Below, in pieces: positions 1-64,000 of a stretch of DNA of 64,000 nt. Origin of the DNA: Streptomyces scopuliridis RB72 (GTDB lineage Bacteria; Actinomycetota; Actinomycetes; Streptomycetales; Streptomycetaceae); the NCBI RefSeq assembly GCF_000718095.1, contig NZ_JOEI01000001.1:248001-312000 (forward strand). The letters run 5' to 3'. The stretch's first letter is position 1. Each line of letters opens with the position of its first letter. The translations under genes and the position numbers were made by a program. The notes beneath the pieces were generated by a model, which was not told the DNA's origin, did no database searches, and worked only from the letters and a program-made list of their open reading frames with translations.

Positions 1-912
1 CAGCCACTTCGCGTCCGGCGTGACGGCAAGCTTCCAGCCCTTGCCCGCCCGGGTGAGCCGCTGCTCGACCGCGGAGCTGTAGCCGGTGCCGTAGGGCGAC
101 CGGGCGTCCTTCTTCGCGTCCGTCATGAACGCGGCCGGGATCACCAGGACGGGATCCGCGCCCTCGCCGTAGAAGCGGACCGAACCGTCCTTGCCCGCCT
201 TCGGTGTCAGACCACCGGCGTCGAGGGTGAAGGTGAACGTGATGGGGCCGGACGGCTCCCGGTCCAGGACGATGTTCTCCTTGACCCGGCCCGGACCCAC
301 CTCGTACGAGAGATCCGCGCCGGACACCGCGTCCTTGTACGTCACGGTATTGCCCTTGGCCACCGGCGCGAGCTTGCCCGCACCCTCCAGGCCCAGGGTC
401 ACCGCGTGCCCGTCCGCCGCCTCGAAACGCAGCAGGCGCTCGGCATCCGAGCCGAACCAACTACTGGCCGCGTTGGCGGTGTTGGTGAAGGCGAAGCCCT
501 TGCGGTCGGTGGCCGTGACCGTCGGGTCGATGTCCTTCCAGGACTTACCGTCCCGGTAGGCCGTCGGTACCGCCGACACCTCGGTCTGCACCCGGCCGTC
601 GGACAGCCGCCAGTACCGGGCGTTGGCCGTACGCTTGCCCGTCAGTTCCGCGACACGCTTCGCCTTCGGAGCGGCCTTGCCCTTCGGCAGCTTCTCCCGG
701 CTCGGCAGCACCGGAGTTCCACCGGTAGCCGGCTCCTTGGGCCCGGCCTCTTCCTCACCGTCCGAGAACCAGCCTTTGAAGGTATCGACGATTCCCTTGT
801 CGCCACTGTCCGAAACCTGTGCGGCATAAGCAACGTGTGGCAACATGGTGCTCGCCAACGCGGACACCGCGAGGCAGGAGATGAATCTCCCGTATCTCAC
901 TTTCAAGCCCAT
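1..912 (-). CDS. secreted Rhs/DNRLRE-type cell-surface protein, N-terminal part
   Basis: About 300 N-terminal codons are present; the gene runs off the left edge. A basic start, a hydrophobic stretch and an Ala-x-Ala-like site (VAYA) make a Sec signal peptide. It is followed by a Pro/Lys-rich linker, then a beta-rich region with the pattern seen at the start of large streptomycete DNRLRE or Rhs/WapA-like proteins (for example YWRLSDGRVQTEVSAVPTAY and SGADLSYEVGPGRVKENIVL). The toxin or repeat part would lie outside the window. The start is uncertain: ATG at 912, TTG at 906 or GTG at 900; a GAAAGGG ribosome site fits TTG or GTG best. Family assignment is by resemblance only. Confidence 0.6.
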   Translation of the reverse strand, partial: MGLKVRYGRFISCLAVSALASTMLPHVAYAAQVSDSGDKGIVDTFKGWFSDGEEEAGPKEPATGGTPVLPSREKLPKGKAAPKAKRVAELTGKRTANARYWRLSDGRVQTEVSAVPTAYRDGKSWKDIDPTVTATDRKGFAFTNTANAASSWFGSDAERLLRFEAADGHAVTLGLEGAGKLAPVAKGNTVTYKDAVSGADLSYEVGPGRVKENIVLDREPSGPITFTFTLDAGGLTPKAGKDGSVRFYGEGADPVLVIPAAFMTDAKKDARSPYGTGYSSAVEQRLTRAGKGWKLAVTPDAKWL

Positions 913-1126
913 CCCTTTCGTCGGCCCCCATCCCGCACGCGGGAAAGAGGGCACGCTGACGCGGCCGGTCGGAACCACTTCCGTTCCCACTCGGCACTGC
1001 GGGCGGGATTATTGGCCACAGGAATGACGGTCCGTCAACTGCCCCGACATTTCGGGCTGATTGCATGCGACAACCGGGGGGCTACGCCCCATTCGTCCAC
1101 TCACTCGCCCGGACGCGATGTCATGG

Positions 1127-1147
1127 TGTATAAACCGCCCGGTTCCG
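1127..1147 (+). promoter_or_regulatory. promoter-like block shared by the two MmpS-type genes
   Basis: The block GGTGTATAAACCGCCCGGTTC lies about 30 bases upstream of the MmpS-type start at 1176. A nearly identical block lies, on the opposite strand, upstream of the paralogue that starts at 15872. TGTATAA could serve as a -10 element, but no -35 match is evident. Inference: a shared promoter or operator. Confidence 0.4.
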
Positions 1148-1175
1148 AACTCAGCGCATTCACCGGAGGACCCCC

Positions 1176-1685
1176 ATGACCGCCACGGGTACGCCCGAGA
1201 ACGCCGAAAGTCCCGACGAAAGTCCAGAGCCGGGTCCTTCGGCGCCCGACGTGCGCTCCAAGGGGCTTGACCGGCGAGGTCTCGCCATCGGCCTCGTGCT
1301 GCTGCTCGCCTGCGGCTCTCTCGTCGGCTATGGCGTCCTCAACTCGGAGGAGAAGGAGGGGAAGAACGAGTCCCGCTCCGCACCCACCGCCGAGGTGACG
1401 TACGAAGTACTAGGCGAGGGCACCGCCGACATCTCCTACCTCGGGACCGGCGGAAGCGATAAGGCGGACGTCGTCAAGAGCGCCCAATTGCCCTGGAAGA
1501 AGACGGTGAACGTGCCGGCGGGCGAGCCCCCGATCGTCAACGTCACCCTCGGCGAGAAGGGCGGCCAAGCCAGCTGCACTCTCGCCATCCGAGGCAATCA
1601 CGTCCAACGCTCCACAGCCTCGGGCCAGTTCGGCCGCGCCACCTGCAGTGCTGAATTGCCCGAAGCCCTTGAAGGAGCCCAGTAA
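1176..1685 (+). CDS. MmpS-like membrane-anchored protein
   Basis: This 169-residue protein has a charged cytoplasmic N-terminus, one membrane helix (about residues 33-53) and an extracytoplasmic beta domain. The domain has features of the mycobacterial MmpS family: VTYEVLGEGTADISYLG, LPWKKTV, and two cysteines in CTLAIRG and ATCSAEL. MmpS proteins are accessory partners of MmpL exporters, but no MmpL gene is visible here. GGAGG six bases before the ATG supports the start. A paralogue with the same layout lies at 15384-15872. It is followed by a hairpin facing the convergent XRE gene. Partner and function are unknown. Confidence 0.65.
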   Translation: MTATGTPENAESPDESPEPGPSAPDVRSKGLDRRGLAIGLVLLLACGSLVGYGVLNSEEKEGKNESRSAPTAEVTYEVLGEGTADISYLGTGGSDKADVVKSAQLPWKKTVNVPAGEPPIVNVTLGEKGGQASCTLAIRGNHVQRSTASGQFGRATCSAELPEALEGAQ

Positions 1686-1769
1686 TACCGCGTCTGTTCC
1701 GTTGTGCGGCGCGAAACTACCGGGCCCCCGGCCACCGCCACGTCGGCTCACCCGCTGAGGGCAAGGTCA

Positions 1770-1801
1770 CGCCGGGCGGCGACTGATGTCACCGCCCGGC
1801 G
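1770..1801. terminator. hairpin between convergent genes
   Basis: Perfect 10-base arms CGCCGGGCGG and CCGCCCGGCG enclose a 12-base loop, between the MmpS-like stop (1685) and the XRE gene stop (1843). The position suggests a bidirectional GC-rich terminator without a U tract, as is common in Streptomyces. Confidence 0.6.
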
Positions 1802-1842
1802 AAGCGTCCCGCCGGAACGCCGAGTGCCGAGGCTGGCGTGGG

Positions 1843-2760
1843 TCAGGGCTGCGTGCGTTGTTGCTGTTCGGCCTTGGCGTCCGGGTGACTGACGGGCTGG
1901 GGGGCGGTCAGGTCGAGCAGCAGCATGGCGTCGTGGTCGGGGGTGCCGGGTTCGGCGGTGTAGACGCCGAGGCGTTGGCCCGGGGTGCCGTCGAGGTGCA
2001 TGCTCTGGGCGCTGAGGGTGAGGATTCCGACCTGGGGGTGGTGGAAGGTCTTCTGGATCCTCTTGCGCCCGATGACGTCGTAGCGCTCCCACAGTTTGGC
2101 GAAGTCGGGGCTTTTGAGCAGGAGTTCGCCCACCAGGCTGGTGAGGTCAGGGGCGTCCGGGTCGATGCCGGCCTGGGTGCGGAGCCGGGCGACGCAGCCG
2201 CGGACCTGGGCGTCCCAGTCGGGGAAGAGGGTGTGCGCGGTGGGGTGGAGGAAGAGGTAGCGGGCGAGGTTGCGCTGTGTGGCGGGCCAGTCGGCGAGGC
2301 CCGCGTACAGGGCGAGGCCGCCGGGGTTCCAGGCGAGCAGGTCCATGCTGCGGCTGATGATGTAGGCGGGGTTCGGCCGCATCGTCTCCAGGACCAGCTT
2401 CAAGTGCGGGCGGACGGTGCGGCTGGGCGGCGGCGGAGGTTCGGGGGCGTAGCGGGCGGCCCGGGCGGCGAGTTCGCGCAGGTGCTGGTGCTCGTCGTCG
2501 TCGAGGTGCATGGCGCGGGCGAGGGCGTCGAGCACGGAAGGGCTGGGGCGGGTCTCCTTGCCGCGCTCCAGGCGGACGTAGTAGTCGATGCTGATGCCCG
2601 CGAGCGTGGCCAGTTCCTCGCGGCGCAGGCCGGGGGTGCGGCGCAGGCCGGACCCTACGGTGAGGCCGACCTGGGTGGGGCTGGTCTGGGTGCGGCGCGC
2701 GCGCAGGAACCGGCCCAGCTCCGGGTCGCCGCCCCTGCTGGTGCTCTGCTCGGATGCCAT
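1843..2760 (-). CDS. XRE-family regulator with MmyB-like ligand domain
   Basis: This 305-residue protein has an N-terminal helix-turn-helix (about residues 8-75; RRTPGLRREELATLAGISID is the recognition region). The rest matches the MmyB-like domain (LAWNPGGLALYAG; LFPDWDAQVRG; HHPQVG). Such proteins usually regulate an adjacent oxidoreductase or exporter and may bind a small lipid-like ligand. The ATG at 2760 is preferred over GTG at 2775. It is divergent from the DHA2 exporter across about 170 bases that contain palindromes, so it is the likely regulator of that gene. Regulation of the downstream reductases is inferred only from a shared upstream block. Confidence 0.85.
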   Translation of the reverse strand: MASEQSTSRGGDPELGRFLRARRTQTSPTQVGLTVGSGLRRTPGLRREELATLAGISIDYYVRLERGKETRPSPSVLDALARAMHLDDDEHQHLRELAARAARYAPEPPPPPSRTVRPHLKLVLETMRPNPAYIISRSMDLLAWNPGGLALYAGLADWPATQRNLARYLFLHPTAHTLFPDWDAQVRGCVARLRTQAGIDPDAPDLTSLVGELLLKSPDFAKLWERYDVIGRKRIQKTFHHPQVGILTLSAQSMHLDGTPGQRLGVYTAEPGTPDHDAMLLLDLTAPQPVSHPDAKAEQQQRTQP

Positions 2761-2773
2761 ACCGACAAGTGTC

Positions 2774-2860
2774 ACACCGCGCTGACCTGCGTGGCAGGTG
2801 TGTGAGGAGCCCTGTCACTACCCCTGAACACCGCTCCCCGGCACAGCCCGGCCTGCCACC
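2774..2860. promoter_or_regulatory. operator region between XRE regulator and exporter
   Basis: It contains a perfect palindrome ACCTGC-GTG-GCAGGT (2785-2799), CACACC/GGTGTG half sites around it, and a block GCCCTGTCACTACCCCTGAA plus AGCCCGGCCTGCCAC (2809-2859). The last two elements recur at 6314-6349 upstream of the second reductase module. It is the likely XRE binding region (inference). Confidence 0.45.
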
Positions 2861-2927
2861 CGGGCTGGAATGGCGCGAGGCTCGATCTCCGTCAGCATCC
2901 GGCCTGCCCAGCTCAGGAGATCGGCCC

Positions 2928-4361
2928 TTGTCCATGTCCGCCTCCATGTCCGCCCCTGCTTCACCGCTCCAGGTCGGCGCGGCCGGTCTGCCGCCGCAGA
3001 GCAGGGCCGGTGGGCGTATGGCGCTGGCCGCAGTACTGCTCGGTTTCTTCACGATCATGGTCGACGCGATGATCGTGAACGTGGCCCTGCCCTCGATCGG
3101 GCGCGGCTTCGGCAGCGGGATGACCGGCCTGCAGTGGGTGGTCGACGGCTACACCCTCACCTTCGCCGCGTTCCTGCTGTCCGCCGGCGCGATCAGCGAC
3201 CGCGTCGGGGCGCGCCAGGCGTTCGCCGGCGGCCTGGCCCTGTTCGTCGCGGCGTCCGCCGCGTGCGGGCCGGCGCCGGACCTGGGCGTTCTGGTGGCGG
3301 CGCGGCTGGTGCAGGGCGTCGGTGCCGCGATGGTCGTCCCGTCTTCCCTGGCCCTGCTACGGGAAACCTTTCCCGACCCGGCGGCGCGAGCGAAGGCCAT
3401 CGGCCTATGGGGTGTGAGCGGCTCCGTCGGCTCGGCCGCCGGCCCCGTGGCGGGCGGGCTGCTCACCACGGTCGACTGGCGGATGATCTTCTTCGTCAAT
3501 CTACCCGTCGGCGCGGTGGCCCTGGCGCTCCTCAAGCGCGCACAGCCCTCCCCGCGCCGGGCGGTGCCCTTCGACTGGACCGGTCAGGTGGCCGCCGTCG
3601 CCGCCCTGGGCGGTCTGACGTACGCCGCCATCGAGGCCGGCGCCGACGGGTTCGGCGCCGCGCGGGTCCTGATCGCCCTCGCCGTGGCGGTCGTGGCCGC
3701 CGTCGTCTACCTGGTCGCGCAGGCCCGTGGCCGGTATCCGATGACGCCGCTGCCGCTGCTGCGCTCCCGTACGATGTCACTTTCCGTAGCCATCGGGTTC
3801 GCCCTGAACATCGGCTTCTACGGGATGATCTTCCTGCTGGGGCTGTATTTCCAGCAGGTGCACGGCCTCAGCGCCCTCGCCACCGGCGTCGCCTTCCTGC
3901 CGATGACCGTGCTCACCTCCTTCATGGGCCCCGTCGCCGCCCGCCTGACCACGCGGTTCGGTGCGCGGATACCGGTGATCGCCGGCCAGTGCCTGATGGT
4001 CCTGGGCCTGCTGGCGATGGTGACCGTCTCCGCCGGCGCGCCGGTGTGGCTGTCGGTGGTGCTGATGGTGCCCGTCGGCGCCGGTGGCGCGATGGCGGTG
4101 ACCGCGCTGACGGCGCTGCTGCTGGAGAACGTGCCGGCGGAGCGGGCCGGCGTCGCCGGCGGGGTGCTGAACGCCGCCCGTCAGCTCGGCGGCGCCCTGG
4201 CCGTCGCCGCGTTCGGTGCGCTGGTCGCCGACCGGGCCGGGTTCGTCTCCGGGCTGCACACCAGCCTGCTGATCGCCGCGGCGGCCGTGGCGGCGAGCGT
4301 CGTGGCCACCGCGCTGCTCACCCCCGCCCGGCGCCGGCCCGCGCCCGCTCGAACGCCGTGA
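2928..4361 (+). CDS. DHA2-family MFS exporter
   Basis: About 477 residues with roughly 14 hydrophobic segments, the DHA2 drug:H+ antiporter layout. The N-terminus has [20 protein letters not shown], the cytoplasmic loop motif is [11 protein letters not shown], and the antiporter motif C region is [24 protein letters not shown] at 2928 seven bases after AGGAGA is the best-supported start; ATG at 2934 is the alternative. The long upstream extension in this frame is not needed. It is divergent from the XRE regulator and 74 bases before an aldo/keto reductase, so the two may be co-transcribed. The substrate is unknown. Confidence 0.88.
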
Positions 4362-4435
4362 TGACCAGTCACCGGCCCTCACCCCTGTCCCGCCCGCCTG
4401 TCCCACCCGCCTGTCCCGCACGGAAGGAACGTCCC

Positions 4436-5284
4436 ATGCAGACCGTCACCCTCAACAACGGCGTCGAGATGCCGATCCTCGGCTTCGGCGTCTACCAGAT
4501 CCCGCCGGAGCAGACCGAGCAGGCCGTCACCGACGCCCTCGCCGCCGGCTACCGGTCGATCGACACCGCCTCCGCCTACCGGAACGAGGAAGCCGTCGGC
4601 CGGGCGATCAAGAACAGCGGCCTCCCGCGCGAGGAACTCTTCATCACCACCAAGCTGTGGGTTCAGGACCCCGGTGAGGCCAATACCAAGCGCGCCTTCG
4701 AAACCTCGACACGCAAGCTCGGCCTGGACCACCTCGACCTCTACCTGATCCACCAGCCCTACGGCGACGTGTACAGCGAATGGCGCGCCATGCAGGACCT
4801 CCACCGTGAGGGCCGCATCAACGCGATCGGGGTCTCCAACTTCCACGCCGACCGGCTCGTCGACCTCATCGACAACAACGAGGTCGCGCCCGCCGTCAAC
4901 CAGATCGAGACCCACCCGTTCTTCCAGCGCACCACCGACCAGGAGCTGATGCGCAAGCGCGGCGTCCGGATCGAGTCGTGGGGGCCGTTCGCCGAGGGCA
5001 GGAACAACCTCTTCACCCACCCGGTGCTGAGCGACATCGCCCGCAAGCACGGCAAGTCCGTGGCGCAGGTCGTCCTCCGCTGGCTCGTCCAGCGGGACGT
5101 CGTCGTCATCCCCAAGTCGGTCCGCGCCGACCGGATGAAGGAGAACATCGACATCTTCGACTTCGAGCTCACCGACGACCAGATGGCGTCCATCGCCACC
5201 CTGGACACCGGCACGTCGCTGTTCTTCGACCACCGTGATCCGGCCATGGTCAGCCGGCTCGGCACGGTCCGTCTGCCCGAGTGA
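4436..5284 (+). CDS. aldo/keto reductase, 2,5-diketogluconate reductase type
   Basis: This 282-residue TIM-barrel NADPH reductase has the full catalytic tetrad: Asp43 and Tyr48 in DTASAYRNE, Lys73 in TTKLW and His106 in LIHQP. The cofactor motif IPKSVRADR is near residue 225. Length and sequence fit the AKR5-like group that reduces 2,5-diketo-D-gluconate or small aldehydes. GGAAGGAAC lies just before the ATG. It follows the exporter with a short gap and may detoxify carbonyl compounds handled by the same regulon. The actual substrate cannot be read from sequence. Confidence 0.9.
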
Positions 5285-5455
5285 CCCGCCAGGCATGTCC
5301 GGCGGCGGCAGCACCGCACCGGCAACCCGTGCACGGGTGCCTCCGCCCGTACGGACGGGAGCGCCGCCGCCGTATCCGAGGCACCCGCGCGGCGGGCGGG
5401 AACTCCTCCTCACTGCCCTCACGACAGCTCCCCCCTCACGGACCAGGGCCTCACC

Positions 5456-6250
5456 ATGTCCCAGAAGCAGCACATCACCGACGTACGCATGGCCGGCGCG
5501 ACCGGCGGCGTCCACGCCGTGCACCGAGCCGGATGGACGGCTGGTGAACGCGGCGCCGAGAGAGGCAGACCCGCCGCGCCGGGGCGGCGCACGCTCCTTC
5601 GTGGCGTATTCCTGGGAGGAGCCGCCGTCGTGACCGGTGTCCAGATCACGGGCTGTTCCACGTCGCCGCCCAGCGGGGCCGCGCCGGAGTCCACTGAGCG
5701 ACCTGCCGCGACGGCCTCGCCGGGGAAGAGGGTGCTGCTGGCCTACTTCTCCCGACCGGGAGAGAATTACTACTACGGCGGGCGTACGAATCTGGAGACC
5801 GGAAACACCGAGGTCCTCGCCCGAATGATCAGCGAGCGCATCGAGTGTGACGTGCACCGTGTCGAAGCCGTCGACCCCTACCCCGACGACTACGAGGAGA
5901 CGGTCGCGCGCAATGCCCGCGAACAGGACTCCGACGCGCGGCCGGCCATCGCCAACCTCCCGTCCTCGATCGGCCGTTATGACACGGTGCTGCTGGGCAG
6001 CCCCATCTGGAACGTCGCAGTACCCATGATCATGTCGACCTTCACCGAGAGGTTCGACTTCCGCGGCAAGACCGTCTTTCCGTTCACGACGTATGCCATG
6101 AGCGGACTGGGCACCACCGAGCGCGACTACGCGGCGTCCTGCCCGGGCGCGACCATCGGGGAAGGGCTCGCGGTGCGCGGCGAGGAAGTCGAGGACGCCG
6201 GTGCCGCGGCCGGGGCGTGGCTGCGGCGTATCGGCCTTCTGCGGGAGTGA
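5456..6250 (+). CDS. Tat-exported flavodoxin-like lipoprotein
   Basis: 264 residues. A twin-arginine segment (RRTLLRG, residues 44-50) and hydrophobic stretch lead to a lipobox ITGCS, with Cys67 as lipidation site. A flavodoxin fold follows from about residue 90: LLAYFSRPGENYYYGG, then TGNTEVLARMI (phosphate loop) and LLGSPIWNVAVP. It probably binds FMN on the outer face of the membrane. The start is uncertain because the Tat motif sits unusually far (43 residues) from the first ATG; an internal GTG start nearer the RR is possible. It lies between two reductase genes, suggesting a redox role in the same module. Confidence 0.75.
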   Translation: MSQKQHITDVRMAGATGGVHAVHRAGWTAGERGAERGRPAAPGRRTLLRGVFLGGAAVVTGVQITGCSTSPPSGAAPESTERPAATASPGKRVLLAYFSRPGENYYYGGRTNLETGNTEVLARMISERIECDVHRVEAVDPYPDDYEETVARNAREQDSDARPAIANLPSSIGRYDTVLLGSPIWNVAVPMIMSTFTERFDFRGKTVFPFTTYAMSGLGTTERDYAASCPGATIGEGLAVRGEEVEDAGAAAGAWLRRIGLLRE

Positions 6251-6311
6251 TGCGTCTGCTGGCCGGTCTGAGCCGAACCCCGGGTGGCGGGGACGCACAC
6301 CGCCGCTTTGG

Positions 6312-6349
6312 GGGCCCTGTCGTTACCCCCGAAGAGCCCGGCCTGCCAC
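6312..6349. promoter_or_regulatory. second copy of the exporter-upstream block
   Basis: GGGCCCTGTCGTTACCCCCGAA followed by AGCCCGGCCTGCCAC matches 2809-2859 except for a 14-base spacer missing here. It sits 62 bases after the flavodoxin stop and upstream of a reductase remnant and an intact reductase. It may be an operator of the same regulator or a trace of duplication. Confidence 0.4.
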
Positions 6350-6432
6350 TGGGACGAGAACTCCGCGAAGGTGGTGTTGTGGCGCGGCTCAGGCAGCCGA
6401 CCGAGGACCGGTCGGCGCTGGCATTCCGCGAA

Positions 6433-6472
6433 ATCGTCCCGATCCCTGGCATATCGTCCCGATCCCGGGCAT
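6433..6472. repeat. 20-bp tandem duplication
   Basis: ATCGTCCCGATCCCTGGCAT is followed directly by the same sequence with one T-to-G change. It lies at the edge of the reductase remnant. Confidence 0.8.
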
Positions 6473-6540
6473 CGAGACGGTCGCCAGCCTTGAGCAGAAC
6501 GCGGGCGCCGACGCCATCGACATGAGTGCCGCGGCTCGCC
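6433..6540 (+). pseudogene. 3' remnant of an aldo/keto reductase
   Basis: The frame IVPIPGIETVASLEQNAGAD followed by a Ser-Ala-Ala stretch matches the C-terminal cofactor loop of reductases like the intact one just downstream (VVPIPGTKTPTYLVDNAGAA). A frame change after SAA still leaves LAEL in another frame. The upstream nine-tenths of the gene is absent. The remnant starts with a 20-base tandem duplication (6433-6452, 6453-6472; one mismatch), so the IVPIPG segment is partly doubled. Confidence 0.6.
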
Positions 6541-6622
6541 GAGCTCGGCGGCTCCGTATCCCCGCGAGGGGGGAGGAGAGCCGAGCCGTTGCCGGGCACC
6601 ACACGAGGAAAGGACGGACATC

Positions 6623-7597
6623 ATGCGGACCACCACACTCGGTACGAACGGCCCCGAGGTCGGCGTCGTCGGCCTGGGCTGCATGGGCATGAGCTTCGCG
6701 TACGACATGGCCGCACCCCGCGACGACGAGACCTCCGTCTCCGTCATCCGGCAGGCCATCGACCTGGGCATGACCCTGATCGACACCGCCGATGTCTACG
6801 GGCCCTACACCAACGAAGAACTGGTCGGCCGGGCCCTGTCCGGCGGCTACCGCGAGCGGGCGGTACTGGCCACCAAGGTCGGCGTCGTACCCCGTACGTC
6901 CGAGGAGGCCGCGGCCTCGCCCCGCGCCGTACCGGACGGCCGTCCCGAGCACGTGCGCGAGTCCATCGACGCGAGCCTGCACCGTCTGGGCACCGACCAC
7001 GTCGACCTGTACCAACTGCATCGCGTCGACCCGAACGTGCCGATCGAGGAGACCTGGGGCGCTCTGGCGGAGGCCGTACAGGCGGGCAAGGCCCGCTACC
7101 TCGGTCTTTCCGAGGCCACGGTGGGGGACATCGAGCGCGCCCGGGCGATCCACCCGGTGGCCTCGGTGCAGTCGGAGCTGTCGTTGTGGACCCGCGAGTG
7201 GATGAGTGAGGTGCTGCCGTACTGCCAAGAGCACGGCATCGCCTTCCTGCCGTTCTCCCCGCTCGGCAAGGGCTTCCTGACCGGCCGATTCGCCTCCTTC
7301 GACGATCTGCCCGCGGACGACTACCGCCGCGGTCTGCCCCGCTTCCAGCAGGACGCGCTGCGCGCCAATCTCGCCCTCGCGGGCAAGGTCCGAGAGATCG
7401 CCGACCGCACCGGAGCGACCCCGGCTGAGGTCGCCCTGGCCTGGGTGATCGCCCAGGGCGAGCACGTCGTCCCCATCCCCGGCACCAAGACCCCCACGTA
7501 TCTGGTGGACAACGCCGGCGCGGCGGACGTCGAGCTGAGCGCGGCGGACCTCGCCGAACTCGATGCCCTGCCGGCCCCGACCGGTGGCCGCTACTGA
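6623..7597 (+). CDS. aldo/keto reductase, AKR13-like
   Basis: 324 residues. LGLGCMGMS-type N-terminus (VVGLGCMGMSFAY); tetrad Asp54 and Tyr59 in IDTADVYGPYTNEE, Lys85 in ATKVG, His133 in YQLHRVDPNVPIEE; C-terminal NADPH loop VPIPGTKTP. It belongs to the pyridoxal-reductase/YajO-like set of NADPH-dependent reductases. AGGAAAGGAC precedes the ATG. It is followed after 72 A/C-rich bases by an alcohol dehydrogenase on the same strand, probably as an operon. It reduces aldehydes or quinone-like carbonyls; the substrate is unknown. Confidence 0.9.
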   Translation: MRTTTLGTNGPEVGVVGLGCMGMSFAYDMAAPRDDETSVSVIRQAIDLGMTLIDTADVYGPYTNEELVGRALSGGYRERAVLATKVGVVPRTSEEAAASPRAVPDGRPEHVRESIDASLHRLGTDHVDLYQLHRVDPNVPIEETWGALAEAVQAGKARYLGLSEATVGDIERARAIHPVASVQSELSLWTREWMSEVLPYCQEHGIAFLPFSPLGKGFLTGRFASFDDLPADDYRRGLPRFQQDALRANLALAGKVREIADRTGATPAEVALAWVIAQGEHVVPIPGTKTPTYLVDNAGAADVELSAADLAELDALPAPTGGRY

Positions 7598-7669
7598 CCT
7601 ACCCCACGCCGCCGGAACACACGCAACACACAACACACGGAACAGAGAAAAGAGAACAGGAACAAGGTC

Positions 7670-8704
7670 ATGCGAGCAACACTCATTTACGGCGCCGGGG
7701 ACGTGCGCGTCGAGAACGTACCGGACCCGGAGATCAAGCTCCCCACGGACGCGGTGGTGCGCGTGCTGCGCTCCTGCGTGTGCGGCAGCGACCTGTGGCC
7801 GTACGGCTCCAAGCCGCACGCCGAGCACGGTGAACGGATCGGCCATGAGTTCCTCGGCGTCGTCGAGGACACCGGCTCCGAGGTGTCGAACCTCCAGCGT
7901 GGCGACGTCGTCGTGGCCCCGTTCGTATGGGCCGACAACACCTGCGACTTCTGCCGGGAAGGGCTCCAGACCTCCTGCCGGCACGGCGGACTCTGGGCGG
8001 CCGAGGGCAACGACGGCGGACAGGGCGAGGCCGTCCGCGTCCCACAGGCCGACGGCACCCTGGTGAAGCTGGGCGTCGGCGAGGACTCCGCCCTGCTGCC
8101 GTCCCTGCTCACCCTGTCGGACGTCTTCCCCACCGGCTACCACTGCGCCGTCAAGGGCGGGGTGAACGCCCGCACCACGGTCACGGTGATCGGCGACGGC
8201 GCGGTCGGCCTCTCGGCCGTGCTGTCCGCCAAGCGGCTCGGCGCCGAACGCGTCATCCTCATGGGCCGGCACAAGGACCGCACCGACCTCGGCCGCGATT
8301 TCGGTGCCACCGACATAGTCGCCGAGCGCGGCGAGGAAGGCATTGAGCGCATCCGCGAACTGACCGGCGGCGACGGCACCCACGTCGTCCTGGAGTGTGT
8401 CGGCCTGGCACAGGCCATGGACACCGCGCTGAGCGTGGTCCGCGACGGCGGCACCGTCTCCCGTGTCGGCGCCCCGCAGTATGAGCAGGTCAACCTGGGC
8501 TTCCCGTCGTTCATGGGCAATGTGACCCTCACCGGCGGCGTCGCCCCGGCCCGTGCCTACATCGAGGACCTCCTCCCGGACATCCTCGACGGCACGATCG
8601 AGCCCGGCCGGGTCTTCGACCGCACTGTCGGCCTGGACGAAGTCCCCGCCGGCTACCAGGCCATGGCCGACCGGACCGCACTGAAGGTCCTCATCAAGCC
8701 CTGA
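7670..8704 (+). CDS. zinc-dependent alcohol dehydrogenase (MDR family)
   Basis: 344 residues. Catalytic zinc ligands are Cys38 (CVCGSD) and His59-Glu60 (RIGHEFLG). The structural-zinc loop has CDFCREGLQTSC, three cysteines, so the fourth ligand is not obvious. A Rossmann motif GDGAVGLSAV is near residue 175. The MDR C-terminal catalytic part ends with VGLDEVPAGYQAM. It oxidises or reduces alcohol/aldehyde pairs with NAD(P). The leader contains repeated ACACA-type sequence and a weak AAGG site. It is the last gene of the rightward module; a convergent uvrA-like gene follows. Confidence 0.88.
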   Translation: MRATLIYGAGDVRVENVPDPEIKLPTDAVVRVLRSCVCGSDLWPYGSKPHAEHGERIGHEFLGVVEDTGSEVSNLQRGDVVVAPFVWADNTCDFCREGLQTSCRHGGLWAAEGNDGGQGEAVRVPQADGTLVKLGVGEDSALLPSLLTLSDVFPTGYHCAVKGGVNARTTVTVIGDGAVGLSAVLSAKRLGAERVILMGRHKDRTDLGRDFGATDIVAERGEEGIERIRELTGGDGTHVVLECVGLAQAMDTALSVVRDGGTVSRVGAPQYEQVNLGFPSFMGNVTLTGGVAPARAYIEDLLPDILDGTIEPGRVFDRTVGLDEVPAGYQAMADRTALKVLIKP

Positions 8705-8886
8705 CCCCCGGCCTCGGCCGTTTCCCCACCACCTTGACCACACCACTACGCCGCGTACACCGTCGGCGCGATCACCAGCGAAGAGGCCGCCTCCACTGAA
8801 TCGCGCTCATGACGGGCCTCGCGCCGCGGCCGGGTCCCTGCCAAGACCGAGACCCAGCCGCAGGCAGAGGGTGTGTTGGGCCTCTG

Positions 8887-11292
<2,406 letters not shown>

Positions 11293-11754
11293 CGTGTCTC
11301 CATCTGTATCTGTGAGGCGGGGCCGCCTTCTTCGCGGTCTCCGTCGACGTCGCCTGGTTCGATCTGACCAGCTTCGAGCAGTACGTCTGGTTTTCCTTCG
11401 TCGGCGCGGTCGCGGCGACGGTGGCTGTCTGCCTGACCGGCGGTGTCGGCCGGGTGGCGCGGGAACCGAGGCGTCCACGCCGCTTCGGCCCGTGGAGCCT
11501 CTGCACCTCGGCCACGCGGCACGCCCGGCCGAGGCGTCAGACTAACAAGCGGCCGTCGCGCATCGGACAGGGCCGAGCGGTCGGGTATTTCGATCAACCC
11601 GCGCCAGGTCCGCAGGCGGCGCGGGAAGATGCGGAACCAGCGGTACGGGATGGTCGCGCACGCGGGCCGACGCCGAACAGCGGCACCGGATGCGGCGTGC
11701 CGTCCGCCGCTGTGCGCGGGAGTGGGGAGCGGGGGCGGGGAGCGGGGGCGGCGC
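11293..11754. other. gene-poor stretch
   Basis: No intact gene is visible between the UvrA-like start and the VOC stop. On the plus strand at 11316-11470 one open frame looks like a membrane-protein fragment (listed separately). The remainder (11471-11754) shows only low-complexity GC-rich frames. Confidence 0.5.
11316..11470 (+). pseudogene. possible membrane-protein fragment
   Basis: The frame reads [20 protein letters not shown] then FSFVGAVAATVAVCLTGG, a hydrophobic pattern like an internal piece of a permease (FecCD-type is one possibility). A TGA precedes it at 11313 and no ribosome site or start is present. The assignment is weak. Confidence 0.25.
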
Positions 11755-12111
11755 TCACCGGTCCTGAAGCAGCCCGAGGACGTTGCCGTCGGGGTCGGTG
11801 ACGGTGGCCACCAGGCGGCCGCCGCCGACGTCGTGCGCGGGCTCCTTCACGGTGGCCCCCGCGGCGGTCACCTCGGCCAGCTTCGCCTCGATGTCCTGCA
11901 CGTGCCAGTAGGCCACCGGCGAGGTCATGCCCTGCGGTCCGCCGCCCGGCACCAGTCCGATGTGCTGGCCCCCGGCCTCGAAGCCGACGTAGTAGGGCGC
12001 GTCGGCCTGCGGCGATACGCCGAGCAGGGCGGCGTACACCTTCTTGGCCGCCGCCAGGTCGGAGACGGGATGCAGCACGGTCTTGATTCCCTGGGTGGAA
12101 GAGCTGGTCAT
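11755..12111 (-). CDS. VOC-family (glyoxalase/bleomycin-resistance fold) protein
   Basis: 118 residues, one vicinal-oxygen-chelate module of two beta-alpha-beta-beta-beta repeats: TVLHPVSDLAAAKKVYAALL at the N-terminus, HIGLVPGG mid-protein and ATVTDPDGNVLGLLQ at the end. The function is probably small-molecule binding or modification, perhaps as a dimer. ATG at 12111 follows AGGAG. The upstream intergenic region holds a truncated N-terminus of another VOC gene on the same strand. Confidence 0.85.
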   Translation of the reverse strand: MTSSSTQGIKTVLHPVSDLAAAKKVYAALLGVSPQADAPYYVGFEAGGQHIGLVPGGGPQGMTSPVAYWHVQDIEAKLAEVTAAGATVKEPAHDVGGGRLVATVTDPDGNVLGLLQDR

Positions 12112-12266
12112 GGTCACTCCTGAAGTCGTGGATATGTCGGGATTGTCTGGCTTGGGGGTGAACGGGGCAGTCCGGAAAGCGACAGCCCGATCGCTGCGGA
12201 TGGCGATTGCGCCGTTGGTCGTTCGTCTTGACCGGGGCCGGCCCGCAGGCGAAGGACGACCATCGG

Positions 12267-12284
12267 GACCGCCTCCGGGCGGTC
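12267..12284. terminator. short hairpin
   Basis: Perfect 7-base arms GACCGCC and GGCGGTC with a 4-base loop, just downstream of the truncated VOC reading frame on the minus strand. It may terminate the short transcript from that promoter. Confidence 0.45.
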
Positions 12285-12287
12285 GCA

Positions 12288-12353
12288 TCACACGGCGAGG
12301 GATGCGTCCGGGGCGTCGTGCGGGAGGGAGCCCGTGTGAGTGGTGATGTCCAT
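12288..12353 (-). pseudogene. N-terminal remnant of a VOC-family gene
   Basis: The frame has 21 codons: MDITTHTGSLPHDAPDASLA then a Val and a stop. This matches the usual start of streptomycete VOC proteins of the MDIT-H-LPHDDPDASLAFYRD type, which are normally about 130-150 residues. Everything after the first helix is gone. A promoter-like TAGCGT lies seven bases upstream, as in leaderless genes. Confidence 0.55.
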
Positions 12354-12360
12354 GGCGGTC

Positions 12361-12415
12361 ACGCTAGTGCGGCTCGGTGACCGGCGCTTCTCGATTCCTG
12401 ATCGGTCTGGTCACC
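12361..12415 (-). promoter_or_regulatory. leaderless-type promoter and inverted repeat before the VOC remnant
   Basis: On the minus strand TAGCGT (TANNNT -10 class; plus 12361-12366) ends seven bases before the ATG at 12353. Upstream, perfect 7-base arms GGTGACC (12376-12382) and GGTCACC (12409-12415) flank GAATCGAGAAGC-containing sequence. This looks like an intact regulated promoter driving a dead gene. Confidence 0.4.
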
Positions 12416-12595
12416 CGGCCCGGCCCGGCTCGTGATCAGCCCGCACACGACGACCGCCGTTCCGGCTGAGCACATGCGCTGCTGCGACGCCGGTCGTCTT
12501 TGCCGCCGACGCCCGCCGACGCCCGCCGCCGCGCCGTCCGGTACGGCGCGGGGTGCGTCGTGACGGGCTTCAGGCAGCGGGCGGCGGGCGGTGTG

Positions 12596-13261
12596 TCACG
12601 CGTCGAGAGGTTCGGCGAAGTGCCGGAAGCCGGTGCGCTCGCGATGGATGTCCCACAGGAGGCCGGCGAGGGTGTCGGGGTCCTTGCGGGCATCGCCCGG
12701 GGTGATGGCGCCGGGGATGATCAGCTGGGCGACGTGGATGTTGTCCGGGGCGAGCTGGTCATGGAGCAGGCGGGCATAGGCGCTTTCGGCGGCGAAGGCG
12801 ATCGAGGTGCCGGCGCGTTGGGTGTGGGGCTGGACGGCGGAGCCGCCGTTGACGAAGAGCAGGGTGCCCCGGCCCAGTTCGCGCATGCCCGGCAGCACGT
12901 TGCGCACCGCGGTGACGGGCCCGCCGACCGAGAACGCGAGGGGGCCTTGCAGGTCTGCGGCGGAGGTGTCGAGGACGGGCTTCATGAAGTCCTTGTGCGG
13001 GACGGGGCTGTACTGCACGACCTCGATCGGGCCGAGGGTGCTGGTCGCGGCGTCCAGCGCGGCGTTCAGGGCGTCCGGGGCAAGGACGTCCGCGGCGAAG
13101 CCGCGCGCGGTGATGCCGTCCTCGCCCAGCTGCGCGGCGAGCGCGTCCAAGTGCTGCTGGGAGCGGGAGATCAGGGCGATGTCGAAGCCGTGGCGGCCGA
13201 AGCGGCGGGCGACGGCGGCGCCGAGTCCGGGGCCGGCTCCGATGAGGGCGAACGTGGTCAC
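12596..13261 (-). CDS. SDR-like Rossmann protein without catalytic lysine
   Basis: 221 residues. The cofactor motif GAGPGLGAAVARRFG is at residues 8-22, followed by ISRSQQHLDAL, so NAD(P) binding is likely. At the position of the SDR active site the sequence reads AAESAYARLLHDQL: tyrosine is present but the expected lysine of YxxxK is not. It may be a divergent reductase or a redox sensor. GTG at 13261 follows AAGGAG. The upstream DUF2255 remnant ends in TGA overlapping this GTG, so its ribosome site lies inside the debris. Confidence 0.8.
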   Translation of the reverse strand: MTTFALIGAGPGLGAAVARRFGRHGFDIALISRSQQHLDALAAQLGEDGITARGFAADVLAPDALNAALDAATSTLGPIEVVQYSPVPHKDFMKPVLDTSAADLQGPLAFSVGGPVTAVRNVLPGMRELGRGTLLFVNGGSAVQPHTQRAGTSIAFAAESAYARLLHDQLAPDNIHVAQLIIPGAITPGDARKDPDTLAGLLWDIHRERTGFRHFAEPLDA

Positions 13262-13375
13262 GAGGTACTCCTTGGGACGTAGGCGCCGGCGGCGGCGTAC
13301 TTGGTGCGGTAGGCGTCGTTGACGCGGTCGTTGAGAGCACGGTCGGTGATTTCGGTGAACGTGACATCCTGCTCG
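13259..13375 (-). pseudogene. C-terminal remnant of a DUF2255-like gene
   Basis: The frame reads DVTFTEITDRALNDRVNDAY then RTKYAAAGAYV and stops. It resembles the end of DUF2255 proteins (VTF...VDAAYRAKYG). The first two thirds are missing and it is fused in a shifted frame to an SDR remnant. Family call from memory. Confidence 0.5.
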
Positions 13376-13384
13376 ACAGCACCG

Positions 13385-13551
13385 CCGCGGCGATCTCCTC
13401 CGCCCGGCCCGGGCGCCCGATCGGCTGGGAGGCTTCGGCCTCCGCCCGGTCGAGTTCCCCCTTGGTGATCATGTCGGCGACCATCGGCGTATCGATGGTG
13501 CCCGAGCACACCGCGTTGATGCGTACCCCGCGCGGTGCGTACTCCAGCGCG
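13385..13551 (-). pseudogene. C-terminal remnant of a short-chain dehydrogenase
   Basis: The frame has YAPRGVRINAVCSGTIDTPM followed by VADMITKGELDRAEAEASQP and GRAEEIAAAVL, the classical SDR segment after the catalytic lysine. The N-terminal two thirds, including the cofactor and catalytic motifs, are absent. It is joined in frame at its upstream end to an alcohol dehydrogenase fragment. Confidence 0.65.
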
Positions 13552-13815
13552 GGGTCGAAGACCTTGCCGGGGTCGATGCGGCCGGACAAGACGCGGTCGA
13601 TGCGGTCCGGGAGGAACTGCCGCACCGGGGCGGGCCCGCCCCGCGGGCCGACGTGGGGGGAGAGACGAAGAGAACAGTTCCTCGCCGTCGAAGGCGGCAC
13701 CGTGCGGCACGCCGACGAAGCCGACATTGCCACCGGGGCGGGTGGAACGCAGCGCCCGGTGCATCGACTCGTTCGTACCGACGCACTCCGGAACACGGTC
13801 CTCGCCGATCCCACG
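13552..13815 (-). pseudogene. C-terminal remnant of a zinc alcohol dehydrogenase
   Basis: PECVGTNESMHRALRSTRPG, then GFVGVPHG, then (after a frameshift near a run of six C) GGPAPVRQFLPDRIDRVLSG and RIDPGKVFD. These are consecutive blocks of the C-terminal half of MDR alcohol dehydrogenases. The junction FDPALEYAPRG joins it in frame to the SDR remnant. Confidence 0.65.
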
Positions 13816-13843
13816 ACGACTTCCTTCCACTGGTGCTCGGGTG

Positions 13844-13867
13844 CTCGGGTGCTCGGGTACTGGGGGC
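13844..13867. repeat. three tandem copies of an 8-bp unit
   Basis: TGCTCGGG occurs three times in a row between the debris and the cupin gene, followed by related G-rich sequence. No function is evident. Confidence 0.7.
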
Positions 13868-13920
13868 TGGGATGACCGGGTCGCAGGCCGAGGGCCGGTG
13901 GTGCCGGCGGCCGAGGTGGG

Positions 13921-14325
13921 TCAGGCGTTGCGGGTGCTCCGGCGGGCGCCGCCGTACTCGGCGTCGGTGACATGGTCGAGCCAGTCGACGTCGTCGCTCT
14001 CCCACAGGGCGATATGGGTCATGAAGTGGTCGGGGGCGGCGCCGTGCCAGTGCTCCTCTCCGGCCGGGGTCCAGATCACGTCGCCCGGGTGGGCTTCGAG
14101 GAGTTCGCCGCCTCGGGACTGGATCAGGGCGATGCCCTCGACGATGTAGAGGGTCTGGCCCAGGCCGTGGGAGTGCCAGGCGGTGCGGGCTCCCGGGGCG
14201 AAGTGGACCGCGTTCGCGCGGGCCCGGGCGGGCTCCTCGCCGCGGTAGATCACATCGGCCCACGCGTCCCCGGTGAACCACTGCGAGGGCAGCTTCATGG
14301 TCGGTTGCTTCTTCAAAAGCTCCAT
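13921..14325 (-). CDS. small cupin protein
   Basis: 134 residues. Single cupin barrel: motif 1 in FAPGARTAWHSHGLGQTLYI (two His), motif 2 in HPGDVIWTPAGEEHWHGAA (His). It probably binds a metal and may act as an isomerase, decarboxylase or oxygenase of a small molecule. AGGAGA lies upstream of the ATG. It follows the CMD gene by 65 bases on the same strand. Cupin plus carboxymuconolactone-decarboxylase-like pairs are common in actinobacterial redox operons. Confidence 0.9.
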   Translation of the reverse strand: MELLKKQPTMKLPSQWFTGDAWADVIYRGEEPARARANAVHFAPGARTAWHSHGLGQTLYIVEGIALIQSRGGELLEAHPGDVIWTPAGEEHWHGAAPDHFMTHIALWESDDVDWLDHVTDAEYGGARRSTRNA

Positions 14326-14390
14326 GATTCTCTTCTCCTTCCGTGGCGTCCGCGTGCGGGCGCCCAGTCCAGCGGGGGTGCTCCAGGAGG

Positions 14391-14723
14391 TCAGGAGCCT
14401 GAGCTCTCGGCCTCGTCGAGGATGTTCTTCAGCCGGGTGACACCGCTCATCGCGTTGGGCCAGCCGGCGTAGAACGCCAGATGGGTCAGCGCCTCGGCCA
14501 GCTCCTCCTTGGTCAACCCGTTCTCCAGTGCGGTCTTGAGGTGGTAGCCGAGCTGCTCCGTGCGGTACAGGGCGGCCAGCGCGGTGACGGTGATCAGGCT
14601 GCGGTCGCGCGGGGACAGCTCCGATCGCTCCCACACGTCACCGAACAGCACCTGGTCGGTGACCTCGACCAGCTTCGGCGCGACGGTAGCCAGCTCCTGG
14701 GGGGCGGACTGCTTCTTGGCCAT
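14391..14723 (-). CDS. carboxymuconolactone decarboxylase family protein
   Basis: 110 residues, all-alpha. Family signatures: DVWERSELSPRDRSLITVTA then LAALYRTEQLGYHLKTALEN. There is no AhpD-type CxxC, so a peroxidase role is unlikely. These small proteins form oligomers and often accompany cupins and alcohol dehydrogenases. AGGAG seven bases before the ATG supports the start. It is the first intact gene of the leftward run CMD-cupin-(remnants)-SDR; upstream is a palindrome-rich control region and a broken regulator. Confidence 0.9.
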   Translation of the reverse strand: MAKKQSAPQELATVAPKLVEVTDQVLFGDVWERSELSPRDRSLITVTALAALYRTEQLGYHLKTALENGLTKEELAEALTHLAFYAGWPNAMSGVTRLKNILDEAESSGS

Positions 14724-14999
14724 GACGTTGCTCCTTGCTCTGAGGGGCCGCTTCCACAGCCCGGTTCTCCTTCGCGGACCCCGGTGCGGTCGCCGCGTCC
14801 AGGGAAGGCGAAGGCCGATCAGGCCGCGGGGGCGACGGTGGCGGCGGAAGCGGTGGCGCGTAGATGGTGGCCGAGGAACCGGCGTCCGCCTCGGTGCCGG
14901 CGATGGCTCTCGGCGAGGCGCTGGGCGTACAGGCCGGCGGTCTGCTCCGTCACCCCGCCCCACGTCATCGAGCCTCGCATCCATACGGGCGCTCGCAAA

Positions 15000-15048
15000 G
15001 GGGAGAGTTTCCTCCCGGGAGAGAAACATCCTGGGATAAAACTCTCCC
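15000..15048. promoter_or_regulatory. nested palindromes between CMD operon and broken XRE regulator
   Basis: Outer perfect 11-base arms GGGGAGAGTTT (15000-15010) and AAACTCTCCCC (15038-15048) enclose a perfect 10-base palindrome CTCCCGGGAG (15012-15021) with TTTC and GAAA flanks. The region lies between divergent genes, one of them truncated. It is a likely operator, perhaps of the lost regulator. Confidence 0.5.
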
Positions 15049-15085
15049 CCCATACCGGGGTGCGGCCGGTGCGGGACTGTCCGCC

Positions 15086-15139
15086 ATGACTCGCCACGCA
15101 TCCCTGAACGAGCTGGGCGAGTTCCTCAAGCAGTGCCGC
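15086..15139 (+). pseudogene. N-terminal remnant of an XRE-family regulator
   Basis: The frame begins MTRHASLNELGEFLKQCR, the usual opening of streptomycete XRE/MmyB regulators (NELGEFLKARR), then loses similarity. The HTH core and ligand domain are gone. It was presumably the divergent regulator of the CMD-cupin-SDR operon. Confidence 0.5.
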
Positions 15140-15383
15140 TGCGCATGGAGACGGCGAAGGCCCTGGTCCACAGTGGCTAGGTGCCGCCGTGAATCACGGA
15201 CTTGGCGCGCGGGCCCCGCCTCGGGCGATCTCGTATCCGTGTCAAGCGGACGCCAGTCCGACCAGGCACCGCTGTGATCGGCCCGGGTGCGGACCTGCGC
15301 GTGGCCAACGAGACGGAGTGGACAGCACCGGATCGGCCCGGTGCCTGTGCGGTGTGCCCCACCGGCGCGCCCCGGGCCCGACA

Positions 15384-15872
15384 TCATCGGCTCTCGCCCT
15401 GGTCCGCGGCGGCGGGCAGCGCGCCGGTGCAGGTGGCGCGGCCATACTCGCCCTGGGCGGTGGCGCGTTGGACGTGTTTGCCACGGATGGCGAGCGTGCA
15501 GCCGGCCTCGCCGCCCTTGGCGTCGAGGACGATGTTGATGGCCGGGTCCTTACCGAGGGGCACCTGGACCGTTTTCGTCCACGGCAGAGTGACGCCGGTC
15601 TCGACCGTCGCGTCGCCCGACTCGCTGCCGGCCAGGTAGGAGAGCTCGACCGTGCCCTCGCCCCGCACCTCGTACGTCACCTCGGCGGTGGGGACGGCGC
15701 GCGGCTTCGGCTCGTCCTCGGTGTTGAGGACGCCGTAGCCGATGAGCCCGCCGCAGACGAGCAGCAGGACCGCTGCGATGGCGAGCGCTCCGCGATCCGC
15801 CTTCCCGGCAGTTGTCCGAGTCTCGGTGTCCTCGGGACCTTCGGTCGATTCCGTCGTGTCTGTTGGTGGCAT
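15384..15872 (-). CDS. MmpS-like membrane-anchored protein, second copy
   Basis: 162 residues from ATG 15872. It has the same layout as the copy at 1176-1685: acidic N-terminus, one helix (LAIAAVLLLVCGGLIGYGVL), PTAEVTYEVRGEGTVELSYL, LPWTKTVQVP, and cysteines in CTLAIRGKHVQRATAQGEYG and ATCTG. Identity to the first copy is high across the C-terminal domain. The upstream control block is also conserved, pointing to duplication of gene plus promoter. Longer in-frame starts exist but would place coding sequence across that block. No MmpL partner is visible. Confidence 0.65.
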   Translation of the reverse strand: MPPTDTTESTEGPEDTETRTTAGKADRGALAIAAVLLLVCGGLIGYGVLNTEDEPKPRAVPTAEVTYEVRGEGTVELSYLAGSESGDATVETGVTLPWTKTVQVPLGKDPAINIVLDAKGGEAGCTLAIRGKHVQRATAQGEYGRATCTGALPAAADQGESR

Positions 15873-15922
15873 GAGCCCGGCTTTCGTTCGGTACGCATTC
15901 CGGAAGTGAACGCGTTCGGTGA

Positions 15923-15942
15923 GAACCGGGTGGTTATACACC
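15923..15942 (-). promoter_or_regulatory. promoter-like block shared with the first MmpS gene
   Basis: On the minus strand GGTGTATAACCACCCGGTTC, differing from 1127-1147 by one deletion and a substitution. It lies about 50 bases upstream of the ATG at 15872. Confidence 0.4.
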
Positions 15943-16180
15943 GTCAGATTTGGTCCGGTCGAACGATCGGACATTGTGGGTGAATCGCCATGCCAAAACG
16001 GAGTCAGACGTGAGCTTCCCGGGGTGCGCCCCGGGCCTCGATCGCTTCACCACGCGGCGGACATGTGCAGGTTGAGCCCGCCGCCGCGCAGGCGCGGAGC
16101 GGGACGACGGGATGCGCCCAGGAACTCACGGACGAGACTGGGCTGGTCCCCACGGGCGCCGGCGGAACCACCCGGACAGA

Positions 16181-16213
16181 ACCCAGGGCCTCTCGTTACG
16201 AAAGACCCTGGGT
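16181..16213. terminator. 33-bp near-perfect hairpin downstream of the HAD gene
   Basis: ACCCAGGG and CCCTGGGT form an 8-base outer stem, with further pairing inside (CTCG/CGAAAG) and only two mismatches. It lies 60 bases past the HAD stop on the minus strand and is the likely terminator of the transketolase-HAD transcript. Confidence 0.6.
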
Positions 16214-16272
16214 CCTGTCCAGGTGTTCCGGCCCAGGCGAAGACCGTCCGGATCGGGCCTCGTAGGGCCTCG

Positions 16273-16917
16273 TCAGGAATCGAGCAGCTGCCGGAGGTCG
16301 TGAATCACGCCGTGCGTGGCATGGCCGAGAGCGGCTGGCGGTGTCGGGCCGCCCACGTAGCCGACGACGGGCATCCCCGCCGCGAGGGCCGCGTCGACAC
16401 CGGCGGGGCTGTCCTCGATGACGAGGCAGCGGTCCGGCGGGGTGCCCAAGGCACGGGCCGCGTGCAGGAAGAGGTCCGGGGCGGGCTTGCCGTGCGCGAC
16501 GTCGTCGGCGCTGAAGACCCGCCCGGCGAACCGGTCCCACAGGCCGGTGACCGTCAGCGAGTGCTCGATGCGCTCGTGGCCGCCGCTGGAGGCGACGCAG
16601 TACGGCAGGAGCCGCCCGTCGAGCGCGTCCAGCAGTTCGCCCACGCCGGGCATGGTGAACGGCCGGGCGGTGAACGCGTCACGGAGCCGGGTCCGGTAGG
16701 TGTCGAGCCAGTCCGGGCCGACGGGGACATCGGCGTGGGCGCGGATCTCCGCGTACAGGTACGACTCCGGGCGGCCGAGAAACCGTTCCCGCACCTCGTC
16801 GGGGGTGAGCGGCCAGCCGGCTTCGGTGGCCAGCTCCGCGACGACGGCGGGGCCGATGCGCTCCGTGTCGACGAGCACCCCGTCACAGTCGAAGACGACG
16901 AGACCGACCCCGGTCAG
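16273..16917 (-). CDS. HAD-superfamily phosphatase, beta-phosphoglucomutase-like
   Basis: About 214 residues. The nucleophile motif FDCDGVLVDTE lies upstream of the only conventional start (GTG at 16878), so the true N-terminus must be longer. A CTG at 16917 gives a family-like opening (TGVGLVVFDCDG); another CTG at 16950 overlaps the transketolase TGA as CTGA. Other motifs: VASSGG (motif II), GKPAPDLFLHAA (Lys), VIEDSPAGVDAA (motif IV). It dephosphorylates or isomerises a sugar phosphate. It is co-transcribed after transketolase, so a pentose- or tetrose-phosphate substrate is plausible. Confidence 0.8.
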   Translation of the reverse strand: MTGVGLVVFDCDGVLVDTERIGPAVVAELATEAGWPLTPDEVRERFLGRPESYLYAEIRAHADVPVGPDWLDTYRTRLRDAFTARPFTMPGVGELLDALDGRLLPYCVASSGGHERIEHSLTVTGLWDRFAGRVFSADDVAHGKPAPDLFLHAARALGTPPDRCLVIEDSPAGVDAALAAGMPVVGYVGGPTPPAALGHATHGVIHDLRQLLDS

Positions 16918-16946
16918 TCCGGTGAGGGCGCCGCCCGGGGCGGTGT

Positions 16947-19079
16947 TCAGCGGGACCCCGCCACGTCGAGGGACTCCAGGGCGGCCGTCACGACGGCTTC
17001 CTCGGTCATGCCCATCGCGGTCATCGCGTCGGAGGCGGAGGCCGAGGTGCCGAACCCGTCGATGGTCACGGCGCGTCCGGCGTCGCCGAGCAGGTCGTGC
17101 CAGCCGAAGACGGAGGCCGCCTCGACCACGACGCGGGCCCGGACGGCCGGCGGAAGCACCGCGTCCCGGTACGCGGCGTCCTGCTCGGCGAACCAGTCCT
17201 TGCAGGGTACGGAGACGACCCGGGCGGTGACTCCACGCCCGGCGAGAGCCTTCCGCGCGCCCAGTGCGAGCGACACCTCGCTGCCGCTGGCCAGCAGCAG
17301 CACATCGGCGGCGCCATCGGTGTCATCGGCACCGGCGACCACATACGCACCACGGGCCACACCTTCGCGCACGGCGTCGGCGGGCGTCGGCAGCACGGGC
17401 AGCGCCTGGCGGGCCAGTACGAGGCCGACCGGTCCCGGGCGCCCGAGAGCGGTGAGCCAGGCGGCGGCGGTCTCGGCGGCGTCGGCCGGGCGCACGACCG
17501 ACAGACCCGGCATGGCGCGGAGCGAGGCGAGGTGCTCGACCGGCTGGTGGGTGGGGCCGTCGGCGCCCAGCGCCACGGAGTCGTGCGTCCAGACATGCAC
17601 GACGGGCAGCCGCATGAGGGAGGCGAGCCGCAACGACGGCCGCTCGTAGTCGCTGAACACCAGGAAGGTGCCGGCGAAGGGAGTGTCGTAACCGACGATG
17701 GCGATGCCGTTCAGCGCGGCGGCCATCGCGTGCTCGCGCACACCCCAGTGAATGTTGCGACCGCTCAGCCCGCGCCTGCCGGACCCGTGCGCGTCGTCCT
17801 CGTCGGCGGGGAGGAAGGAGCCGCCGGAGCCGATGGTCGTACGGTTGCTGTCACCCAGGTCGGCGGAGCCTCCCCACAGACGCGGCAGCCGCTCGGCCAG
17901 TGCCTGGATGACCTGGCCGGACGCGTCGCGGGGTGCCACGGCGGCGCCGGGCTCGAAGACCGGCAGCGCGTCGGCGGCCTCGGCCGGGTCGAGCGGGCGG
18001 ATCGCGCGGTCGCGGGCGGCGGCGAGTCCGGGGTGGGCCTGCTTCCATTCGGCCAGCGCCTTGTCCCAGGCGCGGTGCAGTTCCGCACCACGTCCCAGGG
18101 CGGCCCTGGTGTACTCCAGAACGTCCGCCGGCACGGTGAACGGCTCGTCGGCGACGTCCAACAGCGCCTTCGTGGCCGCGACTTCGGCCGCCCCGAGAGG
18201 AGCGCCGTGCGAGGCCGGGGTGTTGGTGGCGTTCGGCGCGGGCCAGGCTATCCGCGACTTCAGTACGATCAGGCTGGGCCGGCCGTCATGCGCGTGAGCG
18301 GTGGAGAGCGCGCCGTCGAGCGCGTCGGTGTCGATGTCGCCGTCCGCGCCGAGTCCCACGGTCTGTACGAACCAGCCCTGCGCGGCGAACCGGGCGGCGG
18401 TGTCCTCACGGGTCGTCAGATCGGTGGAGCCCTCGATCTGGATGCTGTTGTCGTCCCAGACCACGACGAGGTTGTCCAGCCGGTGCCGCCCGGCCAGCGC
18501 CCCGGCCTCGTACGAGATGCCCTCCTGGAGGTCACCGTCGGAGCACAGCACCCACACCGTACGGGCGGGGACCTCGACGGGGGCTTCGGCGCGCGCCACG
18601 GCGGCGCCGCCGGTCAGCCGGCCCTCGTCCCGCTTGAGCGCCATGGCCATGCCGACGGCGGTGGCGACGCCCTGGCCGAGCGGTCCCGTCGTCGTCTCGA
18701 CGCCCGTGGTGTGGCCCAGTTCGGGGTGCCCCGGTGTCAGGGAGCCGAGCTGCCGGAAGCGCCGCAGGTCCTCCAGGCCGAGGCCGTAACCGGTCAGGTA
18801 GAGCTGCGTGTACTGCAGGATGCTCGCGTGCCCGCAGGAGAGCACGAACCGGTCGCGGCCCTCCCAGCCGGCGTCCGCAGGGTCGTGCCGGATATGCCGC
18901 TGGAACAGCAGATGGGCGACGGGTGCCAGCGCCATCGCCGTACCGGGGTGGCCGGAGCCGGCCGTCTCGACGGCGTCCATCGCCAGGGCGCGGGCCACCG
19001 CGACGGCCCGTCGGTCCATCTCACCGAATACGGGGGCGGTGACGGGCGCGGTGGTCGTCCGCGTGGGTGTGGCGGTCAC
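16947..19079 (-). CDS. tkt: transketolase
   Basis: 710 residues, full length. N-terminal thiamine-diphosphate domain with SGHPGTAMALAP, the TPP/Mg motif SDGDLQEGISYEA ending at DDNSIQIEG, and a pyrimidine domain with GVREHAMAAALNGIAIVG and HDSVALGADGPTHQPVEH. It transfers two-carbon ketol units in the pentose phosphate pathway. GTG at 19079 is preceded by GAGGAG. It lies divergent to a gntR-PTS operon with a shared operator 24 bases upstream, so it is probably an inducible, pathway-dedicated copy rather than the housekeeping one (inference). Confidence 0.93.
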   Translation of the reverse strand: MTATPTRTTTAPVTAPVFGEMDRRAVAVARALAMDAVETAGSGHPGTAMALAPVAHLLFQRHIRHDPADAGWEGRDRFVLSCGHASILQYTQLYLTGYGLGLEDLRRFRQLGSLTPGHPELGHTTGVETTTGPLGQGVATAVGMAMALKRDEGRLTGGAAVARAEAPVEVPARTVWVLCSDGDLQEGISYEAGALAGRHRLDNLVVVWDDNSIQIEGSTDLTTREDTAARFAAQGWFVQTVGLGADGDIDTDALDGALSTAHAHDGRPSLIVLKSRIAWPAPNATNTPASHGAPLGAAEVAATKALLDVADEPFTVPADVLEYTRAALGRGAELHRAWDKALAEWKQAHPGLAAARDRAIRPLDPAEAADALPVFEPGAAVAPRDASGQVIQALAERLPRLWGGSADLGDSNRTTIGSGGSFLPADEDDAHGSGRRGLSGRNIHWGVREHAMAAALNGIAIVGYDTPFAGTFLVFSDYERPSLRLASLMRLPVVHVWTHDSVALGADGPTHQPVEHLASLRAMPGLSVVRPADAAETAAAWLTALGRPGPVGLVLARQALPVLPTPADAVREGVARGAYVVAGADDTDGAADVLLLASGSEVSLALGARKALAGRGVTARVVSVPCKDWFAEQDAAYRDAVLPPAVRARVVVEAASVFGWHDLLGDAGRAVTIDGFGTSASASDAMTAMGMTEEAVVTAALESLDVAGSR

Positions 19080-19102
19080 GGCAGCTCCTCATAGATCATG
19101 TC

Positions 19103-19113
19103 GTCATGATGAC
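19103..19113. promoter_or_regulatory. GntR operator copy 1 (transketolase side)
   Basis: GTCATGATGAC, a near-palindrome 24 bases upstream of the transketolase GTG, overlapping its probable promoter or leader. It is the exact reverse complement of the copy at 19234-19244. Confidence 0.6.
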
Positions 19114-19233
19114 TTCGCTTAACGTAACCCATGGCTCAACCGGCCCTTGTGGCGGAAGACTGCGTGGTCCGGGCCGGATCAGGCGTCGGGAGTGTGACGC
19201 GGAAATTGCCTATTGACGTCCACTGGGCTTCTA

Positions 19234-19244
19234 GTCATCATGAC
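19234..19244. promoter_or_regulatory. GntR operator copy 2 (gntR side)
   Basis: GTCATCATGAC, 37 bases upstream of the gntR ATG, next to GACGTCTTGACGAC. The same element in opposite orientation guards transketolase, so one regulator probably controls both arms. Confidence 0.6.
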
Positions 19245-19281
19245 GTCTTGACGACACACGGACTCGATGAGGAGACCACGG

Positions 19282-20010
19282 ATGGCCGAGCACAAGTACG
19301 CACAGGTGCGCGACCATTTGCTGCTCCGGGTGAGCGGTCTTCCCGTCGGCGGGCGACTGCCACCGGAGGCGGCGCTCTGCGAGGAGTACGCGGTGAGCCG
19401 CATCACACTGCGTCGCGCGGTCGACGAGTTGGTCAATGACGGACACCTCATCCGTGAGCAGGGCCGCGGCACCTTCGTCACCCGGCCCCGCTACGCGCTG
19501 AAGCACCGCGAGCGGTTCGTCAGCGAGGTCACGGGCTTCTTCACCCAGATGAGCCGTCAAGGGCACACCGTCACCTCGGAGGTGCTCGCCCAGGAGCCGA
19601 TGCGGGCGGGCGCGCGACTGGCGGCGGCCCTCGACATCAGCCCCGCCACGTCCGTCATCCGGCTGGAGCGGCTGCGTCGGGTGAACGGTGTGGTGCACCA
19701 TCTCGCCGAGTCGTACGTGGAGGAGGAACGCTTCCCGGACGTGCGGACGGCGGACTTCTCCGCCACCTCCCTCTACGCGTACCTGCGGGCGCATCACGAT
19801 GTGCTGCTCGCCAGGAACGAGATCGTCGTCGGGCTGCACGAGTGCGACGGGCGGGAGGCGGGATTGCTGGGCGTGGCGGTTGGTTCCCCGCTCCTGCTGG
19901 CGACCTCCAGGGTCTTCGACCTGAACCGGAAGCCCGTCATCCACGGGACGTCGAAGTTCCTGCCGGAGACCGCCGAACTGTCCTTCGACATCATCGCCGA
20001 CGCCGAGTAG
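19282..20010 (+). CDS. GntR/HutC-family regulator of the PTS-transketolase locus
   Basis: 242 residues from ATG 19282 (GGAGA eight bases upstream; an earlier ATG at 19267 contains that site). N-terminal winged helix: GGRLPPEAALCEEYAVSRIT and LRRAVDELVNDGHL, then GRGTFVTRP. The C-terminal UTRA effector domain of HutC type has VIRLERLRRVNG and FDLNRKPVIHG. UTRA domains bind sugar phosphates or related metabolites. It heads the PTS operon and faces transketolase, so it likely represses both until a phosphorylated sugar binds. Confidence 0.9.
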   Translation: MAEHKYAQVRDHLLLRVSGLPVGGRLPPEAALCEEYAVSRITLRRAVDELVNDGHLIREQGRGTFVTRPRYALKHRERFVSEVTGFFTQMSRQGHTVTSEVLAQEPMRAGARLAAALDISPATSVIRLERLRRVNGVVHHLAESYVEEERFPDVRTADFSATSLYAYLRAHHDVLLARNEIVVGLHECDGREAGLLGVAVGSPLLLATSRVFDLNRKPVIHGTSKFLPETAELSFDIIADAE

Positions 20011-20051
20011 CCCCGGCCCCATCCCCATCCCGCAACGTACGGAGCGCGCAC

Positions 20052-20507
20052 ATGCTCAGCGAACTGCTGACCGAGGAGAAGATACGTTTCTCCAACGACA
20101 GCCTGACCTGGCGACAGGCCGTGACCCAGGTCGCGGAACCCCTTCTCGCCGCCGGTGACATCACCTCCGGCTACGTCGACGCGATGATCGACTCGATCGC
20201 CGCCGGCGGCACGTACATCGACCTCGGTTACGGGATCGCGCTCGCCCACGCCCGTCCCGAGAGCGGCGCCGTCCGTACCGCCATCTCCATGCTCCGGCTG
20301 GCGGAGCCCGCGCCGCTGCTCGACCAGCCGGAGCACTCCGTCGACCTGTACTTCTGTTTCGCGGCGGTCGACGCCGCCGCGCACACCGGAGCCATGTCGT
20401 CGCTCGCCCGGATCCTGTCGGACACGGAGACCCGCGACGCGTTGCGCGACGCGCGCTCCGCCGCCGATGTCACCAAGTTGATCACTCGTTTCGAGGAGAC
20501 CCGATGA
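20052..20507 (+). CDS. PTS EIIA component, ascorbate/mannitol type
   Basis: 151 residues. The phosphorylated histidine is His66 in GIALAHARPE; IDLGYGIALAHARPESG is typical of UlaC/SgaA proteins. It accepts phosphate from HPr and passes it to EIIB. The ATG is preceded by GGAG. Its 3' end overlaps the EIIB start by four bases (ATGA), so translation is coupled. Confidence 0.88.
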   Translation: MLSELLTEEKIRFSNDSLTWRQAVTQVAEPLLAAGDITSGYVDAMIDSIAAGGTYIDLGYGIALAHARPESGAVRTAISMLRLAEPAPLLDQPEHSVDLYFCFAAVDAAAHTGAMSSLARILSDTETRDALRDARSAADVTKLITRFEETR

Positions 20508-20785
20508 AGTTCCTGGCCATGTGCAGCACCGGACTCGGCAGCAGTTTCATGGTGCGTATGAACATCGAGGACATCGTCCGTGAGCTTCAGCTCCCGGATG
20601 TCACGGTGGAGCACAGCGACATCAGCTCGGCGGGACCGGAGAGCGCCGATGTGTTCTTCGTCGCCAAGGACCTGGAGGACGCCGCGGCCGGACTCGGCGA
20701 TGTCGTGGTCCTGAACAGCATCATCGACAAGGACGAACTGCGCGACGCGGTGAAGTCGGCTGCCGCTCGCCACGGGCTTACCTGA
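20504..20785 (+). CDS. PTS EIIB component, ascorbate (UlaB/SgaB) type
   Basis: 93 residues. The phosphocysteine loop is MCSTGLGSSFM (Cys7). The remainder (DVFFVAKDLED, VVVLNSIIDKDEL) fits the single-domain IIB of ascorbate-type systems. It receives phosphate from the EIIA encoded just upstream and phosphorylates the sugar during transport through EIIC. It is separated from the EIIC gene by a 241-base repeat-containing gap. Confidence 0.9.
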   Translation: MKFLAMCSTGLGSSFMVRMNIEDIVRELQLPDVTVEHSDISSAGPESADVFFVAKDLEDAAAGLGDVVVLNSIIDKDELRDAVKSAAARHGLT

Positions 20786-20812
20786 CCGCGGCCTCGCGTC
20801 CACCCCGGCTGT

Positions 20813-20893
20813 ACCACTCCTGTAGCGCCGCACCACTCCTGTACCACCGCACCACCGCACCACCTGAACCACCCCGTACCACCCGTACCGGCT
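20813..20893. repeat. ACC-rich direct repeats inside the PTS operon
   Basis: ACCACTCCTGTA occurs at 20813-20824 and 20832-20843, followed by repeated CACCAC and CGTACCAC units. The stretch lies in the 241-base EIIB-EIIC gap (20786-21026), which holds no gene. It could be a slippage-prone spacer; no function is known to me. Confidence 0.6.
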
Positions 20894-21026
20894 GTATCGC
20901 CCAAGCCCCGTCACTCACCAGGAACGTCCGAAGACGCCCACCCGCGGTCGAGTCCGGCAGCCCATCACCACAGCGACCACGGCCCTGTCGTGCCCGTAGA
21001 CGTGCCCGCAGAGAGGCGTTGCCCCA

Positions 21027-22430
21027 GTGAACAGCGTTCTGAATACCCTGCTCGACATCTTCAGAGAGCCGTCCGTCATCATCGGACTGATCGCTCTGCT
21101 GGGGCTCGTGCTCCAGCGCAAGTCCCTCTCCGACACGCTCAAGGGAACGATCAAGGCGTTCGTCGGCTTCCTGGTCCTGGCCGCGGGCGCGGGTGTCGTG
21201 TCCGACGCCCTCACCCCCTTCGGGGAGATGTTCCAGCACGCCTTCGGTGTCCAGGGCGTCGTGCCGAACAACGAGGCGATCGTCGGCAAGGTCCTCACGG
21301 ACTACGGTTCCCAGGCCGCGCTGATCTTCTTCTTCGGCATGATCGTGAACGTACTGCTGGCGCGCTTCACCAGGTTCAAGTTCATCTACATGTCCGGACA
21401 CGTCGCGCTCTACCTGTCCGCGATGATCGCCGTGATTCTCATAGCCAACGGGTTCAGCACCTGGCAGACCGTGCTGTGGGGCTCGCTCGCCGAGGGTCTG
21501 ATCACCACGCTCTCGCCCGCTCTGGTGCAGCCCTGGATGCGGAAGGTCACCAAGCAGGACAACGTGGCCCTCGGTCACACCGGTAACTTCGGCATCGCCA
21601 CCAGCGGTCTGGTCGGCAAGCTCGTCGGCGACACCAAGAAGTCCACCGAGGACCTGAAGATCCCCAAGGGGCTCGGCTTCCTGCGGGACACCACCGTCGT
21701 CATCGCCGTCTCCATGGGCATCATCTACCTGCTCGTGACGCTGGTGGCCGGCGCCGGATACGTGGAGGACAAGCTCAGCGGCGGCCAGTGGTTCCTGCTC
21801 TGGGCGGTCATGCAGGCCGGTAAGTTCTCCGCCGGTGTTTTCATCATCCTGGCCGGTGTCCGGGTGGTCCTCGCCGAGATCATCCCCGCGTTCAAGGGCA
21901 TCTCCGAGAAGCTGGTCCCCAACGCCAAGCCCGCGCTCGACGTCCCGATCGTCTTCACCTTCGCCCCGAACGCCGTCCTGATCGGCTTCCTGTCCAGCTT
22001 CGTCGGCGGACTGATCGGCATGGGCGTTCTCGTCGCCATCGGCGGGACGATCATCATCCCGGGCATCGTCGCCCACTTCATGACCGGCGCCGCCTCCGGC
22101 GTCATCGGCAACGCGACCGGCGGCAGGCGCGGTGCCGTGCTCGGCGCCATGACCAACGGCCTGATGATCACCTTCCTGCCGCTGCTCGTCCTGCCCTTCC
22201 TGGGCGACGTCGGCCTGGCCAACTCCACCTTCTCCGACGCCGACTTCGGGGTCTCCGGCTTCCTCCTCGGCAGCGCCGTACGCTGGGGCCACTCCGCCGT
22301 CATCGTCCTGATCCTCGCCTCGCTGGCCGCCGTCTTCGTCGGCAGCGCCGTGGCCACCCGCCGCGAGGCGGCCAAGTCCGCGGCCGACCCGGGCCCGGAG
22401 TCCGAGTCCGAGCAGCAGCCGGTCGTCTGA
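21027..22430 (+). CDS. PTS EIIC permease, ascorbate (UlaA/SgaT) type
   Basis: 467 residues with about ten to twelve hydrophobic segments. UlaA/SgaT hallmarks: DYGSQAALIFFFGMIVNVLL, ARFTRFKFIYMSGH, QDNVALGHTGNFGIA and FTFAPNAVLIGFLSSF. It forms the sugar channel and carries out phosphorylation-coupled uptake with the EIIA and EIIB encoded upstream. A GTG start follows GAGAGG. No UlaD/E/F/G enzymes of ascorbate breakdown are nearby, so the sugar may be a different pentose, pentitol or ascorbate-like compound. A strong hairpin follows. Confidence 0.92.
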   Translation: MNSVLNTLLDIFREPSVIIGLIALLGLVLQRKSLSDTLKGTIKAFVGFLVLAAGAGVVSDALTPFGEMFQHAFGVQGVVPNNEAIVGKVLTDYGSQAALIFFFGMIVNVLLARFTRFKFIYMSGHVALYLSAMIAVILIANGFSTWQTVLWGSLAEGLITTLSPALVQPWMRKVTKQDNVALGHTGNFGIATSGLVGKLVGDTKKSTEDLKIPKGLGFLRDTTVVIAVSMGIIYLLVTLVAGAGYVEDKLSGGQWFLLWAVMQAGKFSAGVFIILAGVRVVLAEIIPAFKGISEKLVPNAKPALDVPIVFTFAPNAVLIGFLSSFVGGLIGMGVLVAIGGTIIIPGIVAHFMTGAASGVIGNATGGRRGAVLGAMTNGLMITFLPLLVLPFLGDVGLANSTFSDADFGVSGFLLGSAVRWGHSAVIVLILASLAAVFVGSAVATRREAAKSAADPGPESESEQQPVV

Positions 22431-22450
22431 CCTGCCGCATGACGGCATGC

Positions 22451-22484
22451 GACGCGGCCCGGCGGACATCCGTCGGGCCGCGTC
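22451..22484. terminator. strong hairpin after the PTS operon
   Basis: Perfect 11-base arms GACGCGGCCCG and CGGGCCGCGTC with a 12-base loop that can pair further (CGGA/TCCG). It lies 20 bases after the EIIC stop, before a convergent pseudogene. Confidence 0.8.
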
Positions 22485-22549
22485 CGTGTCGCGACCGGGC
22501 GGGCGACCGCGCCGGGCCACCTCCTCGATGAGGCGCGAGTCGCGATGTG

Positions 22550-23538
22550 TCAGGTGCGGCGCTGTGCCCGTTCCGGCTCGTGGTGTGGCGTGTTGTCGTG
22601 CCGGGGGAGCAGAAGCGGGGTTGCCAGAAGAAGGAGACCGGCGATCGCGATCGCGGTGCGGGGGCCGGTGAGGCCGGCCAGCAGGCCCCACAGGGCGGTC
22701 AGGGCCGCGATGGTGACTTTGCTGGTGACCGACCACGCGGACAGGGTGCGGGCGACTCGGTCCGTCGCGGTCCCGAGGTCACGGAGCATGAGGACGGCGA
22801 GCACCGGCGAGGTCGCCATGATCAGGCCGTTGACCAGGACCGTGTTGAAGAACAGCGGACGCAGCGCCGGGTGGTCCAGGATGTACCGCCACCCGTCGAG
22901 CAGGTCGCCGACCCGGAAGTGCGGCGCGCCGGTTCGCACGGGGCGCGGCTCCTCGCCGCCGATCCCTGCCGCCGAGAGCAGGTAGCTGACCGCGTTGGCC
23001 ACCACGGTCATCACCGGGCCGAAGAGCCCGATCGCGGCCCCGCCGAGCGGCGGTCCGAGCACCGACGCGGTCCAGGTCGTGGACTCGAACCGCCCGTTCG
23101 CGACGAGCAGGTCCTCCGGCCGCACGAGCGCCTTCAGGCATGCGCCGCTCGCCGCCGTGAAAGCGATATCGGCCGCGCCGACGACGACCGCTACGACCAG
23201 GAGCTGGGCGAAGCTGAGCCGGCCGAGCGCGAACGCGGCGGGGACGCTCATCAGCGCGGCGAACCGGATCAGGTCCATCGCGACCATCACTTACGGCGGA
23301 ACTCCACCCACGGTCCGAGCGGCACCGCGACCACCGCGCCGACCGCCAGCCCCGCGGCCGCCAGCAGCGACACCTCGGTCGCCCCGGCGTGCAGTACGAG
23401 GATCGCGATCAGGCGGAACGCGTCGAACGCCAGCCACGTGCCGAACGTACTGACCCCGTACGCCGCCCACAGCCAACCGAACTGCCGGCCCAGCGACTTC
23501 CCGACCACCATCCCCGCCCTCTGACGTGCGACATCCAC
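22550..23538 (-). pseudogene. MFS transporter broken by a frameshift and an internal deletion
   Basis: Two frames, 23287-23538 (MVVGKSLGRQFGWLWAAYGV..., ending WVEFRRK) and 22550-23290 (MMVAMDLIRFAALMSVPAAF...), are consecutive parts of one MFS protein. They meet at an ATGA/TGATG where a short deletion after FRRK changes the frame. The second part also jumps from VLMLRDLG directly to TDRVARTLSAWSV. In related MFS proteins, as I recall them, about 80-100 residues covering helices 7-10 lie between these blocks. The combined 329 residues fall short of the usual about 400-420. It is unlikely to make a working transporter. Confidence 0.65.
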
Positions 23539-23562
23539 CGCGTACGCGTGGCGCGCAGTATG

Positions 23563-24417
23563 TCAGTCGGCGCGTGGGACGTAGTAGGGGCGGTTGTGCG
23601 CCGCGACCGGGGGTGACTGGTACGTCCATGCCCCGGCGGCCGGGGCGTCTGCGATGAGGGTGGTCAGGTCGGCGCCGACGGGTGAGGACGCGTCCTGGAC
23701 GGTGAGCCGTACCCGGTCGGCCTCGCCGGTCAATGACCGGTACTCGTAGGGCTGGTAGACGTTCATGGGACCGGCGATCGGCCGGCCGGCCGGGTCGGTG
23801 CCGTAGCCGGTGATCGGGGTGTTGTTGACGGGGGTACGCGACAGCCCGGTCAGGTCGGCCGAGAAGGAGAACAGGGTCCGCTCCTGACGGTCGATGCCCG
23901 CGCCGGAGGGGGTGTGCGTCGCCTGCTTGCAGGCCACGGTCCAGCTGTCACCCGCGGGGCCGTTGAGGGACGGCATCGTCGCCTCGAACCACGCCGGATA
24001 CTTCGGCTCGCCGTAGAGCTTCGTGCCGGCCTCGATGGCCAGCGGGTTGTCGCACAGCACATGGAGCCGGGCGATGCCGAGCAGCTTGGTCTGGTCGTAG
24101 CCCCGCGCGAACTGCTCGTACGACAGCCGGGCCAGGCGCCCGGCGCTCGCGGTGGGATGGGCGATGATGCTGTACTCGATCTCCTGCGTGATGCCTCCGC
24201 CGTTCGGATACTGGGCGAAGTACAGCTGGTAGTTGAGCGTGACGCACGCCCGACCGTCGAACTCGGCGGCGCTCAGGTCGGGATGGTGTTCGGCCAGCGC
24301 CTTGCGCACCGGCGCCGGGTCGACCAGGTAGTCGAGGCCGATGTTGTGCAGGGCCCCGTAATGGAACGGCAGTTGATACGGGGCGGCGACGGGCGGCAGC
24401 GTGAGGTCGTCGGTCAC
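23563..24417 (-). CDS. acetoacetate decarboxylase-like protein
   Basis: 284 residues. The beta-rich sequence with YFAQYPNGGGITQEIEYSII, KLYGEPKYPAWFEATMPSLN and YQPYEYRSL resembles the acetoacetate-decarboxylase-like fold, though I see no clear Lys-Lys Schiff-base motif. GTG at 24417 overlaps the TGA of the GMC oxidoreductase gene (GTGA), so it is translationally coupled as the last gene of a three-gene operon. It may act on the product of the oxidoreductase, or be a non-catalytic relative. Moderately confident of the family, not of the reaction. Confidence 0.6.
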   Translation of the reverse strand: MTDDLTLPPVAAPYQLPFHYGALHNIGLDYLVDPAPVRKALAEHHPDLSAAEFDGRACVTLNYQLYFAQYPNGGGITQEIEYSIIAHPTASAGRLARLSYEQFARGYDQTKLLGIARLHVLCDNPLAIEAGTKLYGEPKYPAWFEATMPSLNGPAGDSWTVACKQATHTPSGAGIDRQERTLFSFSADLTGLSRTPVNNTPITGYGTDPAGRPIAGPMNVYQPYEYRSLTGEADRVRLTVQDASSPVGADLTTLIADAPAAGAWTYQSPPVAAHNRPYYVPRAD

Positions 24418-26282
24418 GGGGCGTGAGTCTCCTCGGGCGTGGCCGGGCCCGGAGAGTATCCGGGGGCCGGCGGGCGGATCGTGATGCGCTGTTCGGACAG
24501 GTCGCGGTCGATCTGTTCGGCGCTGCGCAGAGTGATCGCGGCCATGGTGAGCGTCGGGTTGGAGGTGCCGAGCGAGGGCATGGAGCCGCAGCCCACCGCG
24601 TACAGGTTGGGGTGGTCCCAGCAGCGCTGCCACGAGTCGACGACGGAGTCGGCGGGGTGGTCGCCCATGAGGTGCGTGCCCGCGCCGTGGCCCGCACCGC
24701 GGTAGGCGTAGGGCCGGCCGCCGTACTCGAACCATCCGGGCTGGGACGGCCCCGGTTCGTACCGGCTGTGGTCCCGCGCCCCCAGGAGGGCGAAGATCTG
24801 GTCGGACACGGACTTGGCCGCGGCGATGCCCTGTTTCACATGGTCGGACAGGTCATAGGTCAGGACGGGGCGCGGGTTGCCCAGCAGGTCGCGATGGCGG
24901 GCATCGAGCGTGACGCGATTGGCGGGATCGGCGCTCTGCTCCATCTCGAACTGCAGGGCGAACTGCCGCCCGATCCGGTCCCCGGCCACCTGCCGCAACG
25001 CCGCGCCGAACAGCGCCCCGCCCCCGCCGGGGGTCGTCGGGTCCCCGGGGCGCAGCAGAGCGGCGACCTCGTGGCCCGGCGGGCCGACCGCCCAGTTCCA
25101 GCCCCAGTTGCCGATCTCGATACGGAAAGGGGCGCGGGCGGCGCGGGCCGGGCCGAAGCGGAATCCCTCCAGGCCGGAGGTGGAGCCGGGGCCCCGGTAG
25201 GGTCCGATCTGCTGGGGCATCAGGCCCCAGGTGAGCAGTACCGGGTGGTCCATCAGGTTCCGGCCCACCTGGTCACTGGAGTTCGCGAGGCCGGACGCGA
25301 GCAGCAGCCGGGCGTTCTCGATCGCGTGGGCCGCCAGGACGACCGTGTGCGCGTGCACCATGCGTCGGGTGACGGAGGCAGGGCGAGTCGGGTCGTCGTA
25401 GCGCTGGTACTCGACGCCCGTGATCCGGCCGGCGGCGTCGGCCAGGAGCCGTCCGGCCACCGCGCGGGTGCGCAGGGTGACGCTCGGACCCCAGCGTTCC
25501 TGGGTGCGCCGCGGGGTGTATTTCGCCCCGGTGGGGCAGATGGGGATGCAGCTGGCGCTGCCCTCGCACACGGGACCGTGCTCCTCGGTGGCCGTGCTGT
25601 TGCGGGCCTGAGGAGTCCCGACGACCCGCAGTGCGGTGGGGTGCGGATACGAGGGGTCCAACACCTCGTGTCCATTGAGTCTTTCGGCCAGGAGCCGGTC
25701 CAGATAGCTGGCGGGGAGCGGCCGGTGCGGGAAGGCATAACCGTCCGCGAGCGGCAGACCGACGTGGTCCCGCTGCTCCGCCGGATCGGCGGCGACACCC
25801 AGCTCGCGTTCCGCGGCCCGGTAGTACGGCTCCAACTCCGCGTACCCGATCGGCCAGTTACGGCCGTATCCGAAGTCGGCGGTGCGGAAGTCCTCCGGAT
25901 GCATGCGCGGGGTCAGCCCCGTCCAGGCCGTGCCCGTACCCCCGTTGACCCGCAGATAGCCGCTCGCGTACGGCAACGGGCCGTTCTGGACGAGATATCC
26001 GTCGGTCCGGTAGCCACCGGCGGGGCGGCCCGCGAGATCCAGTACGTCGGGCGACGGCACCACGGCGTTGTCCGCGATCGCCGCGCTGGGAACCTTCACC
26101 GGCGCGGCCCGGAACCGCTCCACATCCGCCGCCGGTCGGCCATCGGGCCCGGTGTCATCGTCGCCCACCCCCGATTCCAGGACCAGGACGCGCCACCCGC
26201 GCTCTCCCAGCCGCCGTGCCACCAGCGACCCCGCGATACCGGCTCCGACCACGATCACATCGAAACGCTCCCCGGCGGTCAA
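24414..26282 (-). CDS. GMC-family FAD-dependent oxidoreductase
   Basis: 622 residues. N-terminal FAD motif VIVVGAGIAGSLVARRLGER; a GMC-type middle with RVNGGTGTAWTGLTPRM; a four-cysteine-like segment CEGSASCIPICPTGAKY; C-terminal active-site region GAGTHLMGDHPADSVVD and SNPTLTMAAI. This layout matches large subunits of membrane sugar or sugar-acid dehydrogenases (gluconate 2-dehydrogenase/sorbose dehydrogenase type). The TTG start at 26282 overlaps the upstream TGA as TTGA. The small partner subunit is encoded directly upstream. Confidence 0.85.
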   Translation of the reverse strand: MTAGERFDVIVVGAGIAGSLVARRLGERGWRVLVLESGVGDDDTGPDGRPAADVERFRAAPVKVPSAAIADNAVVPSPDVLDLAGRPAGGYRTDGYLVQNGPLPYASGYLRVNGGTGTAWTGLTPRMHPEDFRTADFGYGRNWPIGYAELEPYYRAAERELGVAADPAEQRDHVGLPLADGYAFPHRPLPASYLDRLLAERLNGHEVLDPSYPHPTALRVVGTPQARNSTATEEHGPVCEGSASCIPICPTGAKYTPRRTQERWGPSVTLRTRAVAGRLLADAAGRITGVEYQRYDDPTRPASVTRRMVHAHTVVLAAHAIENARLLLASGLANSSDQVGRNLMDHPVLLTWGLMPQQIGPYRGPGSTSGLEGFRFGPARAARAPFRIEIGNWGWNWAVGPPGHEVAALLRPGDPTTPGGGGALFGAALRQVAGDRIGRQFALQFEMEQSADPANRVTLDARHRDLLGNPRPVLTYDLSDHVKQGIAAAKSVSDQIFALLGARDHSRYEPGPSQPGWFEYGGRPYAYRGAGHGAGTHLMGDHPADSVVDSWQRCWDHPNLYAVGCGSMPSLGTSNPTLTMAAITLRSAEQIDRDLSEQRITIRPPAPGYSPGPATPEETHAP

Positions 26283-26704
26283 CGCTGCCCGCCTTCCGCC
26301 GCACCGGCGGGACGCTCGGCCCAGGTGCCGTAGCCGGGCCGGCCGGCGCCGGGGGCTTGGCCGCCGAAGCTGCTCCACACCAGCCCGCGGGCATAGGCGC
26401 GCGCCGGGAGCGGGAAGGGTACGGTCCGGCCGTCGTCCCCCCGCAGTCCTGGCCACGTCCCCACGTACCAGAGGTGGCACACGGCGCGCGCGAGCTCACC
26501 CAGCTCCTCGTCCTTGTCCGCCACCGCTCGCGGGTCGGCCGCCGCGTCGGCCAGCGCGTCCACCAGCCGCGCGTAGAGCGGCGGTTCGACCTGCCGGACC
26601 ACGAACTCCCGGTAGATCCCGGTCATTCCGGTCGCCGTCAGCTCGGCGGCGTCGAACCCCGTCAGCGCGGCCGAGAGCGTGACGAACCGCTCGGTCAGCG
26701 TCAT
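26279..26704 (-). CDS. small subunit of a GMC-type dehydrogenase
   Basis: 141 residues. VTLSAALTGFDAAELTATGM and AVCHLWYVGTWP are typical of the sorbitol-dehydrogenase/gluconate 2-dehydrogenase subunit 3 family, which assists folding or export of the FAD subunit. I see no obvious Tat signal here, so the complex may be cytoplasmic. ATG at 26704 follows GAAGAGGGG. It is coupled to the GMC gene by a TTGA overlap. Confidence 0.7.
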   Translation of the reverse strand: MTLTERFVTLSAALTGFDAAELTATGMTGIYREFVVRQVEPPLYARLVDALADAAADPRAVADKDEELGELARAVCHLWYVGTWPGLRGDDGRTVPFPLPARAYARGLVWSSFGGQAPGAGRPGYGTWAERPAGAAEGGQR

Positions 26705-26859
26705 GGACACCATCCCCCTCTTCGAGCCACTCACCGGAGACCGGGCATATCAGCCGGGATCCCTACCTCGATCGGAACCCGTTCATGCCTCGACATCTCG
26801 CCGAGTGTGAGCATGGCTGAACTTAAAGTGACGAAGGGGGTGTGTGCGGCGCCGAGGAA

Positions 26860-27654
26860 CTACGACCGACGGCCGGGTTTGCCGCGCCGGCCGCCCTTGG
26901 GGCCGCCGGAACCGCCGCGCGGACTCTTACCGCTCGACTTACCGCTCGACTTTCCGGTTGACTTGCCTGTCGACTTTCCGGCCACCGGCTTCCGCCGCGC
27001 ACCGCCGGTGTCGGGACGCTCGCGCTTCGGCTGCGGTGGGGTCGGGCGGCCCCGTGAGCTGTTGACGGTGCGCCCGCGCACGATCCCGATGAAGTCCTCC
27101 ACCAGTTCGGTGGTTTCGTCCTCCGGCCACGACAGAGCGACGCGCGACTCGGGGGCATCAAGGACCGGCCGGTACGTAAGGTCCCTGCGGTGGTGCAGCC
27201 GGGCCAGTGACTGCGGGACGACGAGCAGTCCCACCCCTGCCGCCACCAGCTCGACGGCGTCCGCCGTCGTGGCAGGACGCGCGTTCGCGGGCCGTCCCGG
27301 CCGGAGCTCCCAGTCGAGGGTGTCATCGAGGGGATGCAGCACGATCTCGTCGGCCAGATCCTCGGCGGACACCTCGTCGACCGCCGCCACCAGGTGGTCC
27401 TTCGGGACCACGACCACCGTCGTCTCGGTGTAGAGGGGAATCGCGCTGAGGTCGGTCCGGTCGATCGGCAGCCGTACGAAACCGGCGTCGGCGCCGCCGC
27501 CCCGCAACAGATCCGGCGCCTCGGCGGCGGACACCGCGACGAGGGTCAGCGGGACGTCGGGCAGCCGCTCGTTCCAGATCCGCACCCACTTGGTGGGCGT
27601 CACGCCCGGGACGTACGCGAGCCGGAACGAACGGGGTACTTCCGAGCCTGTCAC
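26860..27654 (-). CDS. LysR-type substrate-binding domain without HTH, basic tail
   Basis: 264 residues. The protein starts directly in the effector domain of LysR regulators (FRLAYVPGVTPTKWVRIWNE, LPDVPLTLVAV, AGFVRLPIDRTDLSAIPLY); no winged helix precedes it. After about residue 190 comes a Pro/Arg then Lys-Ser-Gly rich tail with repeated STGK/SSGK units and a GGRRGKPGRRS end. The tail could bind nucleic acid non-specifically. It is divergent from a DUF5997 gene, a pairing I recall from many streptomycetes. The role is unknown; a ligand sensor is one possibility. Confidence 0.8.
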   Translation of the reverse strand: MTGSEVPRSFRLAYVPGVTPTKWVRIWNERLPDVPLTLVAVSAAEAPDLLRGGGADAGFVRLPIDRTDLSAIPLYTETTVVVVPKDHLVAAVDEVSAEDLADEIVLHPLDDTLDWELRPGRPANARPATTADAVELVAAGVGLLVVPQSLARLHHRRDLTYRPVLDAPESRVALSWPEDETTELVEDFIGIVRGRTVNSSRGRPTPPQPKRERPDTGGARRKPVAGKSTGKSTGKSSGKSSGKSPRGGSGGPKGGRRGKPGRRS

Positions 27655-27699
27655 GCCACCAGGTTACCGGCCGTGGTCGGAGGTATCGCACACGCTCGC

Positions 27700-27705
27700 T
27701 ACTCT
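27700..27705 (+). promoter_or_regulatory. leaderless-type -10 for the DUF5997 gene
   Basis: TACTCT (TANNNT class) ends seven bases before the ATG at 27713, and no ribosome-binding site is present. This is the usual geometry of leaderless actinobacterial transcripts. Confidence 0.4.
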
Positions 27706-27712
27706 TGACACC

Positions 27713-28117
27713 ATGACGTCGCACCAGACCATCCAGACAATGAAGCCCGCGACCGCGGCGAAGAAGCTGGGTGTGTACCTCGAAGCCACCCCCGCCGAGT
27801 TCCAGGAGGGTGTCGTCTCGCGCACCGAGCTGAACGCGCTGCAGGCCGATCCACCCCAGTGGCTGCTGGAACTGCGACGCAACGGCCCGCACCCCCGGCC
27901 GGTGGTGGCGGCGAAGCTGGGCGTCTCCATCTCGGGTCTCGCGCGCGGCGGAGTCACGGACGCCCTCACCACGGAGCAGATCGAGGCGCTGAAGAGCGAC
28001 AGCCCCGAGTGGCTGCGCCAGGAACGCGCCACCCAGGCCGAGGTCCGGAAGGAAGCGCTGCGCATCAAGGAGAAGAACGCGGAGCGAGGCGAGCAGCCCC
28101 ACCGTCCGCGCTCCTGA
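27713..28117 (+). CDS. DUF5997 family protein
   Basis: 134 residues, small and mostly helical. KPATAAKKLGVYLEATPAEF, then VSRTELNALQADPPQWLLEL and VAAKLGVSISGLARGGVTDA. The repeated KLGV plus following helix could be a divergent HTH, and family members are annotated only as DUF5997. It is divergent from the LysR-like protein. Its last 53 bases overlap the 3' end of the opposite-strand Gfo/Idh/MocA gene. Confidence 0.8.
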   Translation: MTSHQTIQTMKPATAAKKLGVYLEATPAEFQEGVVSRTELNALQADPPQWLLELRRNGPHPRPVVAAKLGVSISGLARGGVTDALTTEQIEALKSDSPEWLRQERATQAEVRKEALRIKEKNAERGEQPHRPRS

Positions 28118-29408
28118 CCCTCCCCACCGCCGCCGCGTCGTCGCGGACGTCGAGTTCGACCACCGTGCCGGTCACCCGGGCCTGTTCCGCCGCCCACACC
28201 ACGCGGTGGGTGGCGAGGCTCTCGGCGGCGTCGGAGAGCAGCAGGGACGCGTCGCCGGCGGCGACGGCGGTGAGGAAGGCGTCGGTCAGCGCCTCGTCCC
28301 CGCCTCCGTGGCCGTCCTCCGGGGAAGGCCCCGGACTCCCCGTCGCGCTCGTCCGTGTGTCGATCGTCTCCTCGGACCCGTCGCGAAAATCCACCAGCCG
28401 TAGTGTGCTTCCGTCGCCGTCGATGAAGCCGTGTGTGCCCAGCAGCCGGGTGCGGCGCTGTTCCATGGGGGTGAAGGCGCTCATGGTGAACGAACACGTG
28501 GCGCCGGAGTCGAACTCCATGCTGACCACCTGATGGTCGACCACATCGTTGTCGCACGCGTACACACAGCGGCCGTACGGCCCGGTGCGCAGCGCGTCCA
28601 GCACGCCTGTCTCGGTGTGGTCGTCGGTTACCGCAGACAGCGGCCAGAATTCCTGGTCCGGATCGCCGAGACAGCCCAGGTAGAGCCGCTTGGCCGAGTA
28701 TGGACAGCCGGTCTCCAGCGGGCAGTCGAGGCAGCGGGCGGTCGCGCCGGCCGGGGCGCCCTCGGGGCGGAAGTGCGTCAGACTGCCGAAGGAAGCGACC
28801 TTCCGTGGCGTACGTCCGAAGAGATGGACCAGCCAGTCGATGTCGTGGCAGGACTTGGTCAGCAGCATGGGGGCGGAGGTGTCCTGGCGGCGCCAGTTCC
28901 CCCGTACGAACGAATGGGCGTGGTGCCACCAGCCGACGGGCTCCAGATGCTGGACGCTGACCAGACCGCCGATGCGGCCACCGTCCAGCAGTCGCTTCAG
29001 CAGCCGGGTGTACGGCGTGTAGCGCAGTACATGGCAGACGGCCAGCAGGATGTCGTTGCGCCGCGCCGCGTCCGCGATCGCCGTGGCCTCGTCCTCGCCG
29101 GTCGCCATCGGCTTCTCCAGCAGAAGGTGATAGCCGAGATCGGCCAGTGCCACCGCCGGTTCGGTGTGCAGCCGGTCCTGGGTGGCGATGACGCAGGCGT
29201 CGGCCAGTCTGCCCGCCGCCGCCACCTCGCTCCAGTCCGCGTACACCCGCTCCGGCGGTACCCGGAACTCCTCCGCCGCCCGCGCCCGGCGCCGCGGGTC
29301 CGGCTCGGCCACCGCGACCACCTGTCCCGCTCCCGTGGCCAGGGCGCGCCGGGCGTAGGTCATTCCGCGGAGTCCGGCTCCGACGAGGACCATCGTCACC
29401 TGGGACAT
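28065..29408 (-). CDS. Gfo/Idh/MocA-family oxidoreductase
   Basis: 447 residues. N-terminal Rossmann fold (MVLVGAGLRGMTYARRALA; VVAVAEPDPRRR; LLLEKPMATGEDEA with the conserved EKP). The C-terminal alpha/beta domain has VRGNWRRQDTSAPMLLTKSC and HDIDWLVHLFG. A cysteine cluster CLDCPLETGCPYSAKRLYLG could bind metal. It oxidises or epimerises a sugar, or acts as an NAD-dependent glycosidase as GH109 relatives do; the sequence does not decide. It is the last gene of the ABC-kinase-GH4 operon, preceded by a 9-bp minisatellite, and its end overlaps DUF5997. Confidence 0.85.
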   Translation of the reverse strand: MSQVTMVLVGAGLRGMTYARRALATGAGQVVAVAEPDPRRRARAAEEFRVPPERVYADWSEVAAAGRLADACVIATQDRLHTEPAVALADLGYHLLLEKPMATGEDEATAIADAARRNDILLAVCHVLRYTPYTRLLKRLLDGGRIGGLVSVQHLEPVGWWHHAHSFVRGNWRRQDTSAPMLLTKSCHDIDWLVHLFGRTPRKVASFGSLTHFRPEGAPAGATARCLDCPLETGCPYSAKRLYLGCLGDPDQEFWPLSAVTDDHTETGVLDALRTGPYGRCVYACDNDVVDHQVVSMEFDSGATCSFTMSAFTPMEQRRTRLLGTHGFIDGDGSTLRLVDFRDGSEETIDTRTSATGSPGPSPEDGHGGGDEALTDAFLTAVAAGDASLLLSDAAESLATHRVVWAAEQARVTGTVVELDVRDDAAAVGRVRSADGGAARLAPRSSP

Positions 29409-29423
29409 GGGTTTCCCTTCCTT

Positions 29424-29486
29424 GAGTCCGTTGAGTCCGTTGAATCGGTCGGCTCGGTCGGCTCGATCGGCTCGGTTGAGTCCGTG
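29424..29486. repeat. minisatellite, seven 9-bp units
   Basis: Seven consecutive 9-base units of the type GAGTCCGTT / GGCTCGGTC, exactly in phase, in the 124-base gap between the GH4 stop and the Gfo/Idh/MocA start. The unit length is a multiple of three, and the repeat sits just upstream of the GGAAGGG ribosome site. It is prone to copy-number change. Confidence 0.85.
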
Positions 29487-29532
29487 AGCCCGAGCCCGGC
29501 GAGGGTGGGTACGGGGGCGGGCGCGAGGAGGG

Positions 29533-30861
29533 TCAGTGGCCGAGAGTGGTACGCAGCGACGGCTGGAGCAGATCCGCGTGCGCGCGCACCATGTCGTCGC
29601 ACAGGTCCCAGATGCGTTCGACGGGCAGGGCGGCCGCGGTGGCCGGGTCGGCCATGGCCGCCTGCCGGATGGAGCGCGGATCGTCCTCCAGCGCGGCCCG
29701 GACGACCAGTTCGTTCATGCTCAGATAGCCCCGGTTGAGCGCGGCGCACTGGGCGGGCAGCGAGCCGGCCCGGGTGGGCTGCACGCCCAGGGCGTCCACC
29801 AGACACGGCACTTCGACGGTGCCGGTCGACGGAAGATTGTCGATCAGCCCGTGGTTCGGGACGTTGCCGTAGACCGTGCGGGGCGTGCCGGTGGTGATGC
29901 TGTGGATGATCTGCGGGGCGTACTCCATGGTGCCCTCAACAGCCAGTGGGGCTCCGCAGGCAAGCGCGTCACGGGTCCGCTCGTACTCGGCGATGTTCTC
30001 GTCGACGATGCCGAGGTAGGCGCCGACGGGCAGGCGCAGCCGCTCGATCTCGCTGTCGTGGTGCAGGTACCAGGGGACGTATTCGGAGGAGTGCTCGCTG
30101 GTCTCGGTCGGGTAGTAGCCGAGGCGCCGGTACATGTCGACCCGTACCCGGCGCCGTAGCTCCGGGTTCTCCGCGACGAGGGCGTCCAGCCGCGGGTAGA
30201 GGTCGCTTCCCTGGTGCTCAAGACGCAGCACCCACGCCTGGTGGTTGACGCCGGCGGCCCGGTAGGTGACCTCCTCGTGCGGGACGCCCAGGAGGTCGGA
30301 GAGGTCGCGGATGGTCCAGTACACCGAGTGGCACAGGCCGACGACGCGGGTCAGCCCGGTGGCCCGGGTGAGGTACTGGACGTTCATCGCCATGGGGTTG
30401 GTGTAGTTGAGCAGCCAGGCGTCGGGGCAGACCTCGGCGATGTCCTCACCGAGTGACTTGAGCAGGGGGAAGGTGCGCAGCGCGCGGAAGATCCCGCCCA
30501 CGCCGAGGGTGTCCGCGATGGTCTGGCGCACGCCGTAACCGGCGGGGATGTCGAAGTCGGTACGGGTCGACGCGCGCATGCCGACCTGGACGATGTTGAT
30601 GACGAAGTCGGCGCCTTCGAGGGCCACGCGCCGCTCGGCGTGGGCGGTGATCCGGGGCGTGGTGCCGCTCGCCCCCGTCAGCCGGTCCGCGATGTGACGG
30701 GCGGCGCCGTGGGCCGTGGCGAGCCGTTCGGCGTCGATGTCGTGCAGGGCGATATGGGCGCCCTTGAGCTCCGGGAAAGCGAAGAGGTCCGCCAGCAGGC
30801 CCTGGGTGAATACGACGCTTCCCGCGCCGATGAATGCGATCTTCGGGGTGGTGATGGTCAT
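29533..30861 (-). CDS. glycoside hydrolase family 4 (alpha-galactosidase-like)
   Basis: 442 residues. NAD-binding start KIAFIGAGSVVFTQGLLADL; NYTNPMAMN near residue 155; Mn ligands Cys177-His178 in GLCHSVYWT and Asn206-His207 in GVNHQAW; GGIFRALRTFPLLKSLGEDI. GH4 enzymes cleave alpha-glycosides by NAD-dependent oxidation-elimination, and this subtype is closest in feel to MelA-type alpha-galactosidases. The ATG overlaps the kinase stop (TGATG). In context it probably hydrolyses imported alpha-linked oligosaccharides in the cytoplasm. Confidence 0.88.
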   Translation of the reverse strand: MTITTPKIAFIGAGSVVFTQGLLADLFAFPELKGAHIALHDIDAERLATAHGAARHIADRLTGASGTTPRITAHAERRVALEGADFVINIVQVGMRASTRTDFDIPAGYGVRQTIADTLGVGGIFRALRTFPLLKSLGEDIAEVCPDAWLLNYTNPMAMNVQYLTRATGLTRVVGLCHSVYWTIRDLSDLLGVPHEEVTYRAAGVNHQAWVLRLEHQGSDLYPRLDALVAENPELRRRVRVDMYRRLGYYPTETSEHSSEYVPWYLHHDSEIERLRLPVGAYLGIVDENIAEYERTRDALACGAPLAVEGTMEYAPQIIHSITTGTPRTVYGNVPNHGLIDNLPSTGTVEVPCLVDALGVQPTRAGSLPAQCAALNRGYLSMNELVVRAALEDDPRSIRQAAMADPATAAALPVERIWDLCDDMVRAHADLLQPSLRTTLGH

Positions 30862-31850
30862 CAGAGGTTCTTTCCGTTGCGGGCGAGGGCCGTTCGGGCC
30901 TCGTCCCAGGTGGGCTGGGCGGCGGTGCCGCCGTGCGCCCGGGTGGACAGAGCACCGCAGGCGGCGGCGAATGCGAGCGCCTCGGCGATGGACAGGCCGC
31001 GCAGGAACGCGGCGATGAAACCGGCGTCGAAACTGTCTCCCGCGCCGACGGTGTCCAGTGGCCGGGCGGGGATCGCGGGGGCGCGCAGCAGGGTGCGGCC
31101 GTCGTGTACGAGGGCGCCGTCGGCCCCGTTCTTGACCACGACCCGTGGCCCGAGGGCCGCGAGTGCACCGGCCGCCGCCTCCAGGGAATCCGCGGTGGCG
31201 AGCGAGCCGGCCGCGTCCGGGGAAGCGGCGGCGGACGCGAGGGCGAGCGCCTCCTGTGCGTTGGGCAGCAGGAAGTCGGTGACCGCGAGCGTCGCGTCGA
31301 TACGGCCGGGTGCCCACTCGCCGGAGGGGTCGTCATTGGTGTCGAGCGAGGTGGTGGCACCCTGCGCCCGTGCCGTGGCCAGCAGTTCGGGCAGCGCGTC
31401 GGCGAGTTCGGGCAGTAGGAAGTAGGAGGCGGCGTGCACATGCCGACTGCTGGTCAGCAGCGCCTCGGGGATGTCGTCGGGCCCGGTGGCGGAGAGGGTG
31501 CCGGGGGAGGTGAGGATCGTACGGTCGCCGTCCCCGCGCGTCACGACCACCGTGAGCGGTGTCGGCAGGCCGGGATCGACGCGCAGCGCGTCGGTGTTCA
31601 CGCCCCGGGCGTCCAGCGCCGTACGGACGAAACGCCCCGCGTCGTCGTCCCCGACGCGCCCGGCGAAGGCGACCTTCAGCCCGAGCCTGGCGGCTCCGCA
31701 CGCCATGATCGCGGCGGAGCCGCCGAGCGTGAGCAGGCCGGTGTCGACGAGCTGTTCACGCTGTCCGAAGGCGAGCGGCGCGTCGAGCGGTCCCAGAACG
31801 ATGTCGGGGTTGGCGTCCCCGATGACAAGCAGGTCGAAGGTGTGCGGCAT
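30861..31850 (-). CDS. PfkB-family sugar kinase
   Basis: 329 residues. N-terminal PfkB signature around LLTLGGSAAIMACGAARLGL and VAFAGRVGDDDAGRFV; C-terminal ATP/anion hole DTVGAGDSFDAGFIAAFLRG with the catalytic Asp. It phosphorylates a monosaccharide or derivative, likely the sugar released by the downstream GH4 enzyme. GGAAG precedes the ATG. It is coupled by TGATG to the GH4 gene and sits 95 bases after the second permease. Substrate unknown; galactose-, galactosamine- or tagatose-type sugars fit the locus. Confidence 0.88.
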   Translation of the reverse strand: MPHTFDLLVIGDANPDIVLGPLDAPLAFGQREQLVDTGLLTLGGSAAIMACGAARLGLKVAFAGRVGDDDAGRFVRTALDARGVNTDALRVDPGLPTPLTVVVTRGDGDRTILTSPGTLSATGPDDIPEALLTSSRHVHAASYFLLPELADALPELLATARAQGATTSLDTNDDPSGEWAPGRIDATLAVTDFLLPNAQEALALASAAASPDAAGSLATADSLEAAAGALAALGPRVVVKNGADGALVHDGRTLLRAPAIPARPLDTVGAGDSFDAGFIAAFLRGLSIAEALAFAAACGALSTRAHGGTAAQPTWDEARTALARNGKNL

Positions 31851-31945
31851 GCGGCTTCCCGTGATCGCGGCCCTGGCTACGCAGGTGTGGTGTGAGTGGT
31901 GGTGTGCGCGTGCGTGTGCGGTGTGTACGTGGGGCGGGACCGGAC

Positions 31946-32869
31946 TCAGCCCTTGAGACCGCTGGAGGTGATGGACTGGATGAAGGACTTCTGCGCGAAG
32001 AGGAAGGCGAGCAGCACCGGCAGAACGGTGATCACGTTGCCCGCCATGACCGCGGACCACTGGGTGTGATGCTGCCCCTGGAAGGTCGTCAAGCCGAGCT
32101 GCAGTGTGTACTGGGTGTCGTGATTGATGGCGATCAACGGCCAGGTCAGGTCGTTCCAGGTGGTCAGGAAGGTCAGGACCGCCACGGTGCTCAGGGCCGG
32201 TCGCGACAGCGGCAGCACGATGAGGAACAGCACCCGTAGCCGTGAACAGCCGTCGATCCAGGCCGCTTCCTCCAGCTCCCTGGGCAGGGAGAGGAAGAAC
32301 TGCCGCAGGAGGAACACGGCGAACGGTGTGACGAGCGACGGGACGATCAACGCGCCCAGTGTGTCGATGAGTCCGAGACGTTTCATGACCAGGAACGTGG
32401 GGATCATTGTCAGCTGGAACGGGATCGCCATCGTGGCCAGCATCAGGCCCAGCAGGACACGGGAGCCGGCGAACCGCATCCGGGCGAACGCGTAGCCGCC
32501 CAGGGAGCCGAGCAGCAGGTTGGACGCCACCGCGACCACCGAAACGATCAGCGAGTTGGCGAACCAGCGCGGGAACATCGCGTTGCCGAGCACATACCGG
32601 TAGCCGCCCAGATCGATCCCCGACGGCCACAGGGCCGGCGGGAAACGGTTGATCTCCGCGTTGCTCATCACGGAGCTGAGCAGCAGCCAGATCAGCGGGA
32701 TCGCGAAGATCAGCGTGAGGGGGGCGAGCAGCAGATGCCAGGGGCTGAACGGCAGCCACCGACGGCCTCGCGGAGGTCCGGCGGCCGGCCGGGCGGAAAC
32801 GGAAGCAGGAGAGGAGAGGGAGGAAGAGGAAGAGGAAGCGGAGGGAGAGGAAGCGGAGGTGGCCGTCAT
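31946..32869 (-). CDS. ABC sugar transporter permease, MalG type
   Basis: 307 residues from ATG 32869. The N-terminus is an unusual serine-rich run (SASSPSASSSSSSLSSPASV) before six membrane helices. The ABC permease EAA loop is EEAAWIDGCSRLRVLFLIVL. The ATG overlaps the stop of the other permease (ATGA) and has AGGAG upstream; the longer open frame to 33280 is antisense noise. It forms the importer channel with the MalF-type permease. Confidence 0.93.
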   Translation of the reverse strand: MTATSASSPSASSSSSSLSSPASVSARPAAGPPRGRRWLPFSPWHLLLAPLTLIFAIPLIWLLLSSVMSNAEINRFPPALWPSGIDLGGYRYVLGNAMFPRWFANSLIVSVVAVASNLLLGSLGGYAFARMRFAGSRVLLGLMLATMAIPFQLTMIPTFLVMKRLGLIDTLGALIVPSLVTPFAVFLLRQFFLSLPRELEEAAWIDGCSRLRVLFLIVLPLSRPALSTVAVLTFLTTWNDLTWPLIAINHDTQYTLQLGLTTFQGQHHTQWSAVMAGNVITVLPVLLAFLFAQKSFIQSITSSGLKG

Positions 32870-33906
32870 CGTGCGGCTCCTTCGAGGCGGTGGTTCTCGC
32901 GTCGGCCCCGTACGGCCCGCGTCACCCGCGGGACCGCGGCGATCAGGAGCAGCGCGAGCGCCAGCGCGTAGGCGGCCGCCGCGCCGTAACCGGCGGTGAA
33001 GTTCTTGAACGCCTGTTCCCAGATGAAGTAGACGATCACGGTGGTGGAGCCGAGCGGTCCGCCCTTGGTCGTCACGTACACCAGGTCGAAGACCTGGAGC
33101 GCGTTGATGGTCTGCCACAGCAGGAGGAACGCGATGACCGGTGCGAGCGCGGGGAGGATGACATGCCGCAGCAGGTGCCAACGCCCGGCGCCGTCCAGCC
33201 GCGCCGCCTCGATGAGGGACGGCGGCACATCCTGCAGCGCGGCGAGAGTGACCACCACGCAGAAGCCGGTGCCGCTCCACAACGAGATCGCCACCAGTAC
33301 GAGCAGGGCCTGTCCGGGGTCGGTGAGAAAGCCCTGCGCGGAGATGCCGAGCTTGTGCAGTACGGAGTTGGCCGCCCCGAACTCCGGGTCGAGGATAAAG
33401 GAGAACAGCACCCCCTGCGCCGTCGCCGAGATGACGAACGGCACGAAGATCAGTGTGCGGTACACACCCACCAGCCGAATCCGCTGGTTCAGTACGAGGG
33501 CGAGCAGCAGCCCCAGACCGATGCTCAGCGGTACGTACAGCGCCGTGTAGAGCAGTGTGTTGCGCACCGCCTGGCTGAAGTGCGGATCCCGCACCAGCGC
33601 GCGGTAGTTGCCGAGACCGACCCAGCGGCTGGGCGTGACCAGGTCGTCGGCCTGGAAGGACAGCAGCAGCGACCAGGCCACGGGTACGACGCTCAGACCG
33701 AGAATGATCAGGACCGAGGGCGAGACGAACGCCCAGGCGGTCGCGGACTCCCCGCGCAGGCGCCGCCGTGGAGCGCCCTGCCCCGGTCGCTTCCCAGCGG
33801 CGCTCGGCGCCGCGTCGCGGGTGTTGTCGTTGCTTGTGCGGGCGTTGTGGTCGTCGTGTGCGTGGCCGTGGTCCGGGAGCGTGAGCGGAGTGGGCAGGCG
33901 CGACAT
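32866..33906 (-). CDS. ABC sugar transporter permease, MalF type
   Basis: 346 residues. A His/Asp-rich cytoplasmic N-terminus (HGHAHDDHNAR) precedes six to seven helices. The EAA loop reads LIEAARLDGAGRWHLLRHVI. Helix content and YVTTKGGPLGSTTVIVYFIW match CUT1 family permeases that import di- or oligosaccharides. Its start is ten bases after the stop of the substrate-binding protein gene. No ATP-binding subunit gene is in the operon; CUT1 systems in Streptomyces commonly share MsiK. Confidence 0.93.
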   Translation of the reverse strand: MSRLPTPLTLPDHGHAHDDHNARTSNDNTRDAAPSAAGKRPGQGAPRRRLRGESATAWAFVSPSVLIILGLSVVPVAWSLLLSFQADDLVTPSRWVGLGNYRALVRDPHFSQAVRNTLLYTALYVPLSIGLGLLLALVLNQRIRLVGVYRTLIFVPFVISATAQGVLFSFILDPEFGAANSVLHKLGISAQGFLTDPGQALLVLVAISLWSGTGFCVVVTLAALQDVPPSLIEAARLDGAGRWHLLRHVILPALAPVIAFLLLWQTINALQVFDLVYVTTKGGPLGSTTVIVYFIWEQAFKNFTAGYGAAAAYALALALLLIAAVPRVTRAVRGRRENHRLEGAAR

Positions 33907-33916
33907 CGTATTCCTC

Positions 33917-35272
33917 TCAACGCGGGATGAGCAGAGCGGCGTTGGCCTCGTCCGCGCACGCGCGCAGGGCCTTGACGGGGGTACTCCTGCCGAGGAGTAC
34001 GGCGGCGATGGCCTGTCCGAGCGCCTGCGAGATCTGCGGATACGCCGGGTGCACGGGACGTACGCGCGCCGTATCCAGCGCCCGGGTGAACACCGGCAGC
34101 CCGTCGGTCCTGGCCTCCTGCGCTCGCCACGCGGGCAGGGCCTCCGTACTCCGGCTCAGCGGCAGGCTGCCGGCCATGACGTCCCAGCGCACATCCTGGG
34201 CCGGCCGCGACAGCCAGGTGACGAAGGTGAGAGCCGCCCGTACGCGCGCCGGACCGTTGTCGAACACGGTCCACGTGTCGGGTCCCGAGATGGTCATCGG
34301 CTTGCCGCTGTAGCTGGGCAGCGGCACCACGTGATAGTCGATCCTCGCCTGCTGGACGTCGGGCAGCTGCCACGGTCCGGTGACGGCCATGCCCATCCGG
34401 CCGGAGAGAAAGACCTGGTACATCTGCTCGCTGCCCGGCTTGGGGTCGATGTAGACGCTCTTGTCCTTCGCGAGCGCCGCCACCGTCTCCAGGGCCTGTA
34501 CCCCGACGTCAGCGAACCCGATCCGCTGTCCGTCCTCGCTGACGACATCGCCGCCCAGGTCCCACACCATCGGCCAGAGCCGCCACACCGTGTCCTCGTC
34601 ACCCACACCGGGCCAGCCGGTGCCGAACGTGCCACGTGCTGCGTCGGTCAGCTTCTTGGCCGTCGCCACGAACTCCGCCCAGGTCCAGCCCGGTTCGGGA
34701 AGGGGCAGGCCGGCGTCGCGGAAGAGTTTCTTGTTGCAGACCACGGCGAGCGAGTCGATCAGGGCGGGGGCCGCCCGTACCTGTCCGTTGAGTGTGACGG
34801 CCTCGCGGGCGGGAGCCCAGAAGTCGTTCCAGGGGAGGGGGCCGGAACGGACCGTATCGGTCAGATCCACCACGGACGGGCTGCGCGCGACGCTGGCCAG
34901 GTCCGAGCCGAAGACGTAGGCGATGTCGGGGAAGGAACCGGATGCGAGCGCCGCGGTGATCTTCTGCAGCATCGCGTCGGACAGCACGCCCCCGCCGGGA
35001 TCGACACGGATACCGGGATGGGTGCGGTTGAACTCCGTGACCAGTTTCTCGATCGCCTCGCGGCCGGTGTCCGTCTGTCCGTGCCAGAGCTCGACCGTGA
35101 CCCGTCCGTCGGCTCCGACGCCGTCGCCCGTGCCCATACCGCATCCGGGCAGGGCGGCCGTGGCGGCGGCGCCCAGCGTGAGACCGGTGCCCCGCCGCAG
35201 GACCGTACGGCGCGAGAGCCCGGCGGGAGTCCCGGGACCAGCGGTACCGGGAATGCGGTGTGCTGCGGCCAT
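33917..35272 (-). CDS. ABC sugar substrate-binding lipoprotein
   Basis: 451 residues. Tat-like RRTVLRRGTGLTLGAAA and lipobox LPGCG, then a CUT1-type binding protein: VELWHGQTDTGREAIEKLVT, EFNRTHPGIRV, FPDIAYVFGSDLASVA, GPWQLPDVQQARIDYHVVPL. It binds the oligosaccharide outside the membrane and delivers it to the two permeases downstream. It is the first gene of a six-gene leftward operon. Upstream, between it and the GH114 gene, a perfect hairpin (35396-35425) may be terminator or operator. Confidence 0.92.
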   Translation of the reverse strand: MAAAHRIPGTAGPGTPAGLSRRTVLRRGTGLTLGAAATAALPGCGMGTGDGVGADGRVTVELWHGQTDTGREAIEKLVTEFNRTHPGIRVDPGGGVLSDAMLQKITAALASGSFPDIAYVFGSDLASVARSPSVVDLTDTVRSGPLPWNDFWAPAREAVTLNGQVRAAPALIDSLAVVCNKKLFRDAGLPLPEPGWTWAEFVATAKKLTDAARGTFGTGWPGVGDEDTVWRLWPMVWDLGGDVVSEDGQRIGFADVGVQALETVAALAKDKSVYIDPKPGSEQMYQVFLSGRMGMAVTGPWQLPDVQQARIDYHVVPLPSYSGKPMTISGPDTWTVFDNGPARVRAALTFVTWLSRPAQDVRWDVMAGSLPLSRSTEALPAWRAQEARTDGLPVFTRALDTARVRPVHPAYPQISQALGQAIAAVLLGRSTPVKALRACADEANAALLIPR

Positions 35273-35395
35273 GTGAGCCCCCAGGGGAAAACGCGGCACG
35301 GGACGGTCACGCGGGGAGCGTCCCGGCACGGCGGGTGGTGTGCTGCGAGGTGATGGCGAAGGGTGCGCCGCGTGGGGGGCGGGGAGCGGCGGCTC

Positions 35396-35425
35396 GGTGC
35401 ACCCCAGCTGTGACCGGGGTGCACC
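35396..35425. terminator. perfect 10-bp hairpin between GH114 and ABC operon
   Basis: GGTGCACCCC and GGGGTGCACC enclose a 10-base loop. It lies 45 bases past the GH114 stop and 124 bases before the binding-protein start. Probably the GH114 terminator; an operator of the operon is the alternative. Confidence 0.6.
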
Positions 35426-35469
35426 GGGCCGGTCGGAACCGCTCGGCGGGGCTGATCGGACGGGCGGGT

Positions 35470-36288
35470 TCAGCAGGTCTTGCGGACGTACCCGCCGCTG
35501 CCGGGGGCGGTGACGTCGACGTCGCGCAGAACGACACTCAGCCGGTCACCGAAGCCCGCGCACGTCTCCTTGAAGTACTTCTCCTTGTACTCGATCACGA
35601 TGACGTTGTCGCCGAACCCCTCGGTGTAGTCACCGCACTCGTCCCACTCGCCGCACTCCTCCGCGACGGCGAAGTCGAGGCCCGTCTCCGCGTGGGCGGT
35701 GGAGAAGTTCGCGGTGTTCTTCTGCGCGATCGCCAGGCCCTTGGCGTGCGCGTGCGCGGAGAGCAGCTTGATGAACGCCTTGGCGTTGGCCTCGCTGATC
35801 TGGTCGAACCGGTCGAAGGTGTCGAGGTTGTCGGGCTCGACGGCGTTGAAGCCCTTGCTCGCGCAGGTGTCGATCCAGGAGTTCACCTTGGCTGCGATGC
35901 GCTGGCGCTTCGCGTCGGTACGGATGTCGAGAATGGCCTCACCCCAGCCGTCGTCGTAGACGATGTCGCCGCTCGCGTCCCGCAGCAGCAGATCGCCCCA
36001 CTCGCTCTCGGCTCCCGGCTGGGCCTGGAAGGCGTTGACATAACAGATGTTGTACAGGCCCGCCGCCGGTGAGGCGGTGTAGTCACGGCTGACGACCGTC
36101 ACTCCGGCGGGCGGTGTGTAGGGCTGGCCGATCTGGTAGTCGAAGTTGGCGTGTACCGGAGGGAGGGTCACGGCCTGGGCCGCCGCGCTCGCGGTGGAGG
36201 AGGCGAGCAACGGGGTGACCACCGCCGCCGCCATGGCCGCCGCGGCGGCAACGCACCGACGGGACCTGACACGGTTGATGATGGGCAT
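35470..36288 (-). CDS. secreted GH114 endo-alpha-1,4-polygalactosaminidase
   Basis: 272 residues with a Sec signal (RRCVAAAAAMAAAVVTPLLA, cleavage after ASA near residue 35). The mature part follows the GH114 pattern: NFDYQIGQPYTPP, ICYVNAFQAQPG, GFNAVEPDNLDTFDRFD (acidic active-site region), GLAIAQKNTANF, and EECGEWDECGDY. It is a TIM-barrel enzyme that cleaves alpha-1,4-linked galactosamine polymers. The ATG is preceded by GGAG eight bases upstream. It has its own promoter and lies upstream of an ABC-kinase-GH4 operon on the same strand, suggesting that it supplies the oligomers that operon imports. Confidence 0.85.
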   Translation of the reverse strand: MPIINRVRSRRCVAAAAAMAAAVVTPLLASSTASAAAQAVTLPPVHANFDYQIGQPYTPPAGVTVVSRDYTASPAAGLYNICYVNAFQAQPGAESEWGDLLLRDASGDIVYDDGWGEAILDIRTDAKRQRIAAKVNSWIDTCASKGFNAVEPDNLDTFDRFDQISEANAKAFIKLLSAHAHAKGLAIAQKNTANFSTAHAETGLDFAVAEECGEWDECGDYTEGFGDNVIVIEYKEKYFKETCAGFGDRLSVVLRDVDVTAPGSGGYVRKTC

Positions 36289-36440
36289 CTTGAGCTCCAG
36301 AAGATGGGGGGTACGTCCCCGCCTCGGACTCCGCGATCTCCGTGGGCGTCCTGGCGACTCAGTCCGGGCTGACGGTGCGTGGACCGCGTACCGGCTGGGC
36401 GTACCTCTGGCGCCGGGTGCTCAACTCTGGCGTTGCATGG

Positions 36441-36469
36441 AGTAAAGCGAGCAAGTTTCGTCATGTCAA
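36441..36469 (-). promoter_or_regulatory. promoter of the GH114 gene
   Basis: On the minus strand TTGACA (plus 36464-36469), a 17-base spacer, and TTTACT (plus 36441-36446): perfect -35, 4 of 6 at -10. It predicts an untranslated leader of about 145 bases to the ATG at 36288. Confidence 0.55.
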
Positions 36470-36479
36470 CAGATCGAAG

Positions 36480-36766
36480 CTGCGCATCTTGCGCATATGG
36501 ACAGCGAGTTCGGCGGCCGACGGGCCCGGATCTGCGGTCCGACCCGGCCCACGGTCCGGGCCGCCAGCCCGGCGATCAACAGCTCCAGTCCGTAGTGGAA
36601 CTCGGCGTCGTGATCGCTCGTGGCGAGGTACGGCGTGACGTCGGCGAGAAGCGGGGCGCCCGTGCTCGTGATGGCGTTGACGCGCTGCTGGATCCGGTCC
36701 GGATCCGTGGTGCCCAGGTGAGGGCGTAGCCCAGCTCGCGCATGAGCGTGCCGACGATGTGGCGAG
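36480..36766 (-). pseudogene. remnant of a TetR-family regulator C-terminus
   Basis: Frames reading ARHIVGTLMRELGYALTWAP then, after a small indel, RIQQRVNAITSTGAPLLADV and AEFHYGLELLIAGLAART match the TetR_C-type domain of actinobacterial regulators. The DNA-binding half is missing and at least one frameshift is present. It abuts a SnoaL remnant on the other strand. Confidence 0.55.
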
Positions 36767-36769
36767 CGG

Positions 36770-36846
36770 GAACAACTGGTCTGCGAGCGCGTCTACTTCG
36801 ACACCCTCACTCTGCTCCGGCAGCTGATCGGCGGCCTGAACATGTC
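36770..36846 (+). pseudogene. C-terminal remnant of a SnoaL-like gene
   Basis: The frame EQLVCERVYFDTLTLLRQLI followed by GGLN resembles the last helix and strand of SnoaL/ester-cyclase-like proteins. Nothing upstream of it in this frame belongs to the family. Confidence 0.45.
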
Positions 36847-36886
36847 CGTTGCGTGTGGCCGTTGTCATCTTCCTGGGCGGGCAGCG

Positions 36887-37273
36887 TCAGTCGCGTGTGT
36901 CGTAGCGGTGGCGGGCGGCCTCGATCTCCCCGAGGTACCGGCGGGTCCAGGCGCACATGCCGTTGACCGTGTCGCGCAGCGCCCGGCCCGCTTCGGTGAG
37001 GCGGTAGTCGACGCGCGGCGGCACGGTGGCGTACACCGTCCTGTCCACCACACCGTCACGTTCGAGCCCGCGCAGCGTCTGGGTGAGCATCTTGTGGCTG
37101 ATGCCGTCCACCGCGGTCCGCAGCTCGTTGAAGCGCAGAGTCCGGTCCTCCAGCGTGTTGATGACCAGAAGCGCCCACTTATTGGCCACACCGGCGTAGA
37201 TCTCTCGGGCCAGGGAGTCGGCGCGTGTCACATCGGCGTCCGCGGGCATGCGGCTGACCTGTTCGGTCACCAC
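36887..37273 (-). CDS. HxlR-family regulator
   Basis: 128 residues, a winged-helix repressor: NKWALLVINTLEDRTLRFNE then LRTAVDGISHKMLTQTLRGL and ERDGVVDRTVYATVPPRVDY are the HxlR helices and wing. GTG at 37273 (or 37270) follows GAGGGG. It is divergent from a VOC gene across 129 bases with a TACTC/GAGTA inverted repeat, so it most likely represses that gene and itself. HxlR proteins often sense aldehydes or quinones; there is no cysteine near the HTH here. Confidence 0.9.
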   Translation of the reverse strand: MVTEQVSRMPADADVTRADSLAREIYAGVANKWALLVINTLEDRTLRFNELRTAVDGISHKMLTQTLRGLERDGVVDRTVYATVPPRVDYRLTEAGRALRDTVNGMCAWTRRYLGEIEAARHRYDTRD

Positions 37274-37318
37274 GAGGTTCCCCTCTCACCGGAAAGTGCG
37301 TTCTTCCACGTCAGAGCA

Positions 37319-37341
37319 TACTCACCTACGGTTTCCGAGTA
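37319..37341. promoter_or_regulatory. inverted repeat between hxlR-type gene and VOC gene
   Basis: TACTC and GAGTA separated by 13 bases, in the divergent intergenic region; candidate HxlR operator. Confidence 0.4.
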
Positions 37342-37402
37342 ACCAGAAGAGACCGCTGGTACCCGGCACGCCCGCCGGGGCCGGCCCGGCAAGGAGCCAC
37401 TT

Positions 37403-37780
37403 GTGACCATCCTGAGGACATACGCCCGACTGTGGACCGACGACCTCGACCACGCGCTGCCGCTGCTCAAGGAGCTCACCGGCGCGGAGCCGCATCTGCG
37501 GATGGCGTTCCACGCCGTCGAGCTGGCCGCCATCGGCGACTTCCTCGTCATCGCGGGCCCGGCCGAGGAGCGCGCGGCATACGCGCACGCCTCCGCCACC
37601 GTGGTCGTCGAGGACCTCGATGCCGTCCAGGCGACCCTGGAGGCCGCCGGTGCCACCATCACCACCCCCATCACGAGCGGCCCGACGGGGCGGTTCCTCT
37701 ACGCCCGCCATGCCGACGGGGCCGAGATCGAGTACGTCGAGTGGACGCCGGAGCTGGTCCGGCAGCACGGCCGTAGCTGA
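37403..37780 (+). CDS. VOC-family protein
   Basis: 125 residues. A single glyoxalase-like module: ILRTYARLWTDDLDHALPLL, FLVIAGPAEERAAYAHASAT, VVVEDLDAVQATLEAAGATI, FLYARHADGAEIEYVEW with a terminal acidic metal-ligand position. GTG with AGGAG six bases upstream. Divergent from the HxlR regulator, its probable controller. It may bind or detoxify a small electrophile. Confidence 0.85.
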   Translation: MTILRTYARLWTDDLDHALPLLKELTGAEPHLRMAFHAVELAAIGDFLVIAGPAEERAAYAHASATVVVEDLDAVQATLEAAGATITTPITSGPTGRFLYARHADGAEIEYVEWTPELVRQHGRS

Positions 37781-37835
37781 AGATCGCGTGTCCGTGCGCA
37801 TCGCGTGACGCGGTGCGATTATGGGGGCGTAGGGG

Positions 37836-40322
37836 ATGGTGAGGCGGATGTCAGCGGCGCGCAGGCAGTCGAGCCCGAGTCCCGGTGCTCCGCCGCCCGC
37901 GCGTTCGGAGGTTCCTTTGGACGCACCCAATGACGCGACCGCGGTGGTGGACGCGGCGGGCAAGGTCGTCGCCTGGACCCGGGGGGCGGAGGAGGTCCTC
38001 GGCTACCCACCCGCGGAGGTGGTGGGCCGGTCCGCCGCCCCGCTGCTGGCCGACCCGGGCGACCGGGTGCGTGCGGTGGCGGTCGCCGAGCACTGTCGCG
38101 CGGGGGCCGGGTGGAGCGGGGTCATTCCGCTCAGGCACCGTGACGGCCGGCGTCTCGACATGAACCTGCGTGTCTCCACCTCGTTCCGCATCGGTGGCGA
38201 TGAGTGCTTTCTGATCTCGGCCTGGGCGCTCCGGACCCAATGGGCGATGGGCCAGTCCGTGCTGGACGGGTTCCTGACCCGGTCGCCCGTCGGCATGGCG
38301 GTCATGGATATGGACCTGCGCTACATCTGGCTCAACGACACCCTGGAACGTTTCGGCGGTGTGCCCCGTGAGCAGCGTCTGGGCCGCCGTCTGAGCGAGC
38401 TGCTGCCGGGCCTCCAGGCCGACATCCTCGAAGACCTGATGCGCAAGGTGCTGCAGAACGGCGTGCCGGTCACCGACTACGAGTACCTCGGCTGGAGCTG
38501 GGCGGATCCGCATCGCCAGCACGCCTACGCCACCTCGTTCTTTCCCCTCGTCGATGCCGATGGGGCCGTCACCGGCGTCTGCTACATCGTTCTCGATGTG
38601 ACCGACCGGTGGAACGCCCGCGAGCTGCTGGCCATGGTCAATGACGCGGGAGCCATGGTCGGCAGCACCCTGGACGTGACACGGACGGCCCAGGAGCTCG
38701 CGGATTTCGCCGTGCCCCGCTTCGCCGACTTCGTCACCGTCGATCTGCTGGAACCGATCCTCAGCAACGAGGGGCAGGGGACGTGGCTGACCGACGCGGG
38801 ACCAGCCGCTACGCAGGTGACGCTGCGCCGGGCGGCCATGAGTTCCGTACGGGAAGGGTGCCCGGAGGCTGTTGCCGGGATCGGTGACCCGGTGGACTCC
38901 ATCCCCCCGCCGCACGGCCCCGACCTCCTGGTCAGCGGTGAGCCGGTCCTCATACAGGCCCTCGATCCCACCAGTCCCCAGTGGGTGACACGGCAGCCCG
39001 CCAGGGCCACGTCCATCCGCGAGTACGGACTGCACTCGCTCATTTCCGTGCCGATGCGGGCGCGGGACACCGTGCTGGGTGTCACCACGTTCTTCCGCTC
39101 GCTGAACCCCGTGTCCTTCAAACCGGACGATGTCCTGCTGGCCCGGGAAGTCGTCGCGCGCGCGGCGGTGTGTGTGGACAACGCGCGCCGCTACACCCGT
39201 GAGCACAACGCGACCGTGACGCTTCAGCGCAGCCTGCTGCCGCACACCCTGGCCGGCGGGGCCGCCGTGGATGTGGCCTCCGTCTATCTGCCGGCGGGCG
39301 CGGGGGACGGTGTGGGCGGGGACTGGTTCGATGTGATCCCCCTGTCCGGCTCCCGCGTGGGACTGGTCGTCGGCGATGTGGTCGGGCATGGCCTCAGCGC
39401 CGCCGCGACCATGGGACGGCTGCGCACCGCCGTGCAGACACTCGCCGACATGGACGTGCCCCCGGACGAGCTGCTGGCCCACCTCGACGATCTGGTGCTC
39501 CGCCTCAGCGAGGAGGAACCGACCAACGAGGCGGCCGACACGTTCCGTACGACCGTGGTCGGTGCCACCTGTCTCTACGCCGTCTACGACCCGGTCACCC
39601 GGCGTTGCACGCTGGCGCGGGCCGGGCATCCGCCGCCCGTCGTCGTCACTCCGGACGGGGACGTCAGCTTCCTGGAGCTGCCTGCCGGACCGCCGCTGGG
39701 GCTGGGCGGGCTGCCCTTCGAGGCCTCCGAGATCGAGCTCGCCGAGGGCAGCCTGCTCGGTCTCTACACCGACGGTCTCATCGAGGCCGCCGACCGGGAC
39801 ATCGACCTCGGCATGTCGCGCCTCGCCCACGCCCTGGCCCAGCCCGGCCTCTCCCTCACGGCGCTGTGCTCCGCCGCGGTGGAGCGGCTGGCCGCCGTGG
39901 CGCAACCCGACGACGTGGCGCTGCTGCTGGCACGTACCCGTGCCCTGAGCGCCGAGCATGTCGTCTCCTGGAACGTCGCGTCCGAACCCGCCGCCGTCGC
40001 CGGCATCCGCAATCTGGCCACCCGCCAACTGGAGCAATGGGGCCTGGACGAGCTGGTCATGACGACCGAACTGATCGTCAGCGAGCTGGTCACCAACGCG
40101 GTCCGGTACGGCTCGGGGCCGATCCGGCTCCGGCTGCTGCGTCAGTCCCGGCTGATCGTCGAGGTCGCCGACGCCAGCAGCACCTCTCCCCGGCTGCGGC
40201 ACGCACGGACCACCGACGAAGGCGGCCGCGGGCTCTTCCTCGTCGCCCAGCTCGCCCACCGCTGGGGCACCCGGCACACACCCGACGGCAAGATCATCTG
40301 GGCGGAACAAGAACTGATGTGA
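37836..40322 (+). CDS. SpoIIE-type PP2C phosphatase with PAS, GAF and anti-sigma kinase domains
   Basis: 828 residues, no membrane segment. Order: PAS (about 30-130, VVDAAGKVVAWTRGAEEVLG), second PAS (about 145-260, GFLTRSPVGMAVMDMDLRYI), GAF (about 270-440), SpoIIE phosphatase (about 465-690; VYLPAGAGDGVGGDWFDVIP, GDVVGHGLSAAATMGRLRT, LYTDGLIEAADRDID with metal-binding Asp), HATPase_c (about 700-825; LIVSELVTNAVRYG, DEGGRGLFLVAQLAHRWG). It controls an anti-sigma/anti-anti-sigma switch in response to a cytoplasmic signal. ATG at 37851 is an alternative start. Streptomycetes carry dozens of such proteins; the partner is unknown. Confidence 0.92.
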   Translation: MVRRMSAARRQSSPSPGAPPPARSEVPLDAPNDATAVVDAAGKVVAWTRGAEEVLGYPPAEVVGRSAAPLLADPGDRVRAVAVAEHCRAGAGWSGVIPLRHRDGRRLDMNLRVSTSFRIGGDECFLISAWALRTQWAMGQSVLDGFLTRSPVGMAVMDMDLRYIWLNDTLERFGGVPREQRLGRRLSELLPGLQADILEDLMRKVLQNGVPVTDYEYLGWSWADPHRQHAYATSFFPLVDADGAVTGVCYIVLDVTDRWNARELLAMVNDAGAMVGSTLDVTRTAQELADFAVPRFADFVTVDLLEPILSNEGQGTWLTDAGPAATQVTLRRAAMSSVREGCPEAVAGIGDPVDSIPPPHGPDLLVSGEPVLIQALDPTSPQWVTRQPARATSIREYGLHSLISVPMRARDTVLGVTTFFRSLNPVSFKPDDVLLAREVVARAAVCVDNARRYTREHNATVTLQRSLLPHTLAGGAAVDVASVYLPAGAGDGVGGDWFDVIPLSGSRVGLVVGDVVGHGLSAAATMGRLRTAVQTLADMDVPPDELLAHLDDLVLRLSEEEPTNEAADTFRTTVVGATCLYAVYDPVTRRCTLARAGHPPPVVVTPDGDVSFLELPAGPPLGLGGLPFEASEIELAEGSLLGLYTDGLIEAADRDIDLGMSRLAHALAQPGLSLTALCSAAVERLAAVAQPDDVALLLARTRALSAEHVVSWNVASEPAAVAGIRNLATRQLEQWGLDELVMTTELIVSELVTNAVRYGSGPIRLRLLRQSRLIVEVADASSTSPRLRHARTTDEGGRGLFLVAQLAHRWGTRHTPDGKIIWAEQELM

Positions 40323-40340
40323 CCCCGCTCGCGCGAGGAC

Positions 40341-40398
40341 GGGGTGCCTTCTCGACCGTGCTACGGCGAAGACCGTGCCACGGTGAGGAAGGCACCCC
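40341..40398. terminator. bidirectional terminator hairpin
   Basis: GGGGTGCCTTCTC (40341-40353) and GAGGAAGGCACCCC (40385-40398) pair over 10 perfect plus 3 further bases, with internal pairing (GACCGTG/CACGGT-like) in the loop. It lies between the convergent SpoIIE and PstS-like stops. Confidence 0.75.
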
Positions 40399-40414
40399 AT
40401 CCGTCAGCGAGCGG

Positions 40415-41623
40415 TCAGGGAGCGGCGTTCAGCGCGTCGAGCCCGGCCTTCGCCTGACCGGAGCGCAGCGGCAGGAAGACCTGCTGCCCGCCGACCACGC
40501 TCTGGCCCCGCTTGCTCAGGATGAAGCGGATCAGCTCCTCCATGACCGGGTCGAGCTGCTTCCCCGGACGCTTGTTGACGTTGAAGTACGTGAGCCGGCT
40601 GAGCGGATACGCGGCCGACGCGACGTTCTCGTACGTCGGCGCGTAGGCCGGGTCACCGGCGTGATCGCTCAGCGAGATGACCTTCACCGGCTGGTCGACA
40701 TAGGCGAGGCCGGTGTAGCCGATGGCGTAGGGGTCCTCCTCGACATCCTTGGCGATATTGAAGACGGTCTTCTCCCAGCGCACCGCCGGGTCGGCCGGGG
40801 TGGAGCCGTCGGCCGCGCCGGGGCGCCACTCGCCCCGTTCGCCGTTGTGGTTCAGCACCCGCTGGCGTACGAACTCCTCGAATCCGTTCCAGGGCTGGAG
40901 ACCGACGATATGGATCGGCTTGTCGGCCCACTCCCCGGTCGCGCCCAGGTCTCCCCAGGTGGTGGCCGCCTCGCCGCCGCGGTTGCGGGTGGTGGAGAGG
41001 GCGGCGTCGAGCTGGTCGAGGGAGAGCTTGTCGATCGGATTGTCCTTGTTGACGATGAATCCGACGGAGTCGAGGAAGCCGAAGTGCCGGTAGCTGCCGC
41101 CGGAGATGGGGATGCTCAGCGGGTCGTAGCCGAAGGCGTCGTGGAAGCCGTCGATGTCGCTCGGCTTCAGCTCGCGGGAGACGAAGACACAGTCGAGATT
41201 GCCCTTGATCAGTTCCAGGGCGCCGAGGCTGCCCGCGTAGGGCGGGTTCACGGAGATATGGACCTGGGGGTACTGCTGCTGGAACTCCTTGATCCACTTC
41301 TTGGAGAGATCCGCGAGCACGTCGGAGGCCCCGCACCGGTAGTCGCCGCGCAGCGAGTTCTTCGGCTTGGGGCGGTACGTCCCGAGGGCGGGGTCGAGCG
41401 CGGGCTGGAGGAGTTCCGCGGCCGGCAGCGGGCGGCCGTTCGCCTTGTTGTACTCGTCCTGTTCCGGCGTCTGCGGGGTCACCTTCTTCTGCGGCGCGAC
41501 GGCCCATGTGGCCAGATTCTCCGCGGTGTGGTCACTGTTGTCCGCCATGCTGGTCAGGGTCCCGGCCGCCGCGAGCACGGCGGTCAGGGCCAGAGCGGTC
41601 AGGGCGCGAGCCGTACGTTTCAT
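40415..41623 (-). CDS. secreted PstS-like (phosphate-binding superfamily) protein
   Basis: 402 residues. Sec signal (ALTALALTAVLAAAG) without lipobox, so the protein is probably released or wall-held. The mature part has PstS-type features: NSLRGDYRCGASDVLADLSK, VNPPYAGSLGALELIKGNLD, CVFVSRELKPSDIDGF, FGFLDSVGFIVNKDNP. Transport genes pstCAB are absent and I see no PHO box. ATG at 41623 follows GGAGA. It may bind phosphate or another oxyanion, or have a structural role. Downstream of the two-component genes on the same strand but with a 217-base gap. Confidence 0.75.
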   Translation of the reverse strand: MKRTARALTALALTAVLAAAGTLTSMADNSDHTAENLATWAVAPQKKVTPQTPEQDEYNKANGRPLPAAELLQPALDPALGTYRPKPKNSLRGDYRCGASDVLADLSKKWIKEFQQQYPQVHISVNPPYAGSLGALELIKGNLDCVFVSRELKPSDIDGFHDAFGYDPLSIPISGGSYRHFGFLDSVGFIVNKDNPIDKLSLDQLDAALSTTRNRGGEAATTWGDLGATGEWADKPIHIVGLQPWNGFEEFVRQRVLNHNGERGEWRPGAADGSTPADPAVRWEKTVFNIAKDVEEDPYAIGYTGLAYVDQPVKVISLSDHAGDPAYAPTYENVASAAYPLSRLTYFNVNKRPGKQLDPVMEELIRFILSKRGQSVVGGQQVFLPLRSGQAKAGLDALNAAP

Positions 41624-41840
41624 CGAGGTCTCCCCGAAGTCGGGTCCGGATGGCCGCGACACGGCACAAGCCGGTCTTGGCCAGGCCCGCGTCCTTGGCC
41701 GCGGCGCCGACCGGAACGCTAGGACCGGGCCTCAACCGGAGCCAGAGCGCTGCGACTAACGCCCGTAGATCGCTCTTCTGCTCTTTCTGCTCACGCCCGC
41801 GCATGCCTGTGGCGGGCTGCCGGAAACGGGCCCGGTGGGG

Positions 41841-42533
41841 TCAGTTCGCGGCCGCCCACGCGTAGCGGTGCTCCGGGCGGCCCGTGTCGCCGTACTTCAG
41901 AGTGAGGCTGATATGCCCGGCGCGCTCCAGGTACTTGAGATAGCGCTGGGCCGTGGAGCGGCTGACGCCGGTGCGTTCCGCGACCTCATGGGCGGAGAGG
42001 GGGTGTTGGGCCTCGCCCAGGGTGCGGCGGATGAGGGCGACGGTCGCCACGGAGTGTCCCTTGGGGAGTTCGGAGCGAGGGGCGTCCGCGATCTTGAAGG
42101 CGCTGAAGATACGGTCCACCTGCTCCTGGCCGGCCTCGCCGCGTCCGCCGACACCGTCGAGGGTGCGGCGCATGGCGGCGTAGCCGTCGAGTCTCGCCCG
42201 CAGCCCGGCGAAGCTGAACGGCTTGACCAGATACTGGAGCGCGCCGTACCGCATCGCGGCCTGGACCGTGGCCACGTCACGGGCGGCCGTCACCATGATC
42301 ACATCGGCGTGGTGGCCGAGCTGCCGCATACGGCGCACCAGCGTCAGGCCCGTCTCGTCCGGCAGATAGTGATCGAGCAGGACGAGATCGACATGGGTGC
42401 GCTCCAGGGTGGCCAGGGCCTGGGCGGCGGTATGGGCACGGCCGATGACCCGGAAGCCGCGCACCTGCGCCACATACGCGGCGTTGATCTCGGCGATATG
42501 GAAGTCGTCGTCCACCACGAGGACATCGATCAT
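41841..42533 (-). CDS. response regulator, CitB/DcuR type
   Basis: 230 residues. Receiver domain with acidic pair Asp8-Asp9, phosphoacceptor Asp54 (LVLLDHYLPDETG) and Lys104 (YLVKPF). The C-terminal HTH (LSAHEVAERTGVSRSTAQRY, LKYLERAGHISLTLKYG) is the DcuR/CitB arrangement. The ATG overlaps the kinase TGA (ATGA). It probably activates the divergent ABC importer at 44513-47354 or the PstS-like gene downstream. Confidence 0.92.
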   Translation of the reverse strand: MIDVLVVDDDFHIAEINAAYVAQVRGFRVIGRAHTAAQALATLERTHVDLVLLDHYLPDETGLTLVRRMRQLGHHADVIMVTAARDVATVQAAMRYGALQYLVKPFSFAGLRARLDGYAAMRRTLDGVGGRGEAGQEQVDRIFSAFKIADAPRSELPKGHSVATVALIRRTLGEAQHPLSAHEVAERTGVSRSTAQRYLKYLERAGHISLTLKYGDTGRPEHRYAWAAAN

Positions 42534-44272
42534 CGTGACTCTCCTGCCGATGTGAGCTGACGCGCGGGGGCACCGTCCCCGGCGAGGTCGTCCGGGGCGA
42601 GCGCCTCGGGCAGTACGACGGTGAAGACCGCGCCGCCGCCCGCGCGCGCGGTCACCCGGGCCATGCCGCCGTACCGCTCGGAGAGCCGGCGTACGAGAGC
42701 GAGCCCGATGCCCCTGCGCCGGCGGAAGGCGACCGGCGCGGGATCGGACGGATCGGCCGAGGGCGGGGGAGGGGCGGGCCGCTTCGTGGACCAGCCCTCC
42801 GCGAAGACCCGCTCGCGCATCTCGGGCGGCACTCCGGGACCGGTGTCGGAGACCCGGATCACCGCTGTGGTCTTCTCGGCACGCAGCTCGACCTCTACGA
42901 AGGGCTCCACGGAGGGCTTGGCGGCCGGTCCGCCGAGCGCTTCGGCGGGGGGCTCCGTCAGCCTCCGTTCGGCGGCGGCGTCCAGCGCGTTGTCGATGAG
43001 ATTGCCGAGTACGGTCACCAGATCGCGCGGATCGACCACCCGGTGCGGCAGCAGCGTGGCAGGCGAGATACGCAGCGACACACCGCGCTCGGCGGCGATC
43101 GCCGTCTTGCCCACGAGCAGTGCGGAGACCAGTGGATCACGTACCCGCTCGGCGATCTGTTCCGCCGAGGCCCGGTGCGCGCTGGCGACCCCGGCGACGA
43201 ACTCCACCGCCCTTTCGTGGCGGCCGAGTTCGAGCAGTCCGAGCACGGTGTGCAGCCGGTTGGCATGCTCATGGTCCTGTGCCCGCAGCGCGTCGAGCAG
43301 CCCTTGGGTGCTGTCCAACTCGCGTCCGAGCAGCTCCAGTTCGGTACGGTCACGGAGTGTCACCACGGCCCCGCCGTCCCGCGTCGGCATCCGGTTGGCG
43401 ACCAGGACCCGGCTGCCGCTGACGGCCAGCAGATCCGTCCCGTCCACCCGTCCCGCCAGCACATCGGTCGTACGGCCCGGCGCGAGCACCTCGTCCAGGG
43501 CGCGGCCGGTGGCGTCCGCGTCGAGCCCGAGCAGCCGTACCGCCTCGTCGTTGGCGAGCCGGATCCTGCCGTCCCGGTCGAAGGCGACCACGCCCTCCCG
43601 TACCCCGTGCAGCATCGCCTCCCGCTCGTCCAGCAGCGCCGAGATATCGGCGAAGGCGACGCCGTGCGTGATCCGGCGCAGTCGGCGCGAGACCGCGACC
43701 GCGGCCAGCGCGCCCGCGCCCAGTGCCGCGCCCGCGCAGAGCAGCAGCCCGGGGATGGTGTCGATCAGCCGCTGGCGCACACTGTCGTACGCGATGCCGA
43801 CCGACACCGCGCCGATGATCCGCCCGTCGCTGTCGTACAGCGGCACCTTGGCGCGGGCCGAGCGGCCCAGGGTGCCGTTGTCGATCTGCCGGATCTCCCG
43901 GCCGGAGAGCGCGGCGCTCGGGTCGGTGGAGACATGCCTGCCGATCTCGCCGGAGGTGGTGTGCGACCAGCGCACGCCATGGGTGTCCATCACCACGACG
44001 TACAGCGCGCGGGTGGCCCGGCGGACCCGCTCCGCCTCGGTCTGCACCGGCCCGGCGGGGCTCGGGGAGGTGCTGATCAGCCCCTGGGCGATGTCCGGAT
44101 CGGCGGCGGTGGTCTGGGCGATGGCGAGGGCCCGGAGTGTGGCCGCGTCGTCCAGCTCGGATCCGAGCGGGGCGAGAAAGAGCCCGGTCGCGAGCACCAT
44201 CACCCCCGTGGTGATGACGAGTTGCACCACCAGAACCTGGGCAGCGACGCGTCTGGGCCAGCGCAACCGCAT
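42530..44272 (-). CDS. sensor histidine kinase, CitA/DcuS type
   Basis: 580 residues. Helix 1 (about 9-33), an extracytoplasmic PAS-like sensor (about 40-165; GVRWSHTTSGEIGRHV, LYDSDGRIIGAVSVGIAYDS), helix 2 (about 172-192), a cytoplasmic PAS, a phosphoacceptor segment EHANRLHTVLGLLELG, and an ATPase with GNLIDNALDAAAERR and SDTGPGVPPEMRERVF. CitA/DcuS kinases sense carboxylates outside the cell. A proline-rich insert lies just before GIGLALVRRLSERYGG. It pairs with the regulator encoded next and faces the ABC importer genes. Confidence 0.93.
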   Translation of the reverse strand: MRLRWPRRVAAQVLVVQLVITTGVMVLATGLFLAPLGSELDDAATLRALAIAQTTAADPDIAQGLISTSPSPAGPVQTEAERVRRATRALYVVVMDTHGVRWSHTTSGEIGRHVSTDPSAALSGREIRQIDNGTLGRSARAKVPLYDSDGRIIGAVSVGIAYDSVRQRLIDTIPGLLLCAGAALGAGALAAVAVSRRLRRITHGVAFADISALLDEREAMLHGVREGVVAFDRDGRIRLANDEAVRLLGLDADATGRALDEVLAPGRTTDVLAGRVDGTDLLAVSGSRVLVANRMPTRDGGAVVTLRDRTELELLGRELDSTQGLLDALRAQDHEHANRLHTVLGLLELGRHERAVEFVAGVASAHRASAEQIAERVRDPLVSALLVGKTAIAAERGVSLRISPATLLPHRVVDPRDLVTVLGNLIDNALDAAAERRLTEPPAEALGGPAAKPSVEPFVEVELRAEKTTAVIRVSDTGPGVPPEMRERVFAEGWSTKRPAPPPPSADPSDPAPVAFRRRRGIGLALVRRLSERYGGMARVTARAGGGAVFTVVLPEALAPDDLAGDGAPARQLTSAGESR

Positions 44273-44498
44273 CTCGTCCCCCTCCCTCTCCCGCGTTCTC
44301 CGGGCGGTCGGCCCGGCCCGGAACAGACAGGTCCGGTTTTAACTTCGTTGTGCACGCAACGTAGGCCCACAACGCGCGGCTGCCCACCCCCGTGCTCCGC
44401 TTTTGTGGTTTCGGCGTGAGCAGAACGAGCAAAACGCGGAATGCGCGCAGAAAGACGGGTTGCGCCCACAAGACTGCCGCCGCGGCCGGGGACGCTCC

Positions 44499-44504
44499 TA
44501 GCCT
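44499..44504 (+). promoter_or_regulatory. leaderless-type -10 for the ABC ATPase gene
   Basis: TAGCCT (TANNNT class) lies eight bases before the ATG at 44513, with no ribosome site in between. The 240-base divergent region (44273-44512) also holds CGTTG-TGCACG-CAACG (about 44348-44363), a possible response-regulator site. Confidence 0.35.
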
Positions 44505-44512
44505 CCCGGGCC

Positions 44513-45328
44513 ATGAGCAGCCATACGAGCCCCGCCATCGAACTGCGGGGAACGAGCAAGGCATTCCGGACCCCGTCGGGGGCGCTGCACACCGCCGTCA
44601 GGGATCTGGACCTGACGGTCGAACGCGGCGAGTTCGTCGCGGTGGTCGGCCCCACCGGATGCGGAAAATCGACGACGCTGACCCTCGTCAGCGGGTTGGA
44701 GGAGCCCACCGAGGGCGAGGTGCTGGTGGCCGGTGAGCCGGTACGCGGCATCGGCGACAAGATCGGATTCGTCTTCCAGCAGGACGCGGTCTTCCCCTGG
44801 CGCACCGTGCTGTCCAATGTGATGGCGGGCCCCCGCTTCCGCGGCGTGCCCAAGAGCGAGGCCAGGGAGCGGGCCCGGGAGTGGCTGGCCCGGGTCGGGC
44901 TCGCCTCCTTCGAGGACCGCTATCCGCATCAGCTCTCCGGCGGCCAGCGCAAGCGCGTCGCGCTCGCGGCGACCTTCGTCAACGATCCCGAACTCCTGCT
45001 CATGGACGAGCCGTTCTCGGCCCTCGATGTGCAGACCCGGGCACTGATGTCGGACGAGCTGCTGGAGCTGTGGGGAGGCACGGGCGCCTCGGTCGTCTTC
45101 GTCACCCACGACCTGGAGGAGTCGATCGCCCTCGCCGACAAGGTCGTGGTGATGACGGCCGGACCCGCGACCGTCAAGGAGGTCTTCGCCATCGACCTGC
45201 CGCGCCCCCGCAAGGTCGAGTCCGTACGGCTCGAACCGCGCTTCATCGAGATCTACCGGGAGATCTGGTCCTCGCTCGGCGAAGAGGTACGGATCACCCG
45301 CGAGCGGGGAGCGACCGATGCCGCCTGA
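44513..45328 (+). CDS. ABC importer ATPase, nitrate/sulfonate/taurine type
   Basis: 271 residues. Walker A GPTGCGKST near residue 51, Q-loop FVFQQDAVFPWRTVLSNVM, signature LSGGQRKRVALA, Walker B LLLMDEPFSALD, His switch FVTHDLEES. The FPWRTVL segment is typical of SsuB/TauB/NrtD proteins. Its end overlaps the permease gene by 11 bases. It energises uptake with the permease and lipoprotein downstream. No Shine-Dalgarno sequence is seen before the ATG. Confidence 0.93.
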   Translation: MSSHTSPAIELRGTSKAFRTPSGALHTAVRDLDLTVERGEFVAVVGPTGCGKSTTLTLVSGLEEPTEGEVLVAGEPVRGIGDKIGFVFQQDAVFPWRTVLSNVMAGPRFRGVPKSEARERAREWLARVGLASFEDRYPHQLSGGQRKRVALAATFVNDPELLLMDEPFSALDVQTRALMSDELLELWGGTGASVVFVTHDLEESIALADKVVVMTAGPATVKEVFAIDLPRPRKVESVRLEPRFIEIYREIWSSLGEEVRITRERGATDAA

Positions 45329-46202
45329 GACCGTCACCGTCCCGTCCGCCACCGCCGAGGCCGCCCTCAAGAGCGGCGGCGGGGAGCGTACGCAGGCCAG
45401 GGCGCGAGCCGCCCGCAACCACCGGATCCTCGTCTACTCCAGCCGGGTGCTGCTTCTCATCGCGCTGATCGGGATGTGGGAGTGGCTGGCCAGAACCGCC
45501 GTCATCGATCCCTTCAACTTCTCGATGCCGTCCAAGATCTGGGACCAGATGCGCCAGTGGGCGGTGCACGGCACTCCGCAGGGCTCCCTGTGGGAGCAGA
45601 TCTGGTACACGCTCTACGAAGCGCTCCTCGGCTGGGTCATCGGGGTGACCGGCGGTGTGGTGCTCGGTATCGCGCTCGGCCGGATCCGCTTCCTCGCGGA
45701 GGTGCTCGGCCCGTACATCAAGGTGCTCAACGCGCTGCCCCGGATCGTCCTCGCCCCGATCTTCCTCATCTGGTTCGGCCTCGGCCCGGCCTCGAAGGTC
45801 GCCTCCGCCGTCGTGCTGGTCTTCTTCCCCGTCTTCTTCAACGCGTTCCAGGGCGCGCGGGAGGTCGACCGCAATCTGGTCTCCAACGCCCGGATCCTCG
45901 GCGCGAGCAACCGTCAGGTCACCCTCCAGGTGGTCATCCCCTCCGCCACCTCGTGGATCTTCACCAGCCTGCATGTCAGCTTCGGCTTCGCGCTGATCGG
46001 CGCGATCGTCGGCGAGTACATCGGCGCGACCAAGGGGCTCGGTCTGCTGGTCTCGGCCTCCCAGGGCACGTTCAACGCGGCCGGTGTGTACGCGGCGATG
46101 GTGATCCTCGCCGTGGTGGCACTGCTCGCCGAAGGGCTCCTGTCGTTCCTGGAGAGACGGCTCTTCCGCTGGAAGCCGGCCGAGCCGGGCACCGAACGCT
46201 GA
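45318..46202 (+). CDS. ABC importer permease, SsuC/TauC type
   Basis: 294 residues with about six helices. The coupling loop is EVDRNLVSNARILGASNRQV, a conserved EAA-like motif of BPD-type permeases. LNALPRIVLAPIFLIWFGLG and ALIGAIVGEYIGATKGLG are hallmarks of the SsuC/TauC/NrtB family. It overlaps the ATPase gene. Ligand unknown; with a CitA-like kinase nearby, aromatic or aliphatic carboxylates or pyrimidine precursors are possible. Confidence 0.93.
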   Translation: MPPETVTVPSATAEAALKSGGGERTQARARAARNHRILVYSSRVLLLIALIGMWEWLARTAVIDPFNFSMPSKIWDQMRQWAVHGTPQGSLWEQIWYTLYEALLGWVIGVTGGVVLGIALGRIRFLAEVLGPYIKVLNALPRIVLAPIFLIWFGLGPASKVASAVVLVFFPVFFNAFQGAREVDRNLVSNARILGASNRQVTLQVVIPSATSWIFTSLHVSFGFALIGAIVGEYIGATKGLGLLVSASQGTFNAAGVYAAMVILAVVALLAEGLLSFLERRLFRWKPAEPGTER

Positions 46203-46322
46203 TTCCCCGGCCCGTCCCGCCACCCCTCAGCCCGCCACCCTGAGCCAGCCACCCCTCAGCTGACCACCGCTCCACCCACCAGCCCCACCCTTTCCCAGCA
46301 CCTCTTCACAAGGACGTGAACC

Positions 46323-47354
46323 ATGCGCAGACATCTCACGATCTCGGCGGCCGCCCTCGCCGCGACCCTCGCCCTCGGCACCCTCACCGCCTGTGGCAGC
46401 GACTCCTCAACCTCGGGCTCCGGCGGCAAGGTCAAGATCATGGTGGGCGGCCTGGACAAGGTCATCTATCTGCCCGCGATGCTCACCCAGAAGCTCGGCT
46501 ACTTCAAGGACGAGGGCGTCGAGGTGGAGCTGCTGACCGAGCCGGCCGGTGTGCAGGCCACCACCTCGCTCGTCTCCGGCGATGTGCAGGGTGTCGTCGG
46601 CTTCTACGACCACACGCTCGATCTGCAGGTCAAGGGCAAGCAGGTGGAGTCCGTCGTGCAGTTCTCGCACGCCTCGGGCGAGGTCGAGGTCGTCTCCAAC
46701 AAGGCGGCCGCCACGATCACCTCTCCGAAGGACTTCAAGGGCAAGAAGCTCGGGGTCACCGGCCTCGGCTCGTCCACCGACTTCCTCACCAAGTACCTCG
46801 CGGTCAACGACGGCGTGCAGACCGAGCAGTTCACCCCGGTCGCCGTGGGAGCGGGCCAGACCTTCATATCGGCGCTTCAGCAGGGGTCGATCGACGGAGG
46901 CATGACGACCGATCCGACGGTCGCGCAGATCCTGGACAAGAAGCTCGGCAAGGTCCTCATCGACATGCGGACGCCCGAGGGCTCGAAGGCGGCGCTCGGC
47001 GGTCCGTACCCCTCCTCCAGCCTCTATATGAACACCGACTGGGTCAACAGCAACAAGGAGACGGTGCAGAAGCTCGCCAACGCGTTCGTGAAGACCCTGA
47101 AGTGGATGTCGACCCACTCACCGGAGGAGATCGCGGCGAAGATGCCCGCCGACTACGCGCAGGGCGGCAAGGACCTCTACGCGCGGGCGATCAAGAGCAC
47201 ACTGCCGATGTTCACCACGGACGGTGTCATGCCGGCCGACGGCCCGGAGACCGTGGAGCGCGTACTGAAGGCGTTCAACCCCAATCTCCAGAACGCCACG
47301 GTCGATCTGAGCAAGACCTTCACCACGGAGTTCGCCGAGAAGGCGGCGGGCTGA
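46323..47354 (+). CDS. ABC importer substrate-binding lipoprotein, SsuA/THI5-like
   Basis: 343 residues. Lipoprotein signal (LTISAAALAATLALGTLTAC, Cys24). The mature part VGGLDKVIYLPAMLTQKLGY then FKDEGVEVELL is the NMT1/SsuA-like opening; DFKGKKLGVTGLGSSTDFLT lines the ligand cleft. It delivers its ligand to the upstream permease. AAGGACGTG precedes the ATG. A perfect 13-bp hairpin follows the stop. Confidence 0.92.
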   Translation: MRRHLTISAAALAATLALGTLTACGSDSSTSGSGGKVKIMVGGLDKVIYLPAMLTQKLGYFKDEGVEVELLTEPAGVQATTSLVSGDVQGVVGFYDHTLDLQVKGKQVESVVQFSHASGEVEVVSNKAAATITSPKDFKGKKLGVTGLGSSTDFLTKYLAVNDGVQTEQFTPVAVGAGQTFISALQQGSIDGGMTTDPTVAQILDKKLGKVLIDMRTPEGSKAALGGPYPSSSLYMNTDWVNSNKETVQKLANAFVKTLKWMSTHSPEEIAAKMPADYAQGGKDLYARAIKSTLPMFTTDGVMPADGPETVERVLKAFNPNLQNATVDLSKTFTTEFAEKAAG

Positions 47355-47427
47355 CCCGTGAGGTGATCGATCAGGCCGGGTGCCTGGGCCGCGACCGCCG
47401 GTGACGGCGAGAACGGCCATGGTGTGT

Positions 47428-47467
47428 GCCGCTGCCCGCCCCCGTCCACCGGGAGGCGGGCAGCGGC
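47428..47467. terminator. perfect 13-bp hairpin
   Basis: GCCGCTGCCCGCC and GGCGGGCAGCGGC with a 14-base loop, between the convergent binding-protein stop (47354) and a small hypothetical gene (stop 47490). Bidirectional terminator. Confidence 0.8.
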
Positions 47468-47489
47468 ATGCCGTCGTCGGCGACGCGTC

Positions 47490-47735
47490 TCACTTCCAGT
47501 GCCGGACGCTCCAGGTGTACTGGTCGCCGCCCACCCACCGGACCATCTCCGGGTCGTCCAGGGCGGCGCCCTTCAGGCCCAACGCGAAGGCGTACTCGAA
47601 GACGTCCTCGATCGAGAACGCCTTGCCGGCCAGCTCGCCGTGAATCTCCACCAGCCGGAAGGGCGGTTCCCCGTCCTGCACCGGCAGGACCACAACCGGC
47701 GCGTATCGGAACCGCGGGCTCTCACTCTCTGTCAT
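47490..47735 (-). CDS. small conserved hypothetical protein
   Basis: 81 residues, unrecognised. YAPVVVLPVQDGEPPFRLVE and FSIEDVFEYAFALGLKGAAL suggest a small alpha/beta fold with no membrane segment or signal. ATG at 47735 with AGGGG upstream is preferred over longer frames. Stand-alone gene, convergent to the ABC operon. Codon use looks normal for the window. Confidence 0.65.
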   Translation of the reverse strand: MTESESPRFRYAPVVVLPVQDGEPPFRLVEIHGELAGKAFSIEDVFEYAFALGLKGAALDDPEMVRWVGGDQYTWSVRHWK

Positions 47736-47870
47736 GAAATCGACCCCTGCCTCACAGCCTGCCTCGAAGATTCGCGCCTTGCCCGCTCTGACAGGCTCCG
47801 GCGCCACGGCGCACACGGCAACCCGGGGCGGGAACCTCACCGACGCGACAGAGCCGTGCGTGACAGTGCC

Positions 47871-47941
47871 TTGACAGGGCCGGAACCCTGAACTTACGTT
47901 ACCGCGTACCGATGAACGGTACGGCATCCCAATCAGTGGGA
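47871..47941 (+). promoter_or_regulatory. promoter and IclR-type operator of the sugar-acid MFS gene
   Basis: TTGACA (47871-47876), 18-base spacer, TACGTT (47895-47900), then 26 bases on a palindrome TCCCA-ATCAG-TGGGA (47927-47941). The box is downstream of the predicted start point, so bound protein would block elongation. Identical geometry occurs at 51189-51259. Confidence 0.65.
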
Positions 47942-48002
47942 CACTGAGGGATGTCGGGTCGATCGGTTCCTGTCACTGACGACGGAAGAAGCGGCCGCAG
48001 AC

Positions 48003-49406
48003 ATGACTTTGCACGCCAGTAGCCCGGACGCGTCCGGGCAGTACCTTCGGAGTGCCACCGCCAAAATACTGAGGCGCGTCGTCCCGCTCTTCGCGGTCAT
48101 GATGATGTGCAACCAGCTCAACCGCTCCAATATCGGCTACGCCCAGTCCCATCTCGAAGCGGACCTCGGGATCGGAGCGGCGGCCTATGGGCTCGGTGCC
48201 GGTCTCTTCTTTATCGCCTATACGGTGTTCGAGATACCCAGCAATATGCTGATGGAGCGATTCGGGGCGAAGCTCTGGCTCTCCCGTATCTGTGTCAGCT
48301 GGGGCATCGTGTCGGCGTGCATGCTCTTCGCCCAGGGCGAGTGGAGCTTCTACTTCCTGCGGTTCCTGCTGGGGGTCGCGGAGGCCGGCTTCGTACCGGC
48401 CGTTCTCTACTACCTCACCAAATGGCTGCCGAACTCGCACCGCGGCCGTGCCAACGCCCGCTACGCGGTGGGCGCTCTGGTCGCCTTCTCGCTCTCCGGG
48501 CCGCTGTCGGGACCTCTGCTGTCGCTGGACGGGGCGTGGGGGCTGGCGGGCTGGCAGTGGATGTTCCTGATCGAGGGTCTGCTCTCCGCCTGCGTCGGTG
48601 TCTTCGCCTACTTCTGGCTCGACTCGAAGATCGACGACGCCCGTTGGCTGAGCGCCGCCGAGCGTCAGGCCCTGGTCACCGCGATCGCGGCGGACGAGGC
48701 TGAAGCCGCGGCGGCGCACGGTTCGCGACGTACCGGACTGTGGTCGGTGCTGCGGAGCCCGAAGGTCGGGCTGCTCATCTTCATCTACTTCTCGGTCCAG
48801 ATGTCGATCTACGCGAACACCTTCTGGCTGCCGTCCATCGTCCGCGACATCGAGGGAACCAACGATGTGACGGTCGGGCTGCTCTCCTCGCTGCCCTGGA
48901 TCTGCGCGATCTTCGCGATGTTCACCCTCGCCCGGATCGGCGACCGCACCGGGCGCAGGAAGGCCCTGCTGATCGGAACGCTGCTCCTGGCGGCGGTCGG
49001 ATCGTACGCGGCGGCCGTGACCTCTCCGGTGGTCGCGCTGGTGATGCTGTGCCTGGCCGCCATGGGATTCAAGTCCATCAGCCCGATCTTCTGGCCCATT
49101 GTGCAGCGAACGCTGCATCCGATGGCCGTCGGAATGGGCATCGCACTCATCAATTCCCTCGCCAATCTCGGTGGTTTCGTGGCGCCTTACGGATTCGGTC
49201 TCGTGGAGGAAAGAACGGGATCCACCGCCTGGGGTCTTATCGCGCTGGCCGCTTTCTCCGCGCTCGCCGCCGTGGGCGCGTTCTTCCTCTCCGACGCACC
49301 CGCGGAAGGCAGAAAGGAAGACGGAAAGGGCCGGACCGAAGGCACACCCGAGGCTGCTCCCGCGCAGACGCGGAAGACCGCCCTCACTGATAACTCGTCC
49401 CACTGA
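48003..49406 (+). CDS. MFS transporter, anion:cation symporter (ACS) family
   Basis: 467 residues, 12 helices. ACS hallmarks: MMCNQLNRSNIGYAQSHLEA (helix 1), YTVFEIPSNMLMERFGAKLW, FLLGVAEAGFVPAVLYYLTK, and a LARIGDRTGRRKALL loop. The family imports sugar acids (galactonate, glucarate, tartrate) and aromatic acids. In context the likely cargo is galactarate, talarate or a related aldarate. The C-terminal tail is long and charged. The FAH-family gene follows after 23 bases, so the two form an operon under the TCCCA-N5-TGGGA operator. Confidence 0.9.
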   Translation: MTLHASSPDASGQYLRSATAKILRRVVPLFAVMMMCNQLNRSNIGYAQSHLEADLGIGAAAYGLGAGLFFIAYTVFEIPSNMLMERFGAKLWLSRICVSWGIVSACMLFAQGEWSFYFLRFLLGVAEAGFVPAVLYYLTKWLPNSHRGRANARYAVGALVAFSLSGPLSGPLLSLDGAWGLAGWQWMFLIEGLLSACVGVFAYFWLDSKIDDARWLSAAERQALVTAIAADEAEAAAAHGSRRTGLWSVLRSPKVGLLIFIYFSVQMSIYANTFWLPSIVRDIEGTNDVTVGLLSSLPWICAIFAMFTLARIGDRTGRRKALLIGTLLLAAVGSYAAAVTSPVVALVMLCLAAMGFKSISPIFWPIVQRTLHPMAVGMGIALINSLANLGGFVAPYGFGLVEERTGSTAWGLIALAAFSALAAVGAFFLSDAPAEGRKEDGKGRTEGTPEAAPAQTRKTALTDNSSH

Positions 49407-49429
49407 GCAGTACACCCGGGAGAACGCCC

Positions 49430-50269
49430 ATGCACCTTGCCACCCTCACGCATCAGGGACAGCCCCGGCTCGTCGGCCGGGCCGCGCCCGAGGCCCCCTG
49501 GCGGCTGGCGTCGCCGGACTCGTCTCTGGCCGATGTCGTCGGCCGGGGCGGTGGAGTGCCGCCCATGGTGGACGGCGTCGCCTCCGAGGGCCCGCTTCTG
49601 GCGCCCTACCGGCCCGCCACACTCCACGGGGTCGGCCTCAACTACCACGACACCGTCAAGGAGATGGGCTGGGAGCCGCCGGCCGAGCCGTATCTGTTCC
49701 CGAAGCTCTCCTCCAGCGTCATAGGCACCGGCGAGGCCGTCGTCTTCGACCCGGAGCTGACCCAGCGTGTCGACTGGGAGACCGAACTCGCCGTCATCAT
49801 CGGCACCGAGGCCCGCCGCGTACGGGAACAGGACGCGCTGGACCATGTCTTCGGCTACAGCGTCGCCAACGACATCTCCGCGCGCGATCTCCAGGCCCGC
49901 GACGGCCAGTGGCTGCGGGGGAAGGGCCTGGACACCTTCTGTCCGTTCGGGCCCGTCGTCGTCACCGCCGACGAGATCCCGGACCCGCACCGGCTCGGCA
50001 TCCGTACCTGGGTGAACGGCGAGAAGGTGCAGGACGGTACGACCGCCGACATGGTCTTCCGGATCCCCGAGCTGATCGCCTACCTCACCCGCTATTTCAC
50101 GCTCCGGCCCGGGGATGTCGTGCTGACCGGGACCCCGGCGGGCTGCGGGGACTTCAGGAAGCCGCCGCGCGCCCTGCGCCCCGGGGACGTCCTGGAGTCG
50201 GAGGTCGAAGGGATCGGCCGGCTGGTCAATCCCGTACGGGCCGCGACGAGCGGGAGCCCCGCCCGGTGA
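49430..50269 (+). CDS. fumarylacetoacetate hydrolase family protein
   Basis: 279 residues. LHGVGLNYHDTVKEMGWEPP, the metal site with DWETELAVIIG and GYSVANDISARDLQARD, and the C-terminal signature VLTGTPAGCGDFRKPP. FAH-family enzymes cleave or hydrate 2-keto acids and 2,4-diketo acids. Next to a galactarate/talarate-type dehydratase the likely substrate is a keto-deoxy sugar acid derivative. Second gene of the MFS operon; convergent with the IclR gene only 13 bases away. Confidence 0.9.
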   Translation: MHLATLTHQGQPRLVGRAAPEAPWRLASPDSSLADVVGRGGGVPPMVDGVASEGPLLAPYRPATLHGVGLNYHDTVKEMGWEPPAEPYLFPKLSSSVIGTGEAVVFDPELTQRVDWETELAVIIGTEARRVREQDALDHVFGYSVANDISARDLQARDGQWLRGKGLDTFCPFGPVVVTADEIPDPHRLGIRTWVNGEKVQDGTTADMVFRIPELIAYLTRYFTLRPGDVVLTGTPAGCGDFRKPPRALRPGDVLESEVEGIGRLVNPVRAATSGSPAR

Positions 50270-50282
50270 GGCGGCGGGCGGG

Positions 50283-51089
50283 TCAGCCCGCGGGCGGGAG
50301 ATAGCCGAGATCCGCCGACAGCTCCCGGCAGACCTGCGCCACCACCGGTCCGTAGGTGGGGACGAGCGGTTCCATCCGTTCGGCCACCCCCGCCACGCTG
50401 ATGCAGGCGACCGGCAGGCCCGTGTGGTCATAGACAGCGGCGCCGCAGCAGCAGCTCGACTCGTCGAACTCCCGCAGGTCCTGCGACCAGCCGCGCTCCC
50501 GGGTGCGCTCGATCTCGGAGTGCAGCTCCGAGACCGTGGCGGCCGTCACGGGCGAGAGCGGCGAACGGACCAGCTCGATGAGCGCCTCCTCCAGCTTCGG
50601 CTGCGGCAGCGCCGCGAGATAGGCGCGTCCGAGGGACGTGGAGTGCAGCGGGCGGGACGCGCCGAGCTCCGCGGTGACGGCGGCGGGACGTGTCCCGCGC
50701 TCACGGTGGACGAAGACCATCGTCATACCGTTCGGAACGCCGAGACTGACGGTCTCCTGCGTGAGGTCGGCCAGCTTGCGCAGCGCGGGCGCGGCGGCGT
50801 CGCGCAGGTTGGTCGAAGCGACCGCCGCCGACGCGAGGCGGACCGCCGCGGACCCCAACTGCCACTGCCCGGCGGCCGGGTCATGGGCCAGCCAGCCCTG
50901 TTCCTGCAACCTGTCGACCAGGCGGTACGCCGTGCTGCGCGTCAGGCCGAGCGCCCGGGCGATCTCCGAGGTCGAGGCGCCCCGTGTCTGCGCGACATGG
51001 GTGAGGATCGCCAGTCCGCGGTCCAGCGCGCCGGCCGCCCTGTCGCCCGGCGCGCGCTCGCTTGTCGCGGGTGTGACTGCCTCGCTCAT
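50283..51089 (-). CDS. IclR-family regulator of the sugar-acid cluster
   Basis: 268 residues. N-terminal winged helix (GASTSEIARALGLTRSTAYR, LVDRLQEQGWLAHD), C-terminal IclR effector domain (LHSTSLGRAYLAALP, LREFDESSCCCGAAVYDHTG, ACISVAGVAERM). The three consecutive cysteines are unusual for the family and could be redox- or metal-sensitive. It is divergent from the RraA-like gene; both cluster promoters carry the same palindrome, its probable binding site. Likely a repressor relieved by a sugar-acid intermediate. Confidence 0.9.
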   Translation of the reverse strand: MSEAVTPATSERAPGDRAAGALDRGLAILTHVAQTRGASTSEIARALGLTRSTAYRLVDRLQEQGWLAHDPAAGQWQLGSAAVRLASAAVASTNLRDAAAPALRKLADLTQETVSLGVPNGMTMVFVHRERGTRPAAVTAELGASRPLHSTSLGRAYLAALPQPKLEEALIELVRSPLSPVTAATVSELHSEIERTRERGWSQDLREFDESSCCCGAAVYDHTGLPVACISVAGVAERMEPLVPTYGPVVAQVCRELSADLGYLPPAG

Positions 51090-51179
51090 CGTTCTCTTCG
51101 GCCTTTCCCGTCGTCCGTCCCGTACGCGTCGAGCGCGTCGTATCGGCCGTTGACACTACCGATCCATTGTGCGCCCTGT

Positions 51180-51205
51180 CACTGGGACTTGTGTGGCCCC
51201 CAGTG
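51180..51205. promoter_or_regulatory. inverted repeat near the iclR start
   Basis: CACTGGG and CCCAGTG with a 12-base spacer, between iclR (start 51089) and the RraA-like promoter. It overlaps the TTGTGT -35; a possible autoregulatory site. Confidence 0.4.
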
Positions 51206-51259
51206 CCGTTGCTACGTTCATAGGGCCCATTGAGCGAGATTCTATCCCATTTAATGGGA
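51189..51259 (+). promoter_or_regulatory. promoter and IclR-type operator of the RraA-dehydratase operon
   Basis: TTGTGT (51189-51194), 18-base spacer, TACGTT (51213-51218), 26 bases, then TCCCA-TTTAA-TGGGA (51245-51259). Same spacing and same -10 as at 47871-47941, so one regulator probably blocks both. Confidence 0.65.
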
Positions 51260-51368
51260 CTGAGGAGGGGGGAGTGCGAAGGGTGACTCACCCCGCATCA
51301 CCGAGGTACGGCTGACGCCGCTCCTGATTCGCCGGCGCCCCACCCTCCCGAAGTTCTGAGGAGCCTGT

Positions 51369-52103
51369 ATGTCCACCACCCATGAACTCACCCCCCTGGA
51401 CCCGGAGGTCCTCGCCAAACTGCGCCGTATCAGCACCGCCACCCTGGCCACGCGCCTCTTCGCGCTCGGTCTGCGTCAGCAGTTCCTGGTCGGGGTCGCC
51501 CCGCTCAACCCCGATCTGGACGGGTTCGTCGGCGAGGCGTTCACCATGCGCTTCATCCCGGCCCGCGAGGACATAGACACCCTCGAAAGCCTGCCGGGCG
51601 AGGACAACCTCCAGTGGCTGGGCGTGGAGAGCCTGAGCGAGGGCCAGGCGATGGTCATCGACAGCCGGAGCGACATCTCCGCGGCGTCGGCCGGGGACAT
51701 GCTGGTCACCCGCGCGCTGCACCGAGGGGCGACCGCCTTCATCACCGACGGCGCGTTCCGCGACGGCCATGTCCTCAAGACCCTGCCGATCCCCACGTAC
51801 GCCCGTGCCACCACCGCCACCACCCGGCTGACCAGCTTCCATGTCGCCGATCTCCAGGTGCCCATCGGCTGCGCCGGGGTAGCCGTGTACCCGGGCGACG
51901 TGCTGGTCGGCGACCGGGACGGAGTCATCGTCGTACCCCGTCATCTCGTGGCGGGGATCGTCGACGAGGCCCTGGAGCAGGAGGAACTGGAGGCGTATCT
52001 GCATACGCGGGTGCACGAGGGCGAAGCCCTGCTGGGCGGGTTGTATCCGCCGGACGAGAAGACCAAGGAGCGGTACCGCCAGTGGAAGAAGGCCCGCGCG
52101 TGA
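51369..52103 (+). CDS. RraA-like aldolase/decarboxylase-fold protein
   Basis: 244 residues. RraA/HMG-aldolase fold: ISTATLATRLFALGL, AGDMLVTRALHRGATAFITD then GAFRDGH (metal/substrate site), GCAGVAVYPGDVLVGDRDGV. Family members act as 4-hydroxy-2-oxo acid aldolases or oxaloacetate decarboxylases. In this cluster it could split the keto-deoxy aldarate made by the dehydratase (inference). GAGGAGCC precedes the ATG. Its stop overlaps the next start as GTGA. Confidence 0.85.
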   Translation: MSTTHELTPLDPEVLAKLRRISTATLATRLFALGLRQQFLVGVAPLNPDLDGFVGEAFTMRFIPAREDIDTLESLPGEDNLQWLGVESLSEGQAMVIDSRSDISAASAGDMLVTRALHRGATAFITDGAFRDGHVLKTLPIPTYARATTATTRLTSFHVADLQVPIGCAGVAVYPGDVLVGDRDGVIVVPRHLVAGIVDEALEQEELEAYLHTRVHEGEALLGGLYPPDEKTKERYRQWKKARA

Positions 52104-52636
52104 AGACGGCGTTCAAGGACCTCGACGAGCCGGCCCGCCGCGTACGGATGGAGGCCACGATCCGTACGTACTTCGAGGGGTGCAACGAGGCCGATGTGGC
52201 GAAGATGGCCGGCACCTTCCACCCCGACGCCGTCCACTACTTTCCGCCGGGAATCGGCGGACCCTGGCGCGGCGCCCGTACCATCGCCGAGAACTGGCGG
52301 CGGCTGACCCTGACCATCGGCTCCGCCTGGACCATCGACCGGCTCATCACCGACCCCGCCTCGCATCAGGCCGTCATCGAATGGACGCACTACAAGACCA
52401 AACTGAATGGGTACCTGCGCGGCGACGAGTGGTACGCCTTTGATCCGGACAGCGGTCTGATCACCGAGATCCGTGCCTACTACGCCTCCCGGTCCGACGG
52501 CCGGGACCATGTCGAACTCGAAGGGTTCGACTACGCGGAGCGCGGCTACCACCTCAGCTGCCCGGTCAGCCGCCCGCACCCGGACGCCGAGTACGCGTCG
52601 CCGGAGCCCGCGCGGCAGCGGAAGGGTCCGTCGTGA
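52100..52636 (+). CDS. SnoaL-like (NTF2-fold) protein
   Basis: 178 residues from a GTG overlapping the previous stop (GTGA). RTYFEGCNEADVAKMAGTFH, DAVHYFPPGIGGPWRGARTI, then VIEWTHYKTKLNGYLRGDEW and ITEIRAYYASR: an NTF2-like cone with an extended C-terminus. Such folds act as isomerases, hydratases or dehalogenase-like enzymes. Its exact role in sugar-acid breakdown is unknown, but tight coupling to the RraA-like gene suggests consecutive steps. Confidence 0.75.
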   Translation: MKTAFKDLDEPARRVRMEATIRTYFEGCNEADVAKMAGTFHPDAVHYFPPGIGGPWRGARTIAENWRRLTLTIGSAWTIDRLITDPASHQAVIEWTHYKTKLNGYLRGDEWYAFDPDSGLITEIRAYYASRSDGRDHVELEGFDYAERGYHLSCPVSRPHPDAEYASPEPARQRKGPS

Positions 52637-52730
52637 CCGCCGATACGTCGCCGTCGGCAGTGTGCCGCACACCCTCTGAGTCCGTTACTCCTCCGCCCAG
52701 CCGGATCACCGTTTTCGAAGGAGCCGTGTC

Positions 52731-53915
52731 ATGACCTCCGCCACCCAGCCCTCCCCGGCTGCCGGACCGTTCGCCAGCGCGCCCGGCGAAGCGACCCTCG
52801 ACCGGATATCCGCCGTCCGCGTCTCCCTCGTACGGCTGCCCCTGCACGCCCCGATCAGCGACGCGAAGGTGCTCACCGGCCGGCAGAAGCCGCTGACCGA
52901 AATCGCTTTCCTCTTCGCTCGTATCTCCACCGAGGACGGCCATGAGGGCATCGGCTTCGGCTACTCCAAGCGGGCGGGCGGACCGGGGCTGTACGCCCAT
53001 GCCAAGGAGATAGCCCCCGAGCTGATCGGCGAGGACCCCAGCGACACCGGCCGGCTCTGGCAGAAGCTGGTCTGGGCCGGCGCCTCCATGGGCCGCAGCG
53101 GTCTGACCACCCAGGCCATCGCCGCCTTCGACATCGCGCTGTGGGACCTCAAGGCGCGCCGGGCGGGGCTGCCCCTGGCCAAACTGCTGGGCGCGCACCG
53201 CGACTCCGTCCGCTGCTACAACACCTCGGGCGGCTATCTCTCCATGCCGGTCGAGCAGGTGCTGGAGAACACCAGCCTCTCCCTGTCACGCGGCATCGGC
53301 GGGATCAAGATAAAGGTGGGGCAGCCGGACACCAGGACGGATCTGCGCCGGGTGCGGGCCGTACGGGAACACATCGGTGACGACGTGCCGTTGATGGTCG
53401 ACGCCAACCAGCAGTGGGACCGGACCGTCGCCGCGCGGATGGGCCGCGCCCTGGAGGAGTTCGACCTCACCTGGATCGAGGAGCCGCTCGACGCCTACGA
53501 CTCCGAGGGCCACGCGGCGCTGGCCGCCGCCCTGGACACCCCGGTCGCCACGGGCGAGATGCTCACCAGCGTCGCCGAGCACACCGACCTGATCATGAAC
53601 GGCGCCGCCGACTTCATCCAGCCCGACGCCCCACGCGTCGGTGGCATCACCCCGTTCCTGCAGATCATGGCCCTCGCCGACCACAAGAGCCTGAGCATGG
53701 CCCCCCACTTCGCCATGGAGATCCATCTCCATCTCGCCGCCGCCTATCCGCGCGCCACCTGGGTCGAGCACTTCGAATGGCTGGAGCCGATGTTCAACGA
53801 GCGTCTCGAACTCCGTGACGGCCGCATGATCGTCCCCAGCCGTCCCGGTCTCGGACTCTCGCTCAGCGACCAGGCCGCCGCGTGGACCTCGGACGAGACC
53901 GAGGTGTCCGGCTGA
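52731..53915 (+). CDS. L-talarate/galactarate dehydratase-like enolase-superfamily enzyme
   Basis: 394 residues. Acid/base Lys193 and Lys195 in GGIKIKVGQPD; metal ligands Asp224 (MVDANQQWDR), Glu250 (TWIEEPLDAYD), Glu276 (ATGEMLTS); His326 in APHFAMEIHLHLAAAYP. The run QPDAPRVGGITPFLQIMAL and the HFEWLEPMFNE end strongly recall Salmonella talarate/galactarate dehydratase. It removes water from an aldarate to give a keto-deoxy acid. GGAG precedes the ATG. Last gene of the RraA-SnoaL operon. Confidence 0.9.
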   Translation: MTSATQPSPAAGPFASAPGEATLDRISAVRVSLVRLPLHAPISDAKVLTGRQKPLTEIAFLFARISTEDGHEGIGFGYSKRAGGPGLYAHAKEIAPELIGEDPSDTGRLWQKLVWAGASMGRSGLTTQAIAAFDIALWDLKARRAGLPLAKLLGAHRDSVRCYNTSGGYLSMPVEQVLENTSLSLSRGIGGIKIKVGQPDTRTDLRRVRAVREHIGDDVPLMVDANQQWDRTVAARMGRALEEFDLTWIEEPLDAYDSEGHAALAAALDTPVATGEMLTSVAEHTDLIMNGAADFIQPDAPRVGGITPFLQIMALADHKSLSMAPHFAMEIHLHLAAAYPRATWVEHFEWLEPMFNERLELRDGRMIVPSRPGLGLSLSDQAAAWTSDETEVSG

Positions 53916-53940
53916 TCCGTCAGCAGGGCGGTACGGGGTG

Positions 53941-54204
53941 TCAGACGAACGCCTCGTGCATGTAGCACCAGCGCCAGTCCTCCCCGGGCTCCAGGGGCGC
54001 CACGAGCGGATGGCCGAGGGAGGCGGCGTGGGCGCGGGCATGCCGTAGCGGGGAGGAGTCGCAGCAGCCGACATGGCCGCAGGTCAGGCAGAGCCGCAGC
54101 TGTTCCCAGGGCGCGCCGAGCCGCAGGCACTCCTCGCAGCCGTCGGGGGTACGGGGGGTGACGGGCCGCATCATGGAGACGTGCCAGTCGGCGTCCGTGG
54201 TCAC
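53941..54204 (-). CDS. UBP-type zinc-finger protein
   Basis: About 87 residues from GTG 54204. The cysteine/histidine pattern CEECLRLG, LRLCLTCGHVGCCDSS, HARAHAASLGHPLV is the UBP zinc finger (three zinc sites), followed by a conserved tryptophan pair. In bacteria these stand-alone fingers have no known role; the eukaryotic domain binds ubiquitin C-termini. It is 47 bases downstream of clpB on the same strand and may ride on the stress operon. The start codon is uncertain. Confidence 0.8.
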   Translation of the reverse strand: MTTDADWHVSMMRPVTPRTPDGCEECLRLGAPWEQLRLCLTCGHVGCCDSSPLRHARAHAASLGHPLVAPLEPGEDWRWCYMHEAFV

Positions 54205-54251
54205 GGCCCTCACCCTCCCCGTCACGGCCCTCGCTTTCCCGGCCACGGCCC

Positions 54252-56882
54252 TCACTCTCCCGGTGCGGACTCACGCGGGTCCTGGTACGTGACGACCAGT
54301 TCACCGTTCTGGGCGTCCACCTTGATACGCGAACCGTCCGCCGCCTCCCCGCGCAGCAGCGCCCGGCCGACCAGCGTCTCGACCTCGTGCGAGATATAGC
54401 GACGCAGCGGCCGGGCCCCGTACACCGGGTCGAAGCCCTGGTGGGCGATGAGTTCGCGGGCCGGCTCGGTGAGTTCCACCGTGATCCTGCGCTCCGCGAG
54501 ACGCCGGCGCAGTTCGTCGAACTGGAGGTCCACGATCCGCTCGATCTGGGTCAGGCCGAGCGGCTTGAAGAGCACGATGTCGTCCACGCGGTTGAGGAAC
54601 TCCGGCCGGAAGTGCGCGCGGAGTTCGGCCATCACCTGCGCGCGGGCGTCGGGCTTGATCTCGCCGTCCGCGCTCGCGTCCAGCAGATAGGGGGAGCCGA
54701 TGTTGGAGGTCATGATGACGACGGTGTTGCGGAAGTCGACGGTCCGCCCCTGGGCGTCGGTGATCCGGCCGTCGTCCAGGATCTGGAGCAGGGTGTTGAA
54801 GACATCGGCGTGGGCCTTCTCGATCTCGTCGAACAGGACCACCGAGTACGGCTTGCGGCGGACGGCCTCGGTGAGCTGGCCGCCCTCCTCGTACCCCACG
54901 TATCCGGGCGGGGCACCGACGAGCCGGCTGACGGTGTGCCGCTCCTGGTACTCGCTCATGTCGAGGCGGACCATGCTCTCCTCGGAGTCGAAGAGCGCCG
55001 CCGCGAGGGTCTTCGCCAGCTCCGTCTTTCCCACGCCGGTCGGGCCGAGGAAGATGAACGACCCGATGGGGCGGCGTGGGTCACGGATCCCGGACCGGGC
55101 CCGGATGATCGCGTCGGCCACCAGCCGTACGGCCTCGTCCTGCCCGATCACCCGCTCCTGAAGGATCTCGTCCAGGCGCAGCAGCTTCTCGCGCTCGGCC
55201 TCCTGGAGACGGCTCACCGGAATGCCGGTCCACGCGGCGACGATCTCGGCGATCTCGTCCTCGGTGACCACCTCGCGCAGCAGCCGGGTCTCGCCCTGTT
55301 TGGCGCGCAGCTGCTCCTCCTCGGCGGCGAGGCGGCGTTCCAGATCGGTGAGCGTCCCGTAGCGCAGTTCCGCGGCGCGGTTCAGGTCGTAGGCCCGTTC
55401 GGCCTCGTCGGCCTCCTGACGGACCCGTTCCAGTTCCTGGCGCAGCTCCTGGACCTTACGGATGGCCTGGCGCTCGGACTCCCACTGGGCGTGCCGGGCG
55501 TCGGCCTCGGCCCGTACATCGGCCAGCTCCCTGCGCAGCTCCTCCAGCCTGGTCACGCTGGCCGGGTCGGTCTCCTTGGCGAGCGCCGCCTCCTCGATCT
55601 CCAGCCGGGTCACCCGGCGCGTCAGCTCGTCCAGTTCGGCGGGCATCGAGTCGATCTCGGTACGCATCCGGGCGCAGGCCTCGTCGACCAGATCGATCGC
55701 CTTGTCGGGCAGGAACCGGTCCGAGATATAGCGGTGGCTGAGCGTCGCCGCGGCGACCAGCGCCGTGTCCTGGATCCGCACACCGTGGAAGACCTCCAGG
55801 CGCTCGCGCAGTCCGCGCAGGATGGAGACGGTGTCCTCGACGCTCGGCTCGTCCACCAGGACCTGCTGGAAGCGGCGCTCCAGCGCGGCGTCGGACTCGA
55901 TGCGCTTGCGGTACTCGTCCAGGGTGGTGGCGCCGATCATATGCAGCTCGCCGCGGGCGAGCATCGGCTTGAGCATGTTCCCGGCGTCCACGGCCCCTTC
56001 GGCGCCGCCGGCGCCGACCACCGTGTGCAGTTCGTCGAGGAAGAGCAGGATCCGTCCGCCGGCCGCCTTGACCTCGCCGAGCACCGCCTTGAGCCGTTCC
56101 TCGAACTCACCGCGGTACTTGGCCCCGGCCACCAGCGCGGCGATGTCGAGCGCGAAGACGGTACGGTCCCGCAGGCCCTCGGGCACATCGCCGCGGACGA
56201 TCCGCTGGGCGAGCCCCTCCACGATCGCGGTCTTGCCGACCCCCGGGTCGCCGATCAGCACCGGGTTGTTCTTGGTCTTGCGGCTGAGGATCTGGGTGAC
56301 CCGCCGAATCTCGGCGTCCCGGCCGATCACCGGGTCCAGCGTGCCGCTACGGGCCTCGGCGACCAGGTCGCGGCCGTACTTCTCCAGGGCCTCGTAGGCG
56401 GCCTCCGGGGTCGCGGAGGTGACCCGCTGGTTGCCGCGGATGCGGGTGAGCGCGGAGAGGAACGCCTCCTTGGTGAGCCCGTGGTCCTTGAGCAGCCGCC
56501 CCGCGGCGGTGGCGGAGCCCTCGTCTGCCAGCGCCATCATCAGATGCTCGACGGAGACGTACTCGTCCTTGAGCCGCCTGGCCTCCTGCTCGGCGCTCTC
56601 CAGCAGCCGCGACAGCCGCTGGGTGACGAACACCTGGCCGGGCGCGGCTCCGGGGCCGGTCGACCTGGGCCTGCGCGACAGCTCGCCCTCCACGGCCGTC
56701 CGCAGCGCGGCCGGATCGACGCCGGCCTGGTCGAGCAGCCGGGGGACGAGCCCGTCCCGCTGGCCGAGCAGCGCGAGCAGCAGATGCTCCCCGTCGACTT
56801 CGGTGTGCCCGAGGCGCACGGCCGCGCTCTGGGCGTCCTGCAGGGCTTCCTGGGACTTCTGGGTGAGGCGGTTCATGTCCAT
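54252..56882 (-). CDS. clpB: ClpB disaggregase
   Basis: 876 residues. N-terminal Clp repeats ([31 protein letters not shown] region), first AAA+ with [19 protein letters not shown], a coiled-coil middle domain (about 405-525, [19 protein letters not shown] type), second AAA+ with [19 protein letters not shown] and a ClpB C-terminal domain. No ClpP-binding loop is expected. It extracts proteins from aggregates with DnaK, whose gene is in the same operon. The start overlaps cbpM by 10 bases. Confidence 0.95.
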
Positions 56883-57229
56883 GGCAGGTCGTCACTCCTC
56901 GCGCCGGTACGGCGCAGCGCCGCCTCCAGCAGACTGATCCGGTCCAGCAGGTCCAGTACCAGCCCGATGGAGGCGTAGTTGAGGGGGAGTCCGGCCCGCA
57001 GCCGCTGGATACGGGCCAGCGTGCGCGGGGCGGACGGGTCGAACCAGAGCCGGCCCGCGGGGTCACGGGTGGCGTCCACCAGCCCCAGCGTCACCAGGCG
57101 CCGGACCATCTCCGGGTGCAGACCGGAGACGCGGGCCACGCTCTCCAGGCTGAGCCTGCGGACGGGCACCAGCTCGTAGACCCGGACGGTCGCCTTGTCC
57201 GGCCGTCGCTGCCGTTGATCGGGCGTCAT
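56873..57229 (-). CDS. cbpM: CbpM-like DnaJ modulator
   Basis: 118 residues. A MerR-like helical start ([40 protein letters not shown]) and a helical C-terminus ([20 protein letters not shown]). This is the CbpM family that inhibits the CbpA type of DnaJ. Its ATG overlaps the dnaJ stop (ATGA) and its end overlaps clpB. It takes the place that hspR holds in the main streptomycete dnaK operon; DNA binding as in HspR is possible but the wing looks reduced. Confidence 0.85.
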
Positions 57230-58161
57230 CCCGGCCTCCTCGGGTCGAAGTCGGACGCGGCCGACAGCTCCTCGAACAGCTCGCGTTCGCGGTCGGTGGG
57301 GTGCGGCGGGACCATCACCCGGACCTCGGCATACAGATCGCCGTCGGTGCCACGCGGATGGGGCATGCCCTCGCCGCGCAGCCGCAGCCGGCGCCCGCTG
57401 GAGGAACCGGGCGGGACGGTGACCTTGGCGGTGCCGCCCGGGGTGGGCAGCGGCACGGTCGCGCCGAGCGCCGCCTCCCAGGGCGTCACGGGCAGCCGGA
57501 CATGGATGTCGCGGCCGTCCAGCCGGTAGCGCTCGTGGGGCTTGATCCGTACCCGCAGATACAGGTCACCGGCGGGCGCGTCACGGCTGCCCCGGCCGCC
57601 CTCGCCGGCCAGCCGGATCCGCTGCCCGTCCCGCACCCCCCGGGGAATGGTGACCTGGTAATCGCGCCGGCCCTCCGGCCCGGCGAGGCTGACCCCGCGC
57701 CGCCCGCCCCGGTACGCCTCCTCCACGGACAGCTCCACCTCGGCCTCCTGGTCGGCGCCCGGTACGGTCCTGCGGGGCCCGCCGCGCCCGCCGAACAGGC
57801 CGCCGAAGAGATCCTCGAAGTCCACGTCCTGGTAGGCGCCGCCCGGCCCCTGGGCGAAGCGCACGCCGCCGCCGCTGGAGGCCCAGCCCCCGCCGCCGCG
57901 GCCGGCCCCCGCGGCCACCCGCTCGTCGTAGTCCTCGGGGATCTGCCGGAAGTCCGGGCCGAACCGGTCGTAGCGCGCCCGGGTGTCCGGGTCGGCCAGG
58001 ACGTTGTACGCCTCGTTGACGTCCTTGAAGCGTTCCTCCGCCTTCGGGTCCTTGTTGACGTCAGGGTGGTGGCGACGGGCCAGCTTCCGGTAGGCCTGCT
58101 GGATCTCCTCCTGGGTCGCCGAACGGGCGACGCCGAGCACCTCGTAGTAGTCCTGTGCCAT
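57226..58161 (-). CDS. cbpA: DnaJ/CbpA-type co-chaperone without zinc finger
   Basis: 311 residues. J domain residues 1-70 with the HPD triad in [19 protein letters not shown]; a G/F-rich linker ([12 protein letters not shown]); two C-terminal substrate-binding barrels ([49 protein letters not shown]). The four CxxCxGxG motifs of DnaJ are absent, hence CbpA class. It stimulates the DnaK encoded upstream and is probably held in check by CbpM. Confidence 0.92.
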
Positions 58162-58167
58162 GCGCCG

Positions 58168-58713
58168 TCACTCCCGTCGCCGACTGACCGCCACGGCCAT
58201 CGGGCGCAGCTGGCGGCCGTCGTCTCCGTATCCGGGACGCAGGACCTCCACGACGGTCCCCGGCTCGGTGTCCGGATCGTCGACGACCCGGACCACCTCG
58301 TGCCTGTTCGGGTCGAACGGCACACCGCTCTCCTCCTGGCGCGGGTAGCCGAGCCGGGCCAGGACATCCACGGCCTGGTCCCGTACGGCCTCGACGCCCT
58401 GAACGATCGAGGTGGGATCCGCGCGGGCGTGGGTCAGGGCCAGTTCGAGATGGTCGAGTACGGGAAGCCATTCGGCGGCGGTACGGGCGCGCTCGGCCTC
58501 CCGTACCCCCTCCAGCTCCCGGGCATGGCGCTTGCGCAGATTGTCGAGATCGGCGAGCGCGCGCCGCCAGGCGTCCTGCGCCTCGGCCAAGTCCTTCTGG
58601 ATGTCGTCCGGTTGACCGGCCCGATCGCCGGTCCTGGCCTCCTCCCGCGGAGGCGCGGTGTCCGCTTCGTCCGGCGGCGGTACGGGTTCCGGCTCTTCCG
58701 GCTCGGTGGCCAT
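58168..58713 (-). CDS. grpE: GrpE nucleotide-exchange factor
   Basis: 181 residues. Acidic, proline-rich N-terminus, a long coiled coil (about 45-90, WRRALADLDNLRKRHARELE) and the C-terminal beta wing (FDPNRHEVVRVVDDPDTEPG, VVEVLRPGYGDDGRQLRPM). It releases ADP from DnaK. It sits between dnaK and cbpA, nine and six bases from its neighbours, so one transcript is very likely. Confidence 0.93.
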   Translation of the reverse strand: MATEPEEPEPVPPPDEADTAPPREEARTGDRAGQPDDIQKDLAEAQDAWRRALADLDNLRKRHARELEGVREAERARTAAEWLPVLDHLELALTHARADPTSIVQGVEAVRDQAVDVLARLGYPRQEESGVPFDPNRHEVVRVVDDPDTEPGTVVEVLRPGYGDDGRQLRPMAVAVSRRRE

Positions 58714-58722
58714 GGCGTGACC

Positions 58723-60612
<1,890 letters not shown>

Positions 60613-60645
60613 GAGGTGCTCCCTTACGTCCACTGCCTTCGTTCG

Positions 60646-60660
60646 CTGCCCTCGGGGCAG
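60646..60660. promoter_or_regulatory. small hairpin in the dnaK leader
   Basis: CTGCCC-TCG-GGGCAG, a perfect 6-bp stem about 34 bases upstream of the dnaK ATG. It may affect translation initiation or be incidental. Confidence 0.3.
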
Positions 60661-60798
60661 GGTCCCGTCCCTTCCAGCCTGACGAGGTAGCCGTGCCGAT
60701 TCCTGCTCCTGAGAGGTCGAAATCCAGGCGGTGACTGCACCTGCCGGTACAGGCGTGCCACCGGGCGGACCGGATGCGCGGCCCCGGTCGCTCGGTAA

Positions 60799-60818
60799 AG
60801 TTGTCCTTGGGGACGACT
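60799..60818. promoter_or_regulatory. inverted repeat between pucR-type and dnaK genes
   Basis: AGTTGTCC-TTGG-GGACGACT, 8-base arms with one mismatch, 28 bases before the PucR-type start. Candidate autoregulatory operator; it could also affect the divergent dnaK promoter. Confidence 0.4.
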
Positions 60819-60846
60819 CTCTTCGGGAAGGTGCCGGACCAGGGAG

Positions 60847-62568
60847 ATGAGCACGGCCGCCGGAAGCACCGGAGCACCGGAACCCCCGGGCAGCCGGTCC
60901 TCCCGCCTCCACCGTCTGACGGCGCTGTCGGGCGCCCTGTCCGACGGCCGTGACGAGCGCGAGGTGCTGCGGCTGGCCGCCTCCTGTGTCGCGCGGCTCG
61001 GACCGTGGCGTACCGAGGCCGGATATCTGCCCGCCGACGGACGGCTGGTCCGCTGCCCGCTGGACTCCCCCGCCTCCGCCGCCATGAGCCGGGCGCTCGA
61101 CAGCCAGGTCGACGGACTCGGCGGCCAGGACGGCGCCGTCCGGGTCCCCGGCCGGGAGTGGTCATGGGCGTTCGCCCTCCAGGGGCCCGGCGGACGAGCC
61201 GGAAGCACCGCGACCGGATATCTGGTCGTGAGCGCCGGGCGGCGACCGGGCGACGACGACATCGCGCTGCTCGGGCTGCTGGCACGGCAGACAGGCGCGG
61301 CCGTGACGGGCACCGCGGCCCGTCGCCGGGAGCGGGAGTACGCCGCCGAGCTGAGCCGGGCCCGGCAGGACGGGATCGCCGCCCGCGCGCGGCTCGCCGC
61401 CGTGGAGTCCGAATTGACCTACCGGCGGTCGGTGCACGACGCGCTGAGCGGTGCCACGGCCACGGGGGACACCGAGGCGGGGATCGCGTGGACGGTCCAC
61501 CGGCTGACCGGCTTCTCCGCCGTCGTGGAGGACCAGTTCGGCAATCTGCGGGCCTGGGCCGGCCCCGGCTGCCCCGACCCGTATCCGAAGCCCGACCCGG
61601 GACGCCAGGAGCAGCTGATCCTCGACGCGATCCGGGACCCGCGCCCAGTGTATGTCGGCCACCGGCTCACGGCCGTCGCCCGTCATCGCGGCGAGATCCT
61701 CGGCACCGTCTCCCTGGTCGATCCCGAGGGGGCCGCGGGGGAGCGGGAGGAGTTCGCGCTCGACCACGCCTGCGACGCGCTGGCCCTGGAGATGGCGCAT
61801 CTGCGCAGCCTGGCCGAGATGGAGCTGCGGCTGCGCCGCGAGCTGGTCGACGATCTGATCACCGGTACGGACGACGAGAGCGCCTTCGCGCGCGCCGCGG
61901 CCGTCGGCCACGATCTGCACGGCGCACAGCATCTGGTCGCGGTGGGGTGGATGGGGCTGACCGCCGACGACGGGTTCGTCCAGGCGGTGGCCGGTGCGGC
62001 GGCCGGCCTGGGGCTCCGGTCGCTGGTGGCCAGGCGCTCGGGCCGGGCGGTCCTGGTGGTCCAGGGCCGCCCCAAGGGCGAGGAGCTGTATCTGGCGGTC
62101 TCCCAGGAACTGGGCTCGCGTGCGGGAGCGATCGGGATCGGCAGCCGCTGCGACTCCCCGGCCGAGATCCCGCGCTCGTACCAGGAGGCGCTGCGCGCCC
62201 TGGAGGTACGGCAGCGCTCGCGCGTACCTCATGGCGCGACCTCGTTCGACGATCTGGGCCTGTACCGGATCATCGGTACGGGCGACGACTACCGGGAGAT
62301 CGAGGGGTACGTCCGCGAGTGGCTCGGCCCGCTCCTCGACTACGACGCGGCCCACCGCGGCGAGCTGGTCCGTACCCTCTCGCAGTACTTCGAGGCGGGC
62401 GGAAACTACGACGGCGCGGCCTCCGCCCTCGGCATTCACCGCAGCACGCTGCGCTACCGGCTCCAGCGCCTGCGCGAGATCGGGGGGCACGACCTGGGCG
62501 ATGTCGAGACCCGCCTCAATCTGCATGTGGCGACCCGGGTCTGGAAGGTCCTGGGCGGCGAGGCCTGA
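60847..62568 (+). CDS. PucR/CdaR-family regulator with GAF-like sensor
   Basis: 573 residues. N-terminal GAF-like region (about 20-165), a helical linker with a second GAF-like part (about 195-310), a GGDEF-like CdaR domain (about 325-455) and a C-terminal PucR HTH ([20 protein letters not shown] then [19 protein letters not shown]). Such proteins sense metabolites and regulate adjacent genes. A GGGAG site precedes the ATG. Divergent from the stress operon, so it may regulate dnaK or only itself; the target is unknown. Confidence 0.88.
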
Positions 62569-62621
62569 CCCGCCTGACTCCTGCCCCTGACCCGCCCTCC
62601 GCTCCGCGGCGAGTTCCCATC

Positions 62622-62649
62622 GGGCCCGCGCGGCTCGTGCCGCGGGGGC
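62622..62649. terminator. GC-rich hairpin between convergent genes
   Basis: GGCCCGCGCGGC-TCGT-GCCGCGGGGGCC forms an imperfect stem (GCGGC/GCCGC core plus GGCC/GGCC ends) between the PucR stop (62568) and the bL37 stop (62685). Confidence 0.45.
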
Positions 62650-62684
62650 CACTGGGGGGTAGTCCGTACGGAGGAGTCTTCCGC

Positions 62685-62762
62685 TCAGGACTGGGGGCGT
62701 CGGCCGTGGTTGGCGCCGTTCTTCCGACGCGCCTTCTTCTTGCGGCGCCGCTTCGATGACAT
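62685..62762 (-). CDS. 50S ribosomal protein bL37
   Basis: A 25-codon gene: MSSKRRRKKKARRKNGANHG then RRPQS. The pattern, basic with ANHG(K/R)RP near the end, matches the actinobacterial ribosomal protein bL37 known from mycobacterial ribosome structures. AGGAG six bases before the ATG gives strong support. It binds 23S rRNA as a tiny peripheral subunit. It is missed by usual length cut-offs. Confidence 0.8.
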   Translation of the reverse strand: MSSKRRRKKKARRKNGANHGRRPQS

Positions 62763-62966
62763 GACGTCTCCTCTCGTGAGTGGTGATCGTGGCCGGATAT
62801 GCACCGTTCTACCGTGTTTTCATCCGGCGGCCACGGAGCGCTTACCCCACGCTCGCGATCCTCATGCGCCGCGCCGTTTGTACGGCATCCTCTGCTGGAC
62901 GGTAGAACGTGCCCGGGACGGAGGCCTTCCTCTCCCGTGCCCGTGACGGTAAAGGACCAAGAGCTG

Positions 62967-63368
62967 ATGACTGACGACAACGCGGACCTGCTGGCGTTCG
63001 TGCGGGCGCGCCTCGACGAGGAGGCCGGACGCGCGCAGGAGGCCGGCGGGGAGCGCTGGCGGTGTCCGCCCGAGATGCCGGGCGAGATCCACGACCGTAC
63101 CGGCGGGATCGCGTTCACGGTGCGCACGCGCGGCTACGACGAGCACATCGCCCACCAGAACCCGGAGTACACCCTCCGGCGCATCGAGACGAGCCGGGTC
63201 CTCCTCGACGAGTACGCGGAGGTGTCCCACCTGGACACCGACCGTCCCGCGGGCGACTTCCCGTCCGGCCGCGCCGTCGGGCTGGGGTTCGTCGTCCGGC
63301 AGATGGCGGCGGAGCACGCGGCCCACCCCGGCTACCGGGCGAAGTGGCTGCCCCGATTCGTCCGGTAG
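62967..63368 (+). CDS. DUF6221 family protein
   Basis: 133 residues. [20 protein letters not shown] at the N-terminus and [16 protein letters not shown] are typical of the DUF6221 family of small streptomycete proteins. The family is of unknown function, with similarity among phage and chromosomal genes. Soluble, acidic and helical. ATG with AAAGGACC upstream. Here it lies between bL37 and dihydrolipoyl dehydrogenase. Confidence 0.75.
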
Positions 63369-63431
63369 CCCGTGTCGTGTGAGGGGCAGCACGCTTGCCC
63401 CGAGATGTACTCGGGTGAGGCCTTCGGTGCC

Positions 63432-63437
63432 TATGGT
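63432..63437 (+). promoter_or_regulatory. leaderless-type -10 for the dihydrolipoyl dehydrogenase gene
   Basis: TATGGT (TANNNT class) ends seven bases before the ATG at 63445 and no ribosome site is present. Confidence 0.4.
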
Positions 63438-63444
63438 GTGGATC

Positions 63445-64000
63445 ATGAGTACACACTTTGATGTCGTGGTCCTCGGCGCGGGACCGGGCGGATACACCGC
63501 AGCGGTCCGCGCGACGCAACTCGGCCTGCGGACGGCAGTCGTCGAGGCGAAGTACTGGGGCGGTGTCTGTCTGAACGTGGGGTGCATCCCCTCGAAGGCG
63601 CTGTTGCGCAACGCCGAACTCGCGCACATCTTCACCCAGGAGGCGAAGACCTTCGGAATCCGGGTGGAGGGCCGGGTCAGCTTCGACTACACGGAGGCGT
63701 TCAAGCGCAGTCGTAAGGTCGCCGACGGCCGGGTGGCCGGTGTGCACTATCTGATGAAGAAGAACGACATCGCCGAGTACGACGGCCGCGGCATGTTCCT
63801 CGACGACCGCACCCTCCAGGTGGCGCTGTCGGAGGGCGGCACGGAGAACCTGACGTTCGACCACTGCGTCGTCGCGACGGGAACCACGACCCGGCTGCTG
63901 CCGGGGACCTCCCTGAGCGAGCGGGTCGTCACCTACGAGGAGCAGATCCTCTCCGACACGCTGCCGGAGAGCATCGTCATCGCCGGGGCGGGCGCGGTCG
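63445..64000 (+). CDS. lpdA: dihydrolipoyl dehydrogenase, N-terminal part
   Basis: 185 codons are visible; the gene runs off the right edge. FAD motif [17 protein letters not shown] at residues 7-23, redox disulfide Cys42/Cys47 in [20 protein letters not shown], and the second nucleotide loop begins at [11 protein letters not shown]3 subunit of pyruvate and 2-oxoglutarate dehydrogenase complexes, reoxidising lipoamide with NAD. Start without Shine-Dalgarno and with a -10-like TATGGT, consistent with a leaderless mRNA. Confidence 0.92.

Follow-up and report, generated by a model that had tools for sequence, protein, structure and literature searches.

A probable galactosaminide-utilisation locus of Streptomyces scopuliridis and the conserved leader RNA upstream of its first gene

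Which substrate is served by a set of genes that brings together a secreted GH114 protein, a sugar importer and several intracellular sugar-converting enzymes, and how are these genes controlled? The question is raised by positions 28065-36288 of a 64,000-nucleotide stretch of the genome of Streptomyces scopuliridis RB72 (this whole stretch is here called the window). Profile searches find seven genes there, all on the minus strand and in the order GH114, substrate-binding protein (SBP), permease A (PermA), permease B (PermB), PfkB, GH4 and Gfo/Idh/MocA (Table 1). A sequence-only reading of the same DNA had given the same families, coordinates and single strand, and they are borne out by Pfam and NCBIfam profiles and by the open reading frames. 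Its statement that starts and stops mostly overlap has to be corrected: by coordinates an overlap occurs at only two of six junctions (PermA/PermB and PfkB/GH4), and the remaining four are gaps of 10, 95, 124 and 197 nt, the last one separating GH114 from SBP. It had rightly described an importer without ATPase, as no ATPase gene is seen within the locus. One MsiK/UgpC-type ATPase is encoded in trans in the window's genome (C17:75150-76265, 468 bits, over the cut-off of 432), which gives the pattern of an SBP with two permeases and a distant ATPase; this ATPase would power the importer of the locus. Altogether, we consider it likely that the locus serves the utilisation of galactosaminides and that its genes share a leader RNA.

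Table 1. Features of the locus and its leader, in order of transcription (positions in the window)
Feature	Position	Strand	Basis or remark
Promoter-like pair TTGACA - 17 nt - TTTACT	36441..36469	-	by eye; kept alongside leader
Hairpin P0, leader 5' end	36411..36432	-	single-sequence folds
Leader RNA core, ~100 nt, three-way junction P1 / P2a-P2b / P3	36309..36409	-	covariance model, covariation
GGAG, ribosome-binding-site-like	36295..36298	-	6 nt 5' of GH114 ATG; conserved in leader alignment A2
GH114, secreted, endo-alpha-1,4-polygalactosaminidase-like, 272 aa	35470..36288	-	PF03537 176.6 bits, cut-off 27
Strong hairpin between GH114 and SBP	35391..35430	-	14-bp stem; candidate terminator or mRNA stabiliser
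CUT1 substrate-binding lipoprotein (SBP)	33917..35272	-	PF01547 139.7 bits; lipoprotein-like signal judged by eye
CUT1 permease A	32866..33906	-	PF00528
CUT1 permease B	31946..32869	-	PF00528
PfkB-family sugar kinase	30861..31850	-	PF00294 198.7 bits; start codon picked by eye
GH4, NAD/metal-type alpha-glycosidase	29533..30861	-	PF02056 + PF11975; NF011657 alpha-galactosidase subfamily
Junction compared with nearest relative L097	29440..29499	-	SIS deaminase-like and aldolase genes here in L097, not in window
Gfo/Idh/MocA oxidoreductase, accessory gene in few loci	28065..29408	-	PF01408/PF02894/PF22725

The first protein is a member of the Pfam/CAZy family GH114 by its PF03537 score, and its best sequence match in the PDB is Ega3 (6oj1). 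The putative catalytic pair Asp153/Glu210 is invariant in all 13 aligned sequences, the window's included, and its counterparts in the chain of 6oj1 are residues 148 and 206, which by an offset of 41 (counted by hand) become 189 and 247. In Ega3 exactly these residues, D189 and E247, have the roles of Asp nucleophile and Glu acid/base (PMC12054363, section 3.4), so that by alignment the bacterial protein possesses the same pair. A Foldseek search with the predicted structure (pLDDT 87.9) retrieved 6oj1 at E 4.5e-16, GH191 at 2.2e-9 and PelA at 7.5e-9; the modelled (beta/alpha)8 fold is nearer to Ega3 than to GH191/GH166. The protein would be expected among the enzymes that cleave alpha-1,4-polygalactosamine.

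Upstream of GH114 lies a leader RNA that is absent from the sequence-only reading. For its description 59 leaders were reduced to 48 by removal of L058 (identical with the window), L084, L088 and near-identical ones, and the leader alignments comprise 46 of these 48 and the window, with L086 and L090 left out. The MAFFT alignment, whose structure was taken from RNAalifold with P2b re-registered by eye, contains 53 two-sided changes against 17.0±3.8 in shuffles, whereas 102 against 24.7±5.3 were counted in a second alignment that had been fitted to the model, which makes this count lean towards the structure; in both cases none of 500 shuffles reached the observed value. P2b pairs in only 77.5% of the cells of the MAFFT alignment. 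P1 is rewritten between lineages (GGUACG/CGUACC, GACGC/GCGUC, GAUC/GAUC or GGUC/GACC). Thus, a conserved and structured leader with covarying helices and an invariant core is present, as is typical of riboswitches. The covariance model assigns 90.9 bits to the window's core (E 2.5e-16, such E-values being rough), the sole match in this genome at E ≤ 1, with the reservation that the window leader belongs to the training set and that training sequences match by construction. Taken alone it is not unusually stable (z -1.1). At the position of P0 all 47 leaders examined can form some hairpin (-5.8 to -26.2 kcal/mol), the one of the window being among the weakest. TTGAC and TTTACT of the promoter-like pair are retained in the 80% consensus of the 59 leaders; a simple generic scan is silent on this pair because its second hexamer has no A at position 2, and it reported no promoter at all, while its terminators were no more frequent than expected by chance (3 vs 2.5±1.8). 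Identity with a known Rfam RNA family was considered and rejected, as no family of Rfam 15 matches the leader at or above its gathering threshold; under lax settings a single family, DUF3800-XI, overlaps the core, and it attains at most 14 bits compared with a gathering score of 37.8.

Among 199 genomes of the genus the RNA model has 49 matches in 35 genomes, with 42 of them situated 20-247 nt before GH114 and five before the importer operon. From the end of the RNA to the aligned GH114 start there are 20-88 nt in 34 of 42 cases. Five genomes (G032, G084, G096, G100 and G109) possess separate RNA copies before GH114 and before SBP, one scan behind this result having covered 70 sources. Elsewhere the RNA also precedes kinase-aldolase or NagK-like genes, and the four matches outside both training sets are followed by GH114 in three genomes and by a NagK-like kinase in one. 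This means that it stands before functionally related genes across genera, again in the manner of riboswitches. Two weak matches at class level (G479 and G516), from other families, were judged false; they lie inside long open frames that match none of the pathway genes. GH114 itself occurs in 149 of the 199 genomes, but only 35 of them have the RNA, a disproportion that counts against the shared-leader reading.

From the alignments and the genes downstream, we read the leader as a new cis-regulatory RNA, quite possibly a riboswitch for a metabolite of the galactosamine pathway. In its boldest version this reading comprises a new Actinomycetes riboswitch class that senses galactosamine, galactosamine-6-phosphate or a tagatose phosphate and switches on cutting, import and catabolism, together with the first GH4 alpha-galactosaminidase; so much in one proposal we put forward tentatively, with a chance somewhat short of even. 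It is also possible, though we incline against it, that the leader is a structured RNA of another kind, i.e. bound by a protein (antiterminator, repressor or RNA-binding regulator), a stabiliser or a thermosensor, and that DeoR senses the metabolite. Indeed several loci have a DeoR gene with AgaR-like profile similarity that is oriented divergently from GH114, and a clear expression platform was not found in the leaders: neither a conserved terminator nor a helix sequestering the Shine-Dalgarno sequence was recognised in them, and sequestration of the ribosome site, judged by eye, follows no rule that holds across species. Yet the window retains the RNA while its locus has no DeoR gene, a DeoR match is found in only 7 of 40 fetched same-genus stretches, and the junction bases of the core stay invariant while the helices are rewritten, which is aptamer-like.

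A search of other genomes, proposed in the sequence-only reading, finds the same gene order there, so the arrangement is more than chance. An orthologue of GH4 is present in 25 of the 199 genomes, its own included (for two of these loci, L080 and L025, the contig ends restrict what can be seen, and in L081 GH4 is more distant, 52-53%). GH114 lies within 18 of the 25 loci, in 16 of them upstream and on the same strand; no PfkB was found in two loci that bear GH114, L060 and L064. A scan of named genomes, evaluated for the best 80 of 587 confirmed places (64 of the 80 with full flanks), gave GH114 in 35 loci, SIS/AgaS-type proteins in 40, aldolase/AgaZ-type in 36 and DeoR in 52. Regular absence of GH114 from homologous operons had been named beforehand as an argument against the proposal; within these 80 it applies to the more distant loci (GH114 in 10 of 50) but not to those with GH4 of at least 70% identity (25 of 30). 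The nearest relative among them, L097, has DeoR beside GH114-SBP-PermA-PermB-PfkB-GH4-SIS-aldolase-Gfo, and positions 29499/29440 of the window align with its positions 10367/12219. Hence, to judge from gene order, GH114 is a real partner of the importer, PfkB and GH4 genes. Its presence as a chance neighbour was rejected in view of the 18 of 25 loci and by the leader RNA shared with the importer operon.

An operon importing ordinary alpha-galactosides (of melibiose/raffinose type or alpha-1,4-galactan) beside an unrelated GH114 is therefore improbable, even though the GH4 protein, with both GH4 domains and 570 bits against the NF011657 cut-off of 486, is a MelA-type member of the alpha-galactosidase subfamily. 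It is also favoured by the 197-nt gap of the window, which holds a very strong hairpin (z -3.7 for its region, 0 of 200 shuffles equally stable), at which the GH114 transcript may end. This hairpin is not universal: some species have a strong one, and in others the genes nearly abut, the estimated GH114-SBP gap being ≤26 nt in 7 of the 18 named loci for which it was measured. Against plain galactosides stand, besides this proximity and the leader common to GH114 and importer operon, the GlmD/AgaS-like deaminases of related loci, which such sugars would not need. The best NCBIfam label of GH4 remains alpha-galactosidase, which counts against the galactosaminide reading, and we know of no GH4 enzyme that acts on amino sugars.

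Related loci additionally contain GlmD/AgaS-like deaminases, ketose-bisphosphate aldolases, LacC/1-PFK-type kinases and an AgaR-like DeoR regulator, a combination that indicates galactosamine catabolism. The window's locus has no genes for a deaminase, tagatose-6-phosphate kinase or tagatose-bisphosphate aldolase besides PfkB, which reaches the cut-off of none of the NCBIfam models and is proposed, from sequence, as a galactosamine or tagatose-6-phosphate kinase. Homologues of the missing genes sit elsewhere in the genome, where a GlmD-like SIS protein adjoins DeoR and a 1-PFK/LacC-type kinase adjoins a ketose-bisphosphate aldolase; this kinase and this aldolase exceed their subfamily cut-offs. 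That SIS copy narrowly misses the Pfam SIS cut-off (24.7 vs 25), and the SIS proteins tested score best as GlmS/GlmD-like, under all cut-offs. In L158, the single distant locus tested, the AgaS-like protein has 455 bits against a cut-off of 529 and AgaZ/GatZ 630 bits over 568.8; this AgaZ is the only one among the proteins tested to surpass a pathway-specific cut-off. Class II aldolases, SIS proteins and kinases, in related loci or in trans, stay below those specific for tagatose or galactosamine, while 1-PFK/LacC-type kinases and some aldolases exceed broader subfamily cut-offs, so fructose substrates are possible for both. Since SIS and aldolase genes each accompany only 6 of the 30 loci with GH4 of at least 70% identity (best 80 of 587), the case for galactosamine depends on a minority of the close loci and on distant ones. 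Nevertheless, GH114 partnership and the galactosamine-catabolism-like genes of the wider locus make use of an alpha-linked galactosamine polymer, as the sequence-only reading had suggested, the best interpretation. The GH109-like role it gave to Gfo/Idh has to be abandoned: only generic GFO_IDH_MocA Pfam domains are present, and none of 51 PDB matches is labelled as GH109 or as an alpha-N-acetylgalactosaminidase. Among the best 80 of 587 loci a close homologue (at least 68%) exists in three (L097 93%, L105 76%, L140 68%) and a relative at 27-30% in eight more.

GH114 could conversely remodel an envelope or biofilm polymer of the producer itself, with the importer recycling fragments, as GH114/GH166 relatives are described to act in polymer synthesis of fungi and Pseudomonas in the introduction of PMC12054363; we regard this as unlikely, because the recurring partners are catabolic genes and a casual reading of the gene lists of the loci revealed no polymer-synthesis genes. 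Finally, that the leader is a conserved DNA element (operator array) or reflects simple descent is very improbable in spite of its conserved promoter-like pair and the shared ancestry of related strains, since two-sided pair changes are far more numerous than in shuffled or slid controls and P1 differs in sequence yet pairs in different lineages.

In the galactosaminide reading, the secreted GH114 would attack a cationic polymer in its stretches of alpha-1,4-linked galactosamine; for this polymer fungal galactosaminogalactan, bacterial Pel and polygalactosamine are candidates. The oligosaccharides would be taken up by the CUT1 importer, energised by the shared MsiK-type ATPase. Within the cell GH4 would liberate galactosamine and/or galactose, and PfkB would phosphorylate one of the products. 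A SIS-domain deaminase/isomerase, a LacC/1-PFK-type kinase and a ketose-bisphosphate (tagatose-type) aldolase could then supply glycolysis, their genes lying beside the operon in some relatives and, as homologues, in trans in the window's genome. The leader RNA would co-regulate the genes, most likely in a riboswitch-like way in answer to a pathway metabolite, and the AgaR-like DeoR repressor would act alongside it where its gene is retained; we infer the ligand as well as direction and level of this control. If true, this would reveal genes by which bacteria can use the cationic galactosamine polymers that build fungal and bacterial biofilms, and it would place bacterial GH114 enzymes in a biological setting. 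The downstream genes name the pathway and thereby make the identity of the ligand directly testable; a leader that senses an amino-sugar metabolite would represent a new riboswitch class. Among open-licence papers, as far as titles and beginnings of abstracts tell, none was found that treats this gene arrangement in Streptomyces or a riboswitch for galactosamine.

Several known systems can be compared. Riboswitch-type leader RNAs, e.g. glmS and the c-di-AMP-responsive ydaO, resemble the leader by a conserved structured 5' region, variable outer helices, an invariant junction and pathway-specific downstream genes; it differs from catalogued ones in having no Rfam 15 counterpart and a ligand that is only proposed. 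An endogalactosaminidase of Streptomyces griseus was reportedly described by Reissig in 1975. According to the introduction of PMC12054363 its sequence is not known; it shares the genus and the presumed activity with the protein of the window, which is only a candidate for such an enzyme. Ega3, the GH114 endo-alpha-1,4-galactosaminidase of Aspergillus fumigatus (PDB 6oj1/6ojb), is alike in sequence family, predicted fold and Asp/Glu pair, whereas the window's protein is bacterial, secreted and part of a catabolic operon; bacterial GH114 enzymes "remain elusive" to recombinant production, in the words of the 2025 study (PMC12054363) where it touches on them. MelA-type GH4 alpha-galactosidases (NF011657) are similar by the curated subfamily cut-off, but the GH4 studied here is linked to galactosamine-type genes and its substrate probably differs. 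The Aga/Gam pathway for GalNAc and galactosamine of enteric bacteria includes AgaR, AgaS and AgaY/KbaZ. The loci described here share with it an AgaR-like regulator, SIS deaminase-like proteins, ketose-bisphosphate aldolases and, in a distant locus, AgaZ, but in contrast with its PTS they combine a CUT1 ABC importer with GH4 and a secreted GH114.

The protein families that the sequence-only reading had assigned to the locus (see the table) were borne out as sound, as was its importer without an ATPase: none was seen among the genes of the locus, and one MsiK/UgpC-type ATPase above cut-off is encoded elsewhere in the genome. The layout is looser than the mostly overlapping starts and stops described there, with overlaps at two of six junctions and a 197-nt gap, containing a strong hairpin, between GH114 and the gene of the CUT1 binding protein (SBP). 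The GH114 protein consists of a secretion signal, recognized by eye, and a GH114 domain. Its best match in sequence and in predicted fold is Ega3, the galactosaminidase of Aspergillus fumigatus (PDB 6oj1), and the putative catalytic pair Asp153 and Glu210 is invariant across 13 aligned sequences. Catalytic residue roles in GH114 are treated in section 3.4 of PMC12054363; passages of that paper describe the known Streptomyces griseus galactosaminidase as lacking a sequence and chosen bacterial GH114 enzymes as not obtained soluble and properly folded. GH4 exceeds the alpha-galactosidase subfamily cut-off; its action on galactosamine linkages would be a guess from context. The Gfo/Idh/MocA protein (Gfo), once likened to GH109, carries no GH109 signature, and close homologues occur in only three of the best 80 of 587 loci from a GH4 scan of named genomes. 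An ORF with a LysR domain lies immediately 3' of its gene and has, among these 80 loci, a counterpart in Streptomyces sp. L-9-10 (locus L097) only (92%).

Features of the locus, its surroundings and related loci (window coordinates unless a locus, L, or genome contig, G000:C4, is named)
Feature	Position	Strand
GH114, CUT1 SBP, two permeases, PfkB, GH4, Gfo/Idh/MocA	28065-36288	minus
Leader RNA core	36309-36409	minus
ORF, LysR substrate-binding domain, no HTH domain (Pfam)	26860-27654	minus
Short ORF, remnant-like by appearance (putative)	36461-36868	
HxlR-type regulator	36887-37273	
Small ORF, weak glyoxalase match	37403-37780	
Second GH114 of the window's genome	G000:C4:204770-205426	
Second, divergent GH114 (46%)	L065 7383-8123; L104 10402-11397	
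GHL10 (PF02638) protein	L069 251-1573; L071 4055-5377	
Leader RNA directly followed by GH4 remnant	L198 8728-9161	

Within the genus a GH4 orthologue is found in 25 and GH114 in 149 of 199 genomes, the window's own counted. The surroundings of the 25 GH4 genes (up to 20 kb each; L025 and L080 limited by contig ends, L081 a distant GH4) were mapped with tblastn. GH114 is present in 18 of them, in 16 on the same strand upstream of the SBP gene; it lies on the opposite strand 3' of GH4 in L060 and upstream in L073, and is absent from four intact operons (L061, L068, L069, L071). The named-genome scan was based on a GH4 alignment, and an HMM search of its best 80 loci (64 with full flanks) detected GH114 in 35, namely in 25 of 30 with GH4 identity of at least 70% versus 10 of 50 below. 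Linkage extends over Streptomyces, Embleya, Nonomuraea, Amycolatopsis and Kribbella and, with more distant GH114, over Lentzea, Umezawaea and Actinocrispum. From these counts the association of GH114 with the GH4/importer genes is real and selective, but the GH4/importer core is more widespread than its GH114 linkage.

The second GH114 of L065 and L104 follows GH4 immediately, and the GHL10 protein of L069 and L071 is encoded within 10 kb and may be unrelated. The second GH114 of the window's genome (L095) shares about 50% identity with the first, lacks a leader RNA match and lies about 2-4 kb from permease-like genes.

The closest relative among the best 80 is L097 (GH4 98%) with the order DeoR, then GH114-SBP-PermA-PermB-PfkB-GH4-SIS-aldolase-Gfo-LysR fragment, where PermA and PermB are permeases. 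The SIS proteins of the loci resemble GlmS/GlmD/AgaS deaminases/isomerases below cut-offs; the aldolases belong to the class II ketose-bisphosphate type, two of four tested exceeding the broad cbbA cut-off and none any tagatose-specific one. AgaR is the second-best profile of the L059 DeoR protein (194.7 bits, cut-off 260), and 1-PFK/LacC-type hexose kinases of more distant loci exceed the broad subfamily cut-off and miss that of LacC. L158 from Mycolicibacterium encodes AgaZ/GatZ above cut-off along with a protein resembling AgaS and a kinase weakly similar to NagK. Of the best 80 loci, 40 contain SIS or AgaS and 36 contain aldolase or AgaZ; among the 30 close loci SIS and aldolase are present in six each. 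These neighbours are more telling for sugar identity than GH4, and by their similarities galactosamine is the likely sugar, because such a deaminase is required for an amino sugar, not for galactose, and because a pathway in which glucosamine entered directly as fructose-6-phosphate would have no use for a kinase and an aldolase of its own. Since kinase and aldolase may be fructose-specific instead, galactosamine is what we infer. In Mycolicibacterium/Mycobacterium (L158, L159, L161, L169, L171; profile scan covering L158 proteins) GH4 and an importer are accompanied by genes whose products group with AgaS-, AgaZ- and NagK-like proteins, and GH114 is absent.

Compared with L097, the window lacks about 1.85 kb with SIS and aldolase between GH4 and Gfo, as well as the upstream DeoR region; 36461-37780 stands where L097 has its DeoR gene. 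As L098, L101 and L116 also keep both genes 3' of GH4, their loss from the window locus is the simpler reading. Elsewhere in this genome, contig C32 encodes a GlmD-like SIS protein (55% to the L072 SIS protein; 24.7 bits, Pfam cut-off 25) beside a DeoR, and on contig C17 a 1-PFK/LacC-type kinase gene adjoins one for a ketose-bisphosphate aldolase, each product exceeding a broad subfamily cut-off. With these homologues the catabolic route can, judged by similarity, be complete in trans, and the copies may serve the window operon.

Strong conservation covers about 190 nt ahead of GH114. This leader comprises a promoter-like pair, the hairpin P0 at its 5' end (a hairpin of some kind folded in 47 of 47 leaders, a count without shuffled control) and a core forming a three-way junction of P1, P2a-P2b and P3. 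P1 pairs GGUACGCCC with GGGGaCGUACC, P2a (CCGG/CCGG) is invariant in 47 leaders and capped by the variable P2b, and P3 consists of CGCC/GGCG plus GGAC/GUCC. In the MAFFT alignment of 47 sequences 94.7% of cells are paired (77.5% in the weak helix P2b), with two-sided changes in 11 of 26 pairs and in 53 cells against 17.0±3.8 in shuffles (0 of 500 as high); slid structures bring pairing down to 29-48%. The model-fitted alignment of 63 matches gives 96.5% pairing, 13 such pairs and 102 cells versus 24.7±5.3. P1 is rewritten to GACGC/GCGUC in Kribbella-type members and to GAUC/GAUC or GGUC/GACC in those of Micromonosporaceae, each time with the junction bases kept, the pattern expected of an RNA aptamer. 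The window leader alone folds no more stably than its shuffles, and in the searched stretches Rfam 15 gave no gathering-level match and, with relaxed filters, none that was credible.

Of two covariance models of the core, R1 has a single match in the window's genome, and R2 detects 49 copies in 35 of the 199 genomes: 42 lie 20-247 nt upstream of the aligned GH114 start on the same strand, five precede the importer operon (genomes G032, G084, G096, G100, G109), another sits where a contig ends (G168), and the last lies ahead of a GH4 remnant (G133). The RNA and remnant of L198 look like an apparently deleted operon. Besides the window's own, R1 has 35 matches in the best 80 named loci, with 26 ahead of GH114, six ahead of the SBP gene and three (L134, L136, L140) ahead of a gene pair encoding first a 1-PFK/LacC-type kinase and then an aldolase. 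In a set of 35 genomes, R2 yielded 15 matches in 14. Four belong to neither training set; three of these precede GH114 (two Winogradskya genomes, one Virgisporangium genome), and the fourth, from the L122 genome, lies ahead of a gene for a NagK-like kinase (80.7 bits; the cut-off is 370). A scan of 394 genomes of the class with stricter filters returned 10 matches in eight genomes; two were judged false.

The leader RNA sits between promoter-like pair and start codon, close to a GGAG site, and heads GH114, importer operon, kinase/aldolase genes or a NagK-like gene. It would be transcribed, control translation or early elongation and answer to a metabolite of the galactosamine pathway; a conserved expression platform was looked for in the leaders and not found. 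The hairpin 3' of GH114 in the window may yield more GH114 than importer mRNA. GH114 and SBP genes almost adjoin (estimated gaps up to 26 nt) in seven of 18 named loci measured, and co-transcription is natural there.

The reading as a polymer-utilisation locus is partly supported. No description of the gene cluster or the leader RNA turned up in searches of the open PMC library; the finding therefore exceeds the sequence-only reading, and what is novel in it is the leader RNA. Membership of the locus proteins in the Aga equivalogs is mostly below cut-off. The catabolic part would work in the manner of the Aga/Gam pathway, from which it differs by its ABC importer, its GH4 and its secreted GH114. 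The leader RNA, by analogy, would work like riboswitches, with putative ligand sensing.
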